Shown here: in pieces, positions 1 to 64,000 of the stretch | Layout of the letters: every line of letters begins with the position of its first letter | Numbering within the stretch: position 1 is the stretch's first letter | The notes under the pieces: model-generated | Told to the model about the DNA's origin: nothing | Seen by the model: only the letters and a program-made list of their open reading frames with translations | Database searches by the model: none | Program-made: the position numbers and the translations under genes | Assembly (NCBI RefSeq): GCF_001684965.1 | Contig: NZ_MAYG01000031.1 | Span: 124,001-188,000, forward strand | Reading direction: 5' to 3' | Source of the DNA: Chryseobacterium arthrosphaerae | Lineage (GTDB): Bacteria; Bacteroidota; Bacteroidia; Flavobacteriales; Weeksellaceae | DNA: 64,000 nucleotides

Positions 1-1062
1 TTCGGGACCCACCGTTTTTTGTCAGGCATCTTCGGACATACATTTTATAATTTCTTTACGGCAACATTAGAAGTTCTGGCACTTTTGGTGGTGATTGGAG
101 TTGTTATTTTCTTTATTCGCAGAAACTTTTACGGCGTGAAAAGATTGACAATGAAAGAACTTTTCGGTTGGCCGAAAAATGATGCAAACTGGATTTTGAT
201 CATTGAATTTGCCTTAATGGCAGCTTTCTTTATGATGAATGCCTCAGATTTTATTTTACAGTCAAGAGGTGTTTTACCGGAACATGGAAGCTTTCCGATC
301 AGTGAAATGACATTGGTCCCTTTTTTGGAAATTTTCAATTTTGACAGCGGATTTTTGATGTTCACAGAAAAAGGAGCATGGTGGTTTCACTTTGTGGGGA
401 TTCTGTTCTTTATGAATTATCTGTATTATTCAAAACACTTACATATTATCCTTGCTTTTCCAAGTACATGGTACGCCAACCTTGATAAAAAAGGAAAATT
501 CAACAATCTTGATTCAGTAACAAAAGAGATCAAGCTGATGATGGATCCTAATGCAGATCCATATGCTGCTCCTGCTGAGGGGGCAGAGGCTGATGTTCCG
601 TCCAAATTCGGGGCTGAAGATATTTTCGATCTGAATCAGGTTCAATTATTGAATGCATACTCCTGTACAGAATGCGGACGTTGTACTTCCGTTTGTCCGG
701 CTAATATTACCGGTAAAAAACTTTCTCCGAGGCTGATTTTGATGAAGACCAGAGACAGACTGGAAGAAGTGGGAAGAAATATCGATAAGAACGGAAAATT
801 TGTTGACGACGGCAAAAAGCTGTTGAATGATTATATCACAAAAGAAGAACTTTGGGCCTGTACAACGTGTAATGCCTGTACAGAAGCCTGCCCGGTATTG
901 CTTGATCCGCTTTCCATTATTTTTGAAATGAGAAGATTCCTGGTAATGGAACAGTCTGCTGCTCCGCAGGAACTTAATCTGATGATGACAAACGTGGAAA
1001 ATAACGCTGCGCCTTGGCAGTACAATCAGGCTGACCGTCTGAACTGGGCATCGGAAAACTAG
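1..1062 (+). CDS. Membrane-anchored 4Fe-4S ferredoxin protein (5' end outside window)
   Basis: The frame is open from the first base, so the start lies upstream; a TTG at 19 is not a convincing start. The visible part begins with membrane segments (about residues 18-42, 67-85 and 130-150, the last containing several His) and continues into a soluble domain with two [4Fe-4S] motifs, CTECGRCTSVCP and CTTCNACTEACP. This matches the Bacteroidetes family that fuses a DsrM/HdrE-like membrane part to an HdrC-like diferredoxin. It probably passes electrons between the membrane quinone pool and the CCG-domain protein that follows 88 bases downstream. The donor and acceptor cannot be read from sequence. 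Family confidence is high; physiological role is unknown. Confidence 0.85.
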   Translation, partial: FGTHRFLSGIFGHTFYNFFTATLEVLALLVVIGVVIFFIRRNFYGVKRLTMKELFGWPKNDANWILIIEFALMAAFFMMNASDFILQSRGVLPEHGSFPISEMTLVPFLEIFNFDSGFLMFTEKGAWWFHFVGILFFMNYLYYSKHLHIILAFPSTWYANLDKKGKFNNLDSVTKEIKLMMDPNADPYAAPAEGAEADVPSKFGAEDIFDLNQVQLLNAYSCTECGRCTSVCPANITGKKLSPRLILMKTRDRLEEVGRNIDKNGKFVDDGKKLLNDYITKEELWACTTCNACTEACPVLLDPLSIIFEMRRFLVMEQSAAPQELNLMMTNVENNAAPWQYNQADRLNWASEN

Positions 1063-1070
1063 ATAATTAA

Positions 1071-1144
1071 TCAATTTGAAAATTTGAAATTGATTACCGT
1101 CTATATCACTTTCAAATTTCCAAATTCTCACATTTTCAAATTGA
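1071..1144. repeat. 74-bp element bounded by 13-bp inverted repeats
   Basis: The gap between the two Fe-S genes starts with TCAATTTGAAAAT (1071-1083) and ends with its exact reverse complement ATTTTCAAATTGA (1132-1144). The inside is rich in AAATTTG/CAAATTT runs. It could fold as a long hairpin in the mRNA, or be a small intergenic repeat element. No coding content is seen. Confidence 0.6.
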
Positions 1145-1150
1145 AAAGAA

Positions 1151-1936
1151 ATGGATTTCAACATAAAAACAATGGCAGAATATGCTGCCGAAGGAAAAGC
1201 CCCGGAAGTTTTATTTTGGGTTGGATGTGCGGGAAGTTTTGATGACCGTGCGAAAAAAATTACAAAAGCATTTTGTAAAATACTCAACAAAATAGGTGTT
1301 GAATTTGCTGTTCTGGGACAGGAAGAAAGCTGTACCGGAGATCCTGCAAAAAGAGCCGGAAATGAATTCGTATTCCAGATGATGGCCCTTACCAATATTG
1401 AAGTTCTGAATGCTTACGAAGTAAAGAAGATTGTAACGGCCTGCCCGCACTGCTTCAATACTCTTAAAAATGAATATCCAAGCTTAGGAGGCCACTTTGA
1501 AGTGGTACACCATACCCAATTCCTTAAAACTTTAATGGAAGAAGGCCGTCTGAAGATTGAAGGCGGTGCATTCAAAGGAAAGAAAATCACCTTCCACGAT
1601 CCATGTTATCTGGGACGTGCCAATGACGAATATGAAGCACCGAGAATGCTGCTTGAAAAGCTTGATGCAGAGCTTGTAGAAATGAAACGTTGCAAAACCA
1701 ACGGACTTTGTTGTGGAGCAGGAGGAGCACAGATGTTCAAAGAACCTGAAAAAGGAAATAAAGACATCAATATTGAAAGAACGGAGGAAGCTTTATCTTT
1801 TGAACCTAAAGTGATCGCAACAGGATGTCCTTTCTGTAATACGATGATGACGGATGGGGTAAAACATTTTAATAAAAATACTGAAGTTGCTGTAAAGGAT
1901 ATTGTTGAACTTCTTGCAGAAGCAGACGATTTATAG
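1151..1936 (+). CDS. (Fe-S)-binding protein with two CCG cysteine-rich domains
   Basis: This 261-residue soluble protein carries the cysteine-rich CCG pattern of HdrB, GlpC and LutA relatives. It shows a first-half CPHC motif near residue 98, DPCYLGR near 151, CCGAGG near 188 and CPFCNTMM near 226. In this superfamily the two CCG domains bind a non-cubane [4Fe-4S] cluster used for disulfide or quinone-linked redox chemistry. It sits directly behind the membrane ferredoxin gene, so the two probably form one electron-transfer complex. There is no flavin or NAD domain nearby to name a substrate. The ATG at 1151 follows an A-rich stretch and fits the family N-terminus. Confidence 0.85.
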   Translation: MDFNIKTMAEYAAEGKAPEVLFWVGCAGSFDDRAKKITKAFCKILNKIGVEFAVLGQEESCTGDPAKRAGNEFVFQMMALTNIEVLNAYEVKKIVTACPHCFNTLKNEYPSLGGHFEVVHHTQFLKTLMEEGRLKIEGGAFKGKKITFHDPCYLGRANDEYEAPRMLLEKLDAELVEMKRCKTNGLCCGAGGAQMFKEPEKGNKDINIERTEEALSFEPKVIATGCPFCNTMMTDGVKHFNKNTEVAVKDIVELLAEADDL

Positions 1937-1952
1937 ATATAATCTTCAGACC

Positions 1953-3089
1953 ATGAAATTAAAATGGGGGATCTCCTTTTTATTTACAATATCGGTACTT
2001 GCTTTTCTGACCTTCTGGAACTACAACAACAGGGTTTATGATTGGGATATGCCCGGATATCTGGGGTGTATGTACACTTCCGAATTTCCGGATTCACCGG
2101 ATAAAGTGCGTATCATTACTTATGAAGAAATAAAAAAAGAAGCTCCTGCAGAACATTATGCTGATGTTATTGGTTTGAAACCGTGGGATATACCCCGCCA
2201 ATACTTTACAAAAAATACCCAGTCTTTTACAGAACAGTTACCCTATTTTCAGATCAAAATAGGGTATATTTGGGTTATTACCCTTTTTTATAAACTCGGA
2301 GTAAGCCCGCCAATGGCAGTGCTGGGGACCAGTCTTATTTCCTATTTTATCTCAGGACTATTGTTCTTTTATATCCTGAAGCTTCTGTTCCCGAAACAAT
2401 ACTGGCTTGCCGTTTTGCTGACAGTTGCAGCGATGCTGTTGCCTCCGATGACCTACATGTCCAGGGTTTCAACACCGGATATGTTCATTTTTCAGTTTAT
2501 TCTGATCTTTATTATCGGATTAATTAAAAACTGGAGCAAATGGGGAATGTTTGCACTTCTTTTTGCAATCACTTTCATCCGTCCGGATTATATTACTTTT
2601 ACACTGACCTATATAATGGCTGTTTTCTTTTTCAGCTATTATCAGGAAAAGAAAATTGATGCTTCCTATATTGTTCAGGGAGTAATTCTTTTGCTGATGT
2701 ATCTGGCCATTATTAAATTTTATGAGTATCCGGGATGGAAAGATGTTTTCTATGATACCTTTATTGACAGAAGACCTATTATTTCCACACATCCGGTTGA
2801 GCTGAGCTTAATGGATTATCTGCAGATTATTTACATTAAAATCATCTATTTTAAAAAGGTCACCTTATCGGTAGTCATCATGATAGGCGTTATTTTCTGG
2901 AAGTCAAAGGATGTTTGGGTAAGAATGATTTCGGTCCTTTTCCTGGTCAATGTCTATATTAAATTTTTCTTTTTCCCTCAATCTGCTGCATTAAGGTTCT
3001 TTTTTCCGTTTATTTTTCCGCTGTTTATTATGATGCTCTATGTTTTAAGCAGAAAATACAATGATCTTAAACTCAGGAAAATTGCGTAA
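1953..3089 (+). CDS. Polytopic membrane protein of unknown function
   Basis: About 378 residues if it starts at the ATG at 1953, 16 bases after the Fe-S gene; an upstream start at 1902 would overlap that gene and adds a non-hydrophobic tail, so I prefer 1953. There is one N-terminal membrane segment, then a loop of about 90 residues with an acidic YDWDMPGY motif, then roughly eight to ten further segments. An acidic motif in the first extracytoplasmic loop is a feature of GT-C glycosyltransferases, so a lipid-linked sugar transferase is possible, but I do not recognise the family. No partner gene fixes its role. Confidence 0.6.
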   Translation: MKLKWGISFLFTISVLAFLTFWNYNNRVYDWDMPGYLGCMYTSEFPDSPDKVRIITYEEIKKEAPAEHYADVIGLKPWDIPRQYFTKNTQSFTEQLPYFQIKIGYIWVITLFYKLGVSPPMAVLGTSLISYFISGLLFFYILKLLFPKQYWLAVLLTVAAMLLPPMTYMSRVSTPDMFIFQFILIFIIGLIKNWSKWGMFALLFAITFIRPDYITFTLTYIMAVFFFSYYQEKKIDASYIVQGVILLLMYLAIIKFYEYPGWKDVFYDTFIDRRPIISTHPVELSLMDYLQIIYIKIIYFKKVTLSVVIMIGVIFWKSKDVWVRMISVLFLVNVYIKFFFFPQSAALRFFFPFIFPLFIMMLYVLSRKYNDLKLRKIA

Positions 3090-3177
3090 TTTTGTAATCT
3101 GAATTGATAGGATATGAGATCATCAGATTCAAATGTGGAAATGGTGATGGCATACTTTTTTAAATACTGTTTACATT

Positions 3178-3666
3178 ATGAAAATCGAAGAATCTAACAT
3201 TGTAGAAACTAACGACTACAGAGTTATTATATATCCGGCTTCAAGACCTTTTGAAACCAAAGAGGCAAAAGCCATTACTGAGAAATTATTTGATTTCCTG
3301 GCCACATGGGCCGCTCACGGGAAACCGCTTTCCTCTTCATTTAAAATCGAAAAGAATCAGTTTATCATCGTTTGTGTTGATGAAGAAAAAGAAATGGCTT
3401 CAGGATGCAGCATTGATGCTTTAGGGAAGATCATGAAAGAAATTGATGAAGAATATCAGCTGGGACTGTTCGACAGAATGAAGGCGAGCTTTGTTGAAAA
3501 CGGGGAAGTGAAAACATTAAAGCTGACGGACTTTAAAGCAAAGCTGAGAAATGGAGAAATTTCAAATGATATCCAGGTTTTTGATTTCTCTAAAAACACC
3601 TACCTTGATTTTTTAAGCCACTTTCTTCTTCCTTTGGAGAAGAGCTGGGCAGCATCTGTAAAATAA
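3178..3666 (+). CDS. Conserved flavobacterial protein (often labelled ABC transporter ATPase)
   Basis: A 162-residue soluble protein with no signal peptide or membrane segment. It resembles a conserved Flavobacteriia family often found near the Fe-S gene pair and often annotated as an ABC transporter ATPase. I find no Walker A (GxxGxGKS/T), ABC signature (LSGGQ) or Walker B motif, so the ATPase label is not supported by this sequence. The protein is an alpha/beta mix with a central YIxxDE-like acidic stretch (IIVCVDEEKEM). A terminator hairpin follows at 3699-3721. Function unknown. Confidence 0.75.
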   Translation: MKIEESNIVETNDYRVIIYPASRPFETKEAKAITEKLFDFLATWAAHGKPLSSSFKIEKNQFIIVCVDEEKEMASGCSIDALGKIMKEIDEEYQLGLFDRMKASFVENGEVKTLKLTDFKAKLRNGEISNDIQVFDFSKNTYLDFLSHFLLPLEKSWAASVK

Positions 3667-3698
3667 ACGCATTAAGCTGATAAGGCTTATCATTCATA

Positions 3699-3726
3699 AA
3701 GTGGAAACGTGTTTTCCACTTTTTTG
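3699..3726 (+). terminator. Rho-independent terminator
   Basis: The stem AAGTGGAAA pairs with TTTCCACTT (3713-3721) around a 5-base loop and runs into a T-rich tract. It ends the transcript of the conserved small protein. Confidence 0.75.
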
Positions 3727-3734
3727 TTTTAATG

Positions 3735-3742
3735 TATCTTTG
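3735..3742 (+). promoter_or_regulatory. -7 promoter element TATCTTTG
   Basis: Perfect match to the flavobacterial TAnnTTTG element, 22 bases upstream of the glycosyltransferase ATG and just after a terminator, so it probably starts a new transcript. No clear -33 TTG at normal spacing. Confidence 0.6.
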
Positions 3743-3764
3743 CAGAGATTCGAGTAAAGAACTA

Positions 3765-4898
3765 ATGCCTAAAGTACTTTTTTTAACCACATCCCACAGC
3801 TATAATGATGACCGTATTTTTTACCATCAGGCGAAAGCTCTTAGAGATAACGGGTATGCAGTAAAAATATGCAGTTTATATGCAGACTACAAAGGTGTGA
3901 TCGATGGTATTGAGATAGAATCCTATGCCGTTCTGGAAGAAAGTGTGGAAAAGAAAACTGCTACATTTCAAACGGTTTGCGAAGCTTTTCATCCTGATAC
4001 GGTCATCTGTTCCGAACCACTGGCAGTTGTGGCAGCAAACAAGTTTGTGAAAGCAAATAAAATCAGCTGTATCTATGATGTTACCGAATGGTATCCTTCC
4101 ATGTCAATGCTGGAGAAATACAGATTTCCGGTTAAGATTTTTCAGGCATTAAAGTTTTTTCTCATTCAGTTGTATGCCGGCTATGTAAGTACTCATTTTA
4201 TTTTTGGGGAAACCACCAAAAAATTTCCTTTAGCTTATTTCTTTGGATTTAAAAAACAGATCATCCTTCCTTATTATCCGGATCCGGACTATATCCGGGA
4301 AAGTATAAAAGCACTGGATCCTGGCAGCATTACTCTTTGCTATACCGGGCAGATTTCAAAAGACAAAGGAATTGGCAATTTCTTAAAAGCAGCAGATAAA
4401 GTTCGTCAGAAAATTTCCACCCATAAAGTTAAGATTCTTATCATTGGCGCCACAAGACAGGAAAGTGATGAAGCTTACTTTTCTGATTTATTGAATAAGT
4501 ATGCTTTTGAACATATTGAAATCAGAAAGCCCACCTCCTTTGAGAAGTTTACTGAAGCTTTGGCTGATGCAGATGTATGTTTTGACCTTCGGGAAATCAA
4601 TTTTGAAAATAATCATTCCCTGCCGATAAAGCTGTTTTACTTTATGGGAGCGGGAAAACCTGTGATCTACTCAGATCTGAAAGGCATCCGGAAACATATG
4701 GGAACACTCTCATTTGGTAGCCTGGCAGATCCACAGGATGCAGAAGCTATTTCGGAAATTATTGTTAATTATGTAAAAGACCCGGAGCTGTATCACCTGC
4801 ATGCAATGAATGCCGGTAAAGCATTTAAAGAAAAATACAACTGGAGAACAATCAGCAATTCTTTTGTGAATTTTGTGAAAAAATCTATTGACAGATAA
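3765..4898 (+). CDS. Glycosyltransferase (GT-B, family 4/1-like)
   Basis: About 377 residues from the ATG at 3765 (MPKVLFLTTSHSYNDDRIFY), which I prefer over the upstream ATG at 3732 because that one lies ahead of the -7 element. The N-terminal Rossmann half ends near residue 180. The C-terminal half has the donor-side pattern TLCYTGQISKDKG, an IIGA strand and the SLPIKLFYFMGAGKPVIYSD stretch that corresponds to the E-x7-E/GxP region of GT4 enzymes. It probably transfers a sugar from a nucleotide donor to a surface glycan. The flippase and asparagine synthase genes follow immediately, which suggests one polysaccharide or glycolipid operon. Sugar specificity cannot be read. Confidence 0.8.
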   Translation: MPKVLFLTTSHSYNDDRIFYHQAKALRDNGYAVKICSLYADYKGVIDGIEIESYAVLEESVEKKTATFQTVCEAFHPDTVICSEPLAVVAANKFVKANKISCIYDVTEWYPSMSMLEKYRFPVKIFQALKFFLIQLYAGYVSTHFIFGETTKKFPLAYFFGFKKQIILPYYPDPDYIRESIKALDPGSITLCYTGQISKDKGIGNFLKAADKVRQKISTHKVKILIIGATRQESDEAYFSDLLNKYAFEHIEIRKPTSFEKFTEALADADVCFDLREINFENNHSLPIKLFYFMGAGKPVIYSDLKGIRKHMGTLSFGSLADPQDAEAISEIIVNYVKDPELYHLHAMNAGKAFKEKYNWRTISNSFVNFVKKSIDR

Positions 4899-4904
4899 TT
4901 GATT

Positions 4905-6158
4905 ATGCCACTTACCATCATTAAAACCTTCGTTTCACGCTTTCTGATCCTGTTTCTCAGCTTCGGACTGGTGATCTATTCTACGAATATGTGGGGAAGC
5001 GAAGGGAAAGGAACTATTTCCATTGTGATTGCGAATGCAGCAGCGGTAAGCTTTTTCAGCAGTATCTTTTCCGGAAGCAGCACTTCTTATTTTGCATCAA
5101 GGTTCAGAATAGAGAAGATCTTACTGTATGCTTATCTCTGGTCCCTTTTTATAGGCCTTCTGGTCCCTTTTCTATTCAGTTTTGCTTCTGTTCAGACTGA
5201 ATATCTTGTTGATCTGATCGGAATTTCGGTTTTTTCATCCCTTTTGTCAACGAATATAAGCTTGTTTGTTGGTACACAGAATATTAAAAGGTTTAATCTA
5301 TATACTGTTTTGCAGCAACTGGTCCATATTATTTTTATAGGATTATTCGTGTATGTATTGAACCGGAAAGATGTTTCCGTATACTTTCTTGCACAGATCG
5401 CGTGTCTGGCACTTCTTTTTATCACAAGTTTTTTTCAGATCATCAGGAAATGTGATCTTTCAGAGGTTTCTTTCTCTAAAGAAGTTTCCCGGAATATGTT
5501 TGAGTATGGCTGGAAAACCCAATTGAGTGCATTTGTGCAGTTCCTGAATTACAGACTATCTTTTTATTTTCTGGAATATTTTGAAGGAATTTCAAGCGTA
5601 GGAATTTTTTCCATCGGGGTTACCTTTTCGGAAGCCATATGGACGATTACACGAAGTATTGCGGTAGTTCTGTATTCTGATGTGGTCAACAGCAAAAGCA
5701 GGGAAGAATCCATTGAAAAAACCAAATCTTCAATCAAACTGACGGTTATCCTGATGATGATTTTTGTTTTGGGAATCCTGGTGATCCCTTCACAGGTTTA
5801 TATTATGATTTTCGGAAAAGAATTCAAAGATACCAAGGAAATTATGCTTCTTCTGTCTCCGGGAATTTTTGCTATTGCAGTAAGTGATATGGCAGGGCAT
5901 TATTTCTCAGGAATCAGAGAATTGAAAATTCTGAATGTCAAATCAATAGTAGGATTGGTCTTTACGGTTGTTTTTTCTCTGATTGCTATTCCCAGATGGG
6001 GAATTTTGGGAGCCTGTCTTGCCACTACATCTTCTTATCTGGTTTCAGCTTTTCTGTTATTCAGAAAATTTTACAGCGCTACACCGTTCAGAATTAAAGA
6101 TTATATGGTTTCAAAAGAAGAATTACAGCTTTTGAAAGATAAACTTTTTAAGAGATAA
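4905..6158 (+). CDS. Oligosaccharide flippase / polysaccharide biosynthesis membrane protein (Wzx-like)
   Basis: About 417 residues and roughly 12 hydrophobic segments across the whole length, as expected of the MATE/MOP-type polysaccharide exporters. The ATG at 4905 lies 6 bases after the glycosyltransferase stop; a TTG at 4899 is possible but less likely. The early segment contains the WGSEGKG stretch, similar to the GxxGYG region found in Wzx-like proteins. Family role: flipping lipid-linked oligosaccharides to the periplasmic face. The tight coupling to a glycosyltransferase supports this. The substrate is unknown. Confidence 0.75.
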   Translation: MPLTIIKTFVSRFLILFLSFGLVIYSTNMWGSEGKGTISIVIANAAAVSFFSSIFSGSSTSYFASRFRIEKILLYAYLWSLFIGLLVPFLFSFASVQTEYLVDLIGISVFSSLLSTNISLFVGTQNIKRFNLYTVLQQLVHIIFIGLFVYVLNRKDVSVYFLAQIACLALLFITSFFQIIRKCDLSEVSFSKEVSRNMFEYGWKTQLSAFVQFLNYRLSFYFLEYFEGISSVGIFSIGVTFSEAIWTITRSIAVVLYSDVVNSKSREESIEKTKSSIKLTVILMMIFVLGILVIPSQVYIMIFGKEFKDTKEIMLLLSPGIFAIAVSDMAGHYFSGIRELKILNVKSIVGLVFTVVFSLIAIPRWGILGACLATTSSYLVSAFLLFRKFYSATPFRIKDYMVSKEELQLLKDKLFKR

Positions 6159-6298
6159 ATTTTCATTGCAGAATCCATAATTCCAACAGCAAAGCCATTT
6201 TCTTTTTTATCATCGGGAATAAAAAATGATGAAAAACAGTTCCGGTTAATGCTGAATAAAGTCATTTCCTTATTTTTACATTTCTATTAAGTCTTATT

Positions 6299-8197
6299 AT
6301 GTGCGGAATCAGCGGTTATTATTCATTTCATAAAAATATTTCCACTAAAAATATTCTGGAAATGAATCAGGCGATCAGCCATCGCGGGCCGGATGATGAA
6401 GGTTTCTGGCTGTATCTCAACCGACGGGGAATGTCTTTTTCAGGCACGGATTCTACAGAAAAAATTAAAGAGCAGTTTCCGGTTCTGTCTGAAAACCAGA
6501 CACCAATTGCACTGGGATTCCGAAGATTATCCATCGTCGATCTTTCTGAAAGAGGCCATCAGCCAATGCTTTCGGATAATGAAAAGATCATTATTACATT
6601 CAACGGAGAAATTTACAACTTCAGAAAGCTGAAAACGGAACTTGAAACGCTGGGGCATTCTTTTATAAGTACCTCCGATACTGAAGTGATCCTGAAGGCT
6701 TATCAGGAGTGGGGAAAAGCCATGTTTGTAAAACTGGATGGGATGTTTGCCATCTGTATCGTTGATCTTCATCAGCAGAAAATTATTCTGGCCAGGGACA
6801 GGGTAGGGATGAAGCCGCTTTTTTACTATCAGGATGAGAACGGATTGGTCTGGGCTTCAGAAATAAAAGCAATTCTGAAGAATGAACTTGTAAAAACAGA
6901 AATCAACTGGAACGGGGTATATACCAACTTCCTTTTTCAGACCACACTGGCGCCACAAACCTGTTTTCAGAATATATTTTCTCTGGAACCGGCCTCTTGT
7001 ATGACCATTGACCTGGAAGATCAGAAAATAATAAAAGAAACGTTCTGGAGCTTACCTTCAAAACATAATGATAATATTACACAGGCTGAAGCGACAGAAA
7101 AAATAGATCAATTGCTGTCTGAAAGTATATCAGAACAGCTTTTTGCCGATGTTCCGGTTGCGGTGATGATGAGCGGGGGAATAGACTCAACCCTGATCGC
7201 TTCAAAAGCAAAGCCGTTTAACGGAAAAGTAAATACCTACACGATTTCATATCCGTTTTCTGAAGAAGAAGTGGAAAAAGCTACACTGGCAGCCCGGTAT
7301 TTTGGCGTTTCTCATAAAGTAAAAGAAGTGAGTGATGAAGAGGCGCTTGATCAGCTTAAAGAAAATATACAGCACTTTGAAGAACCTTACAGCAGTTTTG
7401 AGGTGCTGATCAATGCTGCAAAATATGCCCGTGAACAGCAATTCAAGGTTGTACTGAGCGGAAATGGGGCAGATGAGCTTTTTGGCGGCTATTCTCACAC
7501 CCTGAAGCTTAACAGATGGCTTCTGATGAGGAATTTTAATTTTGTAAAGCCTCTTATTTTTACGAAAGATCGGTTTTCACAAAGGGTAAAAAATTATTTT
7601 TCCCAGGAGAATATGTTTGATTTTTTCCGCCAGAGCCAGATCAGTATGAGGCCGCTTCAGATTAAAAATGTCTTACAACCTGAAATTTATACCAGGATCA
7701 ATACCGGTCTTTCCAGCTATCATGCATCGGAGCTCAAAAGTTATTCAGGTTATTTTGAATATGATATGAAATATTCGCTGTCGTCCCACCATGTATTCCG
7801 GGATGACCTGAGTGCTATGAAATATGGGGTGGAGTTCCGTTATCCTTATTTAAGCAACGCCTTGATTGATTATGTGGCTGCTTTACCGGAGAATATCAGA
7901 TTCAATGGAGTTCAGAATAAACCGCTTCTGCGTAAGGTAGCGGTGAAATATCTTCCTCAGGAAGTTTTGAATATGCCGAAACGAGGATTTTCTTTTCCGG
8001 TGCATTATTTCATCAAAAACGAACAGCGGGTACGGGATTTTATTGCAGAAAATTTAGAAAGTTTAAAAAAGAGGAATTTTTTCAAAGGAGAAGTCATTGA
8101 TGAATGGTGGAAGCATCAGGAAAATGAGTATGACTGGGTCAAAATATGGCAATTGGTGACTTTTGAGCTATGGTATCAGAAATATTTTGAAAAATAA
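6299..8197 (+). CDS. asnB: Asparagine synthase (glutamine-hydrolyzing)
   Basis: 632 residues beginning MCGISGYY, so Cys2 is the N-terminal nucleophile of a class II glutamine amidotransferase. The N-terminal domain shows SHRGPDDEG and FNGEIYNF. The synthetase domain has the PP-loop MMSGGIDST near residue 292 and SGNGADELFGGY near 390. It converts aspartate, glutamine and ATP into asparagine, or in glycan loci amidates a sugar or other acid. Its place behind a glycosyltransferase and flippase makes the second use possible. Length and motifs are complete. The gap upstream (6159-6298) holds no gene or clear promoter. Confidence 0.92.
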   Translation: MCGISGYYSFHKNISTKNILEMNQAISHRGPDDEGFWLYLNRRGMSFSGTDSTEKIKEQFPVLSENQTPIALGFRRLSIVDLSERGHQPMLSDNEKIIITFNGEIYNFRKLKTELETLGHSFISTSDTEVILKAYQEWGKAMFVKLDGMFAICIVDLHQQKIILARDRVGMKPLFYYQDENGLVWASEIKAILKNELVKTEINWNGVYTNFLFQTTLAPQTCFQNIFSLEPASCMTIDLEDQKIIKETFWSLPSKHNDNITQAEATEKIDQLLSESISEQLFADVPVAVMMSGGIDSTLIASKAKPFNGKVNTYTISYPFSEEEVEKATLAARYFGVSHKVKEVSDEEALDQLKENIQHFEEPYSSFEVLINAAKYAREQQFKVVLSGNGADELFGGYSHTLKLNRWLLMRNFNFVKPLIFTKDRFSQRVKNYFSQENMFDFFRQSQISMRPLQIKNVLQPEIYTRINTGLSSYHASELKSYSGYFEYDMKYSLSSHHVFRDDLSAMKYGVEFRYPYLSNALIDYVAALPENIRFNGVQNKPLLRKVAVKYLPQEVLNMPKRGFSFPVHYFIKNEQRVRDFIAENLESLKKRNFFKGEVIDEWWKHQENEYDWVKIWQLVTFELWYQKYFEK

Positions 8198-8222
8198 AGA
8201 AGCAGCCTAAAGATTAATATTT

Positions 8223-8230
8223 TACCTTTG
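8223..8230 (+). promoter_or_regulatory. -7 promoter element TACCTTTG close to an ATG
   Basis: Matches TAnnTTTG and ends only 4 bases before the ATG at 8235. Transcription would start at or next to the start codon, giving a leaderless or nearly leaderless mRNA. Confidence 0.45.
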
Positions 8231-8234
8231 TATT

Positions 8235-8735
8235 ATGATGAAATATTTTTGGAGTATACTGATTATTGTCTTCACACTTATAAGCTGTAAAAGTGATGAC
8301 GAATCTTTACAGAGAATTGATCAGGTTATGAATATTTACATGAAGAGCAATACCAATCCGGATCTGCTGAATGCAAAAAAATCCGGATCTTATACTGCGT
8401 ATTCTGTAAATGATATGCTTGGAGACAGGGATATTTCTCCGGTGAGCATTCCTCTGAAAATGAGATCGGACTCCACTTTTTACATGGAATATATTTCAGG
8501 AGCCAAGAGAAGAAAGCTTGATTCTGCAGGCACAATGTATTATTCACGGATGCGTCTCACTTTATCGAGAAACGTTAATAATGTCCCTGAAAATACATTT
8601 GATACCCTTGAAATTCGCTATAGAAACTCATTGGAGGTATTCCAGGTTTCTCAGGTTTTATACAATAGAAAATTAATGTTTTCAAAAGAAGCCGGTGCAG
8701 CAAATTCGATAAATGAGGTAACTATCGTAAAATAA
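8235..8735 (+). CDS. Predicted lipoprotein of unknown function
   Basis: 166 residues with a lipoprotein signal: a hydrophobic run followed by the lipobox-like LISC, placing the acylated Cys near residue 18. Start codons at 8235 and 8238 are adjacent; either gives the same mature protein. The mature part has no Cys, no known motif, and is rich in Ser, Asn and charged residues. It is probably a periplasmic or outer-membrane-attached protein. It lies between asnB and serS with its own -7 element, so it is not clearly tied to either. Confidence 0.7.
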   Translation: MMKYFWSILIIVFTLISCKSDDESLQRIDQVMNIYMKSNTNPDLLNAKKSGSYTAYSVNDMLGDRDISPVSIPLKMRSDSTFYMEYISGAKRRKLDSAGTMYYSRMRLTLSRNVNNVPENTFDTLEIRYRNSLEVFQVSQVLYNRKLMFSKEAGAANSINEVTIVK

Positions 8736-8738
8736 TTT

Positions 8739-8746
8739 TACATTTG
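8739..8746 (+). promoter_or_regulatory. -7 promoter element TACATTTG for serS
   Basis: TAnnTTTG match 55 bases upstream of the serS ATG. The leader carries the inverted repeat TTAGCTT (8755-8761) / AAGCTAA (8768-8774). Confidence 0.6.
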
Positions 8747-8801
8747 TACAATTGTTAGCTTGAGTGTAAGCTAAACATCTAATATTTAACATCTAAATAA
8801 A

Positions 8802-10070
8802 ATGTTACAAGTCAATTTTTTGCGCGACAATAAAGAACGCGTTTTAGAAGGTCTTAAGAAAAGACAATTCAAAAATCTTGAGTTGGTAGACGATGCTATT
8901 GCTACTGACGACGAAAGAAAAAGAATCCAGTTTGAATTAGATTCCCAGCTTTCCGAGATCAATAAAATCTCCAAAGAGATCGGTCTTTTGATGAAGGAAG
9001 GAAAGAAAGAAGAAGCGGAATCAGCAAAATCTAAAACAGCACAATATAAAGAGTCGAGTTCAGAATTGAAATCTCAGCTGGAAGTAAAAGAAACAGAATT
9101 ACTGAATATCCTGTACCAGCTTCCCAACATTCCGAATGAATTGGTGAAAAATGGTGCTTCAGCTGACGACAACGAAATTATTTTCCAGTCTCACACAGTA
9201 GAAGGTCTTGGCGAAGGTGCTATTCCTCACTGGGAACTGGCTAAAAAATATAACCTTATCGATTTTGAATTAGGAGTAAAGATCGCCGGGGCAGGATTCC
9301 CTGTTTATTTAGGAAAAGGAGCGAGACTGCAAAGGGCTTTGGTTCAGTATTTCTTAGATAAAAACGTAGAGAAGGGCTATACGGAAGTTAATCCGCCTCA
9401 CGTAGTGAATGAAGCTTCCGGTTTCGGAACGGGGCAATTGCCTGATAAAGAGGGGCAGATGTATTATATCAACGAAGATAAACTCTATCTGATTCCTACT
9501 GCTGAAGTTCCTGTAACCAACCTTTACCGTGATGTATTGTTAGATGAAAAAGATCTTCCGATTAAAAATACAGCTTTCTCTCAGTGTTACAGAAGAGAAG
9601 CGGGAAGTTATGGAGCTCATGTAAGAGGTCTGAACCGTCTTCACCAGTTTGAAAAAGTGGAGATTGTAAGAATTGAAAAACCTGAAAATTCTTATGCTGT
9701 TCTGGAAGAAATGGTAGAACACATCAAGGAAATCCTTACTGATCTTGAACTTCCTTTCAGAGTACTGAGACTTTGTGGCGGAGATACAGGTTTTGCATCT
9801 GCAATGACCTATGATTTTGAAGTATGGAGTGCCGCTCAGGAAATGTGGCTGGAAGTAAGCTCTGTGTCTAACTTTGAGACTTTCCAGGCTAACAGGTTGA
9901 AGTGCCGCTACAAAGCAGACGGTAAATCTCAGCTGGTGCACACCCTGAACGGATCTGCAATGGCATTGCCAAGAATTATGGCTGCATTGCTGGAGAACAA
10001 TCAGACTGCGGAAGGAATAAAGCTTCCTAAGAAGATTGCAGAATATGCAAGATTTGATATTATTAACTAA
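8802..10070 (+). CDS. serS: Seryl-tRNA synthetase
   Basis: 422 residues, normal length for bacterial SerRS, charging tRNA-Ser in the cytoplasm. The N-terminal 30-100 region is the long antiparallel coiled-coil arm (many Glu, Lys, Leu). The class II core has motif 2, FSQCYRREAG near residue 260, and motif 3, GSAMALPRIMAALLEN near residue 386. The start MLQVNFLRDNKERV matches the family N-terminus. A terminator follows at 10089. No T-box or other amino-acid sensor is apparent in the leader, only a short hairpin. Confidence 0.95.
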   Translation: MLQVNFLRDNKERVLEGLKKRQFKNLELVDDAIATDDERKRIQFELDSQLSEINKISKEIGLLMKEGKKEEAESAKSKTAQYKESSSELKSQLEVKETELLNILYQLPNIPNELVKNGASADDNEIIFQSHTVEGLGEGAIPHWELAKKYNLIDFELGVKIAGAGFPVYLGKGARLQRALVQYFLDKNVEKGYTEVNPPHVVNEASGFGTGQLPDKEGQMYYINEDKLYLIPTAEVPVTNLYRDVLLDEKDLPIKNTAFSQCYRREAGSYGAHVRGLNRLHQFEKVEIVRIEKPENSYAVLEEMVEHIKEILTDLELPFRVLRLCGGDTGFASAMTYDFEVWSAAQEMWLEVSSVSNFETFQANRLKCRYKADGKSQLVHTLNGSAMALPRIMAALLENNQTAEGIKLPKKIAEYARFDIIN

Positions 10071-10088
10071 ATAATTTAATTCCAGATA

Positions 10089-10115
10089 AAAACCCACCGG
10101 ATTCCGGTGGGTTTT
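10089..10115. terminator. Bidirectional terminator between serS and the minus-strand lipoprotein gene
   Basis: Perfect 12-bp stem AAAACCCACCGG / CCGGTGGGTTTT around a 3-base loop, with T-rich DNA on the plus side. It lies between convergent genes and can serve both. Confidence 0.85.
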
Positions 10116-10121
10116 GTTATT

Positions 10122-10865
10122 TTATTCAGTGACAATGATGATCTTTTTATCAGCATTTTTAAATTTTGCATCCTTGTCATACATGGCTTTCAGATCATAG
10201 GTGATTCTCACAGAATACTCATCAACCTGTTTCAGCCAGTCGTGTTTTCCGGTGATCGATTTTATCTTGTTTTCAAACTTCAACGTCGTTCCTATATTTT
10301 TGAAGAACATCATCATCATGCCTTCCATTTGCTGGGTTTCCTCTTCGGAACCTTTCGCTTTCAGTACTTCTTCAATATTTTTAACATTAAAAACATCTGT
10401 ATTGATGGTAAGGGTTTTACCGTCCCAGGTATTCGATAAATTCTGATCGAAAGGTAATTTTTCGTCTTTGTTGAAATTTTTAATCAATTCATAATCTTTG
10501 GGAGTGATGTGATCCATTTTAAAAGAAAATCCTACTGGAACAGGTTTATTGTCTTCTTTGGCAGACTTCAGGAAAAACTTTTTCAGAACCCTGATGGTAT
10601 CCTGATTTTCAGTCTTCAGCTTTCCTTCTTTCTTCATAAGATCATACATGCTTGTCCACGTTGTTGGAAATCTGTCCATATCCTTAAATTTCTCCTGTTG
10701 TAATGAATCCGGTGTCATGGCCTGCATTTCTGCCATAAATTCCCGGGTATCAATATCCGTAAGCAGGGATGAAGCTGAATCCTTATGGTAGACTATTTCA
10801 GTATTTATATTACAGGACTGCAGTGTAAAAAGGCTTATCAAAAATAAGACGATTGTTTTCTTCAT
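10122..10865 (-). CDS. Predicted lipoprotein of unknown function
   Basis: 247 residues. The N-terminus is a lipoprotein signal ending LFTLQSC, with the acylated Cys near residue 18. The mature region is hydrophilic, alpha/beta in character, with an internal Met-rich stretch EGMMMMFFKN near residue 186 and no motif that I recognise. It lies 24 bases downstream of the last cbb3 accessory gene on the same strand, so it may share that transcript, but nothing in the sequence links it to the oxidase. Confidence 0.7.
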   Translation of the reverse strand: MKKTIVLFLISLFTLQSCNINTEIVYHKDSASSLLTDIDTREFMAEMQAMTPDSLQQEKFKDMDRFPTTWTSMYDLMKKEGKLKTENQDTIRVLKKFFLKSAKEDNKPVPVGFSFKMDHITPKDYELIKNFNKDEKLPFDQNLSNTWDGKTLTINTDVFNVKNIEEVLKAKGSEEETQQMEGMMMMFFKNIGTTLKFENKIKSITGKHDWLKQVDEYSVRITYDLKAMYDKDAKFKNADKKIIIVTE

Positions 10866-10889
10866 GGTTTATTATAGGTAAATGCTTTT

Positions 10890-11615
10890 TTAATGACAGT
10901 TGACGGCTCCGTTATGATCCTTTGAAATCGTCATAGCTTCAGCTTTTGGAGAAACATAGGGTATTCCGAGCTCTAAGCCCCTCAGGATGAAAAGCCCGCC
11001 CAGAATGATCATGATCACCGGCACAGCTTTCAATACTTTTATTCTGAAGGCCTGATTCATAAGATTTCCGGCCAGAACGATGGCAAACATGAACGGAAGG
11101 GTTCCGAGGCCAAATAAAGCCATATATAAAGCTCCCTGCCATATTCCTCCGCCTGCAAGACTTGCGGTAAGGGCCATATAAACCATTCCGCACGGTAAGA
11201 AACCATTAAGGATACCGGTTGTAAATCTTGATCTGTAATCTGCTTTCTGCAGCAGTCTTCCTAAATTTGATTTTACAGAATACAGAAATTTGGAAAGAAA
11301 GGGAATTTTTGAAGCAAAATCTTTTCCTCCAAATGAAAATACGGCCATGATGATCAGCAGGACTCCAGCTGTGATCGTCAGGTACTTCTGAAAGCCGGCC
11401 ATTTCAAATCCCTGTCCTATAATCCCCAGAAGCGCACCTAATAATGAATAGGTAAAGATTCTTCCGAACTGATAGGTAAGGTTCTGAAGGTAAAAATTGG
11501 CAGCCTGTTTTTTGGTTAATCCCATCGACAAGGCAATAGGCCCGCACATTCCGATACAGTGAAAACCGGAAGCAAAGCCTAAGGCAATAGCCGATACAAC
11601 AAGTCCTATTTCCAT
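10890..11615 (-). CDS. SafE/TauE-like (DsbD_2-type) membrane protein of the cbb3 locus
   Basis: 241 residues with about six membrane segments. Near the N-terminus it has GFHCIGMCGPIALSMG, and mid-protein NGFLPCGMVYMAL; these paired Cys/Met motifs define the DsbD_2-like branch of the TauE/SafE superfamily, often found beside cbb3 oxidase or copper-handling genes. The start codon overlaps the end of the FixH-type gene by 10 bases, so translation is probably coupled. A role in copper or haem delivery to the oxidase is plausible from context; sulfite export is not supported beyond the family name. The C-terminus ends in a short His/Cys tail (NCH). Confidence 0.8.
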   Translation of the reverse strand: MEIGLVVSAIALGFASGFHCIGMCGPIALSMGLTKKQAANFYLQNLTYQFGRIFTYSLLGALLGIIGQGFEMAGFQKYLTITAGVLLIIMAVFSFGGKDFASKIPFLSKFLYSVKSNLGRLLQKADYRSRFTTGILNGFLPCGMVYMALTASLAGGGIWQGALYMALFGLGTLPFMFAIVLAGNLMNQAFRIKVLKAVPVIMIILGGLFILRGLELGIPYVSPKAEAMTISKDHNGAVNCH

Positions 11616-12055
11616 ATCACATCATAATCCATTCGATAGTCTGTTTTGTCTTTTGTCCAGCTCAGTCTTAAGGTATAATTACCCATTTTCAACACCTGTG
11701 CAGGTATTACGAAAGACTGGCCGGTAAGCTGTACAGATTTTTTGATATCTAAATTCTGGTCGTCGGTTCTGTTTAAAACAAATTTTACCGTAGTGTTTGA
11801 GCTGTTATAATCTTGTGGAAAAGTGATTTTTATTCCTTCGGTACTCTGGCTGTATACAGGTTTTTCCTGCAGTTCGTCAGCCCTTTTTTTGGCATCAATT
11901 ACATCCTGATACTGTAATTCTTCTTCATAGTAGTTGTCTGTCACCATTTCAGAGTTTTTCTGCCCGTTCGGGAAAAGAAATAACATTGATAATATAAAAA
12001 TGATGAATGCAGCCAATGCAATGACAACACCGTGTCCCCAACTAAAGTTCTTCAT
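11606..12055 (-). CDS. ccoH: FixH-family protein, cbb3 oxidase assembly
   Basis: 149 residues: one N-terminal membrane segment (about residues 9-30) and a periplasmic beta-rich domain, the layout of FixH/CcoH. In other bacteria CcoH stays associated with the cbb3 complex and is needed for its assembly. The domain sequence is divergent from proteobacterial FixH, so the call leans on layout and position between ccoG and the SafE-like gene. It overlaps the next gene by 10 bases. A hairpin lies between it and ccoG. Confidence 0.78.
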   Translation of the reverse strand: MKNFSWGHGVVIALAAFIIFILSMLFLFPNGQKNSEMVTDNYYEEELQYQDVIDAKKRADELQEKPVYSQSTEGIKITFPQDYNSSNTTVKFVLNRTDDQNLDIKKSVQLTGQSFVIPAQVLKMGNYTLRLSWTKDKTDYRMDYDVIWK

Positions 12056-12086
12056 TTCTTCCGGATTTTTTTATTTTTTATGGTTG

Positions 12087-12119
12087 AATGCTTCCATAAA
12101 CATCTGTTATGGAAGCATT
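12087..12119. other. Intergenic hairpin between ccoG and ccoH
   Basis: 13-bp perfect stem AATGCTTCCATAA / TTATGGAAGCATT with a 7-base loop. The T-rich tract lies on the plus-strand side (after 12119), the wrong side for a simple terminator of ccoG. It may be an mRNA processing or stability element, or a terminator for antisense transcription. Confidence 0.55.
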
Positions 12120-12130
12120 TATTTTTTTAA

Positions 12131-13585
12131 TTAAAATTGTAATTTAAACGGTCCTTCAAAATACGTCTGGTAAGAATCGACAAGGTTGCCTTTCATATCA
12201 TAAACCCCAATGGTGATGTTCTGCTTAGAGAGTTTCATCTCTCCTTCCGGGAAGCTGATGTTGATGGTTCCTTTAGAAATCTTATCTCTGTCTACCTGAA
12301 TTTTGCTTGATGCACTATAAGTAATCTCACCGTGGGTAGGTTCTATTACTTTTATGGTAACGATCTTTTTATCGTTTGTCTTATTCAGGAAGGTATAGTT
12401 GTAGGTATTGGTAATTTTTCCGTCTCTTACAAAGAAGGTGCTTCCCGCAGGTTTAATGAATTTCGCTTCCATTTCACCACGGCTGTAAAGAAGATATCCC
12501 AGGAATCCTACCAAAAGAAGCAGGAATATTGAGAAGCCTTTCATTCTTCCTGTAAACTTGAACTGGGTTTCTTTCTCTATTTCATTTTCAGAAGCATATC
12601 TGATCAGGCCTTTCGGAAGACCTACTTTTTCCATCACTTCATCGCAGGCGTCGATACATGCTGTACAGTTGATGCACTCCAGCTGCTGCCCGTCTCTGAT
12701 GTCAATTCCGGTAGGGCATACCACTACACACTGGTGACAGTCTATACAGTCTCCTTTACCTGCTGCTTTTCTATCCTCACCCTTTCTCCATTTTGCCCGG
12801 TTTTCTCCTCTTTTGAAATCATAGAAAACGTTGATGGTATCTTTGTCTATCAGTACTCCCTGGAGTCTTCCGTACGGACAAACCAAAGTACATACCTGCT
12901 CTCTGAACCATGCAAATACAAAGTAAAATGCTGCAGTAAGAAGGATCATCACGATAAAATTGGTAGGATGGGCAAACGGCCCTTCAGAGACAATCCTGAA
13001 TACTTCTTCATAGCCCACGATATACATGAACATAAAGTGAGTAATGATCAGTGAAATAACGATATAAACAGACCATTTCAAACTTCTCTTCCAGATCTTT
13101 TCACTGTTCCACTCCTGTCTGTCCAGTTTCATCTGCTTGTTGCGGTCTCCTTCGATCAGATATTCGATTTTACGGAAGATCGATTCCATAAAAATTGTCT
13201 GAGGGCATATCCACCCGCAGAAAATTCTTCCGAATGCAATCGTAAAAACAATAATAAAGATCAAAGAGGCGATAGCACCTAAAGTCAGGATAAAAAAGTC
13301 CTGTGGATAGAAAGGCTGTCCAAATATGAAGAACTCCCTGTCTATGACGTTAAACATCAGCAATGGGTTTCCATTGATCTTGATGAATGGTAATGAAAAA
13401 TAAATAATTAATAAAAGATAGCTTACAATGTTTCTATAGTTGGTATATTTTCCTTTTGGTTTTCTCGGGAATACCCACTTTCTTTTACCGGATTGCTCCA
13501 TTGTCCCTATAGAATCTCTGTAAGTTTCAGGGTCCAGAACCTGTCCCTGTCCGCCTCGTACTTCTATTTCTTCTATGTCTGACAT
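12131..13585 (-). CDS. ccoG: Cytochrome c oxidase accessory protein CcoG
   Basis: 484 residues. Membrane segments occur at about 55-70, 90-120, 170-195 and 205-225, with the polyferredoxin-like motifs CGWICPQ and CTLVCPYGR between them. Two cluster-binding motifs follow: CIDCHQCVVVCP and CINCTACIDAC. After a further membrane segment near 350 there is a C-terminal Ig-like domain, as in the RdxA/RdxB/FixG family. CcoG acts in cbb3 biogenesis, proposed to reduce copper on its way to the CcoN active site. The gene is preceded by a strong hairpin, so it may be transcribed partly apart from ccoNOQP. Confidence 0.92.
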   Translation of the reverse strand: MSDIEEIEVRGGQGQVLDPETYRDSIGTMEQSGKRKWVFPRKPKGKYTNYRNIVSYLLLIIYFSLPFIKINGNPLLMFNVIDREFFIFGQPFYPQDFFILTLGAIASLIFIIVFTIAFGRIFCGWICPQTIFMESIFRKIEYLIEGDRNKQMKLDRQEWNSEKIWKRSLKWSVYIVISLIITHFMFMYIVGYEEVFRIVSEGPFAHPTNFIVMILLTAAFYFVFAWFREQVCTLVCPYGRLQGVLIDKDTINVFYDFKRGENRAKWRKGEDRKAAGKGDCIDCHQCVVVCPTGIDIRDGQQLECINCTACIDACDEVMEKVGLPKGLIRYASENEIEKETQFKFTGRMKGFSIFLLLLVGFLGYLLYSRGEMEAKFIKPAGSTFFVRDGKITNTYNYTFLNKTNDKKIVTIKVIEPTHGEITYSASSKIQVDRDKISKGTINISFPEGEMKLSKQNITIGVYDMKGNLVDSYQTYFEGPFKLQF

Positions 13586-13606
13586 ATTGTAATGTGTTTA
13601 AAAAAG

Positions 13607-13657
13607 AAAAAACATAATTCGTTACTATTTTTAATCTAATAACAAATTATGTTTTTT
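13607..13657. terminator. Strong hairpin between ccoP and ccoG
   Basis: Stem AAAAAACATAATT (13607-13619) with AATTATGTTTTTT (13645-13657), extended by GTTA/TAAC after one mismatch. T runs flank it in both directions. Likely a full or partial terminator of the ccoNOQP transcript before ccoG. Confidence 0.65.
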
Positions 13658-13681
13658 TCATATGTTTTCTAATTTTCTAAA

Positions 13682-14560
13682 TTACTCTTTTTCCCAATGT
13701 GCTTCCTCACCATATGGTGTCGCTCCTCCTTGAGCAGGAGTAATTGGCGGTTGCTCCTGGTTGATGTGGTAAACATAAGCTGCTACATTTTGGATGTCAG
13801 CACCTGTTAATACCCCATTTTTACCCCAAGCCTGCATTGCCGTACCTGTTACCCCATTTTCTACAACGTGGAATACGTTTTTGAATAAGGTTTTTTCAGG
13901 CTGGTTGTGCCAGTAGTTATCGGTAAGGTTGGGTCCGATACCTCCTCTACCACCATCAGAGTGACAAGAAACACAGTTAGTTTTGAATACTTCCTCTCCG
14001 GCTGCAATGTTATCTGCTGAATATTTTGCAGATTCAATCGTTACTGGAGGCTGTTCTTTCATGTACTTATCAATAGCAGCCATCTGCTCTTTATATTCTT
14101 TCTCATACTCGCTTAGCGGGTGTGCGAAATCTGTGAAAGAGTATGCTGCGATATATACAATACAAAAAGCAGTCCCAAAATAGAATAAACCTACCCACCA
14201 TTTTGGTAATTGGTTATCCAGCTCCATGATTCCATCGAATCCGTGGTCGATAAGGATATCTTTTTCTTCTGTATCCGATTGCTTTTTGAAAGCTGCTGCA
14301 TACATTCTTTTGAAGAAAGGAATTTTCTTTTCAGCCAGGTAAGCTGCTTTTTCTTCAGGAGATAATTTTTTGAATTTGTTGTTTTCAATAAGGTCTCCGA
14401 TGGCACTGTGAATATAAGCCAGAATACCAGCGATCACAACAGTTCCCCAGAAGTAAGGCGAACCTAAGAATGCATAACTTTGTACAAACAAATAATAAAA
14501 AACGATTAAAAGTCCGATTATTATTAAGATGTTTACGACAACAGGTGTTCTTTGTTTCAT
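13682..14560 (-). CDS. ccoP: cbb3-type cytochrome c oxidase subunit III, apparently monohaem
   Basis: 292 residues. Two N-terminal membrane segments (about 9-28 and 35-50), a third near 122-140, then a periplasmic cytochrome c domain with one haem site, CVSCH near residue 195, and a later Met (TAMQAW) that can serve as the axial ligand. CcoP passes electrons to the CcoO/CcoN subunits. The proteobacterial enzyme has two CxxCH sites; only one is present here and the length is correspondingly short. It starts 8 bases after ccoQ and is clearly part of the oxidase operon. Confidence 0.9.
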   Translation of the reverse strand: MKQRTPVVVNILIIIGLLIVFYYLFVQSYAFLGSPYFWGTVVIAGILAYIHSAIGDLIENNKFKKLSPEEKAAYLAEKKIPFFKRMYAAAFKKQSDTEEKDILIDHGFDGIMELDNQLPKWWVGLFYFGTAFCIVYIAAYSFTDFAHPLSEYEKEYKEQMAAIDKYMKEQPPVTIESAKYSADNIAAGEEVFKTNCVSCHSDGGRGGIGPNLTDNYWHNQPEKTLFKNVFHVVENGVTGTAMQAWGKNGVLTGADIQNVAAYVYHINQEQPPITPAQGGATPYGEEAHWEKE

Positions 14561-14568
14561 AAAATAGT

Positions 14569-14769
14569 CTAATTTTTTAAATTAAAATCGTCATCTTCAT
14601 CATCCTGCAGAGGTGCTTCTTCTTCTTCTTTGTAGTATTTCTTAGGCTTGCTAAAAACATAGATAATCAAAGCTACGAAGAACAGCATAAAGAAAATCAG
14701 AGCCAGTGTCTGGTAAAAACCAGCATTGTCTGTATTGGATAATATATCTTTAAAGTTCTGAGGAATCAT
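14569..14769 (-). CDS. ccoQ: Small cbb3 oxidase subunit (CcoQ/FixQ-type)
   Basis: 66 residues: one membrane segment at about 22-41 followed by a charged tail with Lys/Tyr and Glu/Asp clusters, the usual form of CcoQ. It lies between ccoNO and ccoP with gaps of 20 and 8 bases. CcoQ stabilises the interaction of CcoP with the core in other bacteria. Sequence alone would be too short to name it; position decides. Confidence 0.8.
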   Translation of the reverse strand: MIPQNFKDILSNTDNAGFYQTLALIFFMLFFVALIIYVFSKPKKYYKEEEEAPLQDDEDDDFNLKN

Positions 14770-14789
14770 ATGAACCTTTTAATGTTTTT

Positions 14790-17051
14790 TTAGTTATTAC
14801 TTGCTGTTTTGATTTCAGTTGTTTTGATATCAGTTCCCAGTCTCTGAAGATAAGAAATAAGAGCTACGATTTCTTTTTTCTCTAATTCTCCCTGAGGTTT
14901 TTTAGCATATGCCTCTTTAAGGTCATTGGCTTCAGAGAAGATATCTTTTACAATTTTTGCCGATTGGTTGTTTGCCCATTTATCTGCAGAATCAATCTGA
15001 GCCTTAGTATAAGGTACATCAAATGTATTCTTCATCAGCTTCATTTTGTCTACCATTTTAGATCTGTCTAAGTTGTTAGCGATCAGCCAAGGGTAACGAG
15101 GCATGATGGAACCTGCAGAAGTAGATCTTGGGTTGTACATGTGCTTGTAGTGCCAAGAACTTGGGTTTTTACCTCCTTCTCTATGTAAATCCGGTCCTGT
15201 TCTCTTAGAACCCCATAGGAATGGTCTGTCGTATACGAATTCTCCAGCTTTGGAGTACTGTCCGTTTTTACCGTTGAATCTTACGATCTCATCTCTGAAC
15301 GGTCTTACCATCTGAGAGTGACAAGCGTTACATCCTTCACGGATATAGATATCTCTACCTTCTAATTCAAGCGGTGAATAAGGCTTCACAGCAGAAATGG
15401 TAGGAACACTTTTCTTAAGGGATAGGGTAGGGATGATTTCCACCATACTACCGATTGAAATGGTAAACAATGATAACACTGTCAGTAACATCGGCATTCT
15501 TTCCAGCCAAAGGTGGAATCCTTCTCCTTCTTTACGTTTGTTTCCGATATTGGCCAATGCAGGTGCTTCAGCAGGAACTTCTTTCTGGAATGATCCTTTT
15601 CTTACGGTAGCAATTACGTTTACGATCATCAGGATAGCTCCTGAAATATAGAATAACCCTCCTACGAATCTCATTTTGAAGTAAGGGATAATAGCCGTTA
15701 CAGTATCCAACCAGTTTTTCCATAATAAGGTTCCGTCCGGGTTGAACTGTTTCCACATTAATCCTTGTGTGAATCCTGAAATATACATTGGTACTGCATA
15801 GAAAATGATTCCTAAAGTCCCTAACCAGAAATGCCAGTTAGCTAATTTTACAGACCAAAGTTTTGTTCTCCACATAATTGGTACCAGGTAATAGATAACC
15901 CCGAATGCCATGAAACCATTCCATCCAAGAGCTCCTAAGTGTACGTGACCGATAACCCAGTCTGTAAAGTGACCAATTTTGTTGATGTTTTTTGTTGCTA
16001 AAAGCGGGCCTTCAAATGTTGCCATACCATAACAGGTAACAGCCACTACGAAGAACTTAAGGATAGGATTTTCTCTTACTTTATCCCAGGCTCCTCTTAA
16101 GGTAAGAAGACCATTTAACATTCCCCCCCATGATGGTGCGATAAGCATAATAGAGAAACCTGTTCCTACTGCCTGTGCCCATGCCGGAAGAGCGGTATAC
16201 TGAAGGTGGTGAGGACCAGCCCAGATATATACGAAAATTAATGACCAGAAGTGAATAATAGACAGTTTATAAGAGAAAACCGGTCTGTCTGCAGCTTTTG
16301 GTAAGAAATAATACATCAAACCTAAAACCGGAGTCGTCAATACGAATGCTACTGCATTGTGACCATACCACCATTGTACGATGGCATCTTTTGCTCCTGC
16401 ATATGCAGAATAAGACTTCCAGCCAGAGAATGATAACGGAACTTCAAGGTTGTTGAAGATATGAAGCATTGCTACTGCAACCCAGGTACCTAAATAGAAC
16501 CAGATCGCTACATAAAGGTGTCTTACCCTTCTTTTAGCAATAGTCATAATCATATTAACCCCGAAAATGATCCACGAAATAGCGATTAAGATATCGATCG
16601 GCCATTCATGTTCAGCATATTCTTTAGAAGTATTAATCCCCATAAAGAACGTAATGAACGTAGCAACGATCATAAACTGCCAAGTCCAGAAATGAATCCA
16701 AGACAATGTATCACTATACATTCTTGTTTTTAATAATCTCTGCGTAGAGTAATATACCCCAACATAAACGATGTTACATACGAATGCAAAGATTACGGTA
16801 TTGGTGTGCAACATTCTGATTCTACCAAAACCAAATGCACCATGAGTGTTTATTAACCCTTGGATATTACCTGATGATAAACTTCTGATGGTTGTATCAT
16901 CTGTACCGAATAAGAATTCAGGTAATTCCGGGTAGAAAAGCATTAATGCCGCCGTAAGCCCGAACGTAAATCCTATGAAACCAAAGATAATGGTTGCATA
17001 GAGGAACGCACGGACAATACTATTGTCATAACTAAACTTTTGTGTTTCCAT
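14790..17051 (-). CDS. ccoNO: Fused cbb3-type cytochrome c oxidase subunits I and II
   Basis: 753 residues, a fusion of CcoN and CcoO. The first ~490 residues are the haem-copper core with about 12 membrane segments, the early haem ligand HTNTVIF, WWYGHNAVAF, GPHHLQYTALP for CuB, and HVHLGALGWNGF. After a linker near 490-520 the CcoO part has a membrane anchor and the haem c site CNACHSQMVRPFRDE near residue 580. The product reduces oxygen to water with high affinity and pumps protons. The fusion is usual in Bacteroidetes, replacing two separate genes. It is preceded by ccoS at 21 bases. Confidence 0.95.
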   Translation of the reverse strand: METQKFSYDNSIVRAFLYATIIFGFIGFTFGLTAALMLFYPELPEFLFGTDDTTIRSLSSGNIQGLINTHGAFGFGRIRMLHTNTVIFAFVCNIVYVGVYYSTQRLLKTRMYSDTLSWIHFWTWQFMIVATFITFFMGINTSKEYAEHEWPIDILIAISWIIFGVNMIMTIAKRRVRHLYVAIWFYLGTWVAVAMLHIFNNLEVPLSFSGWKSYSAYAGAKDAIVQWWYGHNAVAFVLTTPVLGLMYYFLPKAADRPVFSYKLSIIHFWSLIFVYIWAGPHHLQYTALPAWAQAVGTGFSIMLIAPSWGGMLNGLLTLRGAWDKVRENPILKFFVVAVTCYGMATFEGPLLATKNINKIGHFTDWVIGHVHLGALGWNGFMAFGVIYYLVPIMWRTKLWSVKLANWHFWLGTLGIIFYAVPMYISGFTQGLMWKQFNPDGTLLWKNWLDTVTAIIPYFKMRFVGGLFYISGAILMIVNVIATVRKGSFQKEVPAEAPALANIGNKRKEGEGFHLWLERMPMLLTVLSLFTISIGSMVEIIPTLSLKKSVPTISAVKPYSPLELEGRDIYIREGCNACHSQMVRPFRDEIVRFNGKNGQYSKAGEFVYDRPFLWGSKRTGPDLHREGGKNPSSWHYKHMYNPRSTSAGSIMPRYPWLIANNLDRSKMVDKMKLMKNTFDVPYTKAQIDSADKWANNQSAKIVKDIFSEANDLKEAYAKKPQGELEKKEIVALISYLQRLGTDIKTTEIKTASNN

Positions 17052-17072
17052 ATCAACTATTCACTATTTTTC

Positions 17073-17285
17073 TCAATTTTTATTATTTTCTCCTATTTCT
17101 TTTTCGTCTTTATCCTTGTCGCCAGTCTCATCTTTTTCTTTGACTCTCTCGTCATCAAAAAGAATTCTGACAGCCGGAGATTCATCATCTTCAAACTGCC
17201 CTTTTTTGGCATACACTATAAATACGACCAGGAAGATCGCAGCTAAAGAAACACTGCAGACGATCATTAAATATAGAATATCCAT
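17073..17285 (-). CDS. ccoS: cbb3 oxidase assembly protein CcoS
   Basis: 70 residues: MDILYLMIVCSVSLAAIFLV forms one N-terminal membrane segment, followed by the short conserved region with FDDDES-like acidic residues (QFEDDESPAVRILFDD) and a highly charged tail. This is the CcoS/FixS pattern; the protein is needed for cofactor insertion into cbb3 oxidase. It precedes ccoNO by 21 bases and lies 109 bases downstream of ccoI. A TAATTTTG element ends 7 bases before its ATG, so the ccoSNOQP unit may have its own promoter. Confidence 0.88.
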   Translation of the reverse strand: MDILYLMIVCSVSLAAIFLVVFIVYAKKGQFEDDESPAVRILFDDERVKEKDETGDKDKDEKEIGENNKN

Positions 17286-17292
17286 TGGACAA

Positions 17293-17319
17293 CAAAATTA
17301 ACCTATTTTCGGGGTTCAA
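17293..17319 (-). promoter_or_regulatory. Promoter for ccoS-NO-Q-P
   Basis: On the minus strand TTG (17319-17317) and TAATTTTG (17300-17293) are 16 bases apart. The -7 element ends 7 bases before the ccoS ATG, so the leader would be almost absent. Confidence 0.5.
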
Positions 17320-17394
17320 ATTTAGTGAAAAATAATGACATTCATCACGAAATGCCGATTTCAGCTAATTTAAAATCAGTCTAAATAACAGCGT

Positions 17395-19773
17395 TTAAGC
17401 CTGTTTTTTGAAGTATTTTCGACCCAGTATCCATGTTGAAATTGTAGTAAAGGTAACTACCGTAATTGAACTTACCGGCATGATGATCGCCGCAAAAAGC
17501 GGATGCATATGTCCTGTAACAGCGTAACTTAACCCAACGATATTATAAAGAAAACTGATTATAAATGTCATTTTCACAATGGTGATCGAGCCTTTGCAGA
17601 CGTTCAGGTAGTTGTCAAGAGTGACTACTTTTTCACCATTCATGATCACATCGGAAGAAGGTGTGAAGCTGTTGGTATCATCGGCAATAGCGATTCCCAC
17701 ATTACTTTGCTTTAGGGCTCCGGCATCATTCAGTCCGTCCCCCAGCATGGCCACTTTCATGTGCTGATCCTGAAGGTTTTTAATGTAGTTTAGCTTGTCC
17801 TCAGGGCTCTGGTTAAAAGCCATTCCTTTGTAATGAGGAATCAGTTCTTTAAGCTGGCTTTCCTCTGAAGAATTATCCCCGCTAAGGATGAATATTTTGT
17901 ATTGGGTAAGTTTGGTAAACAGATCCTTAAGTTTCGGACGGTATTCGTTTTTAAAGATGAATTTTCCAATGAATTGGTCGTTTTTGCTAATGTAAACCGC
18001 TGTTTCAAGGTTTTTAGGTTCCTGATTGTTGTATCGTGCAGAACCGATCTTGTACACATTTCCTCTTACACTGGCTTCATATCCTTTTCCTGATATCTCC
18101 CGGAAATTTTCTACCGGAAAATAGTCGTCATTGACCTCAATAAATTCATATAATGACTTGGAAAGCGGGTGGTTTGAATTTTTCAGTAAGGTTTTAATAT
18201 TGAATAAGTCGAACTCACTGATTTCAGTGCCTTCATATTTGATATTGGCCTTTTTTCTATGCGTAATCGTTCCTGTTTTATCAAAAACAATAGTATCAAG
18301 TTTGGCAATCTTTTCAATCGTTAAAGTATCTTTTACATAAAATTTATTACGGCCTAAAATCCTCATAATGTGCCCGAAAGTAAACGGAGCAGATAAAGCA
18401 AGTGCACAAGGGCAGGCAATGATCAGGATCGCTGAGATAACCTGGAACATTTTTTCAAGATCAATAAATGCCCAGTAGATTCCTGAAATCAAAGCGATTC
18501 CCAGAATGACAAATGTGAAGTATTTACTGATATTGTTTGTAAGGGTATCAAGTCCGGTTTCGTGTTTTTTAAAGGCTTCCTTGTTCCAGAGTTGGGTAAG
18601 GTAACTCTGATCCACATCTTTGATGACTTCCAGCTCAAGAGAAGAACCAATTTGCTTGCCTCCTGCAAAAATTTTATCTCCCGGCTGCTTACTGATGCTT
18701 TCACTTTCTCCGGTAATAAAACTGTTGTCAATATTCCCTTCTCCGTTGATCAGAATGGCGTCTACCGGTATGATTTCCTGATTTCTAACTAAAATTCTGT
18801 CTCCTACCTTAACCTCTGAAAGCAGGATGTTTTCCTGTTTTCCTTCAAAGTCTACTTTGGTAACGGCAATAGGGTAGAAAGATTTGTAATCCCTGTCATA
18901 GGAAAGAGCACTGTACGTTCTTTTCTGGAAAAGTTTACCCATCAGCATGAAAAACAGAAGGCCACAAAGTGTGTCAAAATACCCCGGACCATAGTCGGTA
19001 GCAACTTCATAGATACTTCTTCCGAAAAGAACGAAGATTCCCAACACGATAGGAACATCAATATTGACAATTTTATTTTTCAGTCCGTACCATGCAGATT
19101 TGTAGTAATCAGACGCAGAATAAAATACAACAGGGCAGGCCAGCAAAAACATCAGGACCCTGAAAAGCCCTTTGTAATGTTCCATCCAGTAATCTTCACC
19201 TCCCACATATTCAGGGAAAGCCAGGAACATTCCGTTCCCAAAGGCAAATCCGGCAATAGCAAATTTTACCAGAAGGGATTTGTCCAGGTGATCGACATTT
19301 TTTTCGGCAGTCTCAAGGTTGATGACCGGCTTATATCCCAGATTGGTCAGAAAATTAGCAAGTTGGCTTAATTTCAGGTCGTTATGGTTGAAAGAGATCT
19401 GTAAGGTCTTTCTGGTGAAGTTGACCTGGGAATATTTGATATGATCGTTCAGAGTATGAAGGCTTTCCAGAAGCCAGATACAGGAAGAACAGTGTATTAC
19501 AGGGATCTTGAATGTGACAAGGCTGGTGTTTCCTTCAGAGAAATCAGTAACCTTTTCGAAAATTTCAGGAGTGTCCAGATAATCAAACTGAGTAGCGTTT
19601 TCGTCACCCGGGCGAATTCCGGCCCCTTTATTCAGCTCGTAAAAATTACTTAAATTATTCGTATTCAGAATTTCATAAACAGACTTACATCCGTTGCAAC
19701 AGAAAGTCTTTTCGTCAAATAAAATTCTCTCTTTTTCTATACCTTGACCACAATGAAAACAGTTCTCGCTCAC
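17395..19773 (-). CDS. ccoI: Copper-translocating P1B-type ATPase of the cbb3 locus (CcoI-like)
   Basis: 792 residues. The start is a GTG at 19773; the nearest ATG is out of frame and runs straight into a stop. The N-terminus has the Cys-rich CFHCGQ and CCNGC motifs, then an HMA-like domain with IHCSSC near residue 94. The ATPase core has the membrane CPC motif (ACPCALALS near 453), DKTGT near 494 and GDGLNDAGAL near 680. CcoI/FixI pumps export copper across the inner membrane for insertion into cbb3 oxidase. It is the first gene of the locus and is divergent from a Crp/Fnr regulator. Confidence 0.9.
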   Translation of the reverse strand: MSENCFHCGQGIEKERILFDEKTFCCNGCKSVYEILNTNNLSNFYELNKGAGIRPGDENATQFDYLDTPEIFEKVTDFSEGNTSLVTFKIPVIHCSSCIWLLESLHTLNDHIKYSQVNFTRKTLQISFNHNDLKLSQLANFLTNLGYKPVINLETAEKNVDHLDKSLLVKFAIAGFAFGNGMFLAFPEYVGGEDYWMEHYKGLFRVLMFLLACPVVFYSASDYYKSAWYGLKNKIVNIDVPIVLGIFVLFGRSIYEVATDYGPGYFDTLCGLLFFMLMGKLFQKRTYSALSYDRDYKSFYPIAVTKVDFEGKQENILLSEVKVGDRILVRNQEIIPVDAILINGEGNIDNSFITGESESISKQPGDKIFAGGKQIGSSLELEVIKDVDQSYLTQLWNKEAFKKHETGLDTLTNNISKYFTFVILGIALISGIYWAFIDLEKMFQVISAILIIACPCALALSAPFTFGHIMRILGRNKFYVKDTLTIEKIAKLDTIVFDKTGTITHRKKANIKYEGTEISEFDLFNIKTLLKNSNHPLSKSLYEFIEVNDDYFPVENFREISGKGYEASVRGNVYKIGSARYNNQEPKNLETAVYISKNDQFIGKFIFKNEYRPKLKDLFTKLTQYKIFILSGDNSSEESQLKELIPHYKGMAFNQSPEDKLNYIKNLQDQHMKVAMLGDGLNDAGALKQSNVGIAIADDTNSFTPSSDVIMNGEKVVTLDNYLNVCKGSITIVKMTFIISFLYNIVGLSYAVTGHMHPLFAAIIMPVSSITVVTFTTISTWILGRKYFKKQA

Positions 19774-19792
19774 CCCATAAAATATTGAACTA

Positions 19793-19800
19793 CAAAATTA
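19793..19800 (-). promoter_or_regulatory. -7 element TAATTTTG for ccoI
   Basis: Minus-strand TAnnTTTG match 19 bases upstream of the ccoI GTG. The inferred start is near 19787, which puts the dyad at 19844-19855 about 62 bases upstream. Confidence 0.55.
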
Positions 19801-19835
19801 TAACAAATTTTTTTGTTTATCGTGTTAAAAAGTTC

Positions 19836-19843
19836 TATTTTTG
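19836..19843 (+). promoter_or_regulatory. -7 element TATTTTTG of the Crp/Fnr-type regulator gene
   Basis: TAnnTTTG match, with a TTG at 19813-19815 about 20 bases upstream. The start would fall near 19849, inside the dyad. Confidence 0.6.
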
Positions 19844-19855
19844 TGATAAATATCA
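19844..19855. promoter_or_regulatory. Crp/Fnr-type operator dyad
   Basis: TGATAAATATCA is a perfect TGAT-N4-ATCA dyad; with flanks it also reads TGTGA-N6-TCATA. It lies between ccoI and the Crp/Fnr-type gene, about 62 bases upstream of the inferred ccoI start and across the inferred start of the regulator gene. This geometry fits activation of cco and self-repression. Confidence 0.6.
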
Positions 19856-19861
19856 TATAAA

Positions 19862-20575
19862 ATGCCGCAGGAACAACAGATAGCAATTGAAGAGAGGTTC
19901 GCCAGAGTTTTTAATGATAAATCATTTAAGGAAAGACTTTCTAGCGCAGATTTTGAAAAATATATTAACGGTAAAAAAAGATTGAGTTTTCAGAAACACG
20001 ATACGATTTTCGAGGATGGCGAAACTCCGAAAGGGGTATTCGTGCTTGAAAAAGGAGCCGCTAAACTTTCGAAATCAGGAGCCTTCGGGAAAGATCAGAT
20101 TTTAAGATTTATCAAAGAAGGGGATATCATCGGCTATCGTTCTTTGCTTTGCGGGGAAAATTTCCAGGCCAAAGCAGAAGCTATGACAGACATTGAGTGT
20201 GTTTTCTTACCAGCTGATATCTTTATGTATCTTCTGGAAGTAGATCCGCAGTTGTCTTTCGTGATGCTTCAGAAAATATCATACGAATTAGGAGAATCTT
20301 CCAACACCATTACTTTCCTTGCTCAGAAAACGGTGAGAGAAAGACTGGCTGAAATCCTTCTGCTTCTTGAGCAGAAACTGGGGGTAGATCCGGAGGGATT
20401 CATCAAGATTTCATTGACAAGAGAAGAAATTGCCAATATTATCGGTACCGCTACAGAAAGTGCCATCCGTCTGATTTCAGAATTCAAACAGGACAGCCTG
20501 ATTGAAGTGGATGGGCGAAACATCAAGATACTCAATCACGACAAACTCATGAAACTCGGTCACGTAGTTTTATAA
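19862..20575 (+). CDS. Crp/Fnr-family transcriptional regulator
   Basis: 237 residues: a cyclic-nucleotide-binding-like beta-roll (about 30-130), a long dimer helix, and a C-terminal winged helix with SLTREEIANIIGTATESAIR. The E-S-A-I-R recognition-helix pattern keeps the Glu and Arg used by FNR/CRP to read TGA half-sites. There is no N-terminal Cys cluster; only two Cys are present (LLCGE, IECVF), so an FNR-type [4Fe-4S] oxygen sensor is unlikely. It is divergent from the cbb3 locus with a TGAT-N4-ATCA dyad between them, so it probably controls that locus. The signal is unknown. Confidence 0.88.
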   Translation: MPQEQQIAIEERFARVFNDKSFKERLSSADFEKYINGKKRLSFQKHDTIFEDGETPKGVFVLEKGAAKLSKSGAFGKDQILRFIKEGDIIGYRSLLCGENFQAKAEAMTDIECVFLPADIFMYLLEVDPQLSFVMLQKISYELGESSNTITFLAQKTVRERLAEILLLLEQKLGVDPEGFIKISLTREEIANIIGTATESAIRLISEFKQDSLIEVDGRNIKILNHDKLMKLGHVVL

Positions 20576-20590
20576 AAATCATAAAAACTT

Positions 20591-20615
20591 AAGTCGGCTA
20601 AAGGCCGACTTTTTA
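20591..20615 (+). terminator. Rho-independent terminator
   Basis: AAGTCGGC / GCCGACTT stem with a TAAAG loop, then TTTT. It ends the regulator transcript before panB. Confidence 0.85.
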
Positions 20616-20637
20616 ACTTTTAAAAAATAGATCAATT

Positions 20638-21453
20638 ATGTCTGTTCACTCTGAAATTAAAAAAGTTACAACTGAAACCTTGCGTAAAATGAAATTCGAC
20701 AAGGAAAAAATAACAATGCTTACAGCCTACGATTTTACCACGGCAAAAATGGTAGATGCAGGTGGAGTAGATGCTATTTTGATTGGTGACTCTGCAGCAA
20801 ATGTAATGGCAGGTTTTGAAACGACCTTACCCATTACCCTGGATCAGATGATCTATCATGCTCAAAGTGTGGTGAGAGGAACTGACAGAGCTTTGGTAGT
20901 AGCAGATTTGCCTTTCGGAACATATCAGAGTAATCCGGAAAAAGCCCTGGAGTCTGCCGTAAGGATGATGAAGGAAGGAGGAGCTCATGCAGTAAAGATT
21001 GAAGGCGGTAAAGAAATTTCCAAATCGATCAAAAAAATCATCAATGCCGGAATTCCGGTGATGGGACATTTGGGATTAACCCCACAGTCGATCTATAAAT
21101 TCGGAACCTACAAAGTAAGAGCCAAAGAAGAAGCTGAAGCTCAGAAATTAATTGATGATGCCATGCTTTTGGAAGAATTAGGCTGTTTCTCAGTTGTTTT
21201 AGAGAAAATTCCTGCTGATCTGGCAAAAAAGGTGACAGAAAGTATTTCTATCCCAACGATCGGAATCGGTGCCGGTGCAGATTGTGACGGTCAGGTTCTT
21301 GTTTATCATGATATGGTAGGAATGAACAAAGGCTTCAGTCCGAAATTTTTAAGAAGATACCTTGACCTTTACACAGAAATTACAGGAGCTGTTTCTCAAT
21401 ACGTAAAAGATGTGAAAAGTGTAGAGTTTCCAAACGAAAACGAAAGTTATTAA
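20638..21453 (+). CDS. panB: 3-methyl-2-oxobutanoate hydroxymethyltransferase
   Basis: 271 residues, the usual PanB length. The TIM-barrel enzyme forms ketopantoate from alpha-ketoisovalerate and methylene-tetrahydrofolate, the first committed step of pantothenate and CoA synthesis. Visible family stretches: [12 protein letters not shown] near residue 29, [16 protein letters not shown] near 50 (with the metal-binding Asp), KIEGGKE near 121, [10 protein letters not shown] near 142 and [15 protein letters not shown] near 210. The gene is followed by a small membrane protein after 3 bases and a pseudouridine synthase. Other pan genes are not in the window. Confidence 0.95.
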
Positions 21454-21456
21454 TTC

Positions 21457-21774
21457 ATGCAAAACCAACAACAATCTATCCAGGGAATTTTATCTATTGC
21501 AGCACTGATCTGTCTTGCAGTGGGATGGTTCAACCTGTTTTCCCCGGAAATCAACCACTTACTTTCCAGAAAGGTTTTTTATGTACTGATAGGAGCGAGT
21601 TTTTTTATTCAGGCGCCCTTACTTACCAATAAAAACTTTGTCTATGCCATGTATGCGGCAGCAGCGATCTGTGTATTCGGAGCATTTATACCTGAAGGTT
21701 CAAATCTGTCTGCCATTAAAACCATTGGCCTTCTGGCCGGGATTATCCTTTCATTATCAAACAGAAGAAGATAG
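21457..21774 (+). CDS. Small membrane protein of unknown function
   Basis: 105 residues with three to four hydrophobic segments (about 9-26, 35-50, 57-77, 86-101) and almost no soluble part. It starts 3 bases after panB and ends 12 bases before the pseudouridine synthase gene, so all three are probably co-transcribed. I recognise no family and infer no function. Confidence 0.65.
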   Translation: MQNQQQSIQGILSIAALICLAVGWFNLFSPEINHLLSRKVFYVLIGASFFIQAPLLTNKNFVYAMYAAAAICVFGAFIPEGSNLSAIKTIGLLAGIILSLSNRRR

Positions 21775-21786
21775 AACTGCAGCAAT

Positions 21787-22464
21787 ATGAAGGAGCAGAT
21801 TATATATGAAGACAATCATCTTCTGGTGGTCAACAAAAAGGTGGGTCAGCTTGTACAGGGTGACAAAACCGGTGATGAATCACTACTGGAATCCATAAAG
21901 AATTTTATAAAAATAAGAGATGCTAAGCCGGGAAATGTTTTTCTCGGCTTGGTTCATCGTATAGACCGGCCTACCTCAGGTCTGGTGATCTATGCAAAAA
22001 CCTCCAAAGCGCTTTCCCGCCTTACACAGATGGTCAAGAACCGTGAGGTCAAAAAAACCTATTGGGCTGTTGTAGGAAAAGAAATGATTCCTCAGAGCCA
22101 GCGACTGGTTCATTATTTAAAGAAAAACGAAAAAAATAATAAAGCGATCGTTTTTCCGAAAGCTACAGAAGGCGCAAAAGAAGCAATTCTGACCTACAAC
22201 GTGATCAAAACACTTGATAATTATCTGCTTCTGGAAATAGACCTTGAAACGGGAAGACATCATCAGATCCGGGCACAGCTGTCAAAAACGGGTGTTCCGA
22301 TCAAAGGAGATCTTAAATATGGGGCTCCCCGCTCCAATCCGGATGGCGGAATCAACCTGCATGCAAGAAAACTGGAGTTTATTCATCCGGTTACCAAAGA
22401 GAAAATTGAAATTACAGCACCTGTTCCGCAGAATGATGCGATCTGGAGAGCTTGTGAAGAATAA
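21787..22464 (+). CDS. RluA-family pseudouridine synthase
   Basis: 225 residues. The catalytic motif HRIDRPTSGLVIYAKT near residue 58 carries the active-site Asp of the RluA family. Later family stretches are TYNV near 136, ETGRHHQIRAQLS near 156, GDLKYG and LHARKLEF. There is no N-terminal S4 RNA-binding domain, so it is one of the short RluA/TruC-like enzymes that modify a uridine in rRNA or tRNA. The exact target cannot be read. A terminator follows at 22470. Confidence 0.88.
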   Translation: MKEQIIYEDNHLLVVNKKVGQLVQGDKTGDESLLESIKNFIKIRDAKPGNVFLGLVHRIDRPTSGLVIYAKTSKALSRLTQMVKNREVKKTYWAVVGKEMIPQSQRLVHYLKKNEKNNKAIVFPKATEGAKEAILTYNVIKTLDNYLLLEIDLETGRHHQIRAQLSKTGVPIKGDLKYGAPRSNPDGGINLHARKLEFIHPVTKEKIEITAPVPQNDAIWRACEE

Positions 22465-22469
22465 AAGGA

Positions 22470-22494
22470 AATCCCGCAGGCAGGCGGGATTTTT
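22470..22494 (+). terminator. Rho-independent terminator
   Basis: AATCCCGC / GCGGGATT stem with a 6-base loop and a following T tract, 6 bases after the pseudouridine synthase stop. Confidence 0.8.
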
Positions 22495-22650
22495 CATATT
22501 ACACTTTTTTGTTTCTCTTTTTATTCTTTCATTTGTGTGTTGATTTTATTATGTTTTGGATTTGTTTCTGTTTATTTTTTAAAGAATATTAAATTTACTT
22601 AATTATTTAAAAATTCATATCTTGGCCGAAACTTAAAAATTTAGCGAGAT

Positions 22651-24687
22651 ATGAAAAAACTTTACCCATTTTCTTTTCACCGGAAAAGAAGAACAATTAA
22701 TTTTAAAAGCATTGTATCGGCAGCGGTATTGCTGCTGGGAGGAAAAGAGCTGGCTTACGCACAGGTGAGCAGTTATACTTTTTCCCAGTCTTCGGGAACT
22801 TATGCTCCAATAACGGGAACCGTATTGGATACTGCTACAGGAAATACTTCTACTACCAACCTTAATAGTAATATTTATCCTCTGTCATTGCCTTTTGGTT
22901 TTGTATTTAATGGAGTCTCATATAACTCATTAAATGTATCTACAAACGGATTTATTACATTTGGGAGCACGGCTCCTTCTACAACATATACGACCCCTGT
23001 ATCCGGAACAACGGCTTATGAAGGGGCAGTCTCTGTGTTTGGAAAAGACATAAGCAGTTTTTTTGATATCAGTGGTGCAACCGGGGATATCAGTTGGGAA
23101 ACTACAGGTACCGCGCCCAATAGGGAGATTGTTATTCAATGGAAAAATTTCAGACCCAACAGTAGTACTTCCACAACTGCCGTGTATACGTTTTCATTTC
23201 AAATCCGCCTAAAGGAAACGTCTAATGTGATCGAAATGGTATATAATAACGGATCATATTTAGCAGGAAGTACCAGCGTTTCCGGAACAGCTCAAATCGG
23301 TTTAAGAGGAGCCTCTGCCACCGATTTTAATACAAGGCTTAATGGAACCTCATTAGAATTTGTGAACTCTACACCAGGAACGGCCAATAGCAGTACCCAG
23401 GCCTTTAATACAGTAAACGCAATTCCCGGGATGCCGTCTGCCGGACTTACTTATACATGGACTCCGCCAACCTGTTTTGCCCCATCCGGCATCACAGGTG
23501 GTACAACTACAAATAACAGTGTTAATATATCCTGGACTCCACATGTAACAATGCCTTCCGGATATGATGTCTATTATAGTACTGCCAGTACTCCTCCAAC
23601 TTCTGCTACGACACCCACTCATCAAAACGTTCCGGGAAATTCAGTTCAGATCGGATCCTTGGCTCCGTCCACAACTTATTATGTGTGGGTAAGGGCAAAT
23701 TGCGGAGGCGGCAATACAAGTGTATGGTCTCTTCAGCCTGTGCAGATTTCAACTCAGTGTACACCGCCGGCACTTACTTCTACAACTGGAGCCACTACCT
23801 GTACAACGGGTTCAGCTACTTTAACATTGACAGCCACTGCAGATGCCGGAGCTACTGTCAGATGGTATGATGCACAAACGGGAGGAAATCAGGTGGGGAC
23901 AGGTAATACATTTACCACACCCGCTATATCTTCTACTACAAATTACTGGGCTGCAGCAGCCAATACAGGAAATGTAACTAATGTGGGGCCTGCATCTCCG
24001 GCAGGTGTAGGAACAAACAGTGCCGAATCTACTAACTGGGATCTGTTGTTTACTGTAAGAACCAATATAGCACTCAATTCTGTAGATATATTCCCCGGGA
24101 CGGTAGGACAGGATGGAGTTATTGAAATTCTTACCTCATCAGGAACGTCACTTGCATCTATTCCCTTTACAACCACTGTTGCAGGAAATTCAACGGCACA
24201 GACGGTTCCGTTGAATATTTCATTACCTCCGGGAACTTATGCCATGAGAAGAACAGGAACTGCAAAATTATACCGAAATAACGGTGGAGCCGTATTTCCC
24301 TATTCTACTCCTGAATTGGTAATTACAGGGACGACGTTTTCAAGCTACCCAACTTATTATTTTTATTTCTATAATCTGAATTTTACCCCTACATGTGAAT
24401 CTGCAAGAACTATGGTGACGGCTGAGATAAGTTGTATGTCAACTTCAGAAACGCAAACGAAGGAAACTGTAAAAGTACATCCGAATCCTTTCTCTGATTA
24501 TGTCAATATCAGCAGACCTGAACTGGTAAAATCCATTAAAGTGACTGATGTTACAGGAAAACTGATCAGAACAATCCCTAATCCGGATGCTGCCTTGATG
24601 CTGAACGACCTTTCGCACGGAATGTATATATTGATTCTGGAAATGAAAGACGGTTCTGTGGAACAGAAAAAAGTGATTAAAAAATAA
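22651..24687 (+). CDS. T9SS-secreted multidomain protein (FN3, Ig-like, type A sorting domain)
   Basis: 678 residues. An unusually long signal region (about 1-38, ending AYAQ) is followed by a beta-rich domain with FGFVFNGVSYNSLNVSTNGF, typical of Bacteroidetes surface proteins. A fibronectin type III domain lies at about 275-370 and an Ig-like domain of the CHU_C-associated type near 372-435 (TVRWYDAQTGG). The C-terminal 70 residues, with HPNPFSDYVNIS and ending EQKKVIKK, form a type A sorting domain for type IX secretion. The protein is probably exported to the cell surface or medium, perhaps as an adhesin. No catalytic motif is visible. A near-consensus TATCTTGG lies at 22618. Confidence 0.85.
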   Translation: MKKLYPFSFHRKRRTINFKSIVSAAVLLLGGKELAYAQVSSYTFSQSSGTYAPITGTVLDTATGNTSTTNLNSNIYPLSLPFGFVFNGVSYNSLNVSTNGFITFGSTAPSTTYTTPVSGTTAYEGAVSVFGKDISSFFDISGATGDISWETTGTAPNREIVIQWKNFRPNSSTSTTAVYTFSFQIRLKETSNVIEMVYNNGSYLAGSTSVSGTAQIGLRGASATDFNTRLNGTSLEFVNSTPGTANSSTQAFNTVNAIPGMPSAGLTYTWTPPTCFAPSGITGGTTTNNSVNISWTPHVTMPSGYDVYYSTASTPPTSATTPTHQNVPGNSVQIGSLAPSTTYYVWVRANCGGGNTSVWSLQPVQISTQCTPPALTSTTGATTCTTGSATLTLTATADAGATVRWYDAQTGGNQVGTGNTFTTPAISSTTNYWAAAANTGNVTNVGPASPAGVGTNSAESTNWDLLFTVRTNIALNSVDIFPGTVGQDGVIEILTSSGTSLASIPFTTTVAGNSTAQTVPLNISLPPGTYAMRRTGTAKLYRNNGGAVFPYSTPELVITGTTFSSYPTYYFYFYNLNFTPTCESARTMVTAEISCMSTSETQTKETVKVHPNPFSDYVNISRPELVKSIKVTDVTGKLIRTIPNPDAALMLNDLSHGMYILILEMKDGSVEQKKVIKK

Positions 24688-24710
24688 AAATTTGTTGTAA
24701 TTCAATCAGC

Positions 24711-24745
24711 AAGGCCGGAGATGTAAGCATCTCCGGCCTTTTTTA
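24711..24745 (+). terminator. Rho-independent terminator
   Basis: 13-bp stem AAGGCCGGAGATG / CATCTCCGGCCTT with a 4-base loop and T run; ends the T9SS protein gene. Confidence 0.88.
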
Positions 24746-24763
24746 TTCTCAGAAAAAACGATT

Positions 24764-24793
24764 TTGCTCATTCTGAAAAAATAACTAACTTCG
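24764..24793 (+). promoter_or_regulatory. Promoter of the thi operon
   Basis: TTG at 24764-24766 and a near-consensus TAACTTCG at 24786-24793, 19 bases apart. The inferred start near 24799 lies just before the riboswitch. Confidence 0.5.
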
Positions 24794-24800
24794 TCCCATG

Positions 24801-24880
24801 CTTTAGGGGTGTCTGTTATAGACAGACTGAGATTTTACCCTTTGAACCTGATCTGGATCATACCAGCGTAGGGAAAAGTA
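24801..24880 (+). promoter_or_regulatory. TPP riboswitch (THI element) of the thi operon
   Basis: The conserved THI-box parts occur in order: AGGGGTGTC (24805), GACTGAGATTTTACCC (24825), TTTGAACCTGATCTGGATCA (24841) and TACCAGCGTAGGGAA (24861). It binds thiamine pyrophosphate and reduces expression of the genes behind it. It ends about 70 bases before thiS. There is no obvious terminator hairpin, so control is probably at translation. Confidence 0.95.
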
Positions 24881-24948
24881 GATGACTTTTGCTGTACATT
24901 CCATTGTACAATAACAGCCATTCCTAAAGTATGTTTAAATTATTAGGA

Positions 24949-27585
<2,637 letters not shown>

Positions 27586-27592
27586 AACAACT

Positions 27593-28225
27593 ATGGAACA
27601 GTTACAATATATATCACAGGGAAAAACAAGGGAAGAGCAGGAAACCAATATCCGGAAAGCTTTAGATCATGGTATCGGCTGGGTACAGGTCCGTTGGAAA
27701 AATGCGCCTGAAAAGGAATTGATCAGCCTGTGTGAGGTCTCAAAACGTTTATGTTCAGAATATCAGTCGGTTTGCATCATCAATGATCATGTAGAACTGG
27801 CAAGAAGCATTGATGCTGACGGTGTTCATTTAGGACTGGATGACGGTTCTGTAAAAACAGCCAGATCTATTTTAGGAGACCATAAAATAATCGGCGGTAC
27901 AGCCAATACCCTTTCTGATGTACTGCAAAGAATGAACGAACCCTGTGATTACATAGGGCTGGGGCCGTTACGATTTACAGCGACAAAGGAAAAGCTGAGC
28001 CCGGTATTGGGCTTTGAGGGATATCGTCAGATTGTAGAGAATCTGAAAGAAAAATCTCATTCTCTTCCTAAGATATTTGCGATAGGCAGTGTCACTCCTG
28101 AAGATATTGTTCCCTTACTACAGATCGGAATTTACGGAGTTTCCGTTTCAGGAGAAATAACCAGACAACCGTCCCTTATTACAGAATTTAAAAAAGAAAT
28201 CACCCATAACGAAGTTTTCCGGTAA
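27593..28225 (+). CDS. thiE: Thiamine-phosphate synthase ThiE
   Basis: About 211 residues from the ATG at 27593 (MEQLQYIS). A longer frame from 27557 overlaps the preceding gene and lacks homologous residues. All ThiE blocks are present: VQVRWKNA, CIINDHVELARSIDADGVHL, IIGGTANTL, YIGLGPLRFTATK and IFAIGSVTPEDI. The enzyme joins HMP-pyrophosphate to the thiazole phosphate. No thiD kinase gene for HMP phosphate is seen in this operon, so that step must be encoded elsewhere. Confidence 0.93.
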   Translation: MEQLQYISQGKTREEQETNIRKALDHGIGWVQVRWKNAPEKELISLCEVSKRLCSEYQSVCIINDHVELARSIDADGVHLGLDDGSVKTARSILGDHKIIGGTANTLSDVLQRMNEPCDYIGLGPLRFTATKEKLSPVLGFEGYRQIVENLKEKSHSLPKIFAIGSVTPEDIVPLLQIGIYGVSVSGEITRQPSLITEFKKEITHNEVFR

Positions 28226-28270
28226 ACGGGACAGGTGATTATATATGACCTTTGAAAAATAAATAATGAT

Positions 28271-29047
28271 ATGAATCATCAGAAATTAATAATAGCAGAC
28301 CGTACTTTTGAATCCAGACTGTTTTTAGGAACCGGAAAATTCGGAAGTCTGAAAGAGATGGCATCTTCCGTTTTGGCTTCAGAAACAGATATGGTGACAA
28401 TGGCCCTGAAAAGAATTGATGCCCAGTCTGCAGAAGATGACCTGCTGGACTCCTTGCGGGAAACAAAAGTGCATCTTTTGCCCAATACTTCAGGAGCGAG
28501 AACAGCCAAAGAGGCTGTATTAGCGGCCCAACTGGCAAGAGAAGCGCTGGAAACCAACTGGGTAAAGCTTGAAATTCATCCCGATCCGAAATATTTATTG
28601 CCGGACCCTATTGAAACCCTTTATGCAACTGAAGAGCTGGCAAAACTGGGCTTCGTAGTAATGCCTTATATTCACGCAGATCCTGTATTGTGTAAACGGC
28701 TGGAAGATGCGGGAACAGCTGTGGTAATGCCTTTGGGAGCACCCATTGGAACGAATAAAGGCTTGAGAACATTAGACTTTTTAGAAATCATCATCAGCCA
28801 AAGTAATGTGCCGGTAGTGGTAGATGCAGGAATAGGAGCACCATCAGATGCAGCCAAAGCGATGGAGATGGGAGCTGACGCCGTTCTCGTCAATACAGCG
28901 ATTGCCGTGGCCGGAAACCCTGTCAATATGGCTGTAGCCTTTAAAGAAGGAGTGATTGCAGGAAGAAAAGCCTTTGAATCAGGATTAGGAGCCATAGCCA
29001 ACCATGCCGAAGCTTCAAGTCCGCTGACCTCATTTTTATTCGAATAA
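28271..29047 (+). CDS. thiG: Thiazole synthase ThiG
   Basis: 258 residues, normal length. It forms the thiazole phosphate from deoxyxylulose 5-phosphate, dehydroglycine and ThiS thiocarboxylate. Family stretches: [15 protein letters not shown] near residue 13, [30 protein letters not shown] (with the Schiff-base Lys near 98), [13 protein letters not shown] and [20 protein letters not shown]. It is 45 bases downstream of thiE and 8 bases upstream of thiH, as is usual for a ThiGH pair. Confidence 0.95.
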
Positions 29048-29055
29048 ACAAAATC

Positions 29056-30174
29056 ATGAAAAGCTTCAGAAATGTATTTGATCAATATGGCTGGGATGAA
29101 GTAAAAAACAGGCTCAGAAAGGTAACTTTATCAGACGTCCGCTACAGTCTTCAAAAAAAGAATAAAACAATGGATGACTTTCTGAATCTGATTTCCCCGG
29201 CGGCCTCAGGGGAGCTTGAGATCATGGCTAAAATGACCCGTTCCCTTACTCAGAAACGTTTCGGGAAAACGATTCAGTTGTATGCGCCGCTGTATCTCAG
29301 CAATGAATGCCAGAATATCTGTACCTACTGTGGATTCAGTTTAGATAATCAGTTAAAAAGAAAAACACTTTCAGATACAGAATTGCTTGTTGAAGCTTCA
29401 GTCCTGAAGTCAATGGATGTAAATCATGTATTACTGGTAAGCGGAGAAGCCAATAAGATTGTGGGAGTTCCTTATTTCCAGAATGCTGTACGCCTGTTAA
29501 AACCTCATTTTTCCAATATTTCTATTGAAGTGCAGCCTTTGGCAGAAGAGGAGTACAGTCTTCTTCACAAGGAAGGTGTACATTCCGTATTGGTGTACCA
29601 GGAAACTTATCATCAGGAGGTTTATAAAGAATATCATCCCAGGGGAAAAAAATCAAATTTTGATTTCCGTCTGGATACGCCTGACCGTATTGGCAGGGCA
29701 GGAATCCACAAAATAGGACTGGGAGTGCTTCTTGGACTGGAAGATTGGCGTGTAGACAGCTTTTTCAACGCATTACATATTGATTTTCTCCAGAAACAGT
29801 ATTGGAAAAGCAGATTTTCGGTTTCATTTCCAAGGCTGAGACCGGCTGAAGGAATTATTGAGCCTAATTTTATTATGGAAGATAAAGACCTGCTTCAGCT
29901 GATCTGTGCTTACCGGATCTGGAATGAAGACCTGGAAATCTCTATATCTACCAGAGAAAATGAGATCTTCAGAAATAATATCGTTTCGCTTGGTGCCACA
30001 GCCATGAGCGCAGGTTCCAAAACCAATCCCGGAGGCTATTCTGTGGATAAGGAGTCTTTAGAACAGTTTGAAACCAGTGACGAAAGGAGTATGGATGAAA
30101 TCAGGATGATGATCAGAAAATCAGGATATGATCCCGTAATGAAAGACTGGGATTCTGTTTACAGTGGATTTTAG
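29056..30174 (+). CDS. thiH: 2-iminoacetate synthase ThiH
   Basis: 372 residues. This radical-SAM enzyme cleaves tyrosine to dehydroglycine for the thiazole ring. The cluster motif CQNICTYCGFS near residue 86 gives the CxxxCxxC pattern. Other family parts are VLLVSGEANKIVG, RLRPAEGI and the C-terminal STRENEIFRNN and SAGSKTNPGGYS. The use of ThiH, not the oxygen-dependent ThiO, fits an operon that can work at low oxygen. Tightly linked to thiG and thiF. Confidence 0.95.
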   Translation: MKSFRNVFDQYGWDEVKNRLRKVTLSDVRYSLQKKNKTMDDFLNLISPAASGELEIMAKMTRSLTQKRFGKTIQLYAPLYLSNECQNICTYCGFSLDNQLKRKTLSDTELLVEASVLKSMDVNHVLLVSGEANKIVGVPYFQNAVRLLKPHFSNISIEVQPLAEEEYSLLHKEGVHSVLVYQETYHQEVYKEYHPRGKKSNFDFRLDTPDRIGRAGIHKIGLGVLLGLEDWRVDSFFNALHIDFLQKQYWKSRFSVSFPRLRPAEGIIEPNFIMEDKDLLQLICAYRIWNEDLEISISTRENEIFRNNIVSLGATAMSAGSKTNPGGYSVDKESLEQFETSDERSMDEIRMMIRKSGYDPVMKDWDSVYSGF

Positions 30175-30193
30175 ATTTCAATTAAAATAAAAT

Positions 30194-30901
30194 ATGAAAG
30201 AAGATGTTTTTTCCCGGTACAGCCGGCAGATATTCATCGATGAAATAGGACTGGAAGGGCAAAAAAAGATTATGGCATCAAAAGCACTTGTTGTGGGAGC
30301 CGGTGGCCTCGGAAGTCCTGTTATCCAATATCTGGCGGCTGCCGGTGTCGGAACTTTAGGAATTGCAGATTTTGATCTTGTAGAATTGCATAACCTAAAC
30401 CGTCAGATCATTCACACGGAAGACAGAACGGGAATGTCTAAAGTAAAAAGTGCTGAGGTATTCGTGAAAAACCTTAATCACCAGGTGAATCTGATTCCCA
30501 TTGAACAGAAAATCAATGAAGCCAATGCCGCAGACATTCTTTCCCGGTTTGATATCATCATCGACGGATCTGATAATTTTTCAACAAGATATCTGGTTAA
30601 TGACACCTGTGTGAAGCTGAAAAAAACATTGGTGTACGGAAGTATCCTTGGGTTTTCAGGACAAGTGGCTGTATTTAATCATCGGGGAAGCAAAAACCTG
30701 AGAGACCTGTTCCCGGAACCTCCGTCTGACGGAGATATGCCGGACTGTGACAGTTTAGGCGTTCTGGGAGCTTTGCCGGGAATCATAGGAAGTATGATGG
30801 CACTTCAGACCTTAAAAATCATAGCTGATCTTCCTGTGATTTTAAATCAGATGACATGGGTAGATACACTGAATTGGAGATTTCAGACGATTGATTTTTA
30901 A
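30194..30901 (+). CDS. thiF: ThiF/MoeB/HesA-family adenylyltransferase
   Basis: 235 residues with an N-terminal SRQIFIDEIGLEGQ and nucleotide loop VVGAGGLGSPVIQYL near residue 33, then DLVELHNLNRQ and DGSDNFSTRYLVND. It adenylates the ThiS C-terminus. The zinc-binding CxxC pairs of E. coli ThiF/MoeB are missing; the conserved Cys before GVLG (PDCDSLGVLG) is kept. No rhodanese domain is attached. Operon position after thiH makes ThiF more likely than MoeB. A terminator follows at 30951. Confidence 0.88.
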   Translation: MKEDVFSRYSRQIFIDEIGLEGQKKIMASKALVVGAGGLGSPVIQYLAAAGVGTLGIADFDLVELHNLNRQIIHTEDRTGMSKVKSAEVFVKNLNHQVNLIPIEQKINEANAADILSRFDIIIDGSDNFSTRYLVNDTCVKLKKTLVYGSILGFSGQVAVFNHRGSKNLRDLFPEPPSDGDMPDCDSLGVLGALPGIIGSMMALQTLKIIADLPVILNQMTWVDTLNWRFQTIDF

Positions 30902-30950
30902 CAGCTTAAAAAGATTAAAAATATTTCTCCATTCTATAACTATTCAATAG

Positions 30951-30970
30951 AAACGGGCTTTAGCCCGTTT
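30951..30970 (+). terminator. Rho-independent terminator of the thi operon
   Basis: AAACGGGC / GCCCGTTT stem with a TTTA loop, then a T-rich tail. The GGCTTTAGCC core recurs at 30993-31002. Confidence 0.75.
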
Positions 30971-31054
30971 ATTTTATAACAAAATTCCATCGGCTTTAGC
31001 CAAAACTTACGCTTTTGATTTCTGAAGGATTTGTTATAATCCATAAAAATAAAA

Positions 31055-31077
31055 GAGGCAGTAAATTGTACTGCCTC
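31055..31077 (-). terminator. Terminator of the minus-strand TonB-dependent receptor gene
   Basis: 9-bp stem GAGGCAGTA / TACTGCCTC with a 5-base loop. On the minus strand it is followed by a T-rich stretch. Confidence 0.8.
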
Positions 31078-31103
31078 CTTCTGTATCATTATTCGATGAA
31101 AAA

Positions 31104-33332
31104 TTACTGTCCTTGCTGCATAACACCACCATTATCTTCTTTCTTGGTGCTATTAAGGATATTAGGATCTTCTTTTGCCAGTTTATTCTTTGTCGGAATC
31201 TTGTAATTGATGGAAATTCCGAAGTTTCTTGAGTCATACTTGGATCTCAGCATCGCGCTCTCTCCCAATGGAGGATTAGAACGTACCTGCATAACCTGTC
31301 CGTTGAAAATATCATTGGCAAAAACAGATACAGTAAGACGGTTGTTCATAAACTTCTTTGTTAATGTAATATCTAAATTATTGTTGAACGGCTTCTCTGC
31401 TGTAAAGTAGAAATATCCTGCTTTAGGCGTCAGATAGCTGTAATTGGCTGTCAGTTTAATATCTTTTGGAAGAAGTAACTGAGTCATCACATTGAAAATC
31501 CAGAACCCTTTATTGTTAAGGTTATCAATTTCATGCTTCTGATATCCTGCATAGATGTACATGAAATTCATCTTGTCAGGATTGAAGTTGGATTTCATAA
31601 TTTCACCGATCGATTTGGTGAAAATCTGAAACGGAACCGGAAGACCTACATTGAAATTGTGAATTTTCATATTTGAAATATTCATCTGCTGGTTGAATAG
31701 TTTTCTGCCGTCCTTTCTGATAATCTGTGCTACCTGGTTGTTTGCTGAACTTACGCTGTACCCGATGAAAGCATAATCGAAAGCTGAGATTTTTATTTCA
31801 TAATTATCAAAAATAGTAGGCTGCAGATTTGGGTTACCGCTTACTTCCGTATTGGGGCCATAGAAAGTTACGTTATTCGGGTTTAAGGCAGAAATACTTG
31901 GGAGGCTTATTTTTCTGTTGTAATTGGCAGCAATAGAAACCTGATTCATCATATTATACTGCACACTTGCATTGGGGAAAAACTTGAATTTATTGAAAGG
32001 AGTCAGACTGGCTTCTGTCAGCTTTTCTTCTTTATTGAAAAACCTTGTTATCCCTGAAATATCATAATTTTCAGCCCTTGAACCCAAGGTGAAATCAAAC
32101 TTTTTCAGTTTAGCCTGAAATTCCAAATACATAGAGGCGGTCTGTCTCTGATATTCAAGATTGGTTAAGCCAAAACTTTCAGTATCGTAATCCTGTCTTT
32201 CATACAATCCTCCAAAGCTTACTTTTCCACCATCAAGAAGCTTGATAGGCTGAGCGTAATCTACTTTGAAATTGGCAATATTCATCACGGATTTATTGTT
32301 CAGAAGATCTTTTACGCCACTCATAGCACTGTTGATCGGAGGTTGGGGATCCGCAGCAAAATTTCCATCCTGAAAGAAGTTGTCCTGAGAAAATTTACTG
32401 TCTGATCTTGTATAACCAAACTGAAAATCCAGTTTTTGAGATTTATCTGCAAAACGTTTCTGGTAGGTTACAACAGCTTCCTGTCTCAAACTATTCGTAT
32501 GGGCAACATCTGAAGAAGTATAAAAAGCCTCTCTCAGATCATTTTTATTATTATCAAAAGGTAAATCTCCATGACCCTTACTCAGGGTGTAATTGTCATT
32601 ATTATTGTGATAGATATCGTAATTTAATAATAGACGGTCTTGCCCTAAATCGAATGTTATTCCTGATTTTGCAAAGTAACCTCTTCCCAGTCGGTCCGTA
32701 TTGCTGTCCAGAAGCTCATCCTGTTTTCCGTTAAGCATACTTTCACGATAGTTTTGCCCTACATTCAGCTGCCAGCCGAAATATTTATTTCTTGCGTTCA
32801 GATTAAGGGAATTGGTTGTTCTGCTTCTGTATTTATCATAATTCGAAAATGAATAATTTCCGGAATACGTTGCTGTTAAATATTTATTGGCATTTTTATT
32901 CGTAATAATATTCATGATGGCCCCTCCTGAAGTTGCCGGGAATTCGGCTCCGGGCTGGGTAATTACTTCGATTCTTTCTACAGAATTGGCGGGCATTCCT
33001 TCGAGGAAAGAATTCAATTCGTTGGAAGTAATATTCAAAGGTCTTCCGTTGAGGTAAACATCCAGCATTTTTCCCTGGTACATCATTCCTGCAATATCCG
33101 TTGCAACAAGTCCCGGAAGCTTTTTGATTCCTTCCAGCACGTTTCCGTTATTCAGTTGAGGTTGTTCAGAAAAATCAAAAATAGTACGGTCTGCCTTTTG
33201 TTCAACGGCTTTTTTAGTTTTGGTGATCACCACCCCTTCAATTTGTTTCTCTTTAGAAGCAGCATTCTCTTTTTCCTGAGAAAAGACAAACACAGATCCC
33301 AGGAGTGACAAAGCGAATATAGTTTTTTTCAT
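31104..33332 (-). CDS. TonB-dependent receptor / outer-membrane beta-barrel protein
   Basis: 742 residues. An N-terminal signal peptide (about 1-18, ending VFS) is followed by a plug domain with GVVITKTKK, NVLEGIKKLPGL, LNGRPLNI and ERIEVITQPGAEFPATSGGAIMNIIT, then a long beta-barrel of the OMP_b-brl_3 type common in Bacteroidetes. No carboxypeptidase-regulatory domain or SusD gene is adjacent. The substrate is unknown. The C-terminus ends in a Gln/Gly tail (GGVMQQGQ), not the usual aromatic residue. About 108 bases upstream to the S-box leader contain no gene; I see no clear minus-strand promoter there. Confidence 0.88.
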   Translation of the reverse strand: MKKTIFALSLLGSVFVFSQEKENAASKEKQIEGVVITKTKKAVEQKADRTIFDFSEQPQLNNGNVLEGIKKLPGLVATDIAGMMYQGKMLDVYLNGRPLNITSNELNSFLEGMPANSVERIEVITQPGAEFPATSGGAIMNIITNKNANKYLTATYSGNYSFSNYDKYRSRTTNSLNLNARNKYFGWQLNVGQNYRESMLNGKQDELLDSNTDRLGRGYFAKSGITFDLGQDRLLLNYDIYHNNNDNYTLSKGHGDLPFDNNKNDLREAFYTSSDVAHTNSLRQEAVVTYQKRFADKSQKLDFQFGYTRSDSKFSQDNFFQDGNFAADPQPPINSAMSGVKDLLNNKSVMNIANFKVDYAQPIKLLDGGKVSFGGLYERQDYDTESFGLTNLEYQRQTASMYLEFQAKLKKFDFTLGSRAENYDISGITRFFNKEEKLTEASLTPFNKFKFFPNASVQYNMMNQVSIAANYNRKISLPSISALNPNNVTFYGPNTEVSGNPNLQPTIFDNYEIKISAFDYAFIGYSVSSANNQVAQIIRKDGRKLFNQQMNISNMKIHNFNVGLPVPFQIFTKSIGEIMKSNFNPDKMNFMYIYAGYQKHEIDNLNNKGFWIFNVMTQLLLPKDIKLTANYSYLTPKAGYFYFTAEKPFNNNLDITLTKKFMNNRLTVSVFANDIFNGQVMQVRSNPPLGESAMLRSKYDSRNFGISINYKIPTKNKLAKEDPNILNSTKKEDNGGVMQQGQ

Positions 33333-33440
33333 AATGTTTTTACTAATATCCGGTTAGACGCAGAAAAAGATCATTTGTTACGGTAAAATGTTGAAAATCG
33401 AAAATTTAGGGTGAATATTTTTTTATTTCCGAAATAATTA

Positions 33441-33448
33441 TATCTTTG
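33441..33448 (+). promoter_or_regulatory. -7 element TATCTTTG of the long-leader transcript
   Basis: Perfect TAnnTTTG match just before the structured leader. The start would be near 33455, about 380 bases before the receptor ATG. Confidence 0.65.
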
Positions 33449-33454
33449 CCGGGT

Positions 33455-33580
33455 AATTATCAAGAATCTCTAGATGGGATAGCAACCTGCAAAAACAAGC
33501 AAGGTGCTGCAAGCGATAAGCCGGATCTTCCGGAAAAAATGTTTATCATTCTATCATTACTCCCATCTTGAATTTTTTGT
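33455..33580 (+). promoter_or_regulatory. S-box (SAM-I)-like structured leader RNA
   Basis: The paired sequence AGCAACC (33481-33487) and AAGGTGCT (33501-33508) is the conserved P3 signature of SAM-I-type riboswitches. A candidate P1 pairs TTATC (33457) with GATAA (33515). The usual GAGGGA/P2 part is shortened, so this is a variant at best. AGATGGGA (33472) is also complementary to TCCCATCT (33561), which is followed by a run of six T, and this gives an alternative terminator-like fold. Ligand binding is inferred, not shown. Confidence 0.5.
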
Positions 33581-33652
33581 TTTAAAGCTAAAATCAAATG
33601 TTTAAAAAGAAGGGAAATCACATTTCATCAGTACTTTTTTATTCTTCGGATC

Positions 33653-33745
33653 ATGAAGGGAATCTTCATTACTCTGATATGTTCTCATGCCATTTCTACA
33701 TGCGCATGTGCTGTTGTTTCTAGCCGTTCTATTTCTAAAAAATAA
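33653..33745 (+). CDS. Short Cys-containing leader peptide (candidate)
   Basis: A 30-codon frame from the ATG at 33653, reading MKGIFITLICSHAISTCACA and then VVSSRSISKK before TAA. It has three Cys codons in ten residues, including a CAC motif, in a leader that also has an S-box-like RNA. There is no strong ribosome site, as is usual here. It ends 92 bases before the receptor start, with a hairpin between. It may be a sulfur-sensing upstream ORF or a chance frame; conservation would decide. Confidence 0.45.
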   Translation: MKGIFITLICSHAISTCACAVVSSRSISKK

Positions 33746-33767
33746 TACAAACATTTCGAATGCTCTG

Positions 33768-33791
33768 GTAACCTTACAACTTTAAGGTTAC
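33768..33791 (+). promoter_or_regulatory. Hairpin between leader frame and receptor gene
   Basis: 9-bp perfect stem GTAACCTTA / TAAGGTTAC, 6-base loop, no T run. Candidate attenuation or translation-control hairpin. Confidence 0.5.
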
Positions 33792-33837
33792 AGGAATTGC
33801 ATTGCCTGAAAAAACCTGACAATAAAAAAATAACAAC

Positions 33838-36582
33838 ATGCATAATTTCAGAAAAAAAATTTTTATTCCTTCCATTACGCTTATCTCTACATTTTATTAC
33901 GCACAGAAGGATACTTTACAATCTAAGAAAATAGAAGATGTGGTGATTCTTGGATCAAGAGGTTCAGGAAGATCATTAACAGATACCCCGGTTCCGGTAG
34001 ATATCATTAATATTTCAAAAATCTTAAAACAAAGTCCGGCCAATAATATCAGCCAGGCTTTAAATTACATTGTACCTTCATTTTCATCAACTTCACATAC
34101 CGTTAATGATGGAACTGATTTTGTAGATCCTGCGCTCCTGAGGGGATTAGGCCCGGATCAGGTTCTGGTGCTGGTAAACGGAAAAAGAAGATATCAGTCT
34201 TCGCTTATTAATGTTACCCTTACTCCGGGAAGAGGTTCTGTGGGAACCGACCTTAATGCTATTCCTGCCTTTGCTTTAGAAAAAATTGAAGTTTTAAGGG
34301 ACGGTGCTTCTGCCCAATATGGGTCCGATGCCATTGCCGGAGTGGTAAACCTGGGATTGAAAAAAAGATTGGGACTTTCCGGACAGGTATTTTTAGGAGG
34401 GTATGCTTCTCCTGTTACCAATAATTTCTCTGGTGGAATAGATGGACAGACCATTTCTGTAGATCTTAATTATGGAGCCAGAATAGGAAAAACAGGATTC
34501 TTTAACGTTACTGGTTCTGCCCAATACCGGGATCCTTATTCGAGGGCCGGAGTAAGAAACGGAGATATTTTCAATGCTTATAATGCCATTCATTACAGGG
34601 CTTTACAGGATGGAATTAATATTGACGGGTTGTATAAAAATATTACCAATACTCCCAATTCCCAGCAAATTATCAACACAATCAAGCAATATGCAGTGAA
34701 GGTAGATTATTTTGGGAATGATTTTCAGTCTCAAATCTCAGGGGCAAATAGTATTGCTGATCTTCAAAAAATATTGGACAGGGATTTTACCTCTCAGGAA
34801 CTTAATTACAGAGGATTGGAAAGGAAAGATTTCAGCTTGAGGGCAGGCCAGTCTAAATTACAGTCCGGGCAGCTCTTTTTTAATTCTGAAATTCCTCTTA
34901 GTGATGAATGGAAAGTCTACTCATTTGGAGGCTACAGCTACCGTCTTGGAAATGCCGGAGGATTTTACAGGCTTCCGAACAATGAGAGAAATATAAATTC
35001 AATTACGCCCAACGGATATCTTCCTCAAATTGAAGCAACAGTAAATGACTATTCTCTTGCTGCCGGAATCAAAGGAAAATGGAACGGCTGGAATGTAGAT
35101 TTCAGCAATACATTTGGAAAAAATACCTTCGGTTTCGGGGTCGTAAATACTTTTAATGCATCGCTTACAGATAATTCTCCAAGAACTTTTGATGCAGGAG
35201 GATCTGAATTTTCACAAAATACCGTCAATCTTGATTTCTCCAAAAAATATGATGTACTGAAGGGGTTGAACATTGCATTTGGGGGCGAGTACAGGCATGA
35301 AAATTATAAAGTAAATGCCGGAAAAGAAAATTCTTATGCCTCATACGATATTTTTGGCCGTGTGGTAACCGCTCAAACGCCTGAAAATGAAAAAGTAACT
35401 GACTTTTTTAAGAATATAAGACCGGCCGGAGCCCAGGTTTTCCCAGGGTTCAGCCCGGAAAATGCAGTGTCAGGAAACAGAAACAGTATTGCAGCTTATG
35501 CTGATGCCGAGTTGGAAGTTACTGATGGCTGGCTGTTGGAAGGAGCTTTACGATACGAGAATTATTCAGACTTCGGGTCTACATTCAATTATAAGGTGGC
35601 AACCAATGTAAAGGTGGCTCCCAACCTGAACTGGAGAGGTGCTGTTTCCACGGGGTTCAGAGCGCCTTCATTGGCCCAGATCTATTACAGTTCCACTTCT
35701 ACTTTGATCCAGCAGGGGGTAACAACACAGGTAGGTACTTTCAGGAATAATTCTGAAGCTGCACAGGCATTGGGGATCCCAAAATTGAAACAGGAGACTT
35801 CACAGTCCTACAGCACAGGAATTACATGGAAGATTCCGGCATTAAGCCTGACTTTCACGGCAGATGCTTATTTAATAAAGATTAAGGACAGAGTAGTTTT
35901 AACTGATCTTTTCTACCGTCCTGATGGAAGTTTTACTCCTGGTTCAGACCAGGCCGTTCTACAGAATGCTTTTGATCTCGCAAGAGCAAGCGCTGCCAAC
36001 TTTTTTGCCAATGCAGTAGATTCTCAGACAAAAGGGCTGGATATTACTATTTCGCAGAATTCAAAAATCTCATCAGGGGTTTCTTTGGAGAATAATCTGG
36101 GAATCAACTTTAATCAGACGAAAAGAATCGGAGACATCCATGCATCACCGAAATTGGTAAGCCAGATCAATAATTATTTCTCAGAACCTAACAGAATTTA
36201 TTTTGAAGAAGCTGTACCCCATGTAAAAGCTACATTAGCCAACACGGTAAGGGCTTCCGGCTTTACTTTCGTACTGCGCAATTCATTTTTTGGTAAAGTG
36301 ACTGATGCAGATGTTGTAGATGCTGATTTTGATGGAGTAAAGGGAGGTACAGAACATTTTGTCCTTAACAGCCGTTTGGTAACAGATCTGTCTGTAGGGT
36401 ATAATTTTAATAAAAATATTTCGGCAACAATAGGCAGCAATAACATCTTCAATATATTGCCTTCTAAAAGCCCCAATATACCGTCATTAACAGCAGATAA
36501 CCAGTTTGTCTATTCCAGGCAGGTTTCCCAGTACGGGATAGGGGGAAGATTCTTATTTGCAAGAATTGAATTCAGTTTCTGA
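33838..36582 (+). CDS. TonB-dependent receptor with long regulated leader
   Basis: 914 residues. A signal peptide of about 22 residues (ending YYAQ) leads to a plug domain with EDVVILGSRGSGRS, ALLRGLGPDQVLVLVNGKRR and EKIEVLRDGASAQYGSDAIAGVVN, then a beta-barrel ending in aromatic ARIEFSF, a normal BamA signal. The plug follows the siderophore/cobalamin-type pattern rather than the SusC pattern. Its leader carries an S-box-like RNA and a Cys-bearing short frame, so I infer uptake of a sulfur-containing nutrient or of something needed in sulfur limitation. No transport partner is adjacent. Confidence 0.9.
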   Translation: MHNFRKKIFIPSITLISTFYYAQKDTLQSKKIEDVVILGSRGSGRSLTDTPVPVDIINISKILKQSPANNISQALNYIVPSFSSTSHTVNDGTDFVDPALLRGLGPDQVLVLVNGKRRYQSSLINVTLTPGRGSVGTDLNAIPAFALEKIEVLRDGASAQYGSDAIAGVVNLGLKKRLGLSGQVFLGGYASPVTNNFSGGIDGQTISVDLNYGARIGKTGFFNVTGSAQYRDPYSRAGVRNGDIFNAYNAIHYRALQDGINIDGLYKNITNTPNSQQIINTIKQYAVKVDYFGNDFQSQISGANSIADLQKILDRDFTSQELNYRGLERKDFSLRAGQSKLQSGQLFFNSEIPLSDEWKVYSFGGYSYRLGNAGGFYRLPNNERNINSITPNGYLPQIEATVNDYSLAAGIKGKWNGWNVDFSNTFGKNTFGFGVVNTFNASLTDNSPRTFDAGGSEFSQNTVNLDFSKKYDVLKGLNIAFGGEYRHENYKVNAGKENSYASYDIFGRVVTAQTPENEKVTDFFKNIRPAGAQVFPGFSPENAVSGNRNSIAAYADAELEVTDGWLLEGALRYENYSDFGSTFNYKVATNVKVAPNLNWRGAVSTGFRAPSLAQIYYSSTSTLIQQGVTTQVGTFRNNSEAAQALGIPKLKQETSQSYSTGITWKIPALSLTFTADAYLIKIKDRVVLTDLFYRPDGSFTPGSDQAVLQNAFDLARASAANFFANAVDSQTKGLDITISQNSKISSGVSLENNLGINFNQTKRIGDIHASPKLVSQINNYFSEPNRIYFEEAVPHVKATLANTVRASGFTFVLRNSFFGKVTDADVVDADFDGVKGGTEHFVLNSRLVTDLSVGYNFNKNISATIGSNNIFNILPSKSPNIPSLTADNQFVYSRQVSQYGIGGRFLFARIEFSF

Positions 36583-36607
36583 TATATACTGCTTAGAAGT
36601 TTTGATG

Positions 36608-36640
36608 ACAAAAGACAGAGATCCGCTCTCTGTCTTTTGT
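36608..36640. terminator. Bidirectional terminator
   Basis: 14-bp perfect stem ACAAAAGACAGAGA / TCTCTGTCTTTTGT with a TCCGC loop between two convergent genes. Confidence 0.88.
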
Positions 36641-36648
36641 ATTTTTAT

Positions 36649-37488
36649 TTATTTCAGAGATGAAAACTCTATAAAATCATATTCTGCAGAAGAGGTAAAA
36701 AGCTGTCGTAATACTGCAGCATGCCCGTTTCCGGCAATCACAAGAATTCTGTCTTCACTGTTGTGCGGAATGTTTTGAATATTTCGGAACATCCTCAGGT
36801 TCCTGCTGTACCAATAAAGCGCAAGCATATCAGCACCATCATGTTCTCTCAGTTTGAAATCACCGCTCAGATAGGCTCCGTACCCGTACTGATGGCTTTC
36901 TTTGGAATTCATGTAAGTAAAAGTGTCCAGAAGAGATTTAAAATTTTTAGGCTCAGAACTCTTGTAGAAAGCAATAAACTGCTGGGAGACCGGATCATCA
37001 CTCCTGAAATCATAATCTTTGCTGAGGTTTTTAAAAAATGCAGAATCAGTTTTTCCAAAATGTTTTTCAAGATCATCCAGAATAGATTCTGCATCAATAC
37101 TGAACAATTCGTTGATTTTAAGTTCACTGGCTATTCTCATTGCAAGCTGATAACGCTCATCTCTTTTGTCACGGTGCTTACCTTCGTTGTATTCCTTCAG
37201 CTTTTGATTGGCATTCCAGCTTGGCCAGGCTTCTATAGCAATCTTTGTAGGTTTAAATCTTTTGATATATTCTACAAGTTCAGTGACTTCTTTTGCTGTT
37301 TCAGGAGAAAGCACATCCACCTGATCTTCTTTCCTGGTTTTATGGGCATCAAGATTAGGGTAATCAAAATGGAATGAACCTACCACCAAAACTTTTGTCT
37401 TTGGGCTGGTAAAAAAATCTGAAGGTTTTTTTTGAGCCAATACTGATGTAGAAAGACATACAAGAAAAATATAAATTAAGGTTTTCAT
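36649..37488 (-). CDS. Exported DUF5694-like protein
   Basis: 279 residues with a cleavable signal peptide (about 1-18, ending VLAQ). The start of the mature part has VLVVGSFHFDYP, and the C-terminal part RILVIAGNGHAAVLRQLF, with acidic and His residues between (DAHKTRKEDQVDV, IAIEAWPSW). The GxxHF and GNGH motifs recall the TraB/GumN/EreA-like hydrolase fold, and I think it belongs to DUF5694; no activity has been assigned that I know of. It lies downstream of a TonB-dependent receptor on the same strand, 30 bases apart, and may be co-transcribed with it. Confidence 0.75.
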   Translation of the reverse strand: MKTLIYIFLVCLSTSVLAQKKPSDFFTSPKTKVLVVGSFHFDYPNLDAHKTRKEDQVDVLSPETAKEVTELVEYIKRFKPTKIAIEAWPSWNANQKLKEYNEGKHRDKRDERYQLAMRIASELKINELFSIDAESILDDLEKHFGKTDSAFFKNLSKDYDFRSDDPVSQQFIAFYKSSEPKNFKSLLDTFTYMNSKESHQYGYGAYLSGDFKLREHDGADMLALYWYSRNLRMFRNIQNIPHNSEDRILVIAGNGHAAVLRQLFTSSAEYDFIEFSSLK

Positions 37489-37518
37489 GAGTTTATTTTT
37501 TTTAAAGTTACTATTAAA

Positions 37519-39642
37519 TTATTGTGCACGGTTTTTTTCTTCGAAATTCACCGCTCTGTTATTTGATTTTATTGTTTGATTTCCAAAACTGTAGGTGATG
37601 CTGAGTACCAGCCTTCTGGCATCCCAATAATTGTTGAAAGACTGTGTATTATCTGCAAAATACACATCTGCTTTATATCCGGACTGCTTAAAAATATCAC
37701 TTACCGAAAGGTTGATCTGGACCGCTTTCTCCACAAGGCTCATCTTGATTCCGGCATCCAAGCTGGCTCTGTTTCTGATGGAAGAGTATCCGTCACGGGA
37801 AGGAAGATTATGCCAGTAATTCACAAACAGGAAGAAGGTTTTGGCCTTATTGAGCTGAAAAGTATTGTTGGTGGAATAATAGAACGATTGTCCGTTTTTT
37901 GGAACAGCATTAAATTGTGTGATCTGTGTTTCATTATAGCTGAATGAAGCGGAAATATTGCTTTCCCAGATCTTAAAAAATGTGTCCGTATAATTGAGGT
38001 TAATCCCATATTTATCCTGATTATAATAATTGTAATAGGTACTGGTAATATCTTTTCCGTCAAGGAAAGTGATCTGGTCAAAATTATTGACGGTTCTCTG
38101 GTAATAAAGATTGGCAGAGAATCTATTTTTAAAAATATAATTGAATTCTATATTATGGTTGAAAGAAGGCTGCAAGCCTGGATTTCCGGAATAGTAGGTT
38201 CTCGGATTGGAGTACCATCGGAACGGGTCCAAAGCCCGGAAATAAGGGCGGTTGATCCTTCTTGAATAATTAATGCTGAACTGGTTATTCTCATTGGCTT
38301 TATAGGAGATATATGCCGTAGGAAAGAATTTTCCATACCTGTTTTCAGATTCAGTCTGCGTGGTAGGTGAAAAGCCGTTGGTTTGCGTGTATTCATAACG
38401 AAGCCCGGCTTTGGCAGACCATTTTTCACTGAAATCCTTACTGGCACTGAGGTATGCGGCATAATTTTTCTCTTTGTAATTAAAAAGGTTACTTCTGCCC
38501 GGATCTATAATATAACCGTCCTGAATCAGATTAAAATAGCCTATATCCGAATCATTGGAAAACTGACTGTATTTTGCTCCTGTTTCCAGCTGGATCTTTT
38601 TAAAATTTAATGCAAGATCGGCCTGCCCCGAATAAATTTTATAATCTACCGTAGAAAGATTCCGAACCACCTGCACCGAATTGTCTGCCAGGTTTCTGGT
38701 GGTAAAATTGACGTTATTATCAGGCAGGTTCCCATAATAATTGGCACCGAGACTCAATTTATGTTCCCCGAATTTCTGATCAAAATATAAATTCAGCATC
38801 TGTGATGTAAAAACAGAACGGTGCTTAGAATCCGTATCAGTTTGTAACGTTACGGCATTATAGGTAAAATAGCTCTGCTCTGACCTGATATCCATATCGG
38901 AATGACCTTTTGAAATATCATATACCAGCCCGATATTGGCATTTTTAGAAAGTGAATAATCGAAATTGGCATTTAATCCAAGGCCGTCATTCATATCCCG
39001 TCTGTCATCCCTGCTGATAGAAGAATTCTGTCCGATGATCTTATAATTTTCCACGGAACGTTTATCTGCATCATATCCCAGAACTTTTACCGAGGCTTTC
39101 CATTTTTCATTTTGATAATTTACACCAGCCACACTGGTGAACCCTGCGTATGTTTTCTGAGTATAGTTGGTATTCAGGTAGCCATTCCATCCGGGATTCT
39201 GGTTTTTTTTGAGAACGATATTGATAATTCCGCTATTTCCCTGGGCATCATATTTTGCCGGCGGGGTGGTGATTACCTCTATTTTCAGGATGTTTTCTGA
39301 ACGGAGGTTTCTCAGATAGTTGATAAGCTCAATGCCGGAAAGATTAAGCATACGGTCATTTACCATCACAGAAACTCCATTTTTCCCTGCGATAGATATA
39401 AGACCTTTATCTTCGTCAACTTTCAGTAAGGGTGTTCCGGCAAGCACTTCCATTCCGGAACTTCCCTGAGAAAGCATTGAATTCTGAACATTGTAAACCA
39501 GACGGTCTACCTTACGCTCTACCAGGGCTTTCTTTCCGTTGACTGTAACAGCATCTATTGTATTGACACGGGCGGTATCTTGAGTCTGACCCGCTGCAAA
39601 AGAACAAGCTAAAATTGCTATGGAGAGAATGTGCTTTTTCAT
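37519..39642 (-). CDS. TonB-dependent receptor / outer-membrane beta-barrel protein
   Basis: 707 residues. The signal peptide (about 1-19, ending AAGQ) leads to a plug with DAVTVNGKKALVERKVDRLV, MEVLAGTPLLKVD, VNDRMLNL and LKIEVITTPPAKYDAQGNSG, followed by a Tyr/Asn-rich barrel. It is the same OMP_b-brl_3-type family as the receptor at 31.1 kb. The DUF5694-like gene follows it. Upstream, and divergent, is a LytS/LytTR pair, which may regulate it. The minus-strand -7 element TACTTTTG lies about 48 bases upstream of the ATG. Confidence 0.88.
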   Translation of the reverse strand: MKKHILSIAILACSFAAGQTQDTARVNTIDAVTVNGKKALVERKVDRLVYNVQNSMLSQGSSGMEVLAGTPLLKVDEDKGLISIAGKNGVSVMVNDRMLNLSGIELINYLRNLRSENILKIEVITTPPAKYDAQGNSGIINIVLKKNQNPGWNGYLNTNYTQKTYAGFTSVAGVNYQNEKWKASVKVLGYDADKRSVENYKIIGQNSSISRDDRRDMNDGLGLNANFDYSLSKNANIGLVYDISKGHSDMDIRSEQSYFTYNAVTLQTDTDSKHRSVFTSQMLNLYFDQKFGEHKLSLGANYYGNLPDNNVNFTTRNLADNSVQVVRNLSTVDYKIYSGQADLALNFKKIQLETGAKYSQFSNDSDIGYFNLIQDGYIIDPGRSNLFNYKEKNYAAYLSASKDFSEKWSAKAGLRYEYTQTNGFSPTTQTESENRYGKFFPTAYISYKANENNQFSINYSRRINRPYFRALDPFRWYSNPRTYYSGNPGLQPSFNHNIEFNYIFKNRFSANLYYQRTVNNFDQITFLDGKDITSTYYNYYNQDKYGINLNYTDTFFKIWESNISASFSYNETQITQFNAVPKNGQSFYYSTNNTFQLNKAKTFFLFVNYWHNLPSRDGYSSIRNRASLDAGIKMSLVEKAVQINLSVSDIFKQSGYKADVYFADNTQSFNNYWDARRLVLSITYSFGNQTIKSNNRAVNFEEKNRAQ

Positions 39643-39689
39643 AGTATATAAATGACAGTTTAGAGGTTGTGTGTGTTACATTTCCTGAA

Positions 39690-39697
39690 CAAAAGTA
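39690..39697 (-). promoter_or_regulatory. -7 element TACTTTTG for the receptor gene
   Basis: TAnnTTTG match on the minus strand, 47 bases before the receptor ATG at 39642. Confidence 0.5.
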
Positions 39698-39798
39698 TGA
39701 GTTGGGGCTTTTTTCAGAAATAGCCATTAGATGAACTGCTGATTTGGGAAGATGAAAATAGTTTGGTCGGAAAAAAACAGGCTTTTGTCGATAAAATA

Positions 39799-39830
39799 TT
39801 GAAATATGATATTCTGGAGGTTTATATTTG
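39799..39830 (+). promoter_or_regulatory. Promoter of the LytS/LytTR pair, nearly leaderless
   Basis: TTG at 39799-39801 and TATATTTG at 39823-39830, 21 bases apart. The -7 element ends 3 bases before the ATG at 39834, so the mRNA would begin at or inside the start codon. Confidence 0.55.
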
Positions 39831-39833
39831 AAT

Positions 39834-40856
39834 ATGAAAAGAAAGCAGATTATATGGCTTCAGATTCTCTATTGGGGATTTGATTTTTTGGGGTCGGTCA
39901 TTACCCCTTTTTATTTTTTTCCGGAGGAGCTTAACTATCAGATAAGTGTTCTCAAGATTACCTATTTTATAGTAAGAATACTTAGTTTCTATATTTTGTA
40001 TTTATTTGTTTTTCCTAAAATTTTCAGACCTGATAGGCTTTATACTGCTGTCTTTGTTTTTCTGTTTGGCCTTTTGTCTTTCGCGGGGCTGCGCTATTTA
40101 TTGGAAGAACTCATTTTGCCGGTGACATTTGGATTCCGGAATTATAATGAGAATACGGGACTCGCTTACTATTTTTTTGATAATGTTAATAAAAGTACTC
40201 TTACAACTTTTATTGCCGGAATTTTATGGATACTGGAAAAATACGGTATCGCTGAAAATGATAAAAAGCAACTTTTAATAGAGAAAAAGCAGGCTGAGCT
40301 TCAGGCTTTGAAAACCCAGATCAATCCTCATTTTATTTTTAATTCACTGAATAATATCTATTCCCTTGTTTATCAGCATTCGGATAAGGCACTGCCGGCT
40401 ATTGAGGAGCTTAGTCAGCTATTAAGATACAGCACAAAAGATCTTGAAAGGGATACTATTCCTCTTGAAAAAGAACTGGGGTATATTGACAGCCTGATTG
40501 CACTGGAAAAACTCAGGATCAAAAATCCTGAATTACTGATCACAGAGAAAAAAATTGAATATCCGCATCTTAATATTTCGCCGATGCTGTTGGTGCCATT
40601 TGTAGAGAACGCTTTTAAACATGGCGATTTCCGGAATAGAGGCTTTGAAATGAAAATTTCCGATCATGATAAAATCCTGCATTTTTCTCTTTCAAATTTT
40701 AAAAAGGAAAAAGTAAAAGACACGGTCTCAGGAATAGGGATAGAAAATGTGAAAAAAAGACTGGAGATTTTGTATCCGGACCATTATGAGCTAAGTATAA
40801 AGGATTCTGAAACGGAATTTGTTGTAGATTTAAAAATTGATTTAAGAAATGGATAA
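39834..40856 (+). CDS. LytS-type sensor histidine kinase
   Basis: About 340 residues from the ATG at 39834; the TTG at 39828 is part of the promoter element. Four membrane segments fill roughly residues 8-145. The kinase region has LKTQINPHFIFNSLNNIYSL near 160, with the phosphorylated His, and VPFVENAFKHGDF near 250 in the ATP-binding part, followed by GIGIENVKKRL. This is the LytS/YehU family. It overlaps the response regulator by 8 bases. No separate sensory domain is seen, so the signal is probably sensed in the membrane part. Confidence 0.9.
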   Translation: MKRKQIIWLQILYWGFDFLGSVITPFYFFPEELNYQISVLKITYFIVRILSFYILYLFVFPKIFRPDRLYTAVFVFLFGLLSFAGLRYLLEELILPVTFGFRNYNENTGLAYYFFDNVNKSTLTTFIAGILWILEKYGIAENDKKQLLIEKKQAELQALKTQINPHFIFNSLNNIYSLVYQHSDKALPAIEELSQLLRYSTKDLERDTIPLEKELGYIDSLIALEKLRIKNPELLITEKKIEYPHLNISPMLLVPFVENAFKHGDFRNRGFEMKISDHDKILHFSLSNFKKEKVKDTVSGIGIENVKKRLEILYPDHYELSIKDSETEFVVDLKIDLRNG

Positions 40857-41526
40857 GATTAAATGCATTATTGTAGATGACGAGCCGCTGGCGATTTCTC
40901 TTCTGGAGAGGTATGTAGAGCAGATTCCTTTTCTTGAACTGGTTTTTTCTACCGAGAATCCTATTCTGGCGTTGGAATATATCCAGAATCATCCTTCAGA
41001 CCTGATCTTTTTAGACATCCAGATGCCGGAACTTACAGGAATCAATTTTATGAAAATCGTAGGAGACAGGCAGAAATATATTCTGACAACTGCGTACTCA
41101 GAATATGCATTGGAAGGCTATGAACATCATATTGTTGATTATCTTCTGAAGCCTGTTTCGTTTGAACGTTTTCAGAAAAGTATTGTAAAAGCCCGGGAAC
41201 GGTTTTCTTTTCAGCCTACAGAAAATACGCATTTCTTCGTGAAATCCTCAGGCAGGCAGCACCGTATCGGGTTTCATGAAATTTTTTATATTGAAAGTAT
41301 TAAAGATTATGTGAACATCCGTACAGAAACTGAAGAGTACATCGTTCTTGATACCCTTAAGTCAATGGAAAGCCAGCTTCCTGAAAGATTCATACGCATT
41401 CACAAATCTTTTATTATCAATCTTGACAAAGTGAAAAGTATTGGTGCAAGAAAAGTAATACTGGGAGATGTTGAAGTTCCGATAGGGGACAGCTACAGGA
41501 TTAAGCTTTTGGAAAGATTAAAGTAA
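40849..41526 (+). CDS. LytTR-family response regulator
   Basis: 225 residues. The receiver domain has the acidic pair VDDEP near residue 9, the phospho-accepting Asp in LIFLDIQMPELTG near 53, and the Lys in LLKPVSFERF near 101. The C-terminal LytTR DNA-binding domain covers about 120-225, with ESIKDYVNI, RIHKSFIINLDKV and VPIGDSYR. It is co-translated with the LytS-type kinase (8-base overlap). The divergent TonB-dependent receptor gene is the nearest candidate target. Confidence 0.93.
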   Translation: MDKIKCIIVDDEPLAISLLERYVEQIPFLELVFSTENPILALEYIQNHPSDLIFLDIQMPELTGINFMKIVGDRQKYILTTAYSEYALEGYEHHIVDYLLKPVSFERFQKSIVKARERFSFQPTENTHFFVKSSGRQHRIGFHEIFYIESIKDYVNIRTETEEYIVLDTLKSMESQLPERFIRIHKSFIINLDKVKSIGARKVILGDVEVPIGDSYRIKLLERLK

Positions 41527-41569
41527 TATAATCCTGACTAGAGCAGGATGAATTGTGTGGTATTTAAAA

Positions 41570-41588
41570 AGCGGACCAAAGTCCGCTC
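41570..41588. terminator. Terminator between convergent genes
   Basis: AGCGGAC / GTCCGCT stem with a CAAA loop and T-rich flank; between the response regulator and the TlpA-like gene. Confidence 0.65.
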
Positions 41589-41642
41589 TTATTGATGTAC
41601 CATTGTGTTGACAGTATTTCAAATATCCTGATAGGCTATTAA

Positions 41643-42398
41643 TTAGGGTTTTTGTGTGAGTTTAGCGATATAGTTATCCAGGTTGGCAACAGTTTCTTTC
41701 TCCAGACCGGTGGCAGAAAAAACAATATTTGAATTTTCATCAATGATGATATGGGATGGATAGTTGGAAATCTCATATAGGGAAATGATATCTCTGGCAT
41801 TCGGTACGATATTGTATTTGAATGTTTTCTTAGAGAGGAAGTTTTTTACAACTTTTTTATCGTCAAAGGTAATTCCTAAAAATACGACCCCTTTTTCTGA
41901 ATATTTATCTACCAGGTCATTAAGTTCGGGCATTTCCATCAGACAAGGCTTACATCGGGTATACCAAAAATTAATCACGACTGTTTTCCCTTTCAATTCT
42001 TTGATACTGTAAGATTTACCATTCATATCTACCACTGTAAAGTCTTTCGAAGGTTTTATTTCGTGCCTTTCAGCCCGTTTTTTACTTATACTTTTTACCT
42101 TTGCAATCTCTTCTTCCGAGAGTTGTCTCAGCATAATGGCTTTAATGTTTCCTTTTTCATCCTCATATTGTTCAGGAGCATAATCTCCCTTCATTACAGC
42201 TTCCATCATTTCCCCTCCCCGTACTCTTTTCCCATCCGGTAAATAGACCGGGACTGATTCTCCGTCAAATCTTTCTAATTTTTTTTCTGATTTCTTTAAT
42301 CCTTTCAGAACCTCTTCAGGAGTTGACTGTGCCATCAAGTGTAGCGGTATCATACCGATTATCAACACCAGGATTTTCAATTTACTTTTTAGTTTCAT
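41643..42398 (-). CDS. TlpA-like thioredoxin-fold protein (exported)
   Basis: 251 residues with a signal peptide (about 1-23, ending LMAQ), an N-terminal region of about 90 residues with a Gly/Val-rich stretch and no known fold, and a C-terminal AhpC/TSA-like thioredoxin domain. The active site is FWYTRCKPCLMEMP near residue 147, a CxxC redox pair, followed by the cis-Pro region SNYPSHII. It is probably a periplasmic disulfide reductase. The next gene upstream on the same strand is DsbD, which would supply its electrons, a direct functional pair. Spacing to that gene is about 60 bases. Confidence 0.88.
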   Translation of the reverse strand: MKLKSKLKILVLIIGMIPLHLMAQSTPEEVLKGLKKSEKKLERFDGESVPVYLPDGKRVRGGEMMEAVMKGDYAPEQYEDEKGNIKAIMLRQLSEEEIAKVKSISKKRAERHEIKPSKDFTVVDMNGKSYSIKELKGKTVVINFWYTRCKPCLMEMPELNDLVDKYSEKGVVFLGITFDDKKVVKNFLSKKTFKYNIVPNARDIISLYEISNYPSHIIIDENSNIVFSATGLEKETVANLDNYIAKLTQKP

Positions 42399-42459
42399 CT
42401 TTCGTTATTTTAAATTTGTAATTTTTTTAATCTGTTTAAATTGGAATAAGCCGGGATAT

Positions 42460-44547
42460 TTATTTACTTTTCTTATAAAAATTAACCCCGCATTCGAGGA
42501 ACTTTTTAAAATCCTCTTTCGGCATATACCCTGAAACAGGAGTATTGATCACCTTACCTTCCGGAGTTATCAGCACATAGTGAGGCTGTGAGTTATTGTT
42601 AAAATTCACTTGCTGGAACAAGCTCCACCGGTCACCAATAGTTTTTACCTTTTTGACCTGTCCGTCTCCAAGATCAATTTTAGTCTTCTGATCTTCAGGA
42701 AGCTCTTCCTTGTCATCCACATATAGAGAAGCCAGTACCACATCATTCTGAAGAATCGGTAAAATATCAGCTTCACTCCATACAAACTCTTCCATTTTTC
42801 TGCAGTTTTCACATCCGTACCCTGTAAAGTCGATCAGGATAGGTTTATTTTCCTTTTTGGCAATTTCTACAGCCTTGAAGAAATCGTGTTCAGGATGCAT
42901 TCCTAAAATTCCATCCTTTTCATCATGGAAATAACTTACATTCAGTGGAGGTAAAATTCCGCTTAAAAGCTGCAGTTTCGGACGCTCAGCAGGAATTAAC
43001 CCCTGAACCAGATAAATCACAAAACCAATACCCAGCGCCCCTAAAACCTTTCTTGTAATAGAAATCTTAGGCTTTTTATCATCATGCGGGAACCTGATCA
43101 GACCAAATAAATATAAAGCCAGCCCTAATGCAATAACGATCCATATTCCGATGAAAAGCTCTCTTTTTAACAAGAATGTTTTAGAAACAAGATCAGCTTT
43201 CGATAAGAACTTTAAAGCCAGAGCCAGTTCTACGAAACCTAAAACAACCTTCACCGTATTCATCCAACCTCCGGATTTCGGAAGACTCTGCAATGCCTGC
43301 GGGAATAAAGCCAGCAATCCGAAAACAATTGCCCATGCCAGCCCGAATCCTGCTAATGCAAATGTCAATAGCATTGGTACATTCGTGGAGCCCGTTACCG
43401 CACTTCCCAATAAACTTCCTAAAATAGGACCTGTACAGGAAAAAGAAACAATGACCAGCGTGAGTGCCATAAAGAAAATACCGATGATACCTCCGGCCTC
43501 TTCCGCCTTTGAAGATTTATTGGCAATAGAACTCGGTAAAGTAATATCATAATACCCGAAGAAACTTCCGGCAAAAAAGATGAATATAATAAAGAAGGCA
43601 ATATTCAGCCATACACTCGTAGAAATCTCATTGAATATATTCCCTGCAATTCCGTCGATAACGTGGAAAGGAATACTCAATAACACAAAGATCAGCAGGA
43701 TGAAAAACCCGTAGATAAGCGCATCCCTTTTCCCTTTTGCCTTATTCTTGCTTCCCTTGGTGAAGAATGAAACCGTCAGCGGGATCATCGGGAAAACACA
43801 TGGCGTAAGCAAAGCAATTAATCCCCCGATAAACCCTAAGAACAGGTAAGTCCAGTAATTTTCATCCACCTTTTCTGAAGCCGTACCACAATCCGTTAAC
43901 GGATTTTTGAAATCAATCGTTTCAATTTTCAGCTGTTTAGGATCAAGTTTTGGACCTTCAGAAATAGTAACCTTCTGTTTTACAGGATTCTCAGTTACAG
44001 TTTCAACTGCTTTCACAGAATCTTTTGCAGGTTCTGCGGTTTCTTCCGTTGCCCCTTTCGGGGTCACCTTCTGATTGAACTCTAACGTATTGGGAGCCAG
44101 ACAAACCCTGTCGTCACACGTCTGATAAGTGATCTCAGAAGTGACATCCGCCGGTTTTGCAGGATCTTTTAATTTGAATTTCTGCTTAAATCCGGCAGAA
44201 TTGGAATAGTAGACAATCGTTCCCCCGAAAGCCTCGGAAAACTCTTCGTGTTTTTTCCCTGTTTCGGTAAACTTCCCGATCAGCTCAATATTCTTTCCTG
44301 TTACTTTGTATTCGGTTGGGATTCCTGTGTCTTCGGGCAGGTCTTTTGAGTAGATATGCCAGCCGCTTTCCATCGTTGCATTCAACACCGCTTCGTACTG
44401 GTTGTTGCCAAGATCGTTGATGGTAAATTTAAACTTTACGGGATTTTTGATCTGTGCGTTAATTCCCGTTGCCAAAAATAGCAGAATTAATAAAAACCAA
44501 TTTCTGAATTTTATCGTTTGTTTCATTAAAAATACTTTTTTCATCAT
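42460..44547 (-). CDS. dsbD: Thiol:disulfide interchange protein DsbD
   Basis: Up to 695 residues; starts at 44547, 44544 or 44526, of which 44526 (MKQTIKFRNWFLLILL) gives the most typical signal peptide. Three redox domains are visible: an N-terminal alpha-like domain with TCDDRVC near 140; an eight-segment membrane domain with LTPCVFPMIPL near 248 and SFSCTGPILGSL near 368; and a C-terminal thioredoxin domain with GYGCENCRKMEEF near 580. It moves electrons from cytoplasmic thioredoxin to periplasmic partners, probably including the TlpA-like protein next door. All three Cys pairs are intact. Confidence 0.93.
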   Translation of the reverse strand: MMKKVFLMKQTIKFRNWFLLILLFLATGINAQIKNPVKFKFTINDLGNNQYEAVLNATMESGWHIYSKDLPEDTGIPTEYKVTGKNIELIGKFTETGKKHEEFSEAFGGTIVYYSNSAGFKQKFKLKDPAKPADVTSEITYQTCDDRVCLAPNTLEFNQKVTPKGATEETAEPAKDSVKAVETVTENPVKQKVTISEGPKLDPKQLKIETIDFKNPLTDCGTASEKVDENYWTYLFLGFIGGLIALLTPCVFPMIPLTVSFFTKGSKNKAKGKRDALIYGFFILLIFVLLSIPFHVIDGIAGNIFNEISTSVWLNIAFFIIFIFFAGSFFGYYDITLPSSIANKSSKAEEAGGIIGIFFMALTLVIVSFSCTGPILGSLLGSAVTGSTNVPMLLTFALAGFGLAWAIVFGLLALFPQALQSLPKSGGWMNTVKVVLGFVELALALKFLSKADLVSKTFLLKRELFIGIWIVIALGLALYLFGLIRFPHDDKKPKISITRKVLGALGIGFVIYLVQGLIPAERPKLQLLSGILPPLNVSYFHDEKDGILGMHPEHDFFKAVEIAKKENKPILIDFTGYGCENCRKMEEFVWSEADILPILQNDVVLASLYVDDKEELPEDQKTKIDLGDGQVKKVKTIGDRWSLFQQVNFNNNSQPHYVLITPEGKVINTPVSGYMPKEDFKKFLECGVNFYKKSK

Positions 44548-44599
44548 TTGTGTTTTGCTGATTTGCTACCCGATATTAACGTCAGACAGATTCACTATG

Positions 44600-44607
44600 C
44601 AAACTTA
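44600..44607 (-). promoter_or_regulatory. -7 element TAAGTTTG for dsbD
   Basis: TAnnTTTG match on the minus strand, about 52 bases upstream of the first possible dsbD ATG. The four TAAC repeats lie just upstream of it. Confidence 0.5.
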
Positions 44608-44630
44608 AAGAAGCTTGCCTGAATAAATTG

Positions 44631-44667
44631 TTAACTGATTTCTAACTAGTGTTAACCAATGTTAACT
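44631..44667. promoter_or_regulatory. Four TAAC repeats at helical spacing (candidate operator)
   Basis: TAAC occurs at 44632, 44643, 44653 and 44663, spaced 11, 10 and 10 bases; three of the four are part of TTAAC. Same-face direct repeats are the layout of OmpR/PhoB-type sites, and the downstream gene pair includes such a regulator. They sit between the dsbD and kinase promoters. The kinase promoter has no TTG at -33, so the repeats could be activator sites. Confidence 0.55.
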
Positions 44668-44694
44668 GCTGTAATTCAGCATATGATTAAGCTG

Positions 44695-44702
44695 TATATT
44701 TG
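44695..44702 (+). promoter_or_regulatory. -7 element TATATTTG of the OmpR-type two-component operon
   Basis: TAnnTTTG match 17 bases before the kinase ATG, with no visible -33 TTG. Confidence 0.6.
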
Positions 44703-44719
44703 TTTTAATAAAAATTAAA

Positions 44720-46066
44720 ATGAATAAAAAATTTAGATCCGTATTTATAATTGCATCACTCACAGCTGCATGTATATTGGTTTTTCAGCTATACTGGATT
44801 TTTAATTCATATAAAACAGCAGAGAAAAATGTAAAAAATACTATTGAAAATATCCTTGAAAAAAGTGTTGAAATCTATCAGATGGAACAGATTGATCAGC
44901 TTAATATACCTCCTATTATAAGGAGTAATGATCCTACTTTATATTATACGACTAAGAAAGAATACAATAATCCGGGAAATATAGCAAAAGACAGCTCTTA
45001 TTCTGCGACGATGAAGAGCATAAAAATACCTGAAAAACAATTACCGGAACTCAGGGCAGTGTTTACCAAAGTATTTGCATTAACGATGAAAACGGTTAAT
45101 TTAAAAGACTTGAGTTCCATTGTAAAGAAAGAACTGATTAAAAAAAATCTTGATCTTGATTTCAAACTTTTTCTGGTGAATAAGAATGTACCACTAAAGG
45201 ATACATTTTATATCCCTGTACATATTTCAAAAAAAGATTTGTGGGTAAAGGCAGAGGTCACCAATCTTAATGCTTACATCTTTAAGCAAAATCTGATTCC
45301 TTTGCTTATTTCGCTGATCCTGATTCTCCTGTCTGCGGGAAGCCTTTATTTTATGGCCATTACGATCAGAAGACAATTGAAGCTTGATGATCTTAAAAAT
45401 GATTTTATAAACAATATGACCCATGAGCTGCGTACTCCTATTTCTATTTTGAAATCTTCAAATGAGGCGTTATTACATTTTAAAGCCATCAATGATCCTG
45501 ATAAGGCAGAGAGATACCTTAAAATTAATGATGATATTTTGAATAAGCTGGACCACAATGTAGACAGAATACTGGATATTGCCCAGTTTAATATTCAGAA
45601 ACCTTCGGTTAACCTGGTAAAAGTTATTCCGGATGAGCTGATCATACCTGTTATCAGTAGGTTTACGGTCAACAGGAATGTTAAGATAGAATACAGCAAT
45701 CAGCTGAAAGATCATGAAATCTATACAGACCCCTATATCATAGACACTATTCTTTCTAATTTATTTGATAATTCAATAAAATATTCCCGGGGAGAAGAAG
45801 TAAAGATAATCCTTCGGTTATCTTCTGTTGAAAACGGATTCCAGCTTTATATAGAAGATAACGGCAAAGGAATTGCCCCTTTATATCTTCCCTATATCTT
45901 TGACAAGTTTTTCAGAGTTCCCGAAGGAAATCTGCATAATGTAAAAGGATATGGACTGGGCCTGAATTTTGTGAAAAAGCTTGTAGAAAGCATAAATGGT
46001 AATGTAATTGTGAAAAGTGAACTGAACGTAGGAACTACTTTTATAATAAAAATTTTGAATGTATGA
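44720..46066 (+). CDS. Sensor histidine kinase (two membrane segments)
   Basis: 448 residues. Membrane segments at about 7-27 and 195-217 enclose a periplasmic sensor domain of roughly 165 residues of unrecognised fold. The cytoplasmic part has the H-box NDFINNMTHELRTPISILKS near 238, the N-box DTILSNLFDNSIKYSRG near 345, EDNGKGIAP near 378 and GYGLGLNFVKKL near 412. This is a complete HisKA/HATPase_c kinase. The stop overlaps the response regulator start by 4 bases. The signal is unknown; the divergent dsbD suggests envelope redox state as one possibility. Confidence 0.93.
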   Translation: MNKKFRSVFIIASLTAACILVFQLYWIFNSYKTAEKNVKNTIENILEKSVEIYQMEQIDQLNIPPIIRSNDPTLYYTTKKEYNNPGNIAKDSSYSATMKSIKIPEKQLPELRAVFTKVFALTMKTVNLKDLSSIVKKELIKKNLDLDFKLFLVNKNVPLKDTFYIPVHISKKDLWVKAEVTNLNAYIFKQNLIPLLISLILILLSAGSLYFMAITIRRQLKLDDLKNDFINNMTHELRTPISILKSSNEALLHFKAINDPDKAERYLKINDDILNKLDHNVDRILDIAQFNIQKPSVNLVKVIPDELIIPVISRFTVNRNVKIEYSNQLKDHEIYTDPYIIDTILSNLFDNSIKYSRGEEVKIILRLSSVENGFQLYIEDNGKGIAPLYLPYIFDKFFRVPEGNLHNVKGYGLGLNFVKKLVESINGNVIVKSELNVGTTFIIKILNV

Positions 46067-46758
46067 TGAAAACAAAGGTTTTATTAGTAGAAGATGAAGC
46101 TGTACTGGCTATGGTTGTAAAAGAAACCCTGGAAATGAATGGCTTTGAAATTGAAGTTGCCAGTAATGGAGTAGAAGGCTGGACCCGTTTTAAAAACAGC
46201 CCACCTGATATTTGCGTTATAGATGTAATGATGCCCCGTAAAGATGGCTTTTCTCTGGTGGAAGATATTAGAAAGATAGATGATCTGGTACCTATTATCT
46301 TTTTGACCGCTAAAGTACAAACCGGAGACGTTTTGAAAGGCCTGGAGATCGGAGCCGACGACTATATGAAAAAACCTTTCAGCATGGAGGAACTGATGCT
46401 GAGAATAAAGAAACTGGTAAGAAGGTCTTCCGTAAGGCCCAACGACAGCAGCTCAGGGGCATTGGAAGATAATACAATAGGTAAGTTTTATTTTAATTTT
46501 AAAAGGCTGGAGCTTTCTTATGAAAATACTGTAATCAATTTGTCACAAAGGGAAGCAGAGCTGCTAAACCTGCTGATGATGCACAAAAATAATGTGCTTG
46601 AACGTCAGACAGCTTTGATTAAACTATGGGAAGATGACAGTGTTTTTGCCGCAAGAAGTATGGATGTGTATATCACACGGTTACGTAAATTTTTAGCGCT
46701 TGATCCGTCAGTAGCCATTTTAAATGTCAGAGGGGTCGGTTATAAGCTAATTGATTAA
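46063..46758 (+). CDS. OmpR/PhoB-family response regulator
   Basis: 231 residues; ATGs at 46063 and 46066 are adjacent. The receiver domain has LVEDEAVLAMV near residue 7, the phospho-Asp in CVIDVMMPRKDG near 53 and the Lys in YMKKPFSMEEL near 105. A C-terminal winged-helix of about 95 residues has LSQREAELLNLL, SMDVYITRLRKFL and RGVGYKLID, typical of OmpR-type DNA binding. It overlaps the kinase gene by 4 bases. The TAAC repeats upstream of the operon are candidate autoregulatory sites. A terminator follows. Confidence 0.94.
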   Translation: MMKTKVLLVEDEAVLAMVVKETLEMNGFEIEVASNGVEGWTRFKNSPPDICVIDVMMPRKDGFSLVEDIRKIDDLVPIIFLTAKVQTGDVLKGLEIGADDYMKKPFSMEELMLRIKKLVRRSSVRPNDSSSGALEDNTIGKFYFNFKRLELSYENTVINLSQREAELLNLLMMHKNNVLERQTALIKLWEDDSVFAARSMDVYITRLRKFLALDPSVAILNVRGVGYKLID

Positions 46759-46770
46759 AAACAAAAAAGA

Positions 46771-46795
46771 CGGCTTCAGATGAAGCCGCCTTTAT
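46771..46795 (+). terminator. Terminator of the two-component operon
   Basis: CGGCTTCA / TGAAGCCG stem with a 2-base loop, then a T-rich tail; also placed to serve the convergent aconitase gene. Confidence 0.75.
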
Positions 46796-46818
46796 ATTAA
46801 TCGATCTAACAATTAATC

Positions 46819-49086
46819 TTATTTTTCTTGTTGTTTAATCAGATTCAGTGCAGAACCGGCCTTGAACCAGTCAATCTGTTGATCGTTGTAAGTATGGTTG
46901 GCCATGATGATATCTTTAGTTCCGTCTTTGTGAATGAATTCTAAAGTCAGTTGTTTTCCTGGGGCAAACTGGTCAAGATCTAAGAAATTGACAACATCGT
47001 CTTCCTGGATTTTATCATAATCTGCCTCATTAGCGAAAGTGATTCCAAGCATACCTTGTTTTTTAAGGTTGGTTTCGTGGATTCTCGCAAATGATTTTAC
47101 CAATACGGCTTTTACGCCAAGGTGTCTTGGTTCCATCGCAGCATGCTCTCTTGAAGAACCTTCACCATAGTTCTGGTCTCCCACTACAATGGTTGGAATG
47201 CCTGCAGCTTTGTAAGCTCTTTGTACAGCAGGAACTTCACCATATTCACCTGTAAGTTCGTTTTTCACTTTATTCGTTTCCATGTTGTAAGCATTCACTG
47301 CCCCGATCAACATGTTATTGGAAATATTATCAAGGTGACCTCTGTATTTCAGCCATGGCCCGGCCATAGAAATGTGGTCGGTAGTACATTTTCCGAAAGC
47401 TTTGATCAATACTCTGGCTCCCGTGATGTTCTTACCATCCCACGCAGGGAATTCTTCTAACAGCTGAAGCCTGTCTGAAGTAGGGCTTACATTCACCACC
47501 ACACTGGATCCGTCTTCTGATGGAGCCTGATATCCGTTATCATCTACTGCAAAACCTTTTGATGGAAGTTCGAAACCTCTTGGCTCGTCCAGTTTTACCT
47601 GTTCGCCGGCTTCGTTAGTTAAAGTATCGGTAATCGGGTTGAAGTCTAATCTCCCGGAGATGGCAACGGCAGCTACCATTTCTGGAGAAGCTACAAATGC
47701 ATGTGTATTTGGGTTACCGTCAGCTCTTTTGGCAAAGTTTCTGTTGAAAGAGTGAATAATAGAGTTTTTCTCTCCTTTTTCAGCACCCTCTCTGTCCCAT
47801 TGTCCGATACAAGGTCCACAAGCATTGGTGAAGATTCTTGCATTTTCAAATTTTCTGAAAGAATTTAAGAATCCGTCTCTTTCTGCAGTGAATTTTACCT
47901 GCTCAGAACCCGGGTTGATCCCTAAGATTGCTTTTGGTTTCACCCCCTTGGCTACAGCGTCTTCCACAATAGAAGCCGCTCTTGACAGATCTTCATAAGA
48001 AGAGTTGGTACAGGAACCGATAAGAGCCCATTCTACCTCTAATGGCCATCCGTTAGCTTCCGCTTTAGCTCTGAATTCAGCAACCGGAGTCGCTAAATCC
48101 GGAGTGAAAGGTCCGTTTAAGTGTGGAGTCAGTTCAGAAAGGTTGATTTCTATTAACTGGTCGAAATACTGTTCAGGATTTGCATATACTTCAGGATCTC
48201 CGGTTAAATGTTCAGCAATTTGATCTGCAGCATCCACTACATCCTGTCTTCCTGTTGCCGACAGATATCTTCTCATTGAATCGTCATATCCGAAGGTAGA
48301 GGTGGTAGCTCCGATTTCAGCACCCATATTACAGATCGTACCTTTACCGGTTGCAGAAAGAGATTGTGCCCCTTCGCCGAAATATTCTACGATACAGCCT
48401 GTTCCTCCCTTTACGGTAAGGATTCCTGCCACTTTTAAGATAACATCTTTTGCAGAAGTCCATCCGTTCATTTTACCGGTCAATTTTACCCCGATAAGTT
48501 TAGGCATTTTAAGTTCCCAGGCCATTCCGGCCATTACATCTACGGCATCAGCACCTCCTACACCAATGGCAACCATTCCCAGTCCGCCGGCGTTTACAGT
48601 GTGTGAGTCAGTACCGATCATCATTCCTCCGGGGAATGCATAGTTTTCTAATACCACCTGGTGGATGATCCCTGCTCCCGGTTTCCAGAAACCAATTCCG
48701 TATTTATCACATACAGAACTTAAGAAGTTGAATACCTCAGAGTTTTTGTTGATCCCTTCCTGTAAATCTTTATCAGCACCTACTTTCGCCTGGATCAGGT
48801 GATCCGCGTGAGCTGTTGAAGGAACAGCCACTTTAGCTTTTCCAGCCTGCATGAACTGTAAAAGCGCCATTTGCGCTGTGGCATCCTGCATAGCTACTCT
48901 GTCCGGTGCAAAATCTACATAAGAGTTTCCTCTTTCATAGGCTTGTGTAGCATTTCCTTCCCAAAGGTGGGTGTAAAGGATTTTTTCTGAAAGGGTAAGA
49001 GGTTTTCCCACAATCTGTCTTGCCGCAGCAATTCTTTCCGGGTAACGCTCATACACTTTTTTGATCATATCAATATCAAAAGTCAT
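46819..49086 (-). CDS. Aconitate hydratase, mitochondrial-type
   Basis: 755 residues. [4Fe-4S]-dependent isomerisation of citrate to isocitrate. Family stretches: [15 protein letters not shown] near 158, [14 protein letters not shown] near 357 (first cluster Cys), [12 protein letters not shown] near 422 (other two Cys), and the swivel domain [19 protein letters not shown] near 640. This is the domain order of eukaryotic mitochondrial and many Bacteroidetes aconitases, distinct from AcnB encoded just upstream on the same strand. A 319-base gap with an acnB terminator separates the two. Both could serve the TCA cycle. Confidence 0.93.
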
Positions 49087-49405
49087 ATCGTATTTTAGTT
49101 TTATTCTTTTTCCGTTAATGCTTCTTTTTCTTCAATCCTGAAAAGAAAAATGATTTTTTTATACATCAAAAAACGTTCCTATAATCCATAAATGGGGATA
49201 ATTTTGACTATAAAACCAAGAGATTTTATAACTTTCAATTTAAGAAAAAATAGATTCTGTTTTTCCTGTTTTTTGAAAAAAAAATCGTAGTTCACTTAAA
49301 ATAGAAACATTCTAAACAAAAAAACGGAAGATCTTAAATCCCAAAGGACTGCAATCTTCCGTTTTATATAATTTTGAAAGTCTTACGACTTATTGATCAG
49401 TTCTG
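49087..49405. other. 319-base gap between the two aconitase genes
   Basis: AT-rich with many A and T runs and no open frame of note. It holds the acnB terminator at its right end. I found no TAnnTTTG match on the minus strand for the downstream aconitase gene. Confidence 0.6.
49321..49365 (-). terminator. Terminator of acnB
   Basis: 12-bp stem AAAACGGAAGAT (49321-49332) / ATCTTCCGTTTT (49354-49365) with a 21-base loop; followed by T-rich DNA on the minus strand. Confidence 0.7.
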
Positions 49406-52189
49406 TTAATGAGCGCTGGTACTTGTCAATTCCTTGATAGAAGGAACAAAAGTAGTAAGGTCAATACCCTCAACTGCAGCTTTATACTCATCAATGCTTG
49501 GGATTCTTCCGATGATGGCTGAAAGAACCACTACCGGAGTTGAAGCCAGTAAAGATTCTCCTTTTTTGCGTTCAGAATCTTCTACAACTCTTCCCTGGAA
49601 AAGACGGGTTGAAGTAGCCAATACTGTATCTCCTTTCGCTGCTTTTTCCTGGTTACCCATACAAAGGTTACATCCCGGACGCTCAAGGTACATTACATTT
49701 TCGTATTGGGTACGGGCTTCACCTTTTGGAGCATTGTCGTTGAATTCAAATCCTGAATATTTTTCCAGCAATTCCCAGTCTCCTTCAGCTTTTAACTCGT
49801 CAATGATGTTGTAAGTAGGAGCTGCTACTACCAGAGGAGCATTAAATTCTACTTTTCCCTGTTGTTTTTCAAGGTTTCTCAACATCTGAGAAACAATCTT
49901 AAGGTCTCCTTTGTGAACCATACAGGATCCTACGAAACCAAGGTCAACTTTTTTCTCACCACCATAGTATGAAAGATCTCTGATGGTATCGTGGGTATAT
50001 CTCTTGGAAACATCTTCGTTGTTTACATCCGGGTCAGCAATCATAGGTTCTACGATTACATCAAGATCAACAACAACTTCTGCATAATATTTAGCGTTGG
50101 CATCCGGAGTAAGAGCTGGCTTTTCACCTGATCTGATTTCCTCAATTCTCTTATTCGCTTTGTCAATTAATCCCTGAAGAACCTTGTTGTGGTTATCCAT
50201 TCCTTTGTCGATCATGATCTGGATTCTGCCTTTAGCAATTTCCAATGATTCGATTAAAGTATTATCTTCAGAAATATTGATGGATGCTTTTGCTTTCATT
50301 TCAGCAGTCCAGTCTGTAAATGTGAATGCCTGGTCAGCAGGAAGTGTTCCGATGTGAACCTCAATGATTCTGCCCTGGAATACGTTCTCTCCTCCAAATT
50401 GCTTCAGCATCTGAGCCTGAGTAGCGTGTACCACATCACGGAAATCCATGTGAGGCTTCATTTCACCTTTGAAAGTTACTTTTACAGATTCCGGGATTGG
50501 CATTGAAGCTTCACCGGTAGCTAATGCAAGAGCAACTGTTCCGGAGTCAGCTCCGAAAGCAACTCCTTTAGACATTCTCGTGTGAGAGTCACCACCAATG
50601 ATGATCGCCCATTCGTCTACAGTGATATCGTTAAGAACCTTGTGAATAACGTCTGTCATAGAGTGGTATTCACCTTTCGGGTCACGGGCTGTGATCAGAC
50701 CGAAATCGTTCATGAATTTCATCAGCTTAGGAATGTTGGCCTGAGCTTTTTTATCCCAAACTGAAGCGGTGTGACATCCTGATTGGTAAGCACCGTCAAC
50801 TGTTGGAGAAATTACAGTAGCAGCCATTGATTCAAGCTCCTGAGCGGTCATAAGACCTGTTGTATCCTGTGAACCAACGATATTTACTTTTACACGTACA
50901 TCAGAACCTGCATGTAATACTTTTCCTGGTGTTGTTCCTACAGCATTTCTGTTGAAGATCTTTTCTACAGCTGTAAGCCCCTGTCCTTCGTGAGAAATTT
51001 CTTTTGATGGAGCAAAAACAACAGGAGCTTCAATACCCAGTGTCTGGGCTGCAAACGTCTGTAGTTTCTTACCGAATACGATAGCATAAGATCCTCCGGC
51101 CTTGATGAATTCCATCTTTTGCGGAGTGAAAGACTTCGTAAGGTCGATCAGTTCCTGATCTCCGTTATATAATTTCTTTTCTTTTGTATTGATTGTTAAA
51201 ACAGTTCCTGTAGCTACCGAATAGGCCTCTTCAAGAATAACCTCACCGGCTTCATTACGAACAGGGTTTCCATTTTCGTCCACTTTCTTCACCCAATTCT
51301 TAAGGTCGATACCGATACCTCCGGTAACGTCAACTGTGGTAAGGAAAATTGGAGAAATACCGTTGGTTCCTCCTACAATCGGAGCGATATTCACGAATGG
51401 TACGTAAGGGCTTGCCTGTTTACCTGTCCAAAGCGCTACGTTGTTTACCCCGGACATTCTGGATGAGCCAACTCCCATTGTTCCTTTTTCAGCAATAAGC
51501 ATAACGCTTGCATCAGGATGTTGTGCCTGTAAAGCTTTGATTTCCTGCTGAGCTTCAGGAGTAATCATACATTTACCGTGAAGCTCACGGTCTGATCTTG
51601 AGTGCGCCTGGTTACCAGGAGAAAGTAAATCGGTAGAAATATCTCCTTCACCGGCAATATAAGTAACTACTTTGATTTCTTCAGCCACTTCAGGAAGTTT
51701 AGTGAAGAATTCAGCTTTTGCATAGCTTTCTAAAATCTCTTTAGCAATTGCATTTCCGCTATTGTAGGCATCTTTCAAACGGTTGGTATCCGCTTCATAA
51801 AGGAAAACCTGAGTTTTAAGAACATCAGCCGCCTGTTGGGCAATGGCAGTATCGTTGCCTAAGGCAAGGTCTAATAACACTTCGATTGATTTCCCTCCTT
51901 TCATGTGGGATAATAATTCAAATGCAAAGTCTGGAGTAATTTCTTCTACTACGGATTCACCTAGAATGATTTCTTTTAAAAACTGAGCTTTTACACCTGC
52001 TGCACTGGTCGTTCCCGGTAGGGTATTGTAAATGAAAAATTGAAGAGAGTCCGTTCGGTCTGCATTCCCTGAATCTTTGATCTGTGCAATGATTTCGCTC
52101 AGCAATTCGGCACTGTCAATTGGCTTTGGATGAAGCCCCTGGGTTTTTCTTTCTTCAATCTCTTTGATGTAATCCTTATAAATATTCAT
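49406..52189 (-). CDS. acnB: Bifunctional aconitate hydratase 2 / 2-methylisocitrate dehydratase
   Basis: 927 residues, longer than the ~865 of E. coli AcnB. The N-terminal HEAT-like region (about 1-160) is followed by the swivel domain with GKCMITPEAQQEI and GSSRMSGVNNVALW, then the catalytic domains. Cluster Cys are in YQSGCHTASVWDK, LGFVGSCMVHKGDL and ERPGCNLCMGNQEKA. It isomerises citrate and may also hydrate 2-methylaconitate. Co-oriented with the other aconitase but separated by a terminator. The 281-base upstream region shows no clear promoter for it. Confidence 0.94.
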   Translation of the reverse strand: MNIYKDYIKEIEERKTQGLHPKPIDSAELLSEIIAQIKDSGNADRTDSLQFFIYNTLPGTTSAAGVKAQFLKEIILGESVVEEITPDFAFELLSHMKGGKSIEVLLDLALGNDTAIAQQAADVLKTQVFLYEADTNRLKDAYNSGNAIAKEILESYAKAEFFTKLPEVAEEIKVVTYIAGEGDISTDLLSPGNQAHSRSDRELHGKCMITPEAQQEIKALQAQHPDASVMLIAEKGTMGVGSSRMSGVNNVALWTGKQASPYVPFVNIAPIVGGTNGISPIFLTTVDVTGGIGIDLKNWVKKVDENGNPVRNEAGEVILEEAYSVATGTVLTINTKEKKLYNGDQELIDLTKSFTPQKMEFIKAGGSYAIVFGKKLQTFAAQTLGIEAPVVFAPSKEISHEGQGLTAVEKIFNRNAVGTTPGKVLHAGSDVRVKVNIVGSQDTTGLMTAQELESMAATVISPTVDGAYQSGCHTASVWDKKAQANIPKLMKFMNDFGLITARDPKGEYHSMTDVIHKVLNDITVDEWAIIIGGDSHTRMSKGVAFGADSGTVALALATGEASMPIPESVKVTFKGEMKPHMDFRDVVHATQAQMLKQFGGENVFQGRIIEVHIGTLPADQAFTFTDWTAEMKAKASINISEDNTLIESLEIAKGRIQIMIDKGMDNHNKVLQGLIDKANKRIEEIRSGEKPALTPDANAKYYAEVVVDLDVIVEPMIADPDVNNEDVSKRYTHDTIRDLSYYGGEKKVDLGFVGSCMVHKGDLKIVSQMLRNLEKQQGKVEFNAPLVVAAPTYNIIDELKAEGDWELLEKYSGFEFNDNAPKGEARTQYENVMYLERPGCNLCMGNQEKAAKGDTVLATSTRLFQGRVVEDSERKKGESLLASTPVVVLSAIIGRIPSIDEYKAAVEGIDLTTFVPSIKELTSTSAH

Positions 52190-52432
52190 AATAGAAGTCT
52201 TTCAATATTAAAGGTAGAGTACGTTATTGCTTCTTTACTGGTCTGTATAAATACAATTAATGGCATTTTGAGATCTCGCATGTGGATGCAACATTAACCG
52301 AATAAGGTCAGCATAATCTACACTTTTTTAAAAGTTTTTTAAATTATTAAACAATTCAAAATGCAGCCCAAAATTACGAAATTTTACTATTTTATGAGAA
52401 TGAAATTATTTAGATTCTTTATAAATATGAAT

Positions 52433-52463
52433 TTGATAATTTCTATTTTTGGCCTTAATTTTG
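52433..52463 (+). promoter_or_regulatory. Promoter of the WG-repeat gene
   Basis: TTG at 52433-52435 and TAATTTTG at 52456-52463, 20 bases apart; the -7 element ends 7 bases before the first ATG. Confidence 0.5.
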
Positions 52464-52470
52464 CGGCCCA

Positions 52471-53250
52471 ATGATGAATATGAAAAATATCCTGAATATT
52501 TTGTGCGTTTTTATTTCGATTTCTATTTTCTCACAGACTAAATCCGTGAAGAAAACCGGGGTGAAAACCGGCGTCAGAACAACGGTAAAGAAAGCGCCGG
52601 TAAAGGCTAAACCGAATCCCGATCTTGTAGTAATCAATAAAGATCTTCCGGTTCTGATCCCTAAAAAGAAAGGGGATCAGTTCGGCTATGTCAATCAGAA
52701 CGGAAAATTCATTATTCAGCCGGAATACCATATTGCTGTATTTTTTTATGAAGACTGCAATCTTCTGAATTCTCCTAATCAGAAAGTAAGAAAATTCGGA
52801 AGCGGAAATTATGCTACGGTAGAAAAAGATATGATTTCCTATCGCATTGACCAGTCCGGGAAAAGAGTGTATCAGTTTAAGGATGCGGACCTGGGGAAAT
52901 GTAAATTTGAAGAGTATAAACAGCAGCTTTTCCAGGCTTATATTTTAAATGGTTTCTACGGCATCATTGAAAAATCAAAATTTGTCAACGCTGCAGATTA
53001 CAGACAGTATCAGATCTATCCCCAATATCAGTATTTGTACATTCTGGAAGGTGATGATGTTGCAGATCCAATGATTGTGGCTTCCAACAATGATAAATTC
53101 GGTGTGATTGATGTCAATAATAAGGTGATCATCCCGTTTGAATACTCCAACATCAAAAGAAATTTCAGCTGGAAGCTTGGAAAAATGTTTGAAGTTACAA
53201 AAGACGGCAAAAACTATTATTATGTTGATGCCAATAATAAAACCTATTAG
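52471..53250 (+). CDS. Exported WG-repeat protein
   Basis: Up to 259 residues, with ATGs at 52471, 52474 and 52480. A signal peptide (ending IFSQ, about residue 22) is followed by a basic Lys/Thr/Val-rich stretch (about 23-50), then WG-type repeats: GDQFGYVNQNGKFIIQPEY near 67, a degenerate unit, and DKFGVIDVNNKVIIPFEY near 207, ending YYYVDANNKTY. WG repeats form beta-propeller-like or extended beta structures; their ligand is unknown. The protein is probably periplasmic or surface-exposed. It shows no linkage to the thiamine-regulated receptor downstream. Confidence 0.75.
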   Translation: MMNMKNILNILCVFISISIFSQTKSVKKTGVKTGVRTTVKKAPVKAKPNPDLVVINKDLPVLIPKKKGDQFGYVNQNGKFIIQPEYHIAVFFYEDCNLLNSPNQKVRKFGSGNYATVEKDMISYRIDQSGKRVYQFKDADLGKCKFEEYKQQLFQAYILNGFYGIIEKSKFVNAADYRQYQIYPQYQYLYILEGDDVADPMIVASNNDKFGVIDVNNKVIIPFEYSNIKRNFSWKLGKMFEVTKDGKNYYYVDANNKTY

Positions 53251-53319
53251 GTCTGAGGTACACGCATCGGCCAATCACGAATCTCAAAACCACGAAATCA
53301 GAAACTCGTATATTTTTTG

Positions 53320-53327
53320 TACTTTTG
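53320..53327 (+). promoter_or_regulatory. -7 element TACTTTTG before the second TPP riboswitch
   Basis: TAnnTTTG match; the inferred start near 53333 lies 5 bases before the riboswitch core. Confidence 0.65.
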
Positions 53328-53337
53328 CACCCGAAAT

Positions 53338-53406
53338 AAAGGGGTGCTTTTACAGGCTGAGATTATACCCGATGAACCTGGAACAGGTAATGCTGTTTAG
53401 GGACGT
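53338..53406 (+). promoter_or_regulatory. TPP riboswitch of the TonB-dependent receptor
   Basis: THI-box parts in order: AAAGGGGTGC (53338), GGCTGAGATTATACCC (53355), GATGAACCTGGAACAGGTAA (53371) and TGCTGTTTAGGGA (53391). It is shorter than the thi operon copy but keeps all conserved blocks. It lies 74 bases upstream of the receptor start, so the receptor is predicted to be repressed when TPP is plentiful. Confidence 0.93.
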
Positions 53407-53479
53407 CCGCTCATAAGGAACGGAACTGTATAATATCTTATCGATCCCCTTTTATTCATTAAATGTAAAGATTTATAGA

Positions 53480-55597
53480 ATGAAAGGATTATTTTTTTTA
53501 GGGCTTAGTGTAGGCTCTGTAGCCTTTATCCAGGCTCAAAATACAGACTCTCTGAAAATCAGGGAAATTGAAGCGGTCAGCTTTACCAAAAGACTTCCTG
53601 TCGCAAAAGAAATCATCAACGTTCAGAAAGACCTTGACGGGAGAAACCTGGGGCAGGATCTTCCTATTCTTCTGAAAAATCAGACTTCCATTATTTCTAC
53701 TTCCGATGCCGGAAACGGTGTAGGATATACAGGATTTAGAATTCGTGGTGTTTCCGGGACGGCAATCAATATCATGATGAACGGGGTTCCGTACAATGAT
53801 TCCGAGAGCCAGGGAACATTTTTTGTCAACGTTCCGGATTTAACGAGCTCTGCCTCACAGATTGTCATCCAGAGGGGAGTAGGTACATCCAATAACGGGG
53901 TTTCCGCTTTTGGAGCCAGTGTGAATGTCATTTCAAGAGAACCGGAAGAAAAGTTTTACTTTAAAACCGATGATAGTTACGGTTCTTTTAACACCTATAA
54001 GTATTCAGCAGAAATAGGTTCCGGAAAATTCTGGAAAAACCGTCTTTCTGTGATGGGAAGATATACGCATATTCACTCTGACGGTTATATTGACAGGGCT
54101 TCATCAAACCTGCATTCCTACAATTTTACTGCGCTCTTTGAAGAAGGAAATACAAAATTGCGTTTAATGGCTTTTGGCGGAAAGGAAAAAACATATCAGG
54201 CCTGGGGCGGGGTTACCAAAGAAAAATGGGAAACAGATCCTAAATTTAACGGTTCAGGTGCCATCTATGATGCCGACTGGAAGAATATTGTAGGCTTCTA
54301 TGATAATGAAACAGATAACTACAGACAGAATCATTATCAGTTGCTGTGGGAGCAAAAGTTCAATGACCGGTGGAACCTGGAAACGACTTTTCATTATACC
54401 AAAGGAAAAGGATTTTATGAAAACTATAAACAGGATAATGCCTTCTCAAGATATAATTTACCTAATATTATTGAAGGCGGACAGACTCTGGAAAATTCAG
54501 ATTTTATAAGAAAGAAATGGCTGGATAATGATTTTTACGGAGTCGTTTCCACCCTTTACGGGAAGCTCGGAAATCTGGATTTAAACTTTGGAGCGGTAGC
54601 CAATCAGTATTATGGAAGACATTTTGGAAATGTTACCGGAGTTTTCTTCCCTCAGATCAATGAGCATGAATATTACAGAAACCGTTCTGTGAAAAGCGAA
54701 GTTTCAGGTTTTGCCAAAGCGTTGTTCAGAATGGATGATTTTGAATTTTTTGGAGACCTGCAGCTCAGAAGTATTAATTATAACACCAAAATCCTGCAGG
54801 CCGGTGATAAGGAAGGTGCCGATCTTGATAAAAACTGGCTGTTTTTTAATCCAAAAGCTGGGGTAAACTATAGAATTGACGGAGGAAAAGTATTCCTGTC
54901 CTACGCCCATGCCCATCGTGAGCCGAATAGAGAGGATATTATGGCGAATAATGATGTGAAGCAGGAAAAACTTCATGATTTTGAAGCCGGGTTGGAAAAG
55001 CAGTTTGGGTTTTTATCCGTGACGGCCAACGTGTATTATATGTATTACGTTAACCAGCTGGTTTTAAATGGTGCATTGAGTAATGTGGGTGCATTTATCA
55101 GAACCAATTCAGGAAAGAGCTACAGAAGAGGAATCGAGATCGGTGCTTTGGCAAAATTGTCTGAACAATGGGAAGTTTCAGGGAATTTAACTTTAAGCCA
55201 GAACAGGAATCAGGATTTTAATATCAAAGAAGGAAATGCTCCTAAAAGCCTGGGAAATACACAGATTTCATTCTCTCCGAATATCATTGCAAACGTTGGT
55301 TTGAAATTCAATCCTACTAAAAACTTCCAGTTTGCTTTGATGAACCAGTATGTAGGGAAGCAGTATCTTGATAATACCGAAGATAAAAACTTTGAACTTA
55401 AAGATTATTTCCTCACAGACTTCAATGCCCAGTATCAGTTTAAAATTGCCAATAATGATATCGCACTGAAATTAATAGTGAATAACCTTTTCAATAAAAA
55501 ATATGTAAATAACGGGGCTGTTGACGGAAGCCAGGCGTATTACTTTGCACAGGCAGGAACCAATTTTATGTTTGGTGTGAGCTGGAAGATTCAATAG
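53480..55597 (+). CDS. TonB-dependent receptor, predicted outer-membrane thiamine transporter
   Basis: 705 residues. Signal peptide about 1-19 (ending IQAQ), TonB-box-like IREIEAVSFTKR, plug domain with FRIRGVSGTAINIMMNGVPY and DLTSSASQIVIQRGVGTSNNG, and a 22-strand-type barrel ending GVSWKIQ. A TPP riboswitch directly precedes it, so uptake of thiamine or a precursor is a strong inference. Receptors under THI elements have been predicted (Omr1) and, in Bacteroides, tied to thiamine uptake. No inner-membrane thiamine permease is adjacent. A terminator lies at 55655. Confidence 0.9.
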   Translation: MKGLFFLGLSVGSVAFIQAQNTDSLKIREIEAVSFTKRLPVAKEIINVQKDLDGRNLGQDLPILLKNQTSIISTSDAGNGVGYTGFRIRGVSGTAINIMMNGVPYNDSESQGTFFVNVPDLTSSASQIVIQRGVGTSNNGVSAFGASVNVISREPEEKFYFKTDDSYGSFNTYKYSAEIGSGKFWKNRLSVMGRYTHIHSDGYIDRASSNLHSYNFTALFEEGNTKLRLMAFGGKEKTYQAWGGVTKEKWETDPKFNGSGAIYDADWKNIVGFYDNETDNYRQNHYQLLWEQKFNDRWNLETTFHYTKGKGFYENYKQDNAFSRYNLPNIIEGGQTLENSDFIRKKWLDNDFYGVVSTLYGKLGNLDLNFGAVANQYYGRHFGNVTGVFFPQINEHEYYRNRSVKSEVSGFAKALFRMDDFEFFGDLQLRSINYNTKILQAGDKEGADLDKNWLFFNPKAGVNYRIDGGKVFLSYAHAHREPNREDIMANNDVKQEKLHDFEAGLEKQFGFLSVTANVYYMYYVNQLVLNGALSNVGAFIRTNSGKSYRRGIEIGALAKLSEQWEVSGNLTLSQNRNQDFNIKEGNAPKSLGNTQISFSPNIIANVGLKFNPTKNFQFALMNQYVGKQYLDNTEDKNFELKDYFLTDFNAQYQFKIANNDIALKLIVNNLFNKKYVNNGAVDGSQAYYFAQAGTNFMFGVSWKIQ

Positions 55598-55654
55598 TTT
55601 TCGCTGTTTATCTTTATTTTTATAATAGTATTCCTGTTTTAATAGAGAATAATC

Positions 55655-55682
55655 AAAAGACTGTTTCGGCGGTCTTTTTTTA
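55655..55682 (+). terminator. Rho-independent terminator
   Basis: AAAAGAC / GTCTTTT stem with a 10-base loop and a T run after it, ending the receptor transcript. Confidence 0.7.
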
Positions 55683-55719
55683 TATCCGTTAAATATCTTC
55701 AAAAGTCATGAAAAAGTTA

Positions 55720-55727
55720 TAAATTTG
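55720..55727 (+). promoter_or_regulatory. -7 element TAAATTTG, nearly leaderless
   Basis: TAnnTTTG match 7 bases before the ATG of the HU-like gene. No -33 TTG seen. Confidence 0.4.
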
Positions 55728-55734
55728 CCACCAA

Positions 55735-56487
55735 ATGAATATTTCAGCATACATTTTAGAATATTTAAAACAATTTGGAACTGCCACGGTTCCAGGCTTT
55801 GGCGTGTTTTCCCTGAAAAATTCCAAGGCAATTATCAATTCTGAAAACGGGAGCATCCTGCCTCCGGCAAGCCAGATTGAATTTGCTATTGATTATGAAG
55901 TGCAGGCTGAAGAACTTACCGCTTATATTGCGGAACAGAAACAAATGTCTATAGATGCTTCAAGAAGTGATCTGAAGATTCAGACCGATTTCTGGAAGAA
56001 AAAACTGCAGGCAGAGCAGGTTCTCGAAATTCAGAACCTGGGAACGGTTTTTATTGAAGAAGGCGATACCCATTTTAAGGGAAAAAGAGTGGAAGCCGGC
56101 CGCCCGGACTTTTACGGGTTGGAAGAAATCCGGTTCTCAGATATCAACAACGGGGAAAAAGTAACTACCACAGAAAACCGTGAAAAGGATTATAAATTCG
56201 GGAAGACGATTCTCTGGATATTCCTGATCATGATTCCGGTACTGGGAATTGTATACCTTGCCTTCACTCAGGAGGAACTTCTCTTCGGAAAGAAATCTTT
56301 CACGAATGTTTCTGTAAAGACGTCTACACACAGGATCGTAAAAGATACCGCTAAAATAATGAAGCAGAAACCGAAAGTACCTGCCTCAGATTCCTTACAA
56401 AAAGACTCACTGGTAAAACCTGTCGGAAAAGGAACAAAGCCTGTTCCGGCTGCTCCAATCAACACTAAGACTAAATGGCAAAAGTAA
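55735..56487 (+). CDS. HU-like (CCDC81-type) membrane protein
   Basis: 250 residues. The N-terminal 140 residues (MNISAYILEYLKQFGTATVP and GFGVFSLKNSKAIIN) resemble the bacterial HU-CCDC81 domains: two HU-fold units, the second beginning near residue 85 with LQAEQVLEIQNLGTVFIEEG. A single membrane segment at about 160-178 and a Lys/Pro/Thr-rich tail of some 70 residues follow. Related proteins often end in a SPOR peptidoglycan-binding domain; none is visible here, so this may be a truncated form. The HU part would be cytoplasmic and the tail periplasmic. The last 13 bases overlap the thioesterase gene. Function is unknown, perhaps linking chromosome to envelope. Confidence 0.65.
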   Translation: MNISAYILEYLKQFGTATVPGFGVFSLKNSKAIINSENGSILPPASQIEFAIDYEVQAEELTAYIAEQKQMSIDASRSDLKIQTDFWKKKLQAEQVLEIQNLGTVFIEEGDTHFKGKRVEAGRPDFYGLEEIRFSDINNGEKVTTTENREKDYKFGKTILWIFLIMIPVLGIVYLAFTQEELLFGKKSFTNVSVKTSTHRIVKDTAKIMKQKPKVPASDSLQKDSLVKPVGKGTKPVPAAPINTKTKWQK

Positions 56488-57026
56488 AAACGGCGTCAGA
56501 ATCCCTGACCATTATGACCAATATCGTTCTTCCGAACGAGACCAATTCTCTAAGAAACCTTTTTGGTGGTGAACTTTTAGCAAAAATGGACCGATGTGCG
56601 TCTATCTCTGCAGCAAGACACTGCGAAAGAAGGGTAGTAACAGCTTCCGTAAACCATGTTTCCTTCAATCATCCGATTCCGGAAGGAGGAGTAGTAGTGC
56701 TGGAGTCTAAAGTTTCCAGAGCATTCTCTACTTCTATGGAAGTGTATGTGGATGTGTGGTCTGATGACCCGATCAATCAGAAAAAAATTCATACCAATTC
56801 CGGGATCTATACTTTCGTTGCGGTAGATGAGTTCAACCGTCCGATCCCGATTCCTGATATGATTCCCGAAACTGAAGAGGAAAAAGAAAGATATGCAGCC
56901 GCATTCCGCAGAAAGGAACTTTCACTGATCCTTTCCGGAAGAATGAAGCCTCTGGAATCTGTAGAACTGAAGAAGCTTTTCCAGGAACCACAGGAGCCGC
57001 AAACTTCAAAAAAAGATAAGAAATAA
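56475..57026 (+). CDS. Acyl-CoA thioesterase (hotdog fold)
   Basis: 183 residues. A single hotdog domain with NETNSLRNLFGGELLAKMDR near residue 18, where the Asp is the likely catalytic residue, and VVTASVNHVSFNHPI near 54, typical of the acyl-CoA hydrolase family that includes YciA. It hydrolyses acyl-CoA to free acid and CoA; chain-length preference is unknown. The start overlaps the end of the HU-like gene by 13 bases, so translation may be coupled. A terminator follows. Confidence 0.88.
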   Translation: MAKVKTASESLTIMTNIVLPNETNSLRNLFGGELLAKMDRCASISAARHCERRVVTASVNHVSFNHPIPEGGVVVLESKVSRAFSTSMEVYVDVWSDDPINQKKIHTNSGIYTFVAVDEFNRPIPIPDMIPETEEEKERYAAAFRRKELSLILSGRMKPLESVELKKLFQEPQEPQTSKKDKK

Positions 57027-57032
57027 AACCTG

Positions 57033-57080
57033 AAATGCTTTTAATGCCGGAACATCCAAATTAAAAGCATTTTATTTTTT
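57033..57080 (+). terminator. Rho-independent terminator
   Basis: 13-bp stem AAATGCTTTTAAT (57033-57045) / ATTAAAAGCATTT (57060-57072) with T-rich DNA after it. Confidence 0.75.
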
Positions 57081-57163
57081 TATATCCATTTAAAGCACTT
57101 TCATGTGAAAATAATGACCGTGCTATTTGTGAAACAATTAGTGTCATTTGTGTTTAAATAAAA

Positions 57164-58093
57164 ATGAAAATACTTCTTTTAGATAAAAACCATCCTCTCA
57201 TTACCGAACAGCTTTTAGCAAAGAATTTTATTTTAGAAGAGGATTTTACTTCTTCTTATGATGAGGTTGTGCATGAGATTCAAAACTATGACGGAATTAT
57301 CATCAGAAGCCGTATTCCTTTAGATAAAAACTTTCTTGAAAAAGCACGGAATCTGAAGTTTATTGCAAGAGTAGGTGCAGGAATGGAGAATATTGATATT
57401 CCTGTTGCAGAAAAACTGGGGATTCAGCTGATCAATTCTCCGGAAGGAAACAGGGATTCTGTAGCAGAACATGTGGTAGGAATGCTGCTTGTCATCATGA
57501 ACAGGCTTTTCATCGCTTCCCGGGAAGTGGAAAACGGGATCTGGAAACGTGAAGAAAACAGGGGAGATGAATTGTTGGGCAAAACAGTTGGCCTGATAGG
57601 ATATGGAAACATGGGAAAAGCTACAGCAAAGAGACTTTCCGGATTCGGGTGCAAAGTGATCTTCCATGATATTCTTCCCGGCCTTTCTGATGAATTTGCA
57701 ACACAGGTTACCCTAGACGAATTAAAAGAGTCTGCTGAGGTTGTAAGCCTGCATATTCCTCTGACTTCAGAAACTCATTATCTTATTGATGAAAGTTTTA
57801 TTTCTGAAATGAAAAATGACTTCTATTTTGTGAATACGGCGAGAGGTAAAAACGTAGAAACTAAAAGTTTAGTAGAAGCAATGAAATCCGGAAAGGTAAA
57901 AGGTGTCTGCCTGGATGTTCTTGAATATGAAAAATCTTCTTTTGAAAATATAGAATCTGAAAATGAAGATCTGAAATATCTTTTAGAATCTGAAAAAGCT
58001 ATTGTTACACCTCATATTGCCGGCTGGACCCATCAGAGCAAGGAAAAACTGGCGCAGTTTATTGTGGATAAGATTGTAGCATCGTATTGTTAG
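57164..58093 (+). CDS. D-2-hydroxyacid dehydrogenase (NAD-dependent)
   Basis: 309 residues. N-terminal catalytic half with IARVGAGMENID near residue 66 (Arg region), NAD-binding GLIGYGNMGKATA near 146 (GxGxxG), VNTARGKNVETKSL near 224, and TPHIAGWTHQS near 286, with the catalytic His. This is the family of phosphoglycerate, glyoxylate and lactate D-dehydrogenases. No ACT domain is present, so it is not the long SerA form. Substrate cannot be fixed. A terminator hairpin lies just downstream. Confidence 0.85.
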   Translation: MKILLLDKNHPLITEQLLAKNFILEEDFTSSYDEVVHEIQNYDGIIIRSRIPLDKNFLEKARNLKFIARVGAGMENIDIPVAEKLGIQLINSPEGNRDSVAEHVVGMLLVIMNRLFIASREVENGIWKREENRGDELLGKTVGLIGYGNMGKATAKRLSGFGCKVIFHDILPGLSDEFATQVTLDELKESAEVVSLHIPLTSETHYLIDESFISEMKNDFYFVNTARGKNVETKSLVEAMKSGKVKGVCLDVLEYEKSSFENIESENEDLKYLLESEKAIVTPHIAGWTHQSKEKLAQFIVDKIVASYC

Positions 58094-58118
58094 AAAAACA
58101 AGCCAAAAAAATACCTGA

Positions 58119-58165
58119 AACCTGAAAAATTATGTGTGAAGCTCTTAATTTTTCAGGTTTTTATT
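58119..58165 (+). terminator. Rho-independent terminator
   Basis: 14-bp stem AACCTGAAAAATTA (58119-58132) / TAATTTTTCAGGTT (58146-58159) and T-rich tail. Confidence 0.8.
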
Positions 58166-58288
58166 TTAACCGGTCTCTTTTTATGATTTCATCTTTCCTT
58201 CCATTTATGTTAAATAATTCATAATGTCACCATCATATCTATCATTTACTTTCGAGTTTTATTAAATTGCCGCTCATTTTTGAATCTC

Positions 58289-59551
58289 ATGAAGATGCGT
58301 AATTTCGTACTTATTTTAACTGTCTTTTTATCTGTCTTTTCCTGCAAAAAAAAATCTGAAGCCCAAAAAGTTTCGGAAGAAAACACCACTAATCTTCCCA
58401 ATTACGGGAATGTGGATCTGGAAAATGTTTTCACTAAGGCTGACGGCCAGCTTTTAGACAAATACTCCACTGCAAATTACATCAACCAGTATTACAAAAA
58501 GATCTGGGAAGGAGGAGACCTTAGCGGTGGAATTCTTGTTGCTAAAGGTGATGAAATTCTCTATGAAAATTACCGAGGTTTCGGAAGAGAAGGCAATCAG
58601 ATGCCGATCGATAAAAACACCCCACTGCACGTTGCATCGGTTTCAAAAACACTTACGGCCATGACCATGATGAAATTAGTGGAAGCCGGAAAAATAAAAC
58701 TTACGGATCATCTTACCCAGTTTTTTCCGGGGTTTCCTTATCCTGATGTTACGGTTCAGACTTTGCTGGATCAGAGAAGCGGGCTTCCGAAATATGAATA
58801 TTTTATTACTAAGATACAACCTGCTCCTGCAGAGCTTTCAAAGCCGTTCATTACCAATCAGGATGTGCTGAATATGATCATCAAATACAAACCTGATCTG
58901 GCAAGAGATACGGATACCGGGTTCATGTATTGCAATACGAACTTTGCTTTACTGGCGTTGCTGATTGAAAAGGTGACCAATACTCCTTTTCCGCAGGCAA
59001 TGAAAGAAATGGTCTTCACACCGTTAAAAATGAACAATTCCTATATCTTTCAGGAAAAAGATATTCCTACCGCTTCACAGTCTTTCTACTATGGTGGAAA
59101 CAAATTGTATCCGCTGGACAGGCTTGATCTGATCTACGGAGATAAAAATGTATATACAACACCAAGGGATCTGTATAATTTTTCAAAAGCAATGTTTTCC
59201 AAGGATTTCCTTAAGCCGGAACTGATGCAGATGGTATTTGCGCCTTACAGCAACGAAAAGGCGGGAATGAATAACTACGGATTAGGATTCCGAATGAAAA
59301 TATTTGACAATGGTGAAAAGCTGACGTATCACAACGGCTGGTGGCATGGAACCAACTCCGTATTTGCCCATCTTCTGAAGTCGAAAGTGACCATTGTGGC
59401 CATCGGGAATAAATATTCAAACAAAGTATATACAGCATTGGCATTGTCCGGATTATTTGAAGATTTCCCTTTACAGAAAGATAAGCTTCATACGGTGATG
59501 AATGACAATAAAGATACTTTGAATTCCGGACAGGAAGTTTTTGGAGAATAA
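58289..59551 (+). CDS. Serine hydrolase lipoprotein, class C beta-lactamase fold
   Basis: About 420 residues from the ATG at 58289. The lipoprotein signal ends FSC near residue 19. The beta-lactamase-like domain has SVSKTLTAM near 117 (SxxK), the YCNTN motif near 211 (YxN), and the third-motif region HNGWWHG near 350. The family includes class C beta-lactamases, esterases and D-aminopeptidases; the HNG/HxG third motif is commoner in esterases and peptidases than in lactamases. The anchor suggests periplasmic activity at the cell envelope. Confidence 0.85.
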   Translation: MKMRNFVLILTVFLSVFSCKKKSEAQKVSEENTTNLPNYGNVDLENVFTKADGQLLDKYSTANYINQYYKKIWEGGDLSGGILVAKGDEILYENYRGFGREGNQMPIDKNTPLHVASVSKTLTAMTMMKLVEAGKIKLTDHLTQFFPGFPYPDVTVQTLLDQRSGLPKYEYFITKIQPAPAELSKPFITNQDVLNMIIKYKPDLARDTDTGFMYCNTNFALLALLIEKVTNTPFPQAMKEMVFTPLKMNNSYIFQEKDIPTASQSFYYGGNKLYPLDRLDLIYGDKNVYTTPRDLYNFSKAMFSKDFLKPELMQMVFAPYSNEKAGMNNYGLGFRMKIFDNGEKLTYHNGWWHGTNSVFAHLLKSKVTIVAIGNKYSNKVYTALALSGLFEDFPLQKDKLHTVMNDNKDTLNSGQEVFGE

Positions 59552-59555
59552 TGTT

Positions 59556-59563
59556 TACTTTTG
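59556..59563 (+). promoter_or_regulatory. -7 element TACTTTTG of the Ig-like lipoprotein gene
   Basis: TAnnTTTG match 13 bases before the ATG at 59577. Confidence 0.5.
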
Positions 59564-59576
59564 CTTAAACATTTTC

Positions 59577-61349
59577 ATGAAAAGGTTTCTTTTATTATTC
59601 GTTATCTGTTTTCTTGTACATTCCTGTGCAAGAGTAGGTTCGCCTGTAGGTGGGCCAAAAGATACATTGGCGCCAAGATTTTTAAGTTCCAATATTGATA
59701 CCACCAGGATCAATGTCAAAAGAGATATTCACGAGCTCCGTCTGGATTTTGATGAATATATTACATTGAAGGATATCAGTAAAAACCTGATTATCTCGCC
59801 TCCCATTAAAGATATCAAGCGGATTCTTCCGTCTAATATTGCCAATAAATTTGTACTGATCCAATGGGCGGATACGCTCCAGGCCAATACCACCTATAAT
59901 TTCAATTTCGGGAATTCTATTGTGGATAATAATGAAGCTAATGTACTGAGGTATTTTAATTTTGCTTTTTCTACAGGAGATAAACTGGATGATCTGTACG
60001 TTAGCGGGGAAATAAAGGATGCCGCACAGATTAAAAAGAAAGAGGGAAGTAATGAAAACAAACTGGTGGTAGGATTGTACCAGCTTAAAGATACGATCAA
60101 TTATAAACAAAAGCCGTATTATATTACTAAAGTAGATGATGACGGATATTATGAGCTGAACTATCTTTCTCCCGGAAAATATAAGATTATCGCCTTCGAT
60201 GATGAGAATGGAAACTCTATCTACGATCCGGGAAAGGAGAAAATAGGATTCCAAAAAGAGACTGTTGATATTGAAAAATCAATATCCGGGCTTAATTTAA
60301 AAGTTTACCCTTCCAAAAAAGCACTTAAGTACTCTGAAATGAAAGAAGTTCCAGGGGGTGTGCTGATGCTTTTTGAAGGTCATCCGGATGAAGTGAAAGT
60401 AGAGTCTCTGAATGACAAACTGAAAGATATCAAGGTGACCCATAATCCTAAGTCTGACTCAGTAAGAATCTGGTTTGATGCGGTGAAAAATGATGTTGGG
60501 CAGACTGCCAATGAGAAACTGGTATTTAGCCACAATAAAGGCGCTAAAAAAGACAGTGCTTACAGTGTTTCTTTATTTTACAGATATAATAAGAAAAATG
60601 TAATGGATATTGAAGGGGATAACGACGGTGCTCCGTTACCTCCGAAAGCAGAATTTAAAATAGCCTCAGGATATTATATTGATAAAATTGATCCTTCAAA
60701 ATGGACGTTGAACGTTAAAGGAGACAGCTTGAATACAATACCTTTCAAGGCCAGAATTTCAGAGACCAATCCTTATCAGATCCTTGTTCAGTCAGATTTT
60801 ATAAGTGGTAAATCCTATCAGCTTACCGTTCCTAAGGAAACCGTATCTTCATTCTATACCAGAAATGTACAGTCCAAACGTTTTGATTTTGACATTGCCA
60901 AGGTAGACGAATTCGGAAGTCTTGAGTTTACACTGAGCAATGCTCCAACCACGCATTATTGGATTCAGCTGTTGGATGCTTCTGAGAAAGCAGTATATCA
61001 GAAATATACAAAAGGGAACCAGGTGAAGTTTGACATCGTGAAACCTGGCGAATATATTGTAAGGATTCTGGTAGACAACAATGAAAATAAATATTGGGAC
61101 GAGGCAGATCTTGCCACTGAAACTTTTGCTGAAGAGGCTTTTGTTTTCTATAAAAAAGTAATAGCAAGAGGATTGTGGGAGACCAGGGAAGAATGGGATC
61201 TGAAGGATACAAGAACACTGGATAATCCTAAAGGAACAGCTCCTGCTCCGGTTCCTGCTGCTGTGGCTCCTGAGGAAACAGGCACAGTGAAACAGGAAGC
61301 AAAAAAAGAAATAAAATCCAATACCGCAGTTTTAACTCCGGTGAAGTAG
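59577..61349 (+). CDS. Ig-like domain lipoprotein
   Basis: About 590 residues from the ATG at 59577 (MKRFLLLFVICFLVHSC), with lipobox VHSC at about residue 17. An earlier TTG at 59541 is inside the previous gene. The N-terminal domain after the Cys (GSPVGGPKDTLAPRFLSS, then a beta-sandwich) is the Big_5/Ig-like type found in flavobacterial lipoproteins. Repeated beta domains continue, including a SpaA-like stretch YLSPGKYKIIAFDDENGNS near 198. The C-terminus is Ala/Pro/Val-rich (about 545-590). No catalytic motif. It precedes the haem-binding gene by 6 bases and is probably co-transcribed. Confidence 0.8.
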   Translation: MKRFLLLFVICFLVHSCARVGSPVGGPKDTLAPRFLSSNIDTTRINVKRDIHELRLDFDEYITLKDISKNLIISPPIKDIKRILPSNIANKFVLIQWADTLQANTTYNFNFGNSIVDNNEANVLRYFNFAFSTGDKLDDLYVSGEIKDAAQIKKKEGSNENKLVVGLYQLKDTINYKQKPYYITKVDDDGYYELNYLSPGKYKIIAFDDENGNSIYDPGKEKIGFQKETVDIEKSISGLNLKVYPSKKALKYSEMKEVPGGVLMLFEGHPDEVKVESLNDKLKDIKVTHNPKSDSVRIWFDAVKNDVGQTANEKLVFSHNKGAKKDSAYSVSLFYRYNKKNVMDIEGDNDGAPLPPKAEFKIASGYYIDKIDPSKWTLNVKGDSLNTIPFKARISETNPYQILVQSDFISGKSYQLTVPKETVSSFYTRNVQSKRFDFDIAKVDEFGSLEFTLSNAPTTHYWIQLLDASEKAVYQKYTKGNQVKFDIVKPGEYIVRILVDNNENKYWDEADLATETFAEEAFVFYKKVIARGLWETREEWDLKDTRTLDNPKGTAPAPVPAAVAPEETGTVKQEAKKEIKSNTAVLTPVK

Positions 61350-61355
61350 AGACGT

Positions 61356-61814
61356 ATGAAGACGGTAAAAAAAGTAATATTCTGGACACTTGTGGCGTTT
61401 GCCCTGATTCAGTTCATTCCTATTGACAGGGTGAACAAACCGGTTGATTCTGCCGTGAATTTTGTTGATTATGCAAAAGCTCCGGAAAAGGTGAGTACAT
61501 TGCTTAAAAATGCATGCTATGACTGTCATTCCAATGAAACCGTTTACCCGAAATATGCATTTATAGCCCCGATTTCATGGTCGGTAAAAAGCCATGTAAA
61601 CGAAGGGAGAGAACATATGAACTTTTCTGTCTGGGGAACTTATAATAAGGAACTAAAAGAGAGCATGCTTAATAAATCTGTTCAGACCCTGCAGAATAAA
61701 ACGATGCCAATGCCCGGATATATAGTTTATCACAAAGAAGCGAATCTTTCAGAAGCAGAAAGATCTTTACTGATCCAGTATTTCGACGGAATGCTGAAAT
61801 CTAAAACGTACTAA
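61356..61814 (+). CDS. Haem-binding-domain protein (cytochrome-like)
   Basis: 152 residues. One N-terminal membrane segment (about 8-25), which can serve as signal or anchor, and a single haem c motif NACYDCHSNETVYPKYAF near residue 51 (CxxCH). Met residues near 115-120 (KTMPMPGY) can provide the axial ligand. This matches the small DUF1371/haem-binding family of Bacteroidetes. It is 6 bases behind the Ig-like lipoprotein gene, so both are probably on one mRNA. A role as a small envelope electron carrier is inferred. Confidence 0.85.
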   Translation: MKTVKKVIFWTLVAFALIQFIPIDRVNKPVDSAVNFVDYAKAPEKVSTLLKNACYDCHSNETVYPKYAFIAPISWSVKSHVNEGREHMNFSVWGTYNKELKESMLNKSVQTLQNKTMPMPGYIVYHKEANLSEAERSLLIQYFDGMLKSKTY

Positions 61815-61820
61815 AAAAAA

Positions 61821-61848
61821 TCCCGCAGAACCTTCAGGTTCTGCGGGA
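61821..61848. terminator. Bidirectional terminator
   Basis: 12-bp perfect stem TCCCGCAGAACC / GGTTCTGCGGGA with a TTCA loop between convergent genes. Confidence 0.85.
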
Positions 61849-61864
61849 CAATATTCTATAGAAA

Positions 61865-62377
61865 TTATTTCTTTATATACCTTTCAAAAAATCTTTGCTG
61901 AGAATCAAAAGCTATATCTTCAAGGTTAAGATCCTGCAAAGGGACCCACAATGCTTCCGAGATCTCTGAAAGCTCAAGATTAACTTCAAACTTTTCCATA
62001 ACATTATACTCATAAAAGAGATCAATCGTATTATAATCAATTTCTTTATACTGATAGATGTTAGGAAGGCTTGTAAGGTACTTCAGGTTCGAAATATCGA
62101 TGTCCAGTTGCAGCTCTTCAAAAAGCTCCCTTTTACAGGTTTCTTCCGCACTTTCTTTAGGGTCAACAAATCCTCCGGCCAGATCGAGTTTCCCTTTTTT
62201 AGGGTCTCTGTTTCTGCGTGTAAGATACATTTCGTCACCACATCTGATGACAACCGCTACGGCGCCTGCCACATTATTGTACAGGGTAAAACCGCACTCA
62301 GGACAGCTCCATTTTTTTTCACCGTCCCAGTGTAAAGATTCTTTGCCACAGCTTGGGCAATATTTCAATAATTTCAT
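61865..62377 (-). CDS. NUDIX hydrolase with zinc ribbon
   Basis: 170 residues. An N-terminal zinc ribbon (CPSCGK and CPECG, about residues 8-34) precedes the NUDIX domain, with GGFVDPKESAEETCKRELFE near 68 followed by ELQ, which fits the box GX5EX7REUXEEXGU. The ribbon-plus-NUDIX layout is seen in NudC-like NADH pyrophosphatases, but this protein is much shorter, so only a general nucleoside-diphosphate hydrolase call is safe. It starts 40 bases after xerD and has its own TATCTTTG promoter element at 62397. Confidence 0.88.
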   Translation of the reverse strand: MKLLKYCPSCGKESLHWDGEKKWSCPECGFTLYNNVAGAVAVVIRCGDEMYLTRRNRDPKKGKLDLAGGFVDPKESAEETCKRELFEELQLDIDISNLKYLTSLPNIYQYKEIDYNTIDLFYEYNVMEKFEVNLELSEISEALWVPLQDLNLEDIAFDSQQRFFERYIKK

Positions 62378-62396
62378 CTTTTATAATTATTTCCCA

Positions 62397-62404
62397 AAGA
62401 TAAG
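62397..62404 (-). promoter_or_regulatory. -7 element TATCTTTG of the NUDIX gene
   Basis: TAnnTTTG match on the minus strand ending 19 bases before the ATG at 62377. Confidence 0.55.
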
Positions 62405-62417
62405 ATGAAACTTCATC

Positions 62418-63332
62418 CTATTGAGCAATATTAATATTTCTCGGGTGATAATTTAAAATTACATCCCGCAGTTCTTCAGTTTTAAGGTGTGTATAGATTT
62501 CCGTAGTCGTAATACTGGAGTGTCCCAGCATTTCCTGGATGTAACGGAGGTCTGCACCATTCTGCAGCAAATGCGTAGCAAAAGAATGTCTGAAGGTATG
62601 CGGAGATATCTTTTTGTTGACCCCTGCTTTGTCTGTAAGCTCTTTGATAATAAGAAATACAATCACTCTGGACATGGAAGTCCCACGACTGTTCAGGAAC
62701 AGGGTGTCTTCGTATTTTTTGTTGATTTTACCTTTGGAGCGTACCTCTTTGATATAGCTGTCCAGAAGTTCAGCCGTATAGTCTGCTAAAGGCACAAAGC
62801 GGGTTTTGTTTCCTTTTCCGTGTACCTTTATGAATTGCTCCTTGAAGTTGATATTGGATATCTTCAGGTCGATAAGCTCAGACACACGAAGGCCGCAACC
62901 GTACAATACCTCAATAATGCACTGGTTTCTTTTTCCGAGATCCGTATTAACCTCAATGGCTGCAATAATTTTGTTGATATCAGGAAGGCTTAAGGTATCA
63001 GGTAAGTAGAGTCCTAATTTAGGGCCTTCAAGTAGCGCTGCAGGGTTGTCTTCCCGGTATTCGTCCTCCAGCAGAAATTTGAAGAAGGCTTTGATGGAAG
63101 AGATCCATCTTGCCTGTGATCGCTCACTGAATTTCTGTTTGGAAAGATTGAAGATATACTCCTGCAGGTTTTCATAACCTATAGAATCCGGACCGACATT
63201 TTCCAGATCCTCCTCTGCGTAATCTTTTAATTTTCTAATATCCCGAACGTAAGCGTCGAGAGTGTTTTCTGAAAAATTCCTTTCGAAACGAAGAAATATT
63301 TCAAAATCTTTGATCTTTTCATCCCAAGTCAT
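62418..63332 (-). CDS. xerD: Site-specific tyrosine recombinase XerD
   Basis: 304 residues, normal for XerC/XerD. The N-terminal SAM-like core-binding domain covers about 1-100. The catalytic domain has the R-H-R-H-Y set: CGLRVSELIDL near 147, HTFRHSFATHLL near 244, and LGHSSITTTEIYTH near 270 with the Tyr nucleophile. It resolves chromosome dimers at dif sites, probably with a XerC-type partner. The start lies 6 bases after the dCMP deaminase stop. XerD is favoured over XerC from overall similarity, with moderate certainty; no neighbouring integron, transposon or att repeat is seen. Confidence 0.9.
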   Translation of the reverse strand: MTWDEKIKDFEIFLRFERNFSENTLDAYVRDIRKLKDYAEEDLENVGPDSIGYENLQEYIFNLSKQKFSERSQARWISSIKAFFKFLLEDEYREDNPAALLEGPKLGLYLPDTLSLPDINKIIAAIEVNTDLGKRNQCIIEVLYGCGLRVSELIDLKISNINFKEQFIKVHGKGNKTRFVPLADYTAELLDSYIKEVRSKGKINKKYEDTLFLNSRGTSMSRVIVFLIIKELTDKAGVNKKISPHTFRHSFATHLLQNGADLRYIQEMLGHSSITTTEIYTHLKTEELRDVILNYHPRNINIAQ

Positions 63333-63338
63333 TTGTGC

Positions 63339-63761
63339 TTATTTTTTTAGTTCACAGTCCGATATTTGTTCTATTTCAATATTATGGTTTCTCAGGAACG
63401 ATATCCCATCGTCATCCGAATACTCATTGATATACACCAGTCTTGTAATACCTGCCTGAAGGATCAGCTTGCTGCATTCCTTACAGGGTGATAACGTCAG
63501 ATATAACGTTGCACCTTTTGCAGATTGTGTGGAAGCTGCCAGTTTCAATATAGCGTTGGCTTCCGCATGTAATACGTACCAGTGTGTTTTTCCCTCTTCA
63601 TCTTCACAGCAGTTTTCGAATCCCATAGGAGTCCCGTTGTAACCATCTGAAATAATCATCCTATCTTTTACGATAAGAGCTCCTACCTGTTTTCTCTTAC
63701 AGTAGGATAATTTTGCCCATTCCTGGGCCATTTTTAGATAAGCTTTGTCAAACTTATTCAT
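63339..63761 (-). CDS. dCMP/cytidine deaminase-family protein
   Basis: 140 residues. Zinc-dependent deaminase with the HAEANAILK motif near residue 66 (His ligand and catalytic Glu) and PCKECSKLI near 92 (two Cys ligands). Length and the SYCKRKQVGALIVKD start fit the ComEB/dCMP deaminase group, which produces dUMP for thymidylate synthesis. A tRNA or guanine deaminase role is less likely because the cluster length and spacing differ. It is between the enoyl-CoA hydratase and xerD on the same strand, with 51 and 6 bases. Confidence 0.9.
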   Translation of the reverse strand: MNKFDKAYLKMAQEWAKLSYCKRKQVGALIVKDRMIISDGYNGTPMGFENCCEDEEGKTHWYVLHAEANAILKLAASTQSAKGATLYLTLSPCKECSKLILQAGITRLVYINEYSDDDGISFLRNHNIEIEQISDCELKK

Positions 63762-63812
63762 ACCGCAGCATCAGTTTTTTTCGAAATAATTTGGATTAAA
63801 AGTTTTGAAAGA

Positions 63813-64000
63813 TCAGAAATTCGGCTTTCTTTTCTCAAGGAAAGCTGTTACTCCTTCTTTCTTATCGTCCATTTCAAAAAGTTCCCCGAAATACTTGATC
63901 TCAGTTTCGAAACCTTTATCCGTGTCAGATAAATTTACGGCATTAATTGCCTTTGATATTGCCATTGGTGAATTGTAGGCAATAGTACTCGCTAATTCTT
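63813..64000 (-). CDS. Enoyl-CoA hydratase/isomerase family protein (C-terminal part only)
   Basis: The minus-strand frame from the window edge to the TGA at 63815-63813 encodes about 62 residues, ending in EGVTAFLEKRKPNF. The stretch GVTAFLEKRKPxF is the characteristic end of crotonase-family proteins. The N-terminal active site lies outside the window, so substrate cannot be given. It is 51 bases upstream of the deaminase gene on the same strand. Confidence 0.82.
   Translation of the reverse strand, partial: ELASTIAYNSPMAISKAINAVNLSDTDKGFETEIKYFGELFEMDDKKEGVTAFLEKRKPNF

Follow-up and report, generated by a model that had tools for sequence, protein, structure and literature searches.

A SAM-I/IV riboswitch followed by a putative Met/Cys attenuator peptide upstream of a TonB-dependent receptor gene in Chryseobacterium arthrosphaerae

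The window, by which we mean the whole 64,000-nucleotide stretch of the C. arthrosphaerae genome analysed here (contig NZ_MAYG01000031.1, positions 124,001 to 188,000), contains a gene for a TonB-dependent receptor, identified as such by plug and beta-barrel domains that both score above the cut-off. The gene is preceded by a leader with the following features.

33441..33448, + strand: match to the flavobacterial -7 promoter element TAnnTTTG, TATCTTTG; a candidate from sequence matching
33452..33549, + strand: SAM-I/IV riboswitch aptamer (RF01725); covariance model score 52.7 bits, gathering threshold 41.1
33562..33597, + strand: linker from aptamer to leader ORF, CCCATCTTGA followed by conserved sequence of the TTTTTGTTTTAAA type that reaches the leader ATG
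33598..33723, + strand: 41-aa leader peptide ORF, MFKKKGNHISSVLFYSSDHEGNLHYSDMFSCHFYMRMCCCF; intact in 51 of 52 orthologous leaders, nonsynonymous/synonymous ratio 0.44
33653..33745, + strand: overlapping 30-codon frame of the initial annotation; unconserved in the comparison of 52 leaders
33700..33717, + strand: presumed regulatory codons Met-Arg-Met-Cys-Cys-Cys, from codon conservation; one sense codon lies between the run and the stop
33768..33791, + strand: 9-bp hairpin GTAACCTTA-CAACTT-TAAGGTTAC, 44 nt 3' of the leader stop and kept in relatives
33824..33847, + strand: receptor start region, candidate translational-attenuator pairing with leader positions 33688-33723; complementarity -14.1 kcal/mol
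33838..36582, + strand: TonB-dependent receptor of 914 aa, presumably the regulated gene; both PF07715 and PF00593 exceed the cut-off

An S-box-like RNA had been proposed for this leader in the initial annotation, and the covariance search bears this out: the element belongs by score to the SAM-I/IV family, from which SAM binding is predicted, and an Rfam covariance search returned no other RF01725 match in the whole genome. Just upstream, TATCTTTG fits TAnnTTTG, which we take to be the flavobacterial -7 consensus. The linker between aptamer and leader ORF presumably acts as the expression platform; alifold predicted no common structure for the stretch from aptamer to ATG. The leader ORF begins 49 nt after the aptamer, with its ATG 146 nt beyond the start of the aptamer match, and encodes a peptide whose C-terminus reads FYMRMCCCF-stop. 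A second riboswitch of the window is a TPP element at 24795-24891 (80.1 bits); genes of the ThiG, ThiH and ThiF families occupy 28271-30901.

The initial annotation had pointed to a short frame with three Cys codons in ten residues as part of a further sulfur sensor of this leader, one based on translation. That frame exists (MKGIFITLICSHAISTCACAVVSSRSISKK, with Cys at residues 10, 17 and 19), and comparison of orthologous leaders supports the idea of such a sensor strongly while assigning it to a different reading frame. A search of 173 genus genomes for SAM-I/IV aptamers, run with stricter filters under which weak matches are lost, gave 54 copies in 52 genomes; the second copies in G102 and G162 (G102:C1:1990083-1990185 and G162:C88:254360-254463), which sit elsewhere before an ORF starting MKVKFILKNPKEDKNTIYVRVR and have no Cys leader, were set aside, leaving 52 leaders for analysis. 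Neither the start nor the length of the 30-codon frame is kept among them, which is an outcome that the initial annotation had named as refuting its proposal. Its ATG is missing in eight, two of which have GTG instead and one of which is the frameshifted G159 leader, where the position is not strictly comparable; where the ATG is present, the frame is only two codons long in 20 of 44 leaders and 25-43 codons long in the other 24. Its Cys codons are an out-of-frame reading of the ORF at 33598-33723, which is +1 relative to it and starts 55 nt farther upstream. This overlapping ORF, of 40-42 codons, is intact in 51 of the 52 leaders, the sole exception being G159, a frameshifted leader in a 75%-complete genome.

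Substitution patterns separate the frames in the same way. Across 43 distinct 41-codon sequences (the 42-, 40- and 20-codon rows being omitted), the relative nonsynonymous/synonymous ratio was 0.44 in the conserved frame and 0.36 over its last 21 codons, compared to 1.12 (1.29) in the 30-codon frame and 1.57 (1.94) in the third, indicating that only the conserved ORF evolves under coding-type selection. We therefore rejected the frame at 33653-33745, with its CAC motif, as the functional leader peptide: although its ATG survives in most leaders and roughly half of those keep a frame of some length, its lack of conservation and its substitution ratios make that reading extremely improbable. Among dinucleotide shuffles of 33550-33837, 72 of 5000 contained an ATG frame of at least 20 codons with three Cys in ten residues, and 35 of 20000 gave an ATG ORF whose last seven codons include three Cys or more. 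On both strands of the window, the ORF at 33598-33723 is the only ATG ORF of 6-90 codons with at least three Cys in the last seven. A protein database search with its peptide returned a single match, 80% identical and annotated as hypothetical.

At the end of this ORF, among the 51 intact leaders (G159 dropped), both Met codons are invariant (51/51 each) and the three Cys codons are kept in 49, 51 and 51 leaders, the first being replaced by Gly and by His in two. The residue between the Mets varies (Arg in 37, Cys in 12, His and Gly in one each), as does the one separating the Cys run from the stop (Phe 39, Ser 5, Cys 5, Leu 1, absent in 1), and the Cys codons switch silently between TGT and TGC among relatives. 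The leader thus combines the hallmarks of an amino-acid attenuator, namely a short conserved ORF, a run of regulatory codons near its stop and a gene downstream. An MCCCF-stop pattern matched 44 times in 43 of the 173 genus genomes, compared to one match for a control pattern, and 39 of the 44 sit behind a SAM-I/IV aptamer; the other five are strays with no ATG upstream of the pattern's own. In the C. arthrosphaerae genome itself an MCCC pattern has five matches, and none of the four outside this leader belongs to a short ORF that starts with ATG and ends in the run; two of them (L033 and L034) do have an in-frame ATG, with a frame that runs well past the Cys run, and Rfam found only a tRNA at the four loci. 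Among 30 TonB plug loci of this genome analysed out of 63 listed, only the window receptor has a Cys-run ORF within 500 nt upstream.

A perfect 9-bp hairpin before the receptor gene had also been described, and it is present at 33768-33791. Related leaders retain it, with both sides changed at three of its pairs, and none of 47 aligned leaders carries a U-run directly after it, so that the leader of this genus lacks the signature of an intrinsic terminator expected of a transcriptional attenuator. In five leaders (loci L082, L072, L087, L073 and L080 of genomes G017, G111, G133, G137 and G177, respectively) approximately 250 nt of additional DNA stands between stop codon and hairpin; the hairpin of these leaders lies 288-294 nt after the stop but still 77-78 nt before the receptor ATG. 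The position of the hairpin is therefore tied to the receptor and not to the Cys codons. By eye, the extra DNA of G017 has inverted ends like TTTTTTGACGCAAAG...CTTTGCGTTAAAAA and resembles a small mobile repeat.

The 3' end of the leader ORF, 12 codons counting the stop (33688-33723), is complementary to the receptor start region at 33824-33847, and the predicted fold of 33598-33870 pairs the Cys stretch with the receptor start. The scan for such pairing covered 51 leaders, each from 10 nt 3' of its stop codon to a point 60 nt beyond the receptor ATG; G159, for which no receptor start was located in the sequence examined, was omitted. In 47 of them the best complementary site overlaps the receptor ATG, and the mean energy at the start region is -17.0 kcal/mol compared to -12.5 kcal/mol for the best other site. 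The window pairing is likewise the best site between leader stop and 60 nt past the ATG; one among 41 further gene starts of the window pairs as well as this, and none among 200 shuffles of the start region. Pairing of equal strength was reached by no more than 5% of unrelated starts in 46 of the 51 leaders and by no more than 5% of shuffled start regions in 44. In the five leaders with extra DNA the pairing still reaches -20.6 to -22.6 kcal/mol. Part of this complementarity is due to the self-complementary CAUG, and start regions swapped between species pair as well as cognate ones (-16.97 and -17.00 kcal/mol), so there is no co-change between species. Within these bounds, the predicted energies suggest that the Met/Cys stretch may pair with the receptor start, as in translational attenuation, in this genus. 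In Elizabethkingia, pairing at the start region is predicted at only -3.5 to -7.0 kcal/mol, with better sites elsewhere, and among 16 other leaders only three cysH-like ones approach the Chryseobacterium values (-14.4 to -16.8 kcal/mol). These three (L418, L419 and L420) precede cysH-like genes and have leaders ending in seven Cys codons.

The arrangement recurs outside the genus. In Elizabethkingia miricola (L127) and four g287 genomes (L238, L239, L265 and L266), a SAM-I/IV aptamer is followed by a 62-codon ORF and then by a receptor gene. The N-terminus of this ORF is unrelated to that of the Chryseobacterium leader, and its end reads HSMCCCY, HSMCCCL or HSMYCCC. The L239 peptide is identical to that of L127, and the nonsynonymous/synonymous ratio over the four distinct sequences is 0.22. 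The L127 receptor is 66% identical to the window receptor, and those of the g287 loci resemble it; a fifth g287 genome with a SAM-I/IV aptamer, G636, has it only before a different gene. From aptamer start to leader ATG there are 140 nt in Elizabethkingia, compared to 141-148 nt in the 50 Chryseobacterium leaders measured. We analysed 54 SAM-I/IV loci outside Chryseobacterium, with eleven below-cut-off matches left out, and found no MCCC-type leader at the 50 that remain once the four g287 leaders are subtracted. A first long ORF was placeable at 41 of these 50 loci, beginning 124-174 nt from the aptamer start at 32 of them. Since the leader ATG stands at the same distance from the aptamer as these first long ORFs, the peptide mostly takes the place of the gene that the riboswitch controls.

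Upstream DNA was available for 79 of 80 listed loci of receptor homologues (all except L163); a loose rule flagged 12 of the 79, of which four (L126, L127, L128 and L171) have clear Met/Cys-run leaders and eight were judged by eye to be chance, and most homologues have none. The L126 leader peptide is identical to that of G118. Two more distant receptors of the family have such leaders with no Rfam riboswitch match, namely one in G038 (MNKMIINISCTMCCCC) and one in a Bacteroidetes MAG (L171, MTKLMCTLRMCCCSC), the latter being followed by a terminator-like hairpin and a U-run. The pattern MGNATGTGYTGYTGY in 199 genomes of family f3 gave one clear leader, L226, among 30 loci analysed; of the remaining listed places we analysed only G303:C16, which is locus L123. 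At L123, two successive Cys leaders, MQELVSFGTLRRMCCCC and then MKKLMCCR, precede a SusC-like gene, with a strong hairpin after the second. L226, L363 and L428 are PhyH-like genes, an assignment resting on Pfam for L363, and have leaders approximately 50 nt upstream with four to seven Cys codons and several Met codons.

We also surveyed 295 genomes of the class with a Met-Cys-Cys-Cys-Cys pattern that is blind to riboswitches. It matched at 129 places by hand count, compared to approximately 18 for the reversed control pattern. After 30 loci taken first, 96 more were fetched, of which L370 was unreadable, leaving 95; two second matches in already fetched regions were omitted and one place is L226. 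For these 95 we required an ATG upstream of the pattern's own, a stop within 12 codons and, no more than 700 nt away, an ORF of 130 codons or longer. Sixteen qualified, with downstream genes that are metY-like in seven cases, homoserine dehydrogenase-like in three, cysH-like in three, PhyH-like in two and OsmC-like in one. In the set of 30, a looser rule flagged 14, several of which start at the pattern's own ATG and are probably chance; this set adds the metY-like loci L328-L330 and the metX-like loci L334 and L335. One further locus, L347, which precedes a NIR_SIR gene, was included by eye and is unflagged on account of too many codons after the run. Downstream families were tested on ten representatives, and the others were classed by the resemblance of their N-terminal residues; the metX-like L334 does not reach the curated cut-offs of the MetX models, nor does L347 reach those of any NCBIfam model listed.

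Twenty Met/Cys-run loci, hand-picked as 14 of the 16 (L420 and L428 omitted) plus six from the set of 30, were searched with Rfam, and 12 of these have a SAM-I riboswitch; in all 12 the closest ATG in frame with the leader follows the aptamer by 4-14 nt. For the 14 fetched loci the sequence upstream of the pattern extended to no more than approximately 300 nt, and a more distant aptamer would have escaped; the 12 come from four family labels (f55 and f56 with five each, f45 and f30 with one each) and are therefore not 12 independent events. In the reverse direction, two of 50 SAM-I loci (L479 and L493) have a leader under the strict Met/Cys rule, in a non-random sample of the 30 best-scoring and 20 hand-picked loci, all on the + strand and two from C. 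arthrosphaerae itself; the pairing is thus a minority arrangement. By eye, most of the 50 precede metH-like genes. At L479, also by eye, a SAM-I aptamer, a terminator-like hairpin and the leader MKKPDEQKLKISTVPNCKTIRMCMELCCSS precede a SusC-like gene, giving two serial control stages, while L462 has a CC-containing short frame that falls below the rule. The two C. arthrosphaerae loci, L476 (G000:C31:78228-78333) and L477 (G000:C12:599473-599569), have SAM-I aptamers before TonB-dependent receptors and no Met/Cys leader, and they indicate that SAM control of receptors is repeated in this genome.

We read the conserved ORF as an attenuator peptide gated by the SAM riboswitch, since its Met and Cys codons adjoin the stop, similar leaders precede sulfur genes and the aptamer lies upstream. 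On the strength of these sequence comparisons, the receptor leader is probably a serial arrangement of two sulfur sensors. At high SAM, the riboswitch would shut the leader, by acting on transcription or on translation initiation of the leader peptide, and the receptor would be off. At low SAM, the peptide would be translated. With charged Cys- and Met-tRNA, the ribosome would finish and leave, allowing the Met/Cys stretch of the RNA to pair with the receptor start and close it; with these tRNAs scarce, it would stall on the Cys run and cover the stretch, leaving the receptor start open. The leader would overall behave as an AND-type switch for sulfur starvation. We infer the stalling, the charged tRNA as signal, the pairing itself, the AND logic and the import of a sulfur source by the receptor from the parts and their order. 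For the Bacteroidota more broadly, we lean slightly towards a recurrent two-input leader, in which a SAM-I or SAM-I/IV riboswitch directly gates translation of a Met/Cys attenuator peptide such that sulfur genes and outer-membrane receptors are on only when SAM and charged Cys/Met-tRNA are both low.

The complementarity to the receptor start makes its release by a stalled ribosome our preferred output in this genus, with Rho as the main alternative. In tnaC, a stalled ribosome shields the RNA from Rho. An analogous output here, with both sensors in place and Rho-dependent termination between leader and receptor, would accord with the absence of a U-run terminator in this genus, the lack of start-region pairing in Elizabethkingia and the tolerance of five leaders for approximately 250 nt between stop and hairpin; yet the complementarity in Chryseobacterium exceeds most controls and persists in those same five leaders, and we consider Rho a possible output that is rather less than likely.

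If the SAM riboswitch alone regulated the receptor, the ORF would be incidental or would encode a small protein of some other function, as the other SAM-I/IV loci without such an ORF and the two SAM-I-preceded receptors of the same genome might suggest. This is unlikely given that conservation is specific to the Met and Cys codons, that the Elizabethkingia peptide has an independent N-terminus and that the arrangement recurs at sulfur genes. The copper-responsive upstream ORF CruR of Bordetella offers a model for a peptide that acts during translation through cysteines binding a metal or reacting with a thiol signal, and both the Cys-rich end and the TonB-dependent receptor downstream would suit it. 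We give this little credence, as similar leaders elsewhere stand before Met and Cys synthesis genes and behind SAM riboswitches and as their ends are Cys runs mixed with Met, of variable length and with up to seven Cys (L226), like those of amino-acid attenuators. We are just as sceptical of classical transcription attenuation with the hairpin at 33768-33791 as terminator or antiterminator arm; the two-sided changes show that the hairpin is conserved, but it lacks a U-run and, in the five leaders with extra DNA, stays near the receptor and not near the Cys codons.

Known systems supply each of the parts. The closest counterparts of the riboswitch-gated attenuator peptide proposed here are the Cys-run short-ORF attenuators of Mycobacterium cys operons, which have the run near the stop and for which, in the available part of the report, no conserved terminator hairpins are described (Seliverstov 2005, PMC1262725). 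They are treated as polycysteine leaders by Canestrari 2020, as cited in the accessible text of PMC9031893 and PMC13236596, and the M. smegmatis case is termed translation attenuation in the available portion of the latter. Judged from these excerpts, the likeness lies in a short ORF with a Cys run near its stop upstream of sulfur genes, whereas the Mycobacterium ORFs are leaderless, actinobacterial and placed before cys operons. The window ORF is internal, stands behind a SAM riboswitch, has Met in its run and precedes a TonB-dependent receptor in a member of the Bacteroidota; with its ATG 146 nt past the aptamer start rather than at the 5' end of a transcript, it is not leaderless. The uORFC-8-2 motif before cysS in Rhodobacterales likewise encodes a leader peptide with adjacent Cys codons, but as presented in the accessible text it has two of them inside a stem and a 3' U-run fitting an intrinsic terminator, and no riboswitch is described there (PMC8632094).

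On the riboswitch side, the SAM-I/IV variant has been described (PMC2864571, available in part); the window aptamer is a member of it (RF01725) by score, SAM-I being RF00162, and differs from usual SAM riboswitches in that the first ORF downstream is a Met/Cys leader peptide and not the regulated gene. The Salmonella mgtA leader, which has a Mg riboswitch and the MgtL peptide, also joins a riboswitch to an amino-acid-biased leader peptide in one leader; according to the excerpt available, MgtL is rich in proline and the leader responds to Mg with Rho as its output, whereas the inputs of the window leader would be SAM and Cys/Met (PMC6386406). Clues to leader-peptide attenuation before amino-acid operons of Flavobacterium psychrophilum, as given in the accessible part of PMC9723704, mean that leader peptides are not new in themselves in this group. 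Our literature search found no Met/Cys leader in Bacteroidota and none joined to a SAM riboswitch. The parts are thus of known kinds, and the combination of SAM riboswitch and Met/Cys leader looks new.

If this reading is correct, the Bacteroidota would possess a natural two-signal RNA logic device that reads SAM and, via the ribosome, the supply of Cys and Met. It would make sulfur import the probable function of a TonB-dependent receptor so far uncharacterised, and it would furnish a sequence rule, a Met/Cys run before a stop and behind a SAM aptamer, by which further sulfur-regulated genes may be found.
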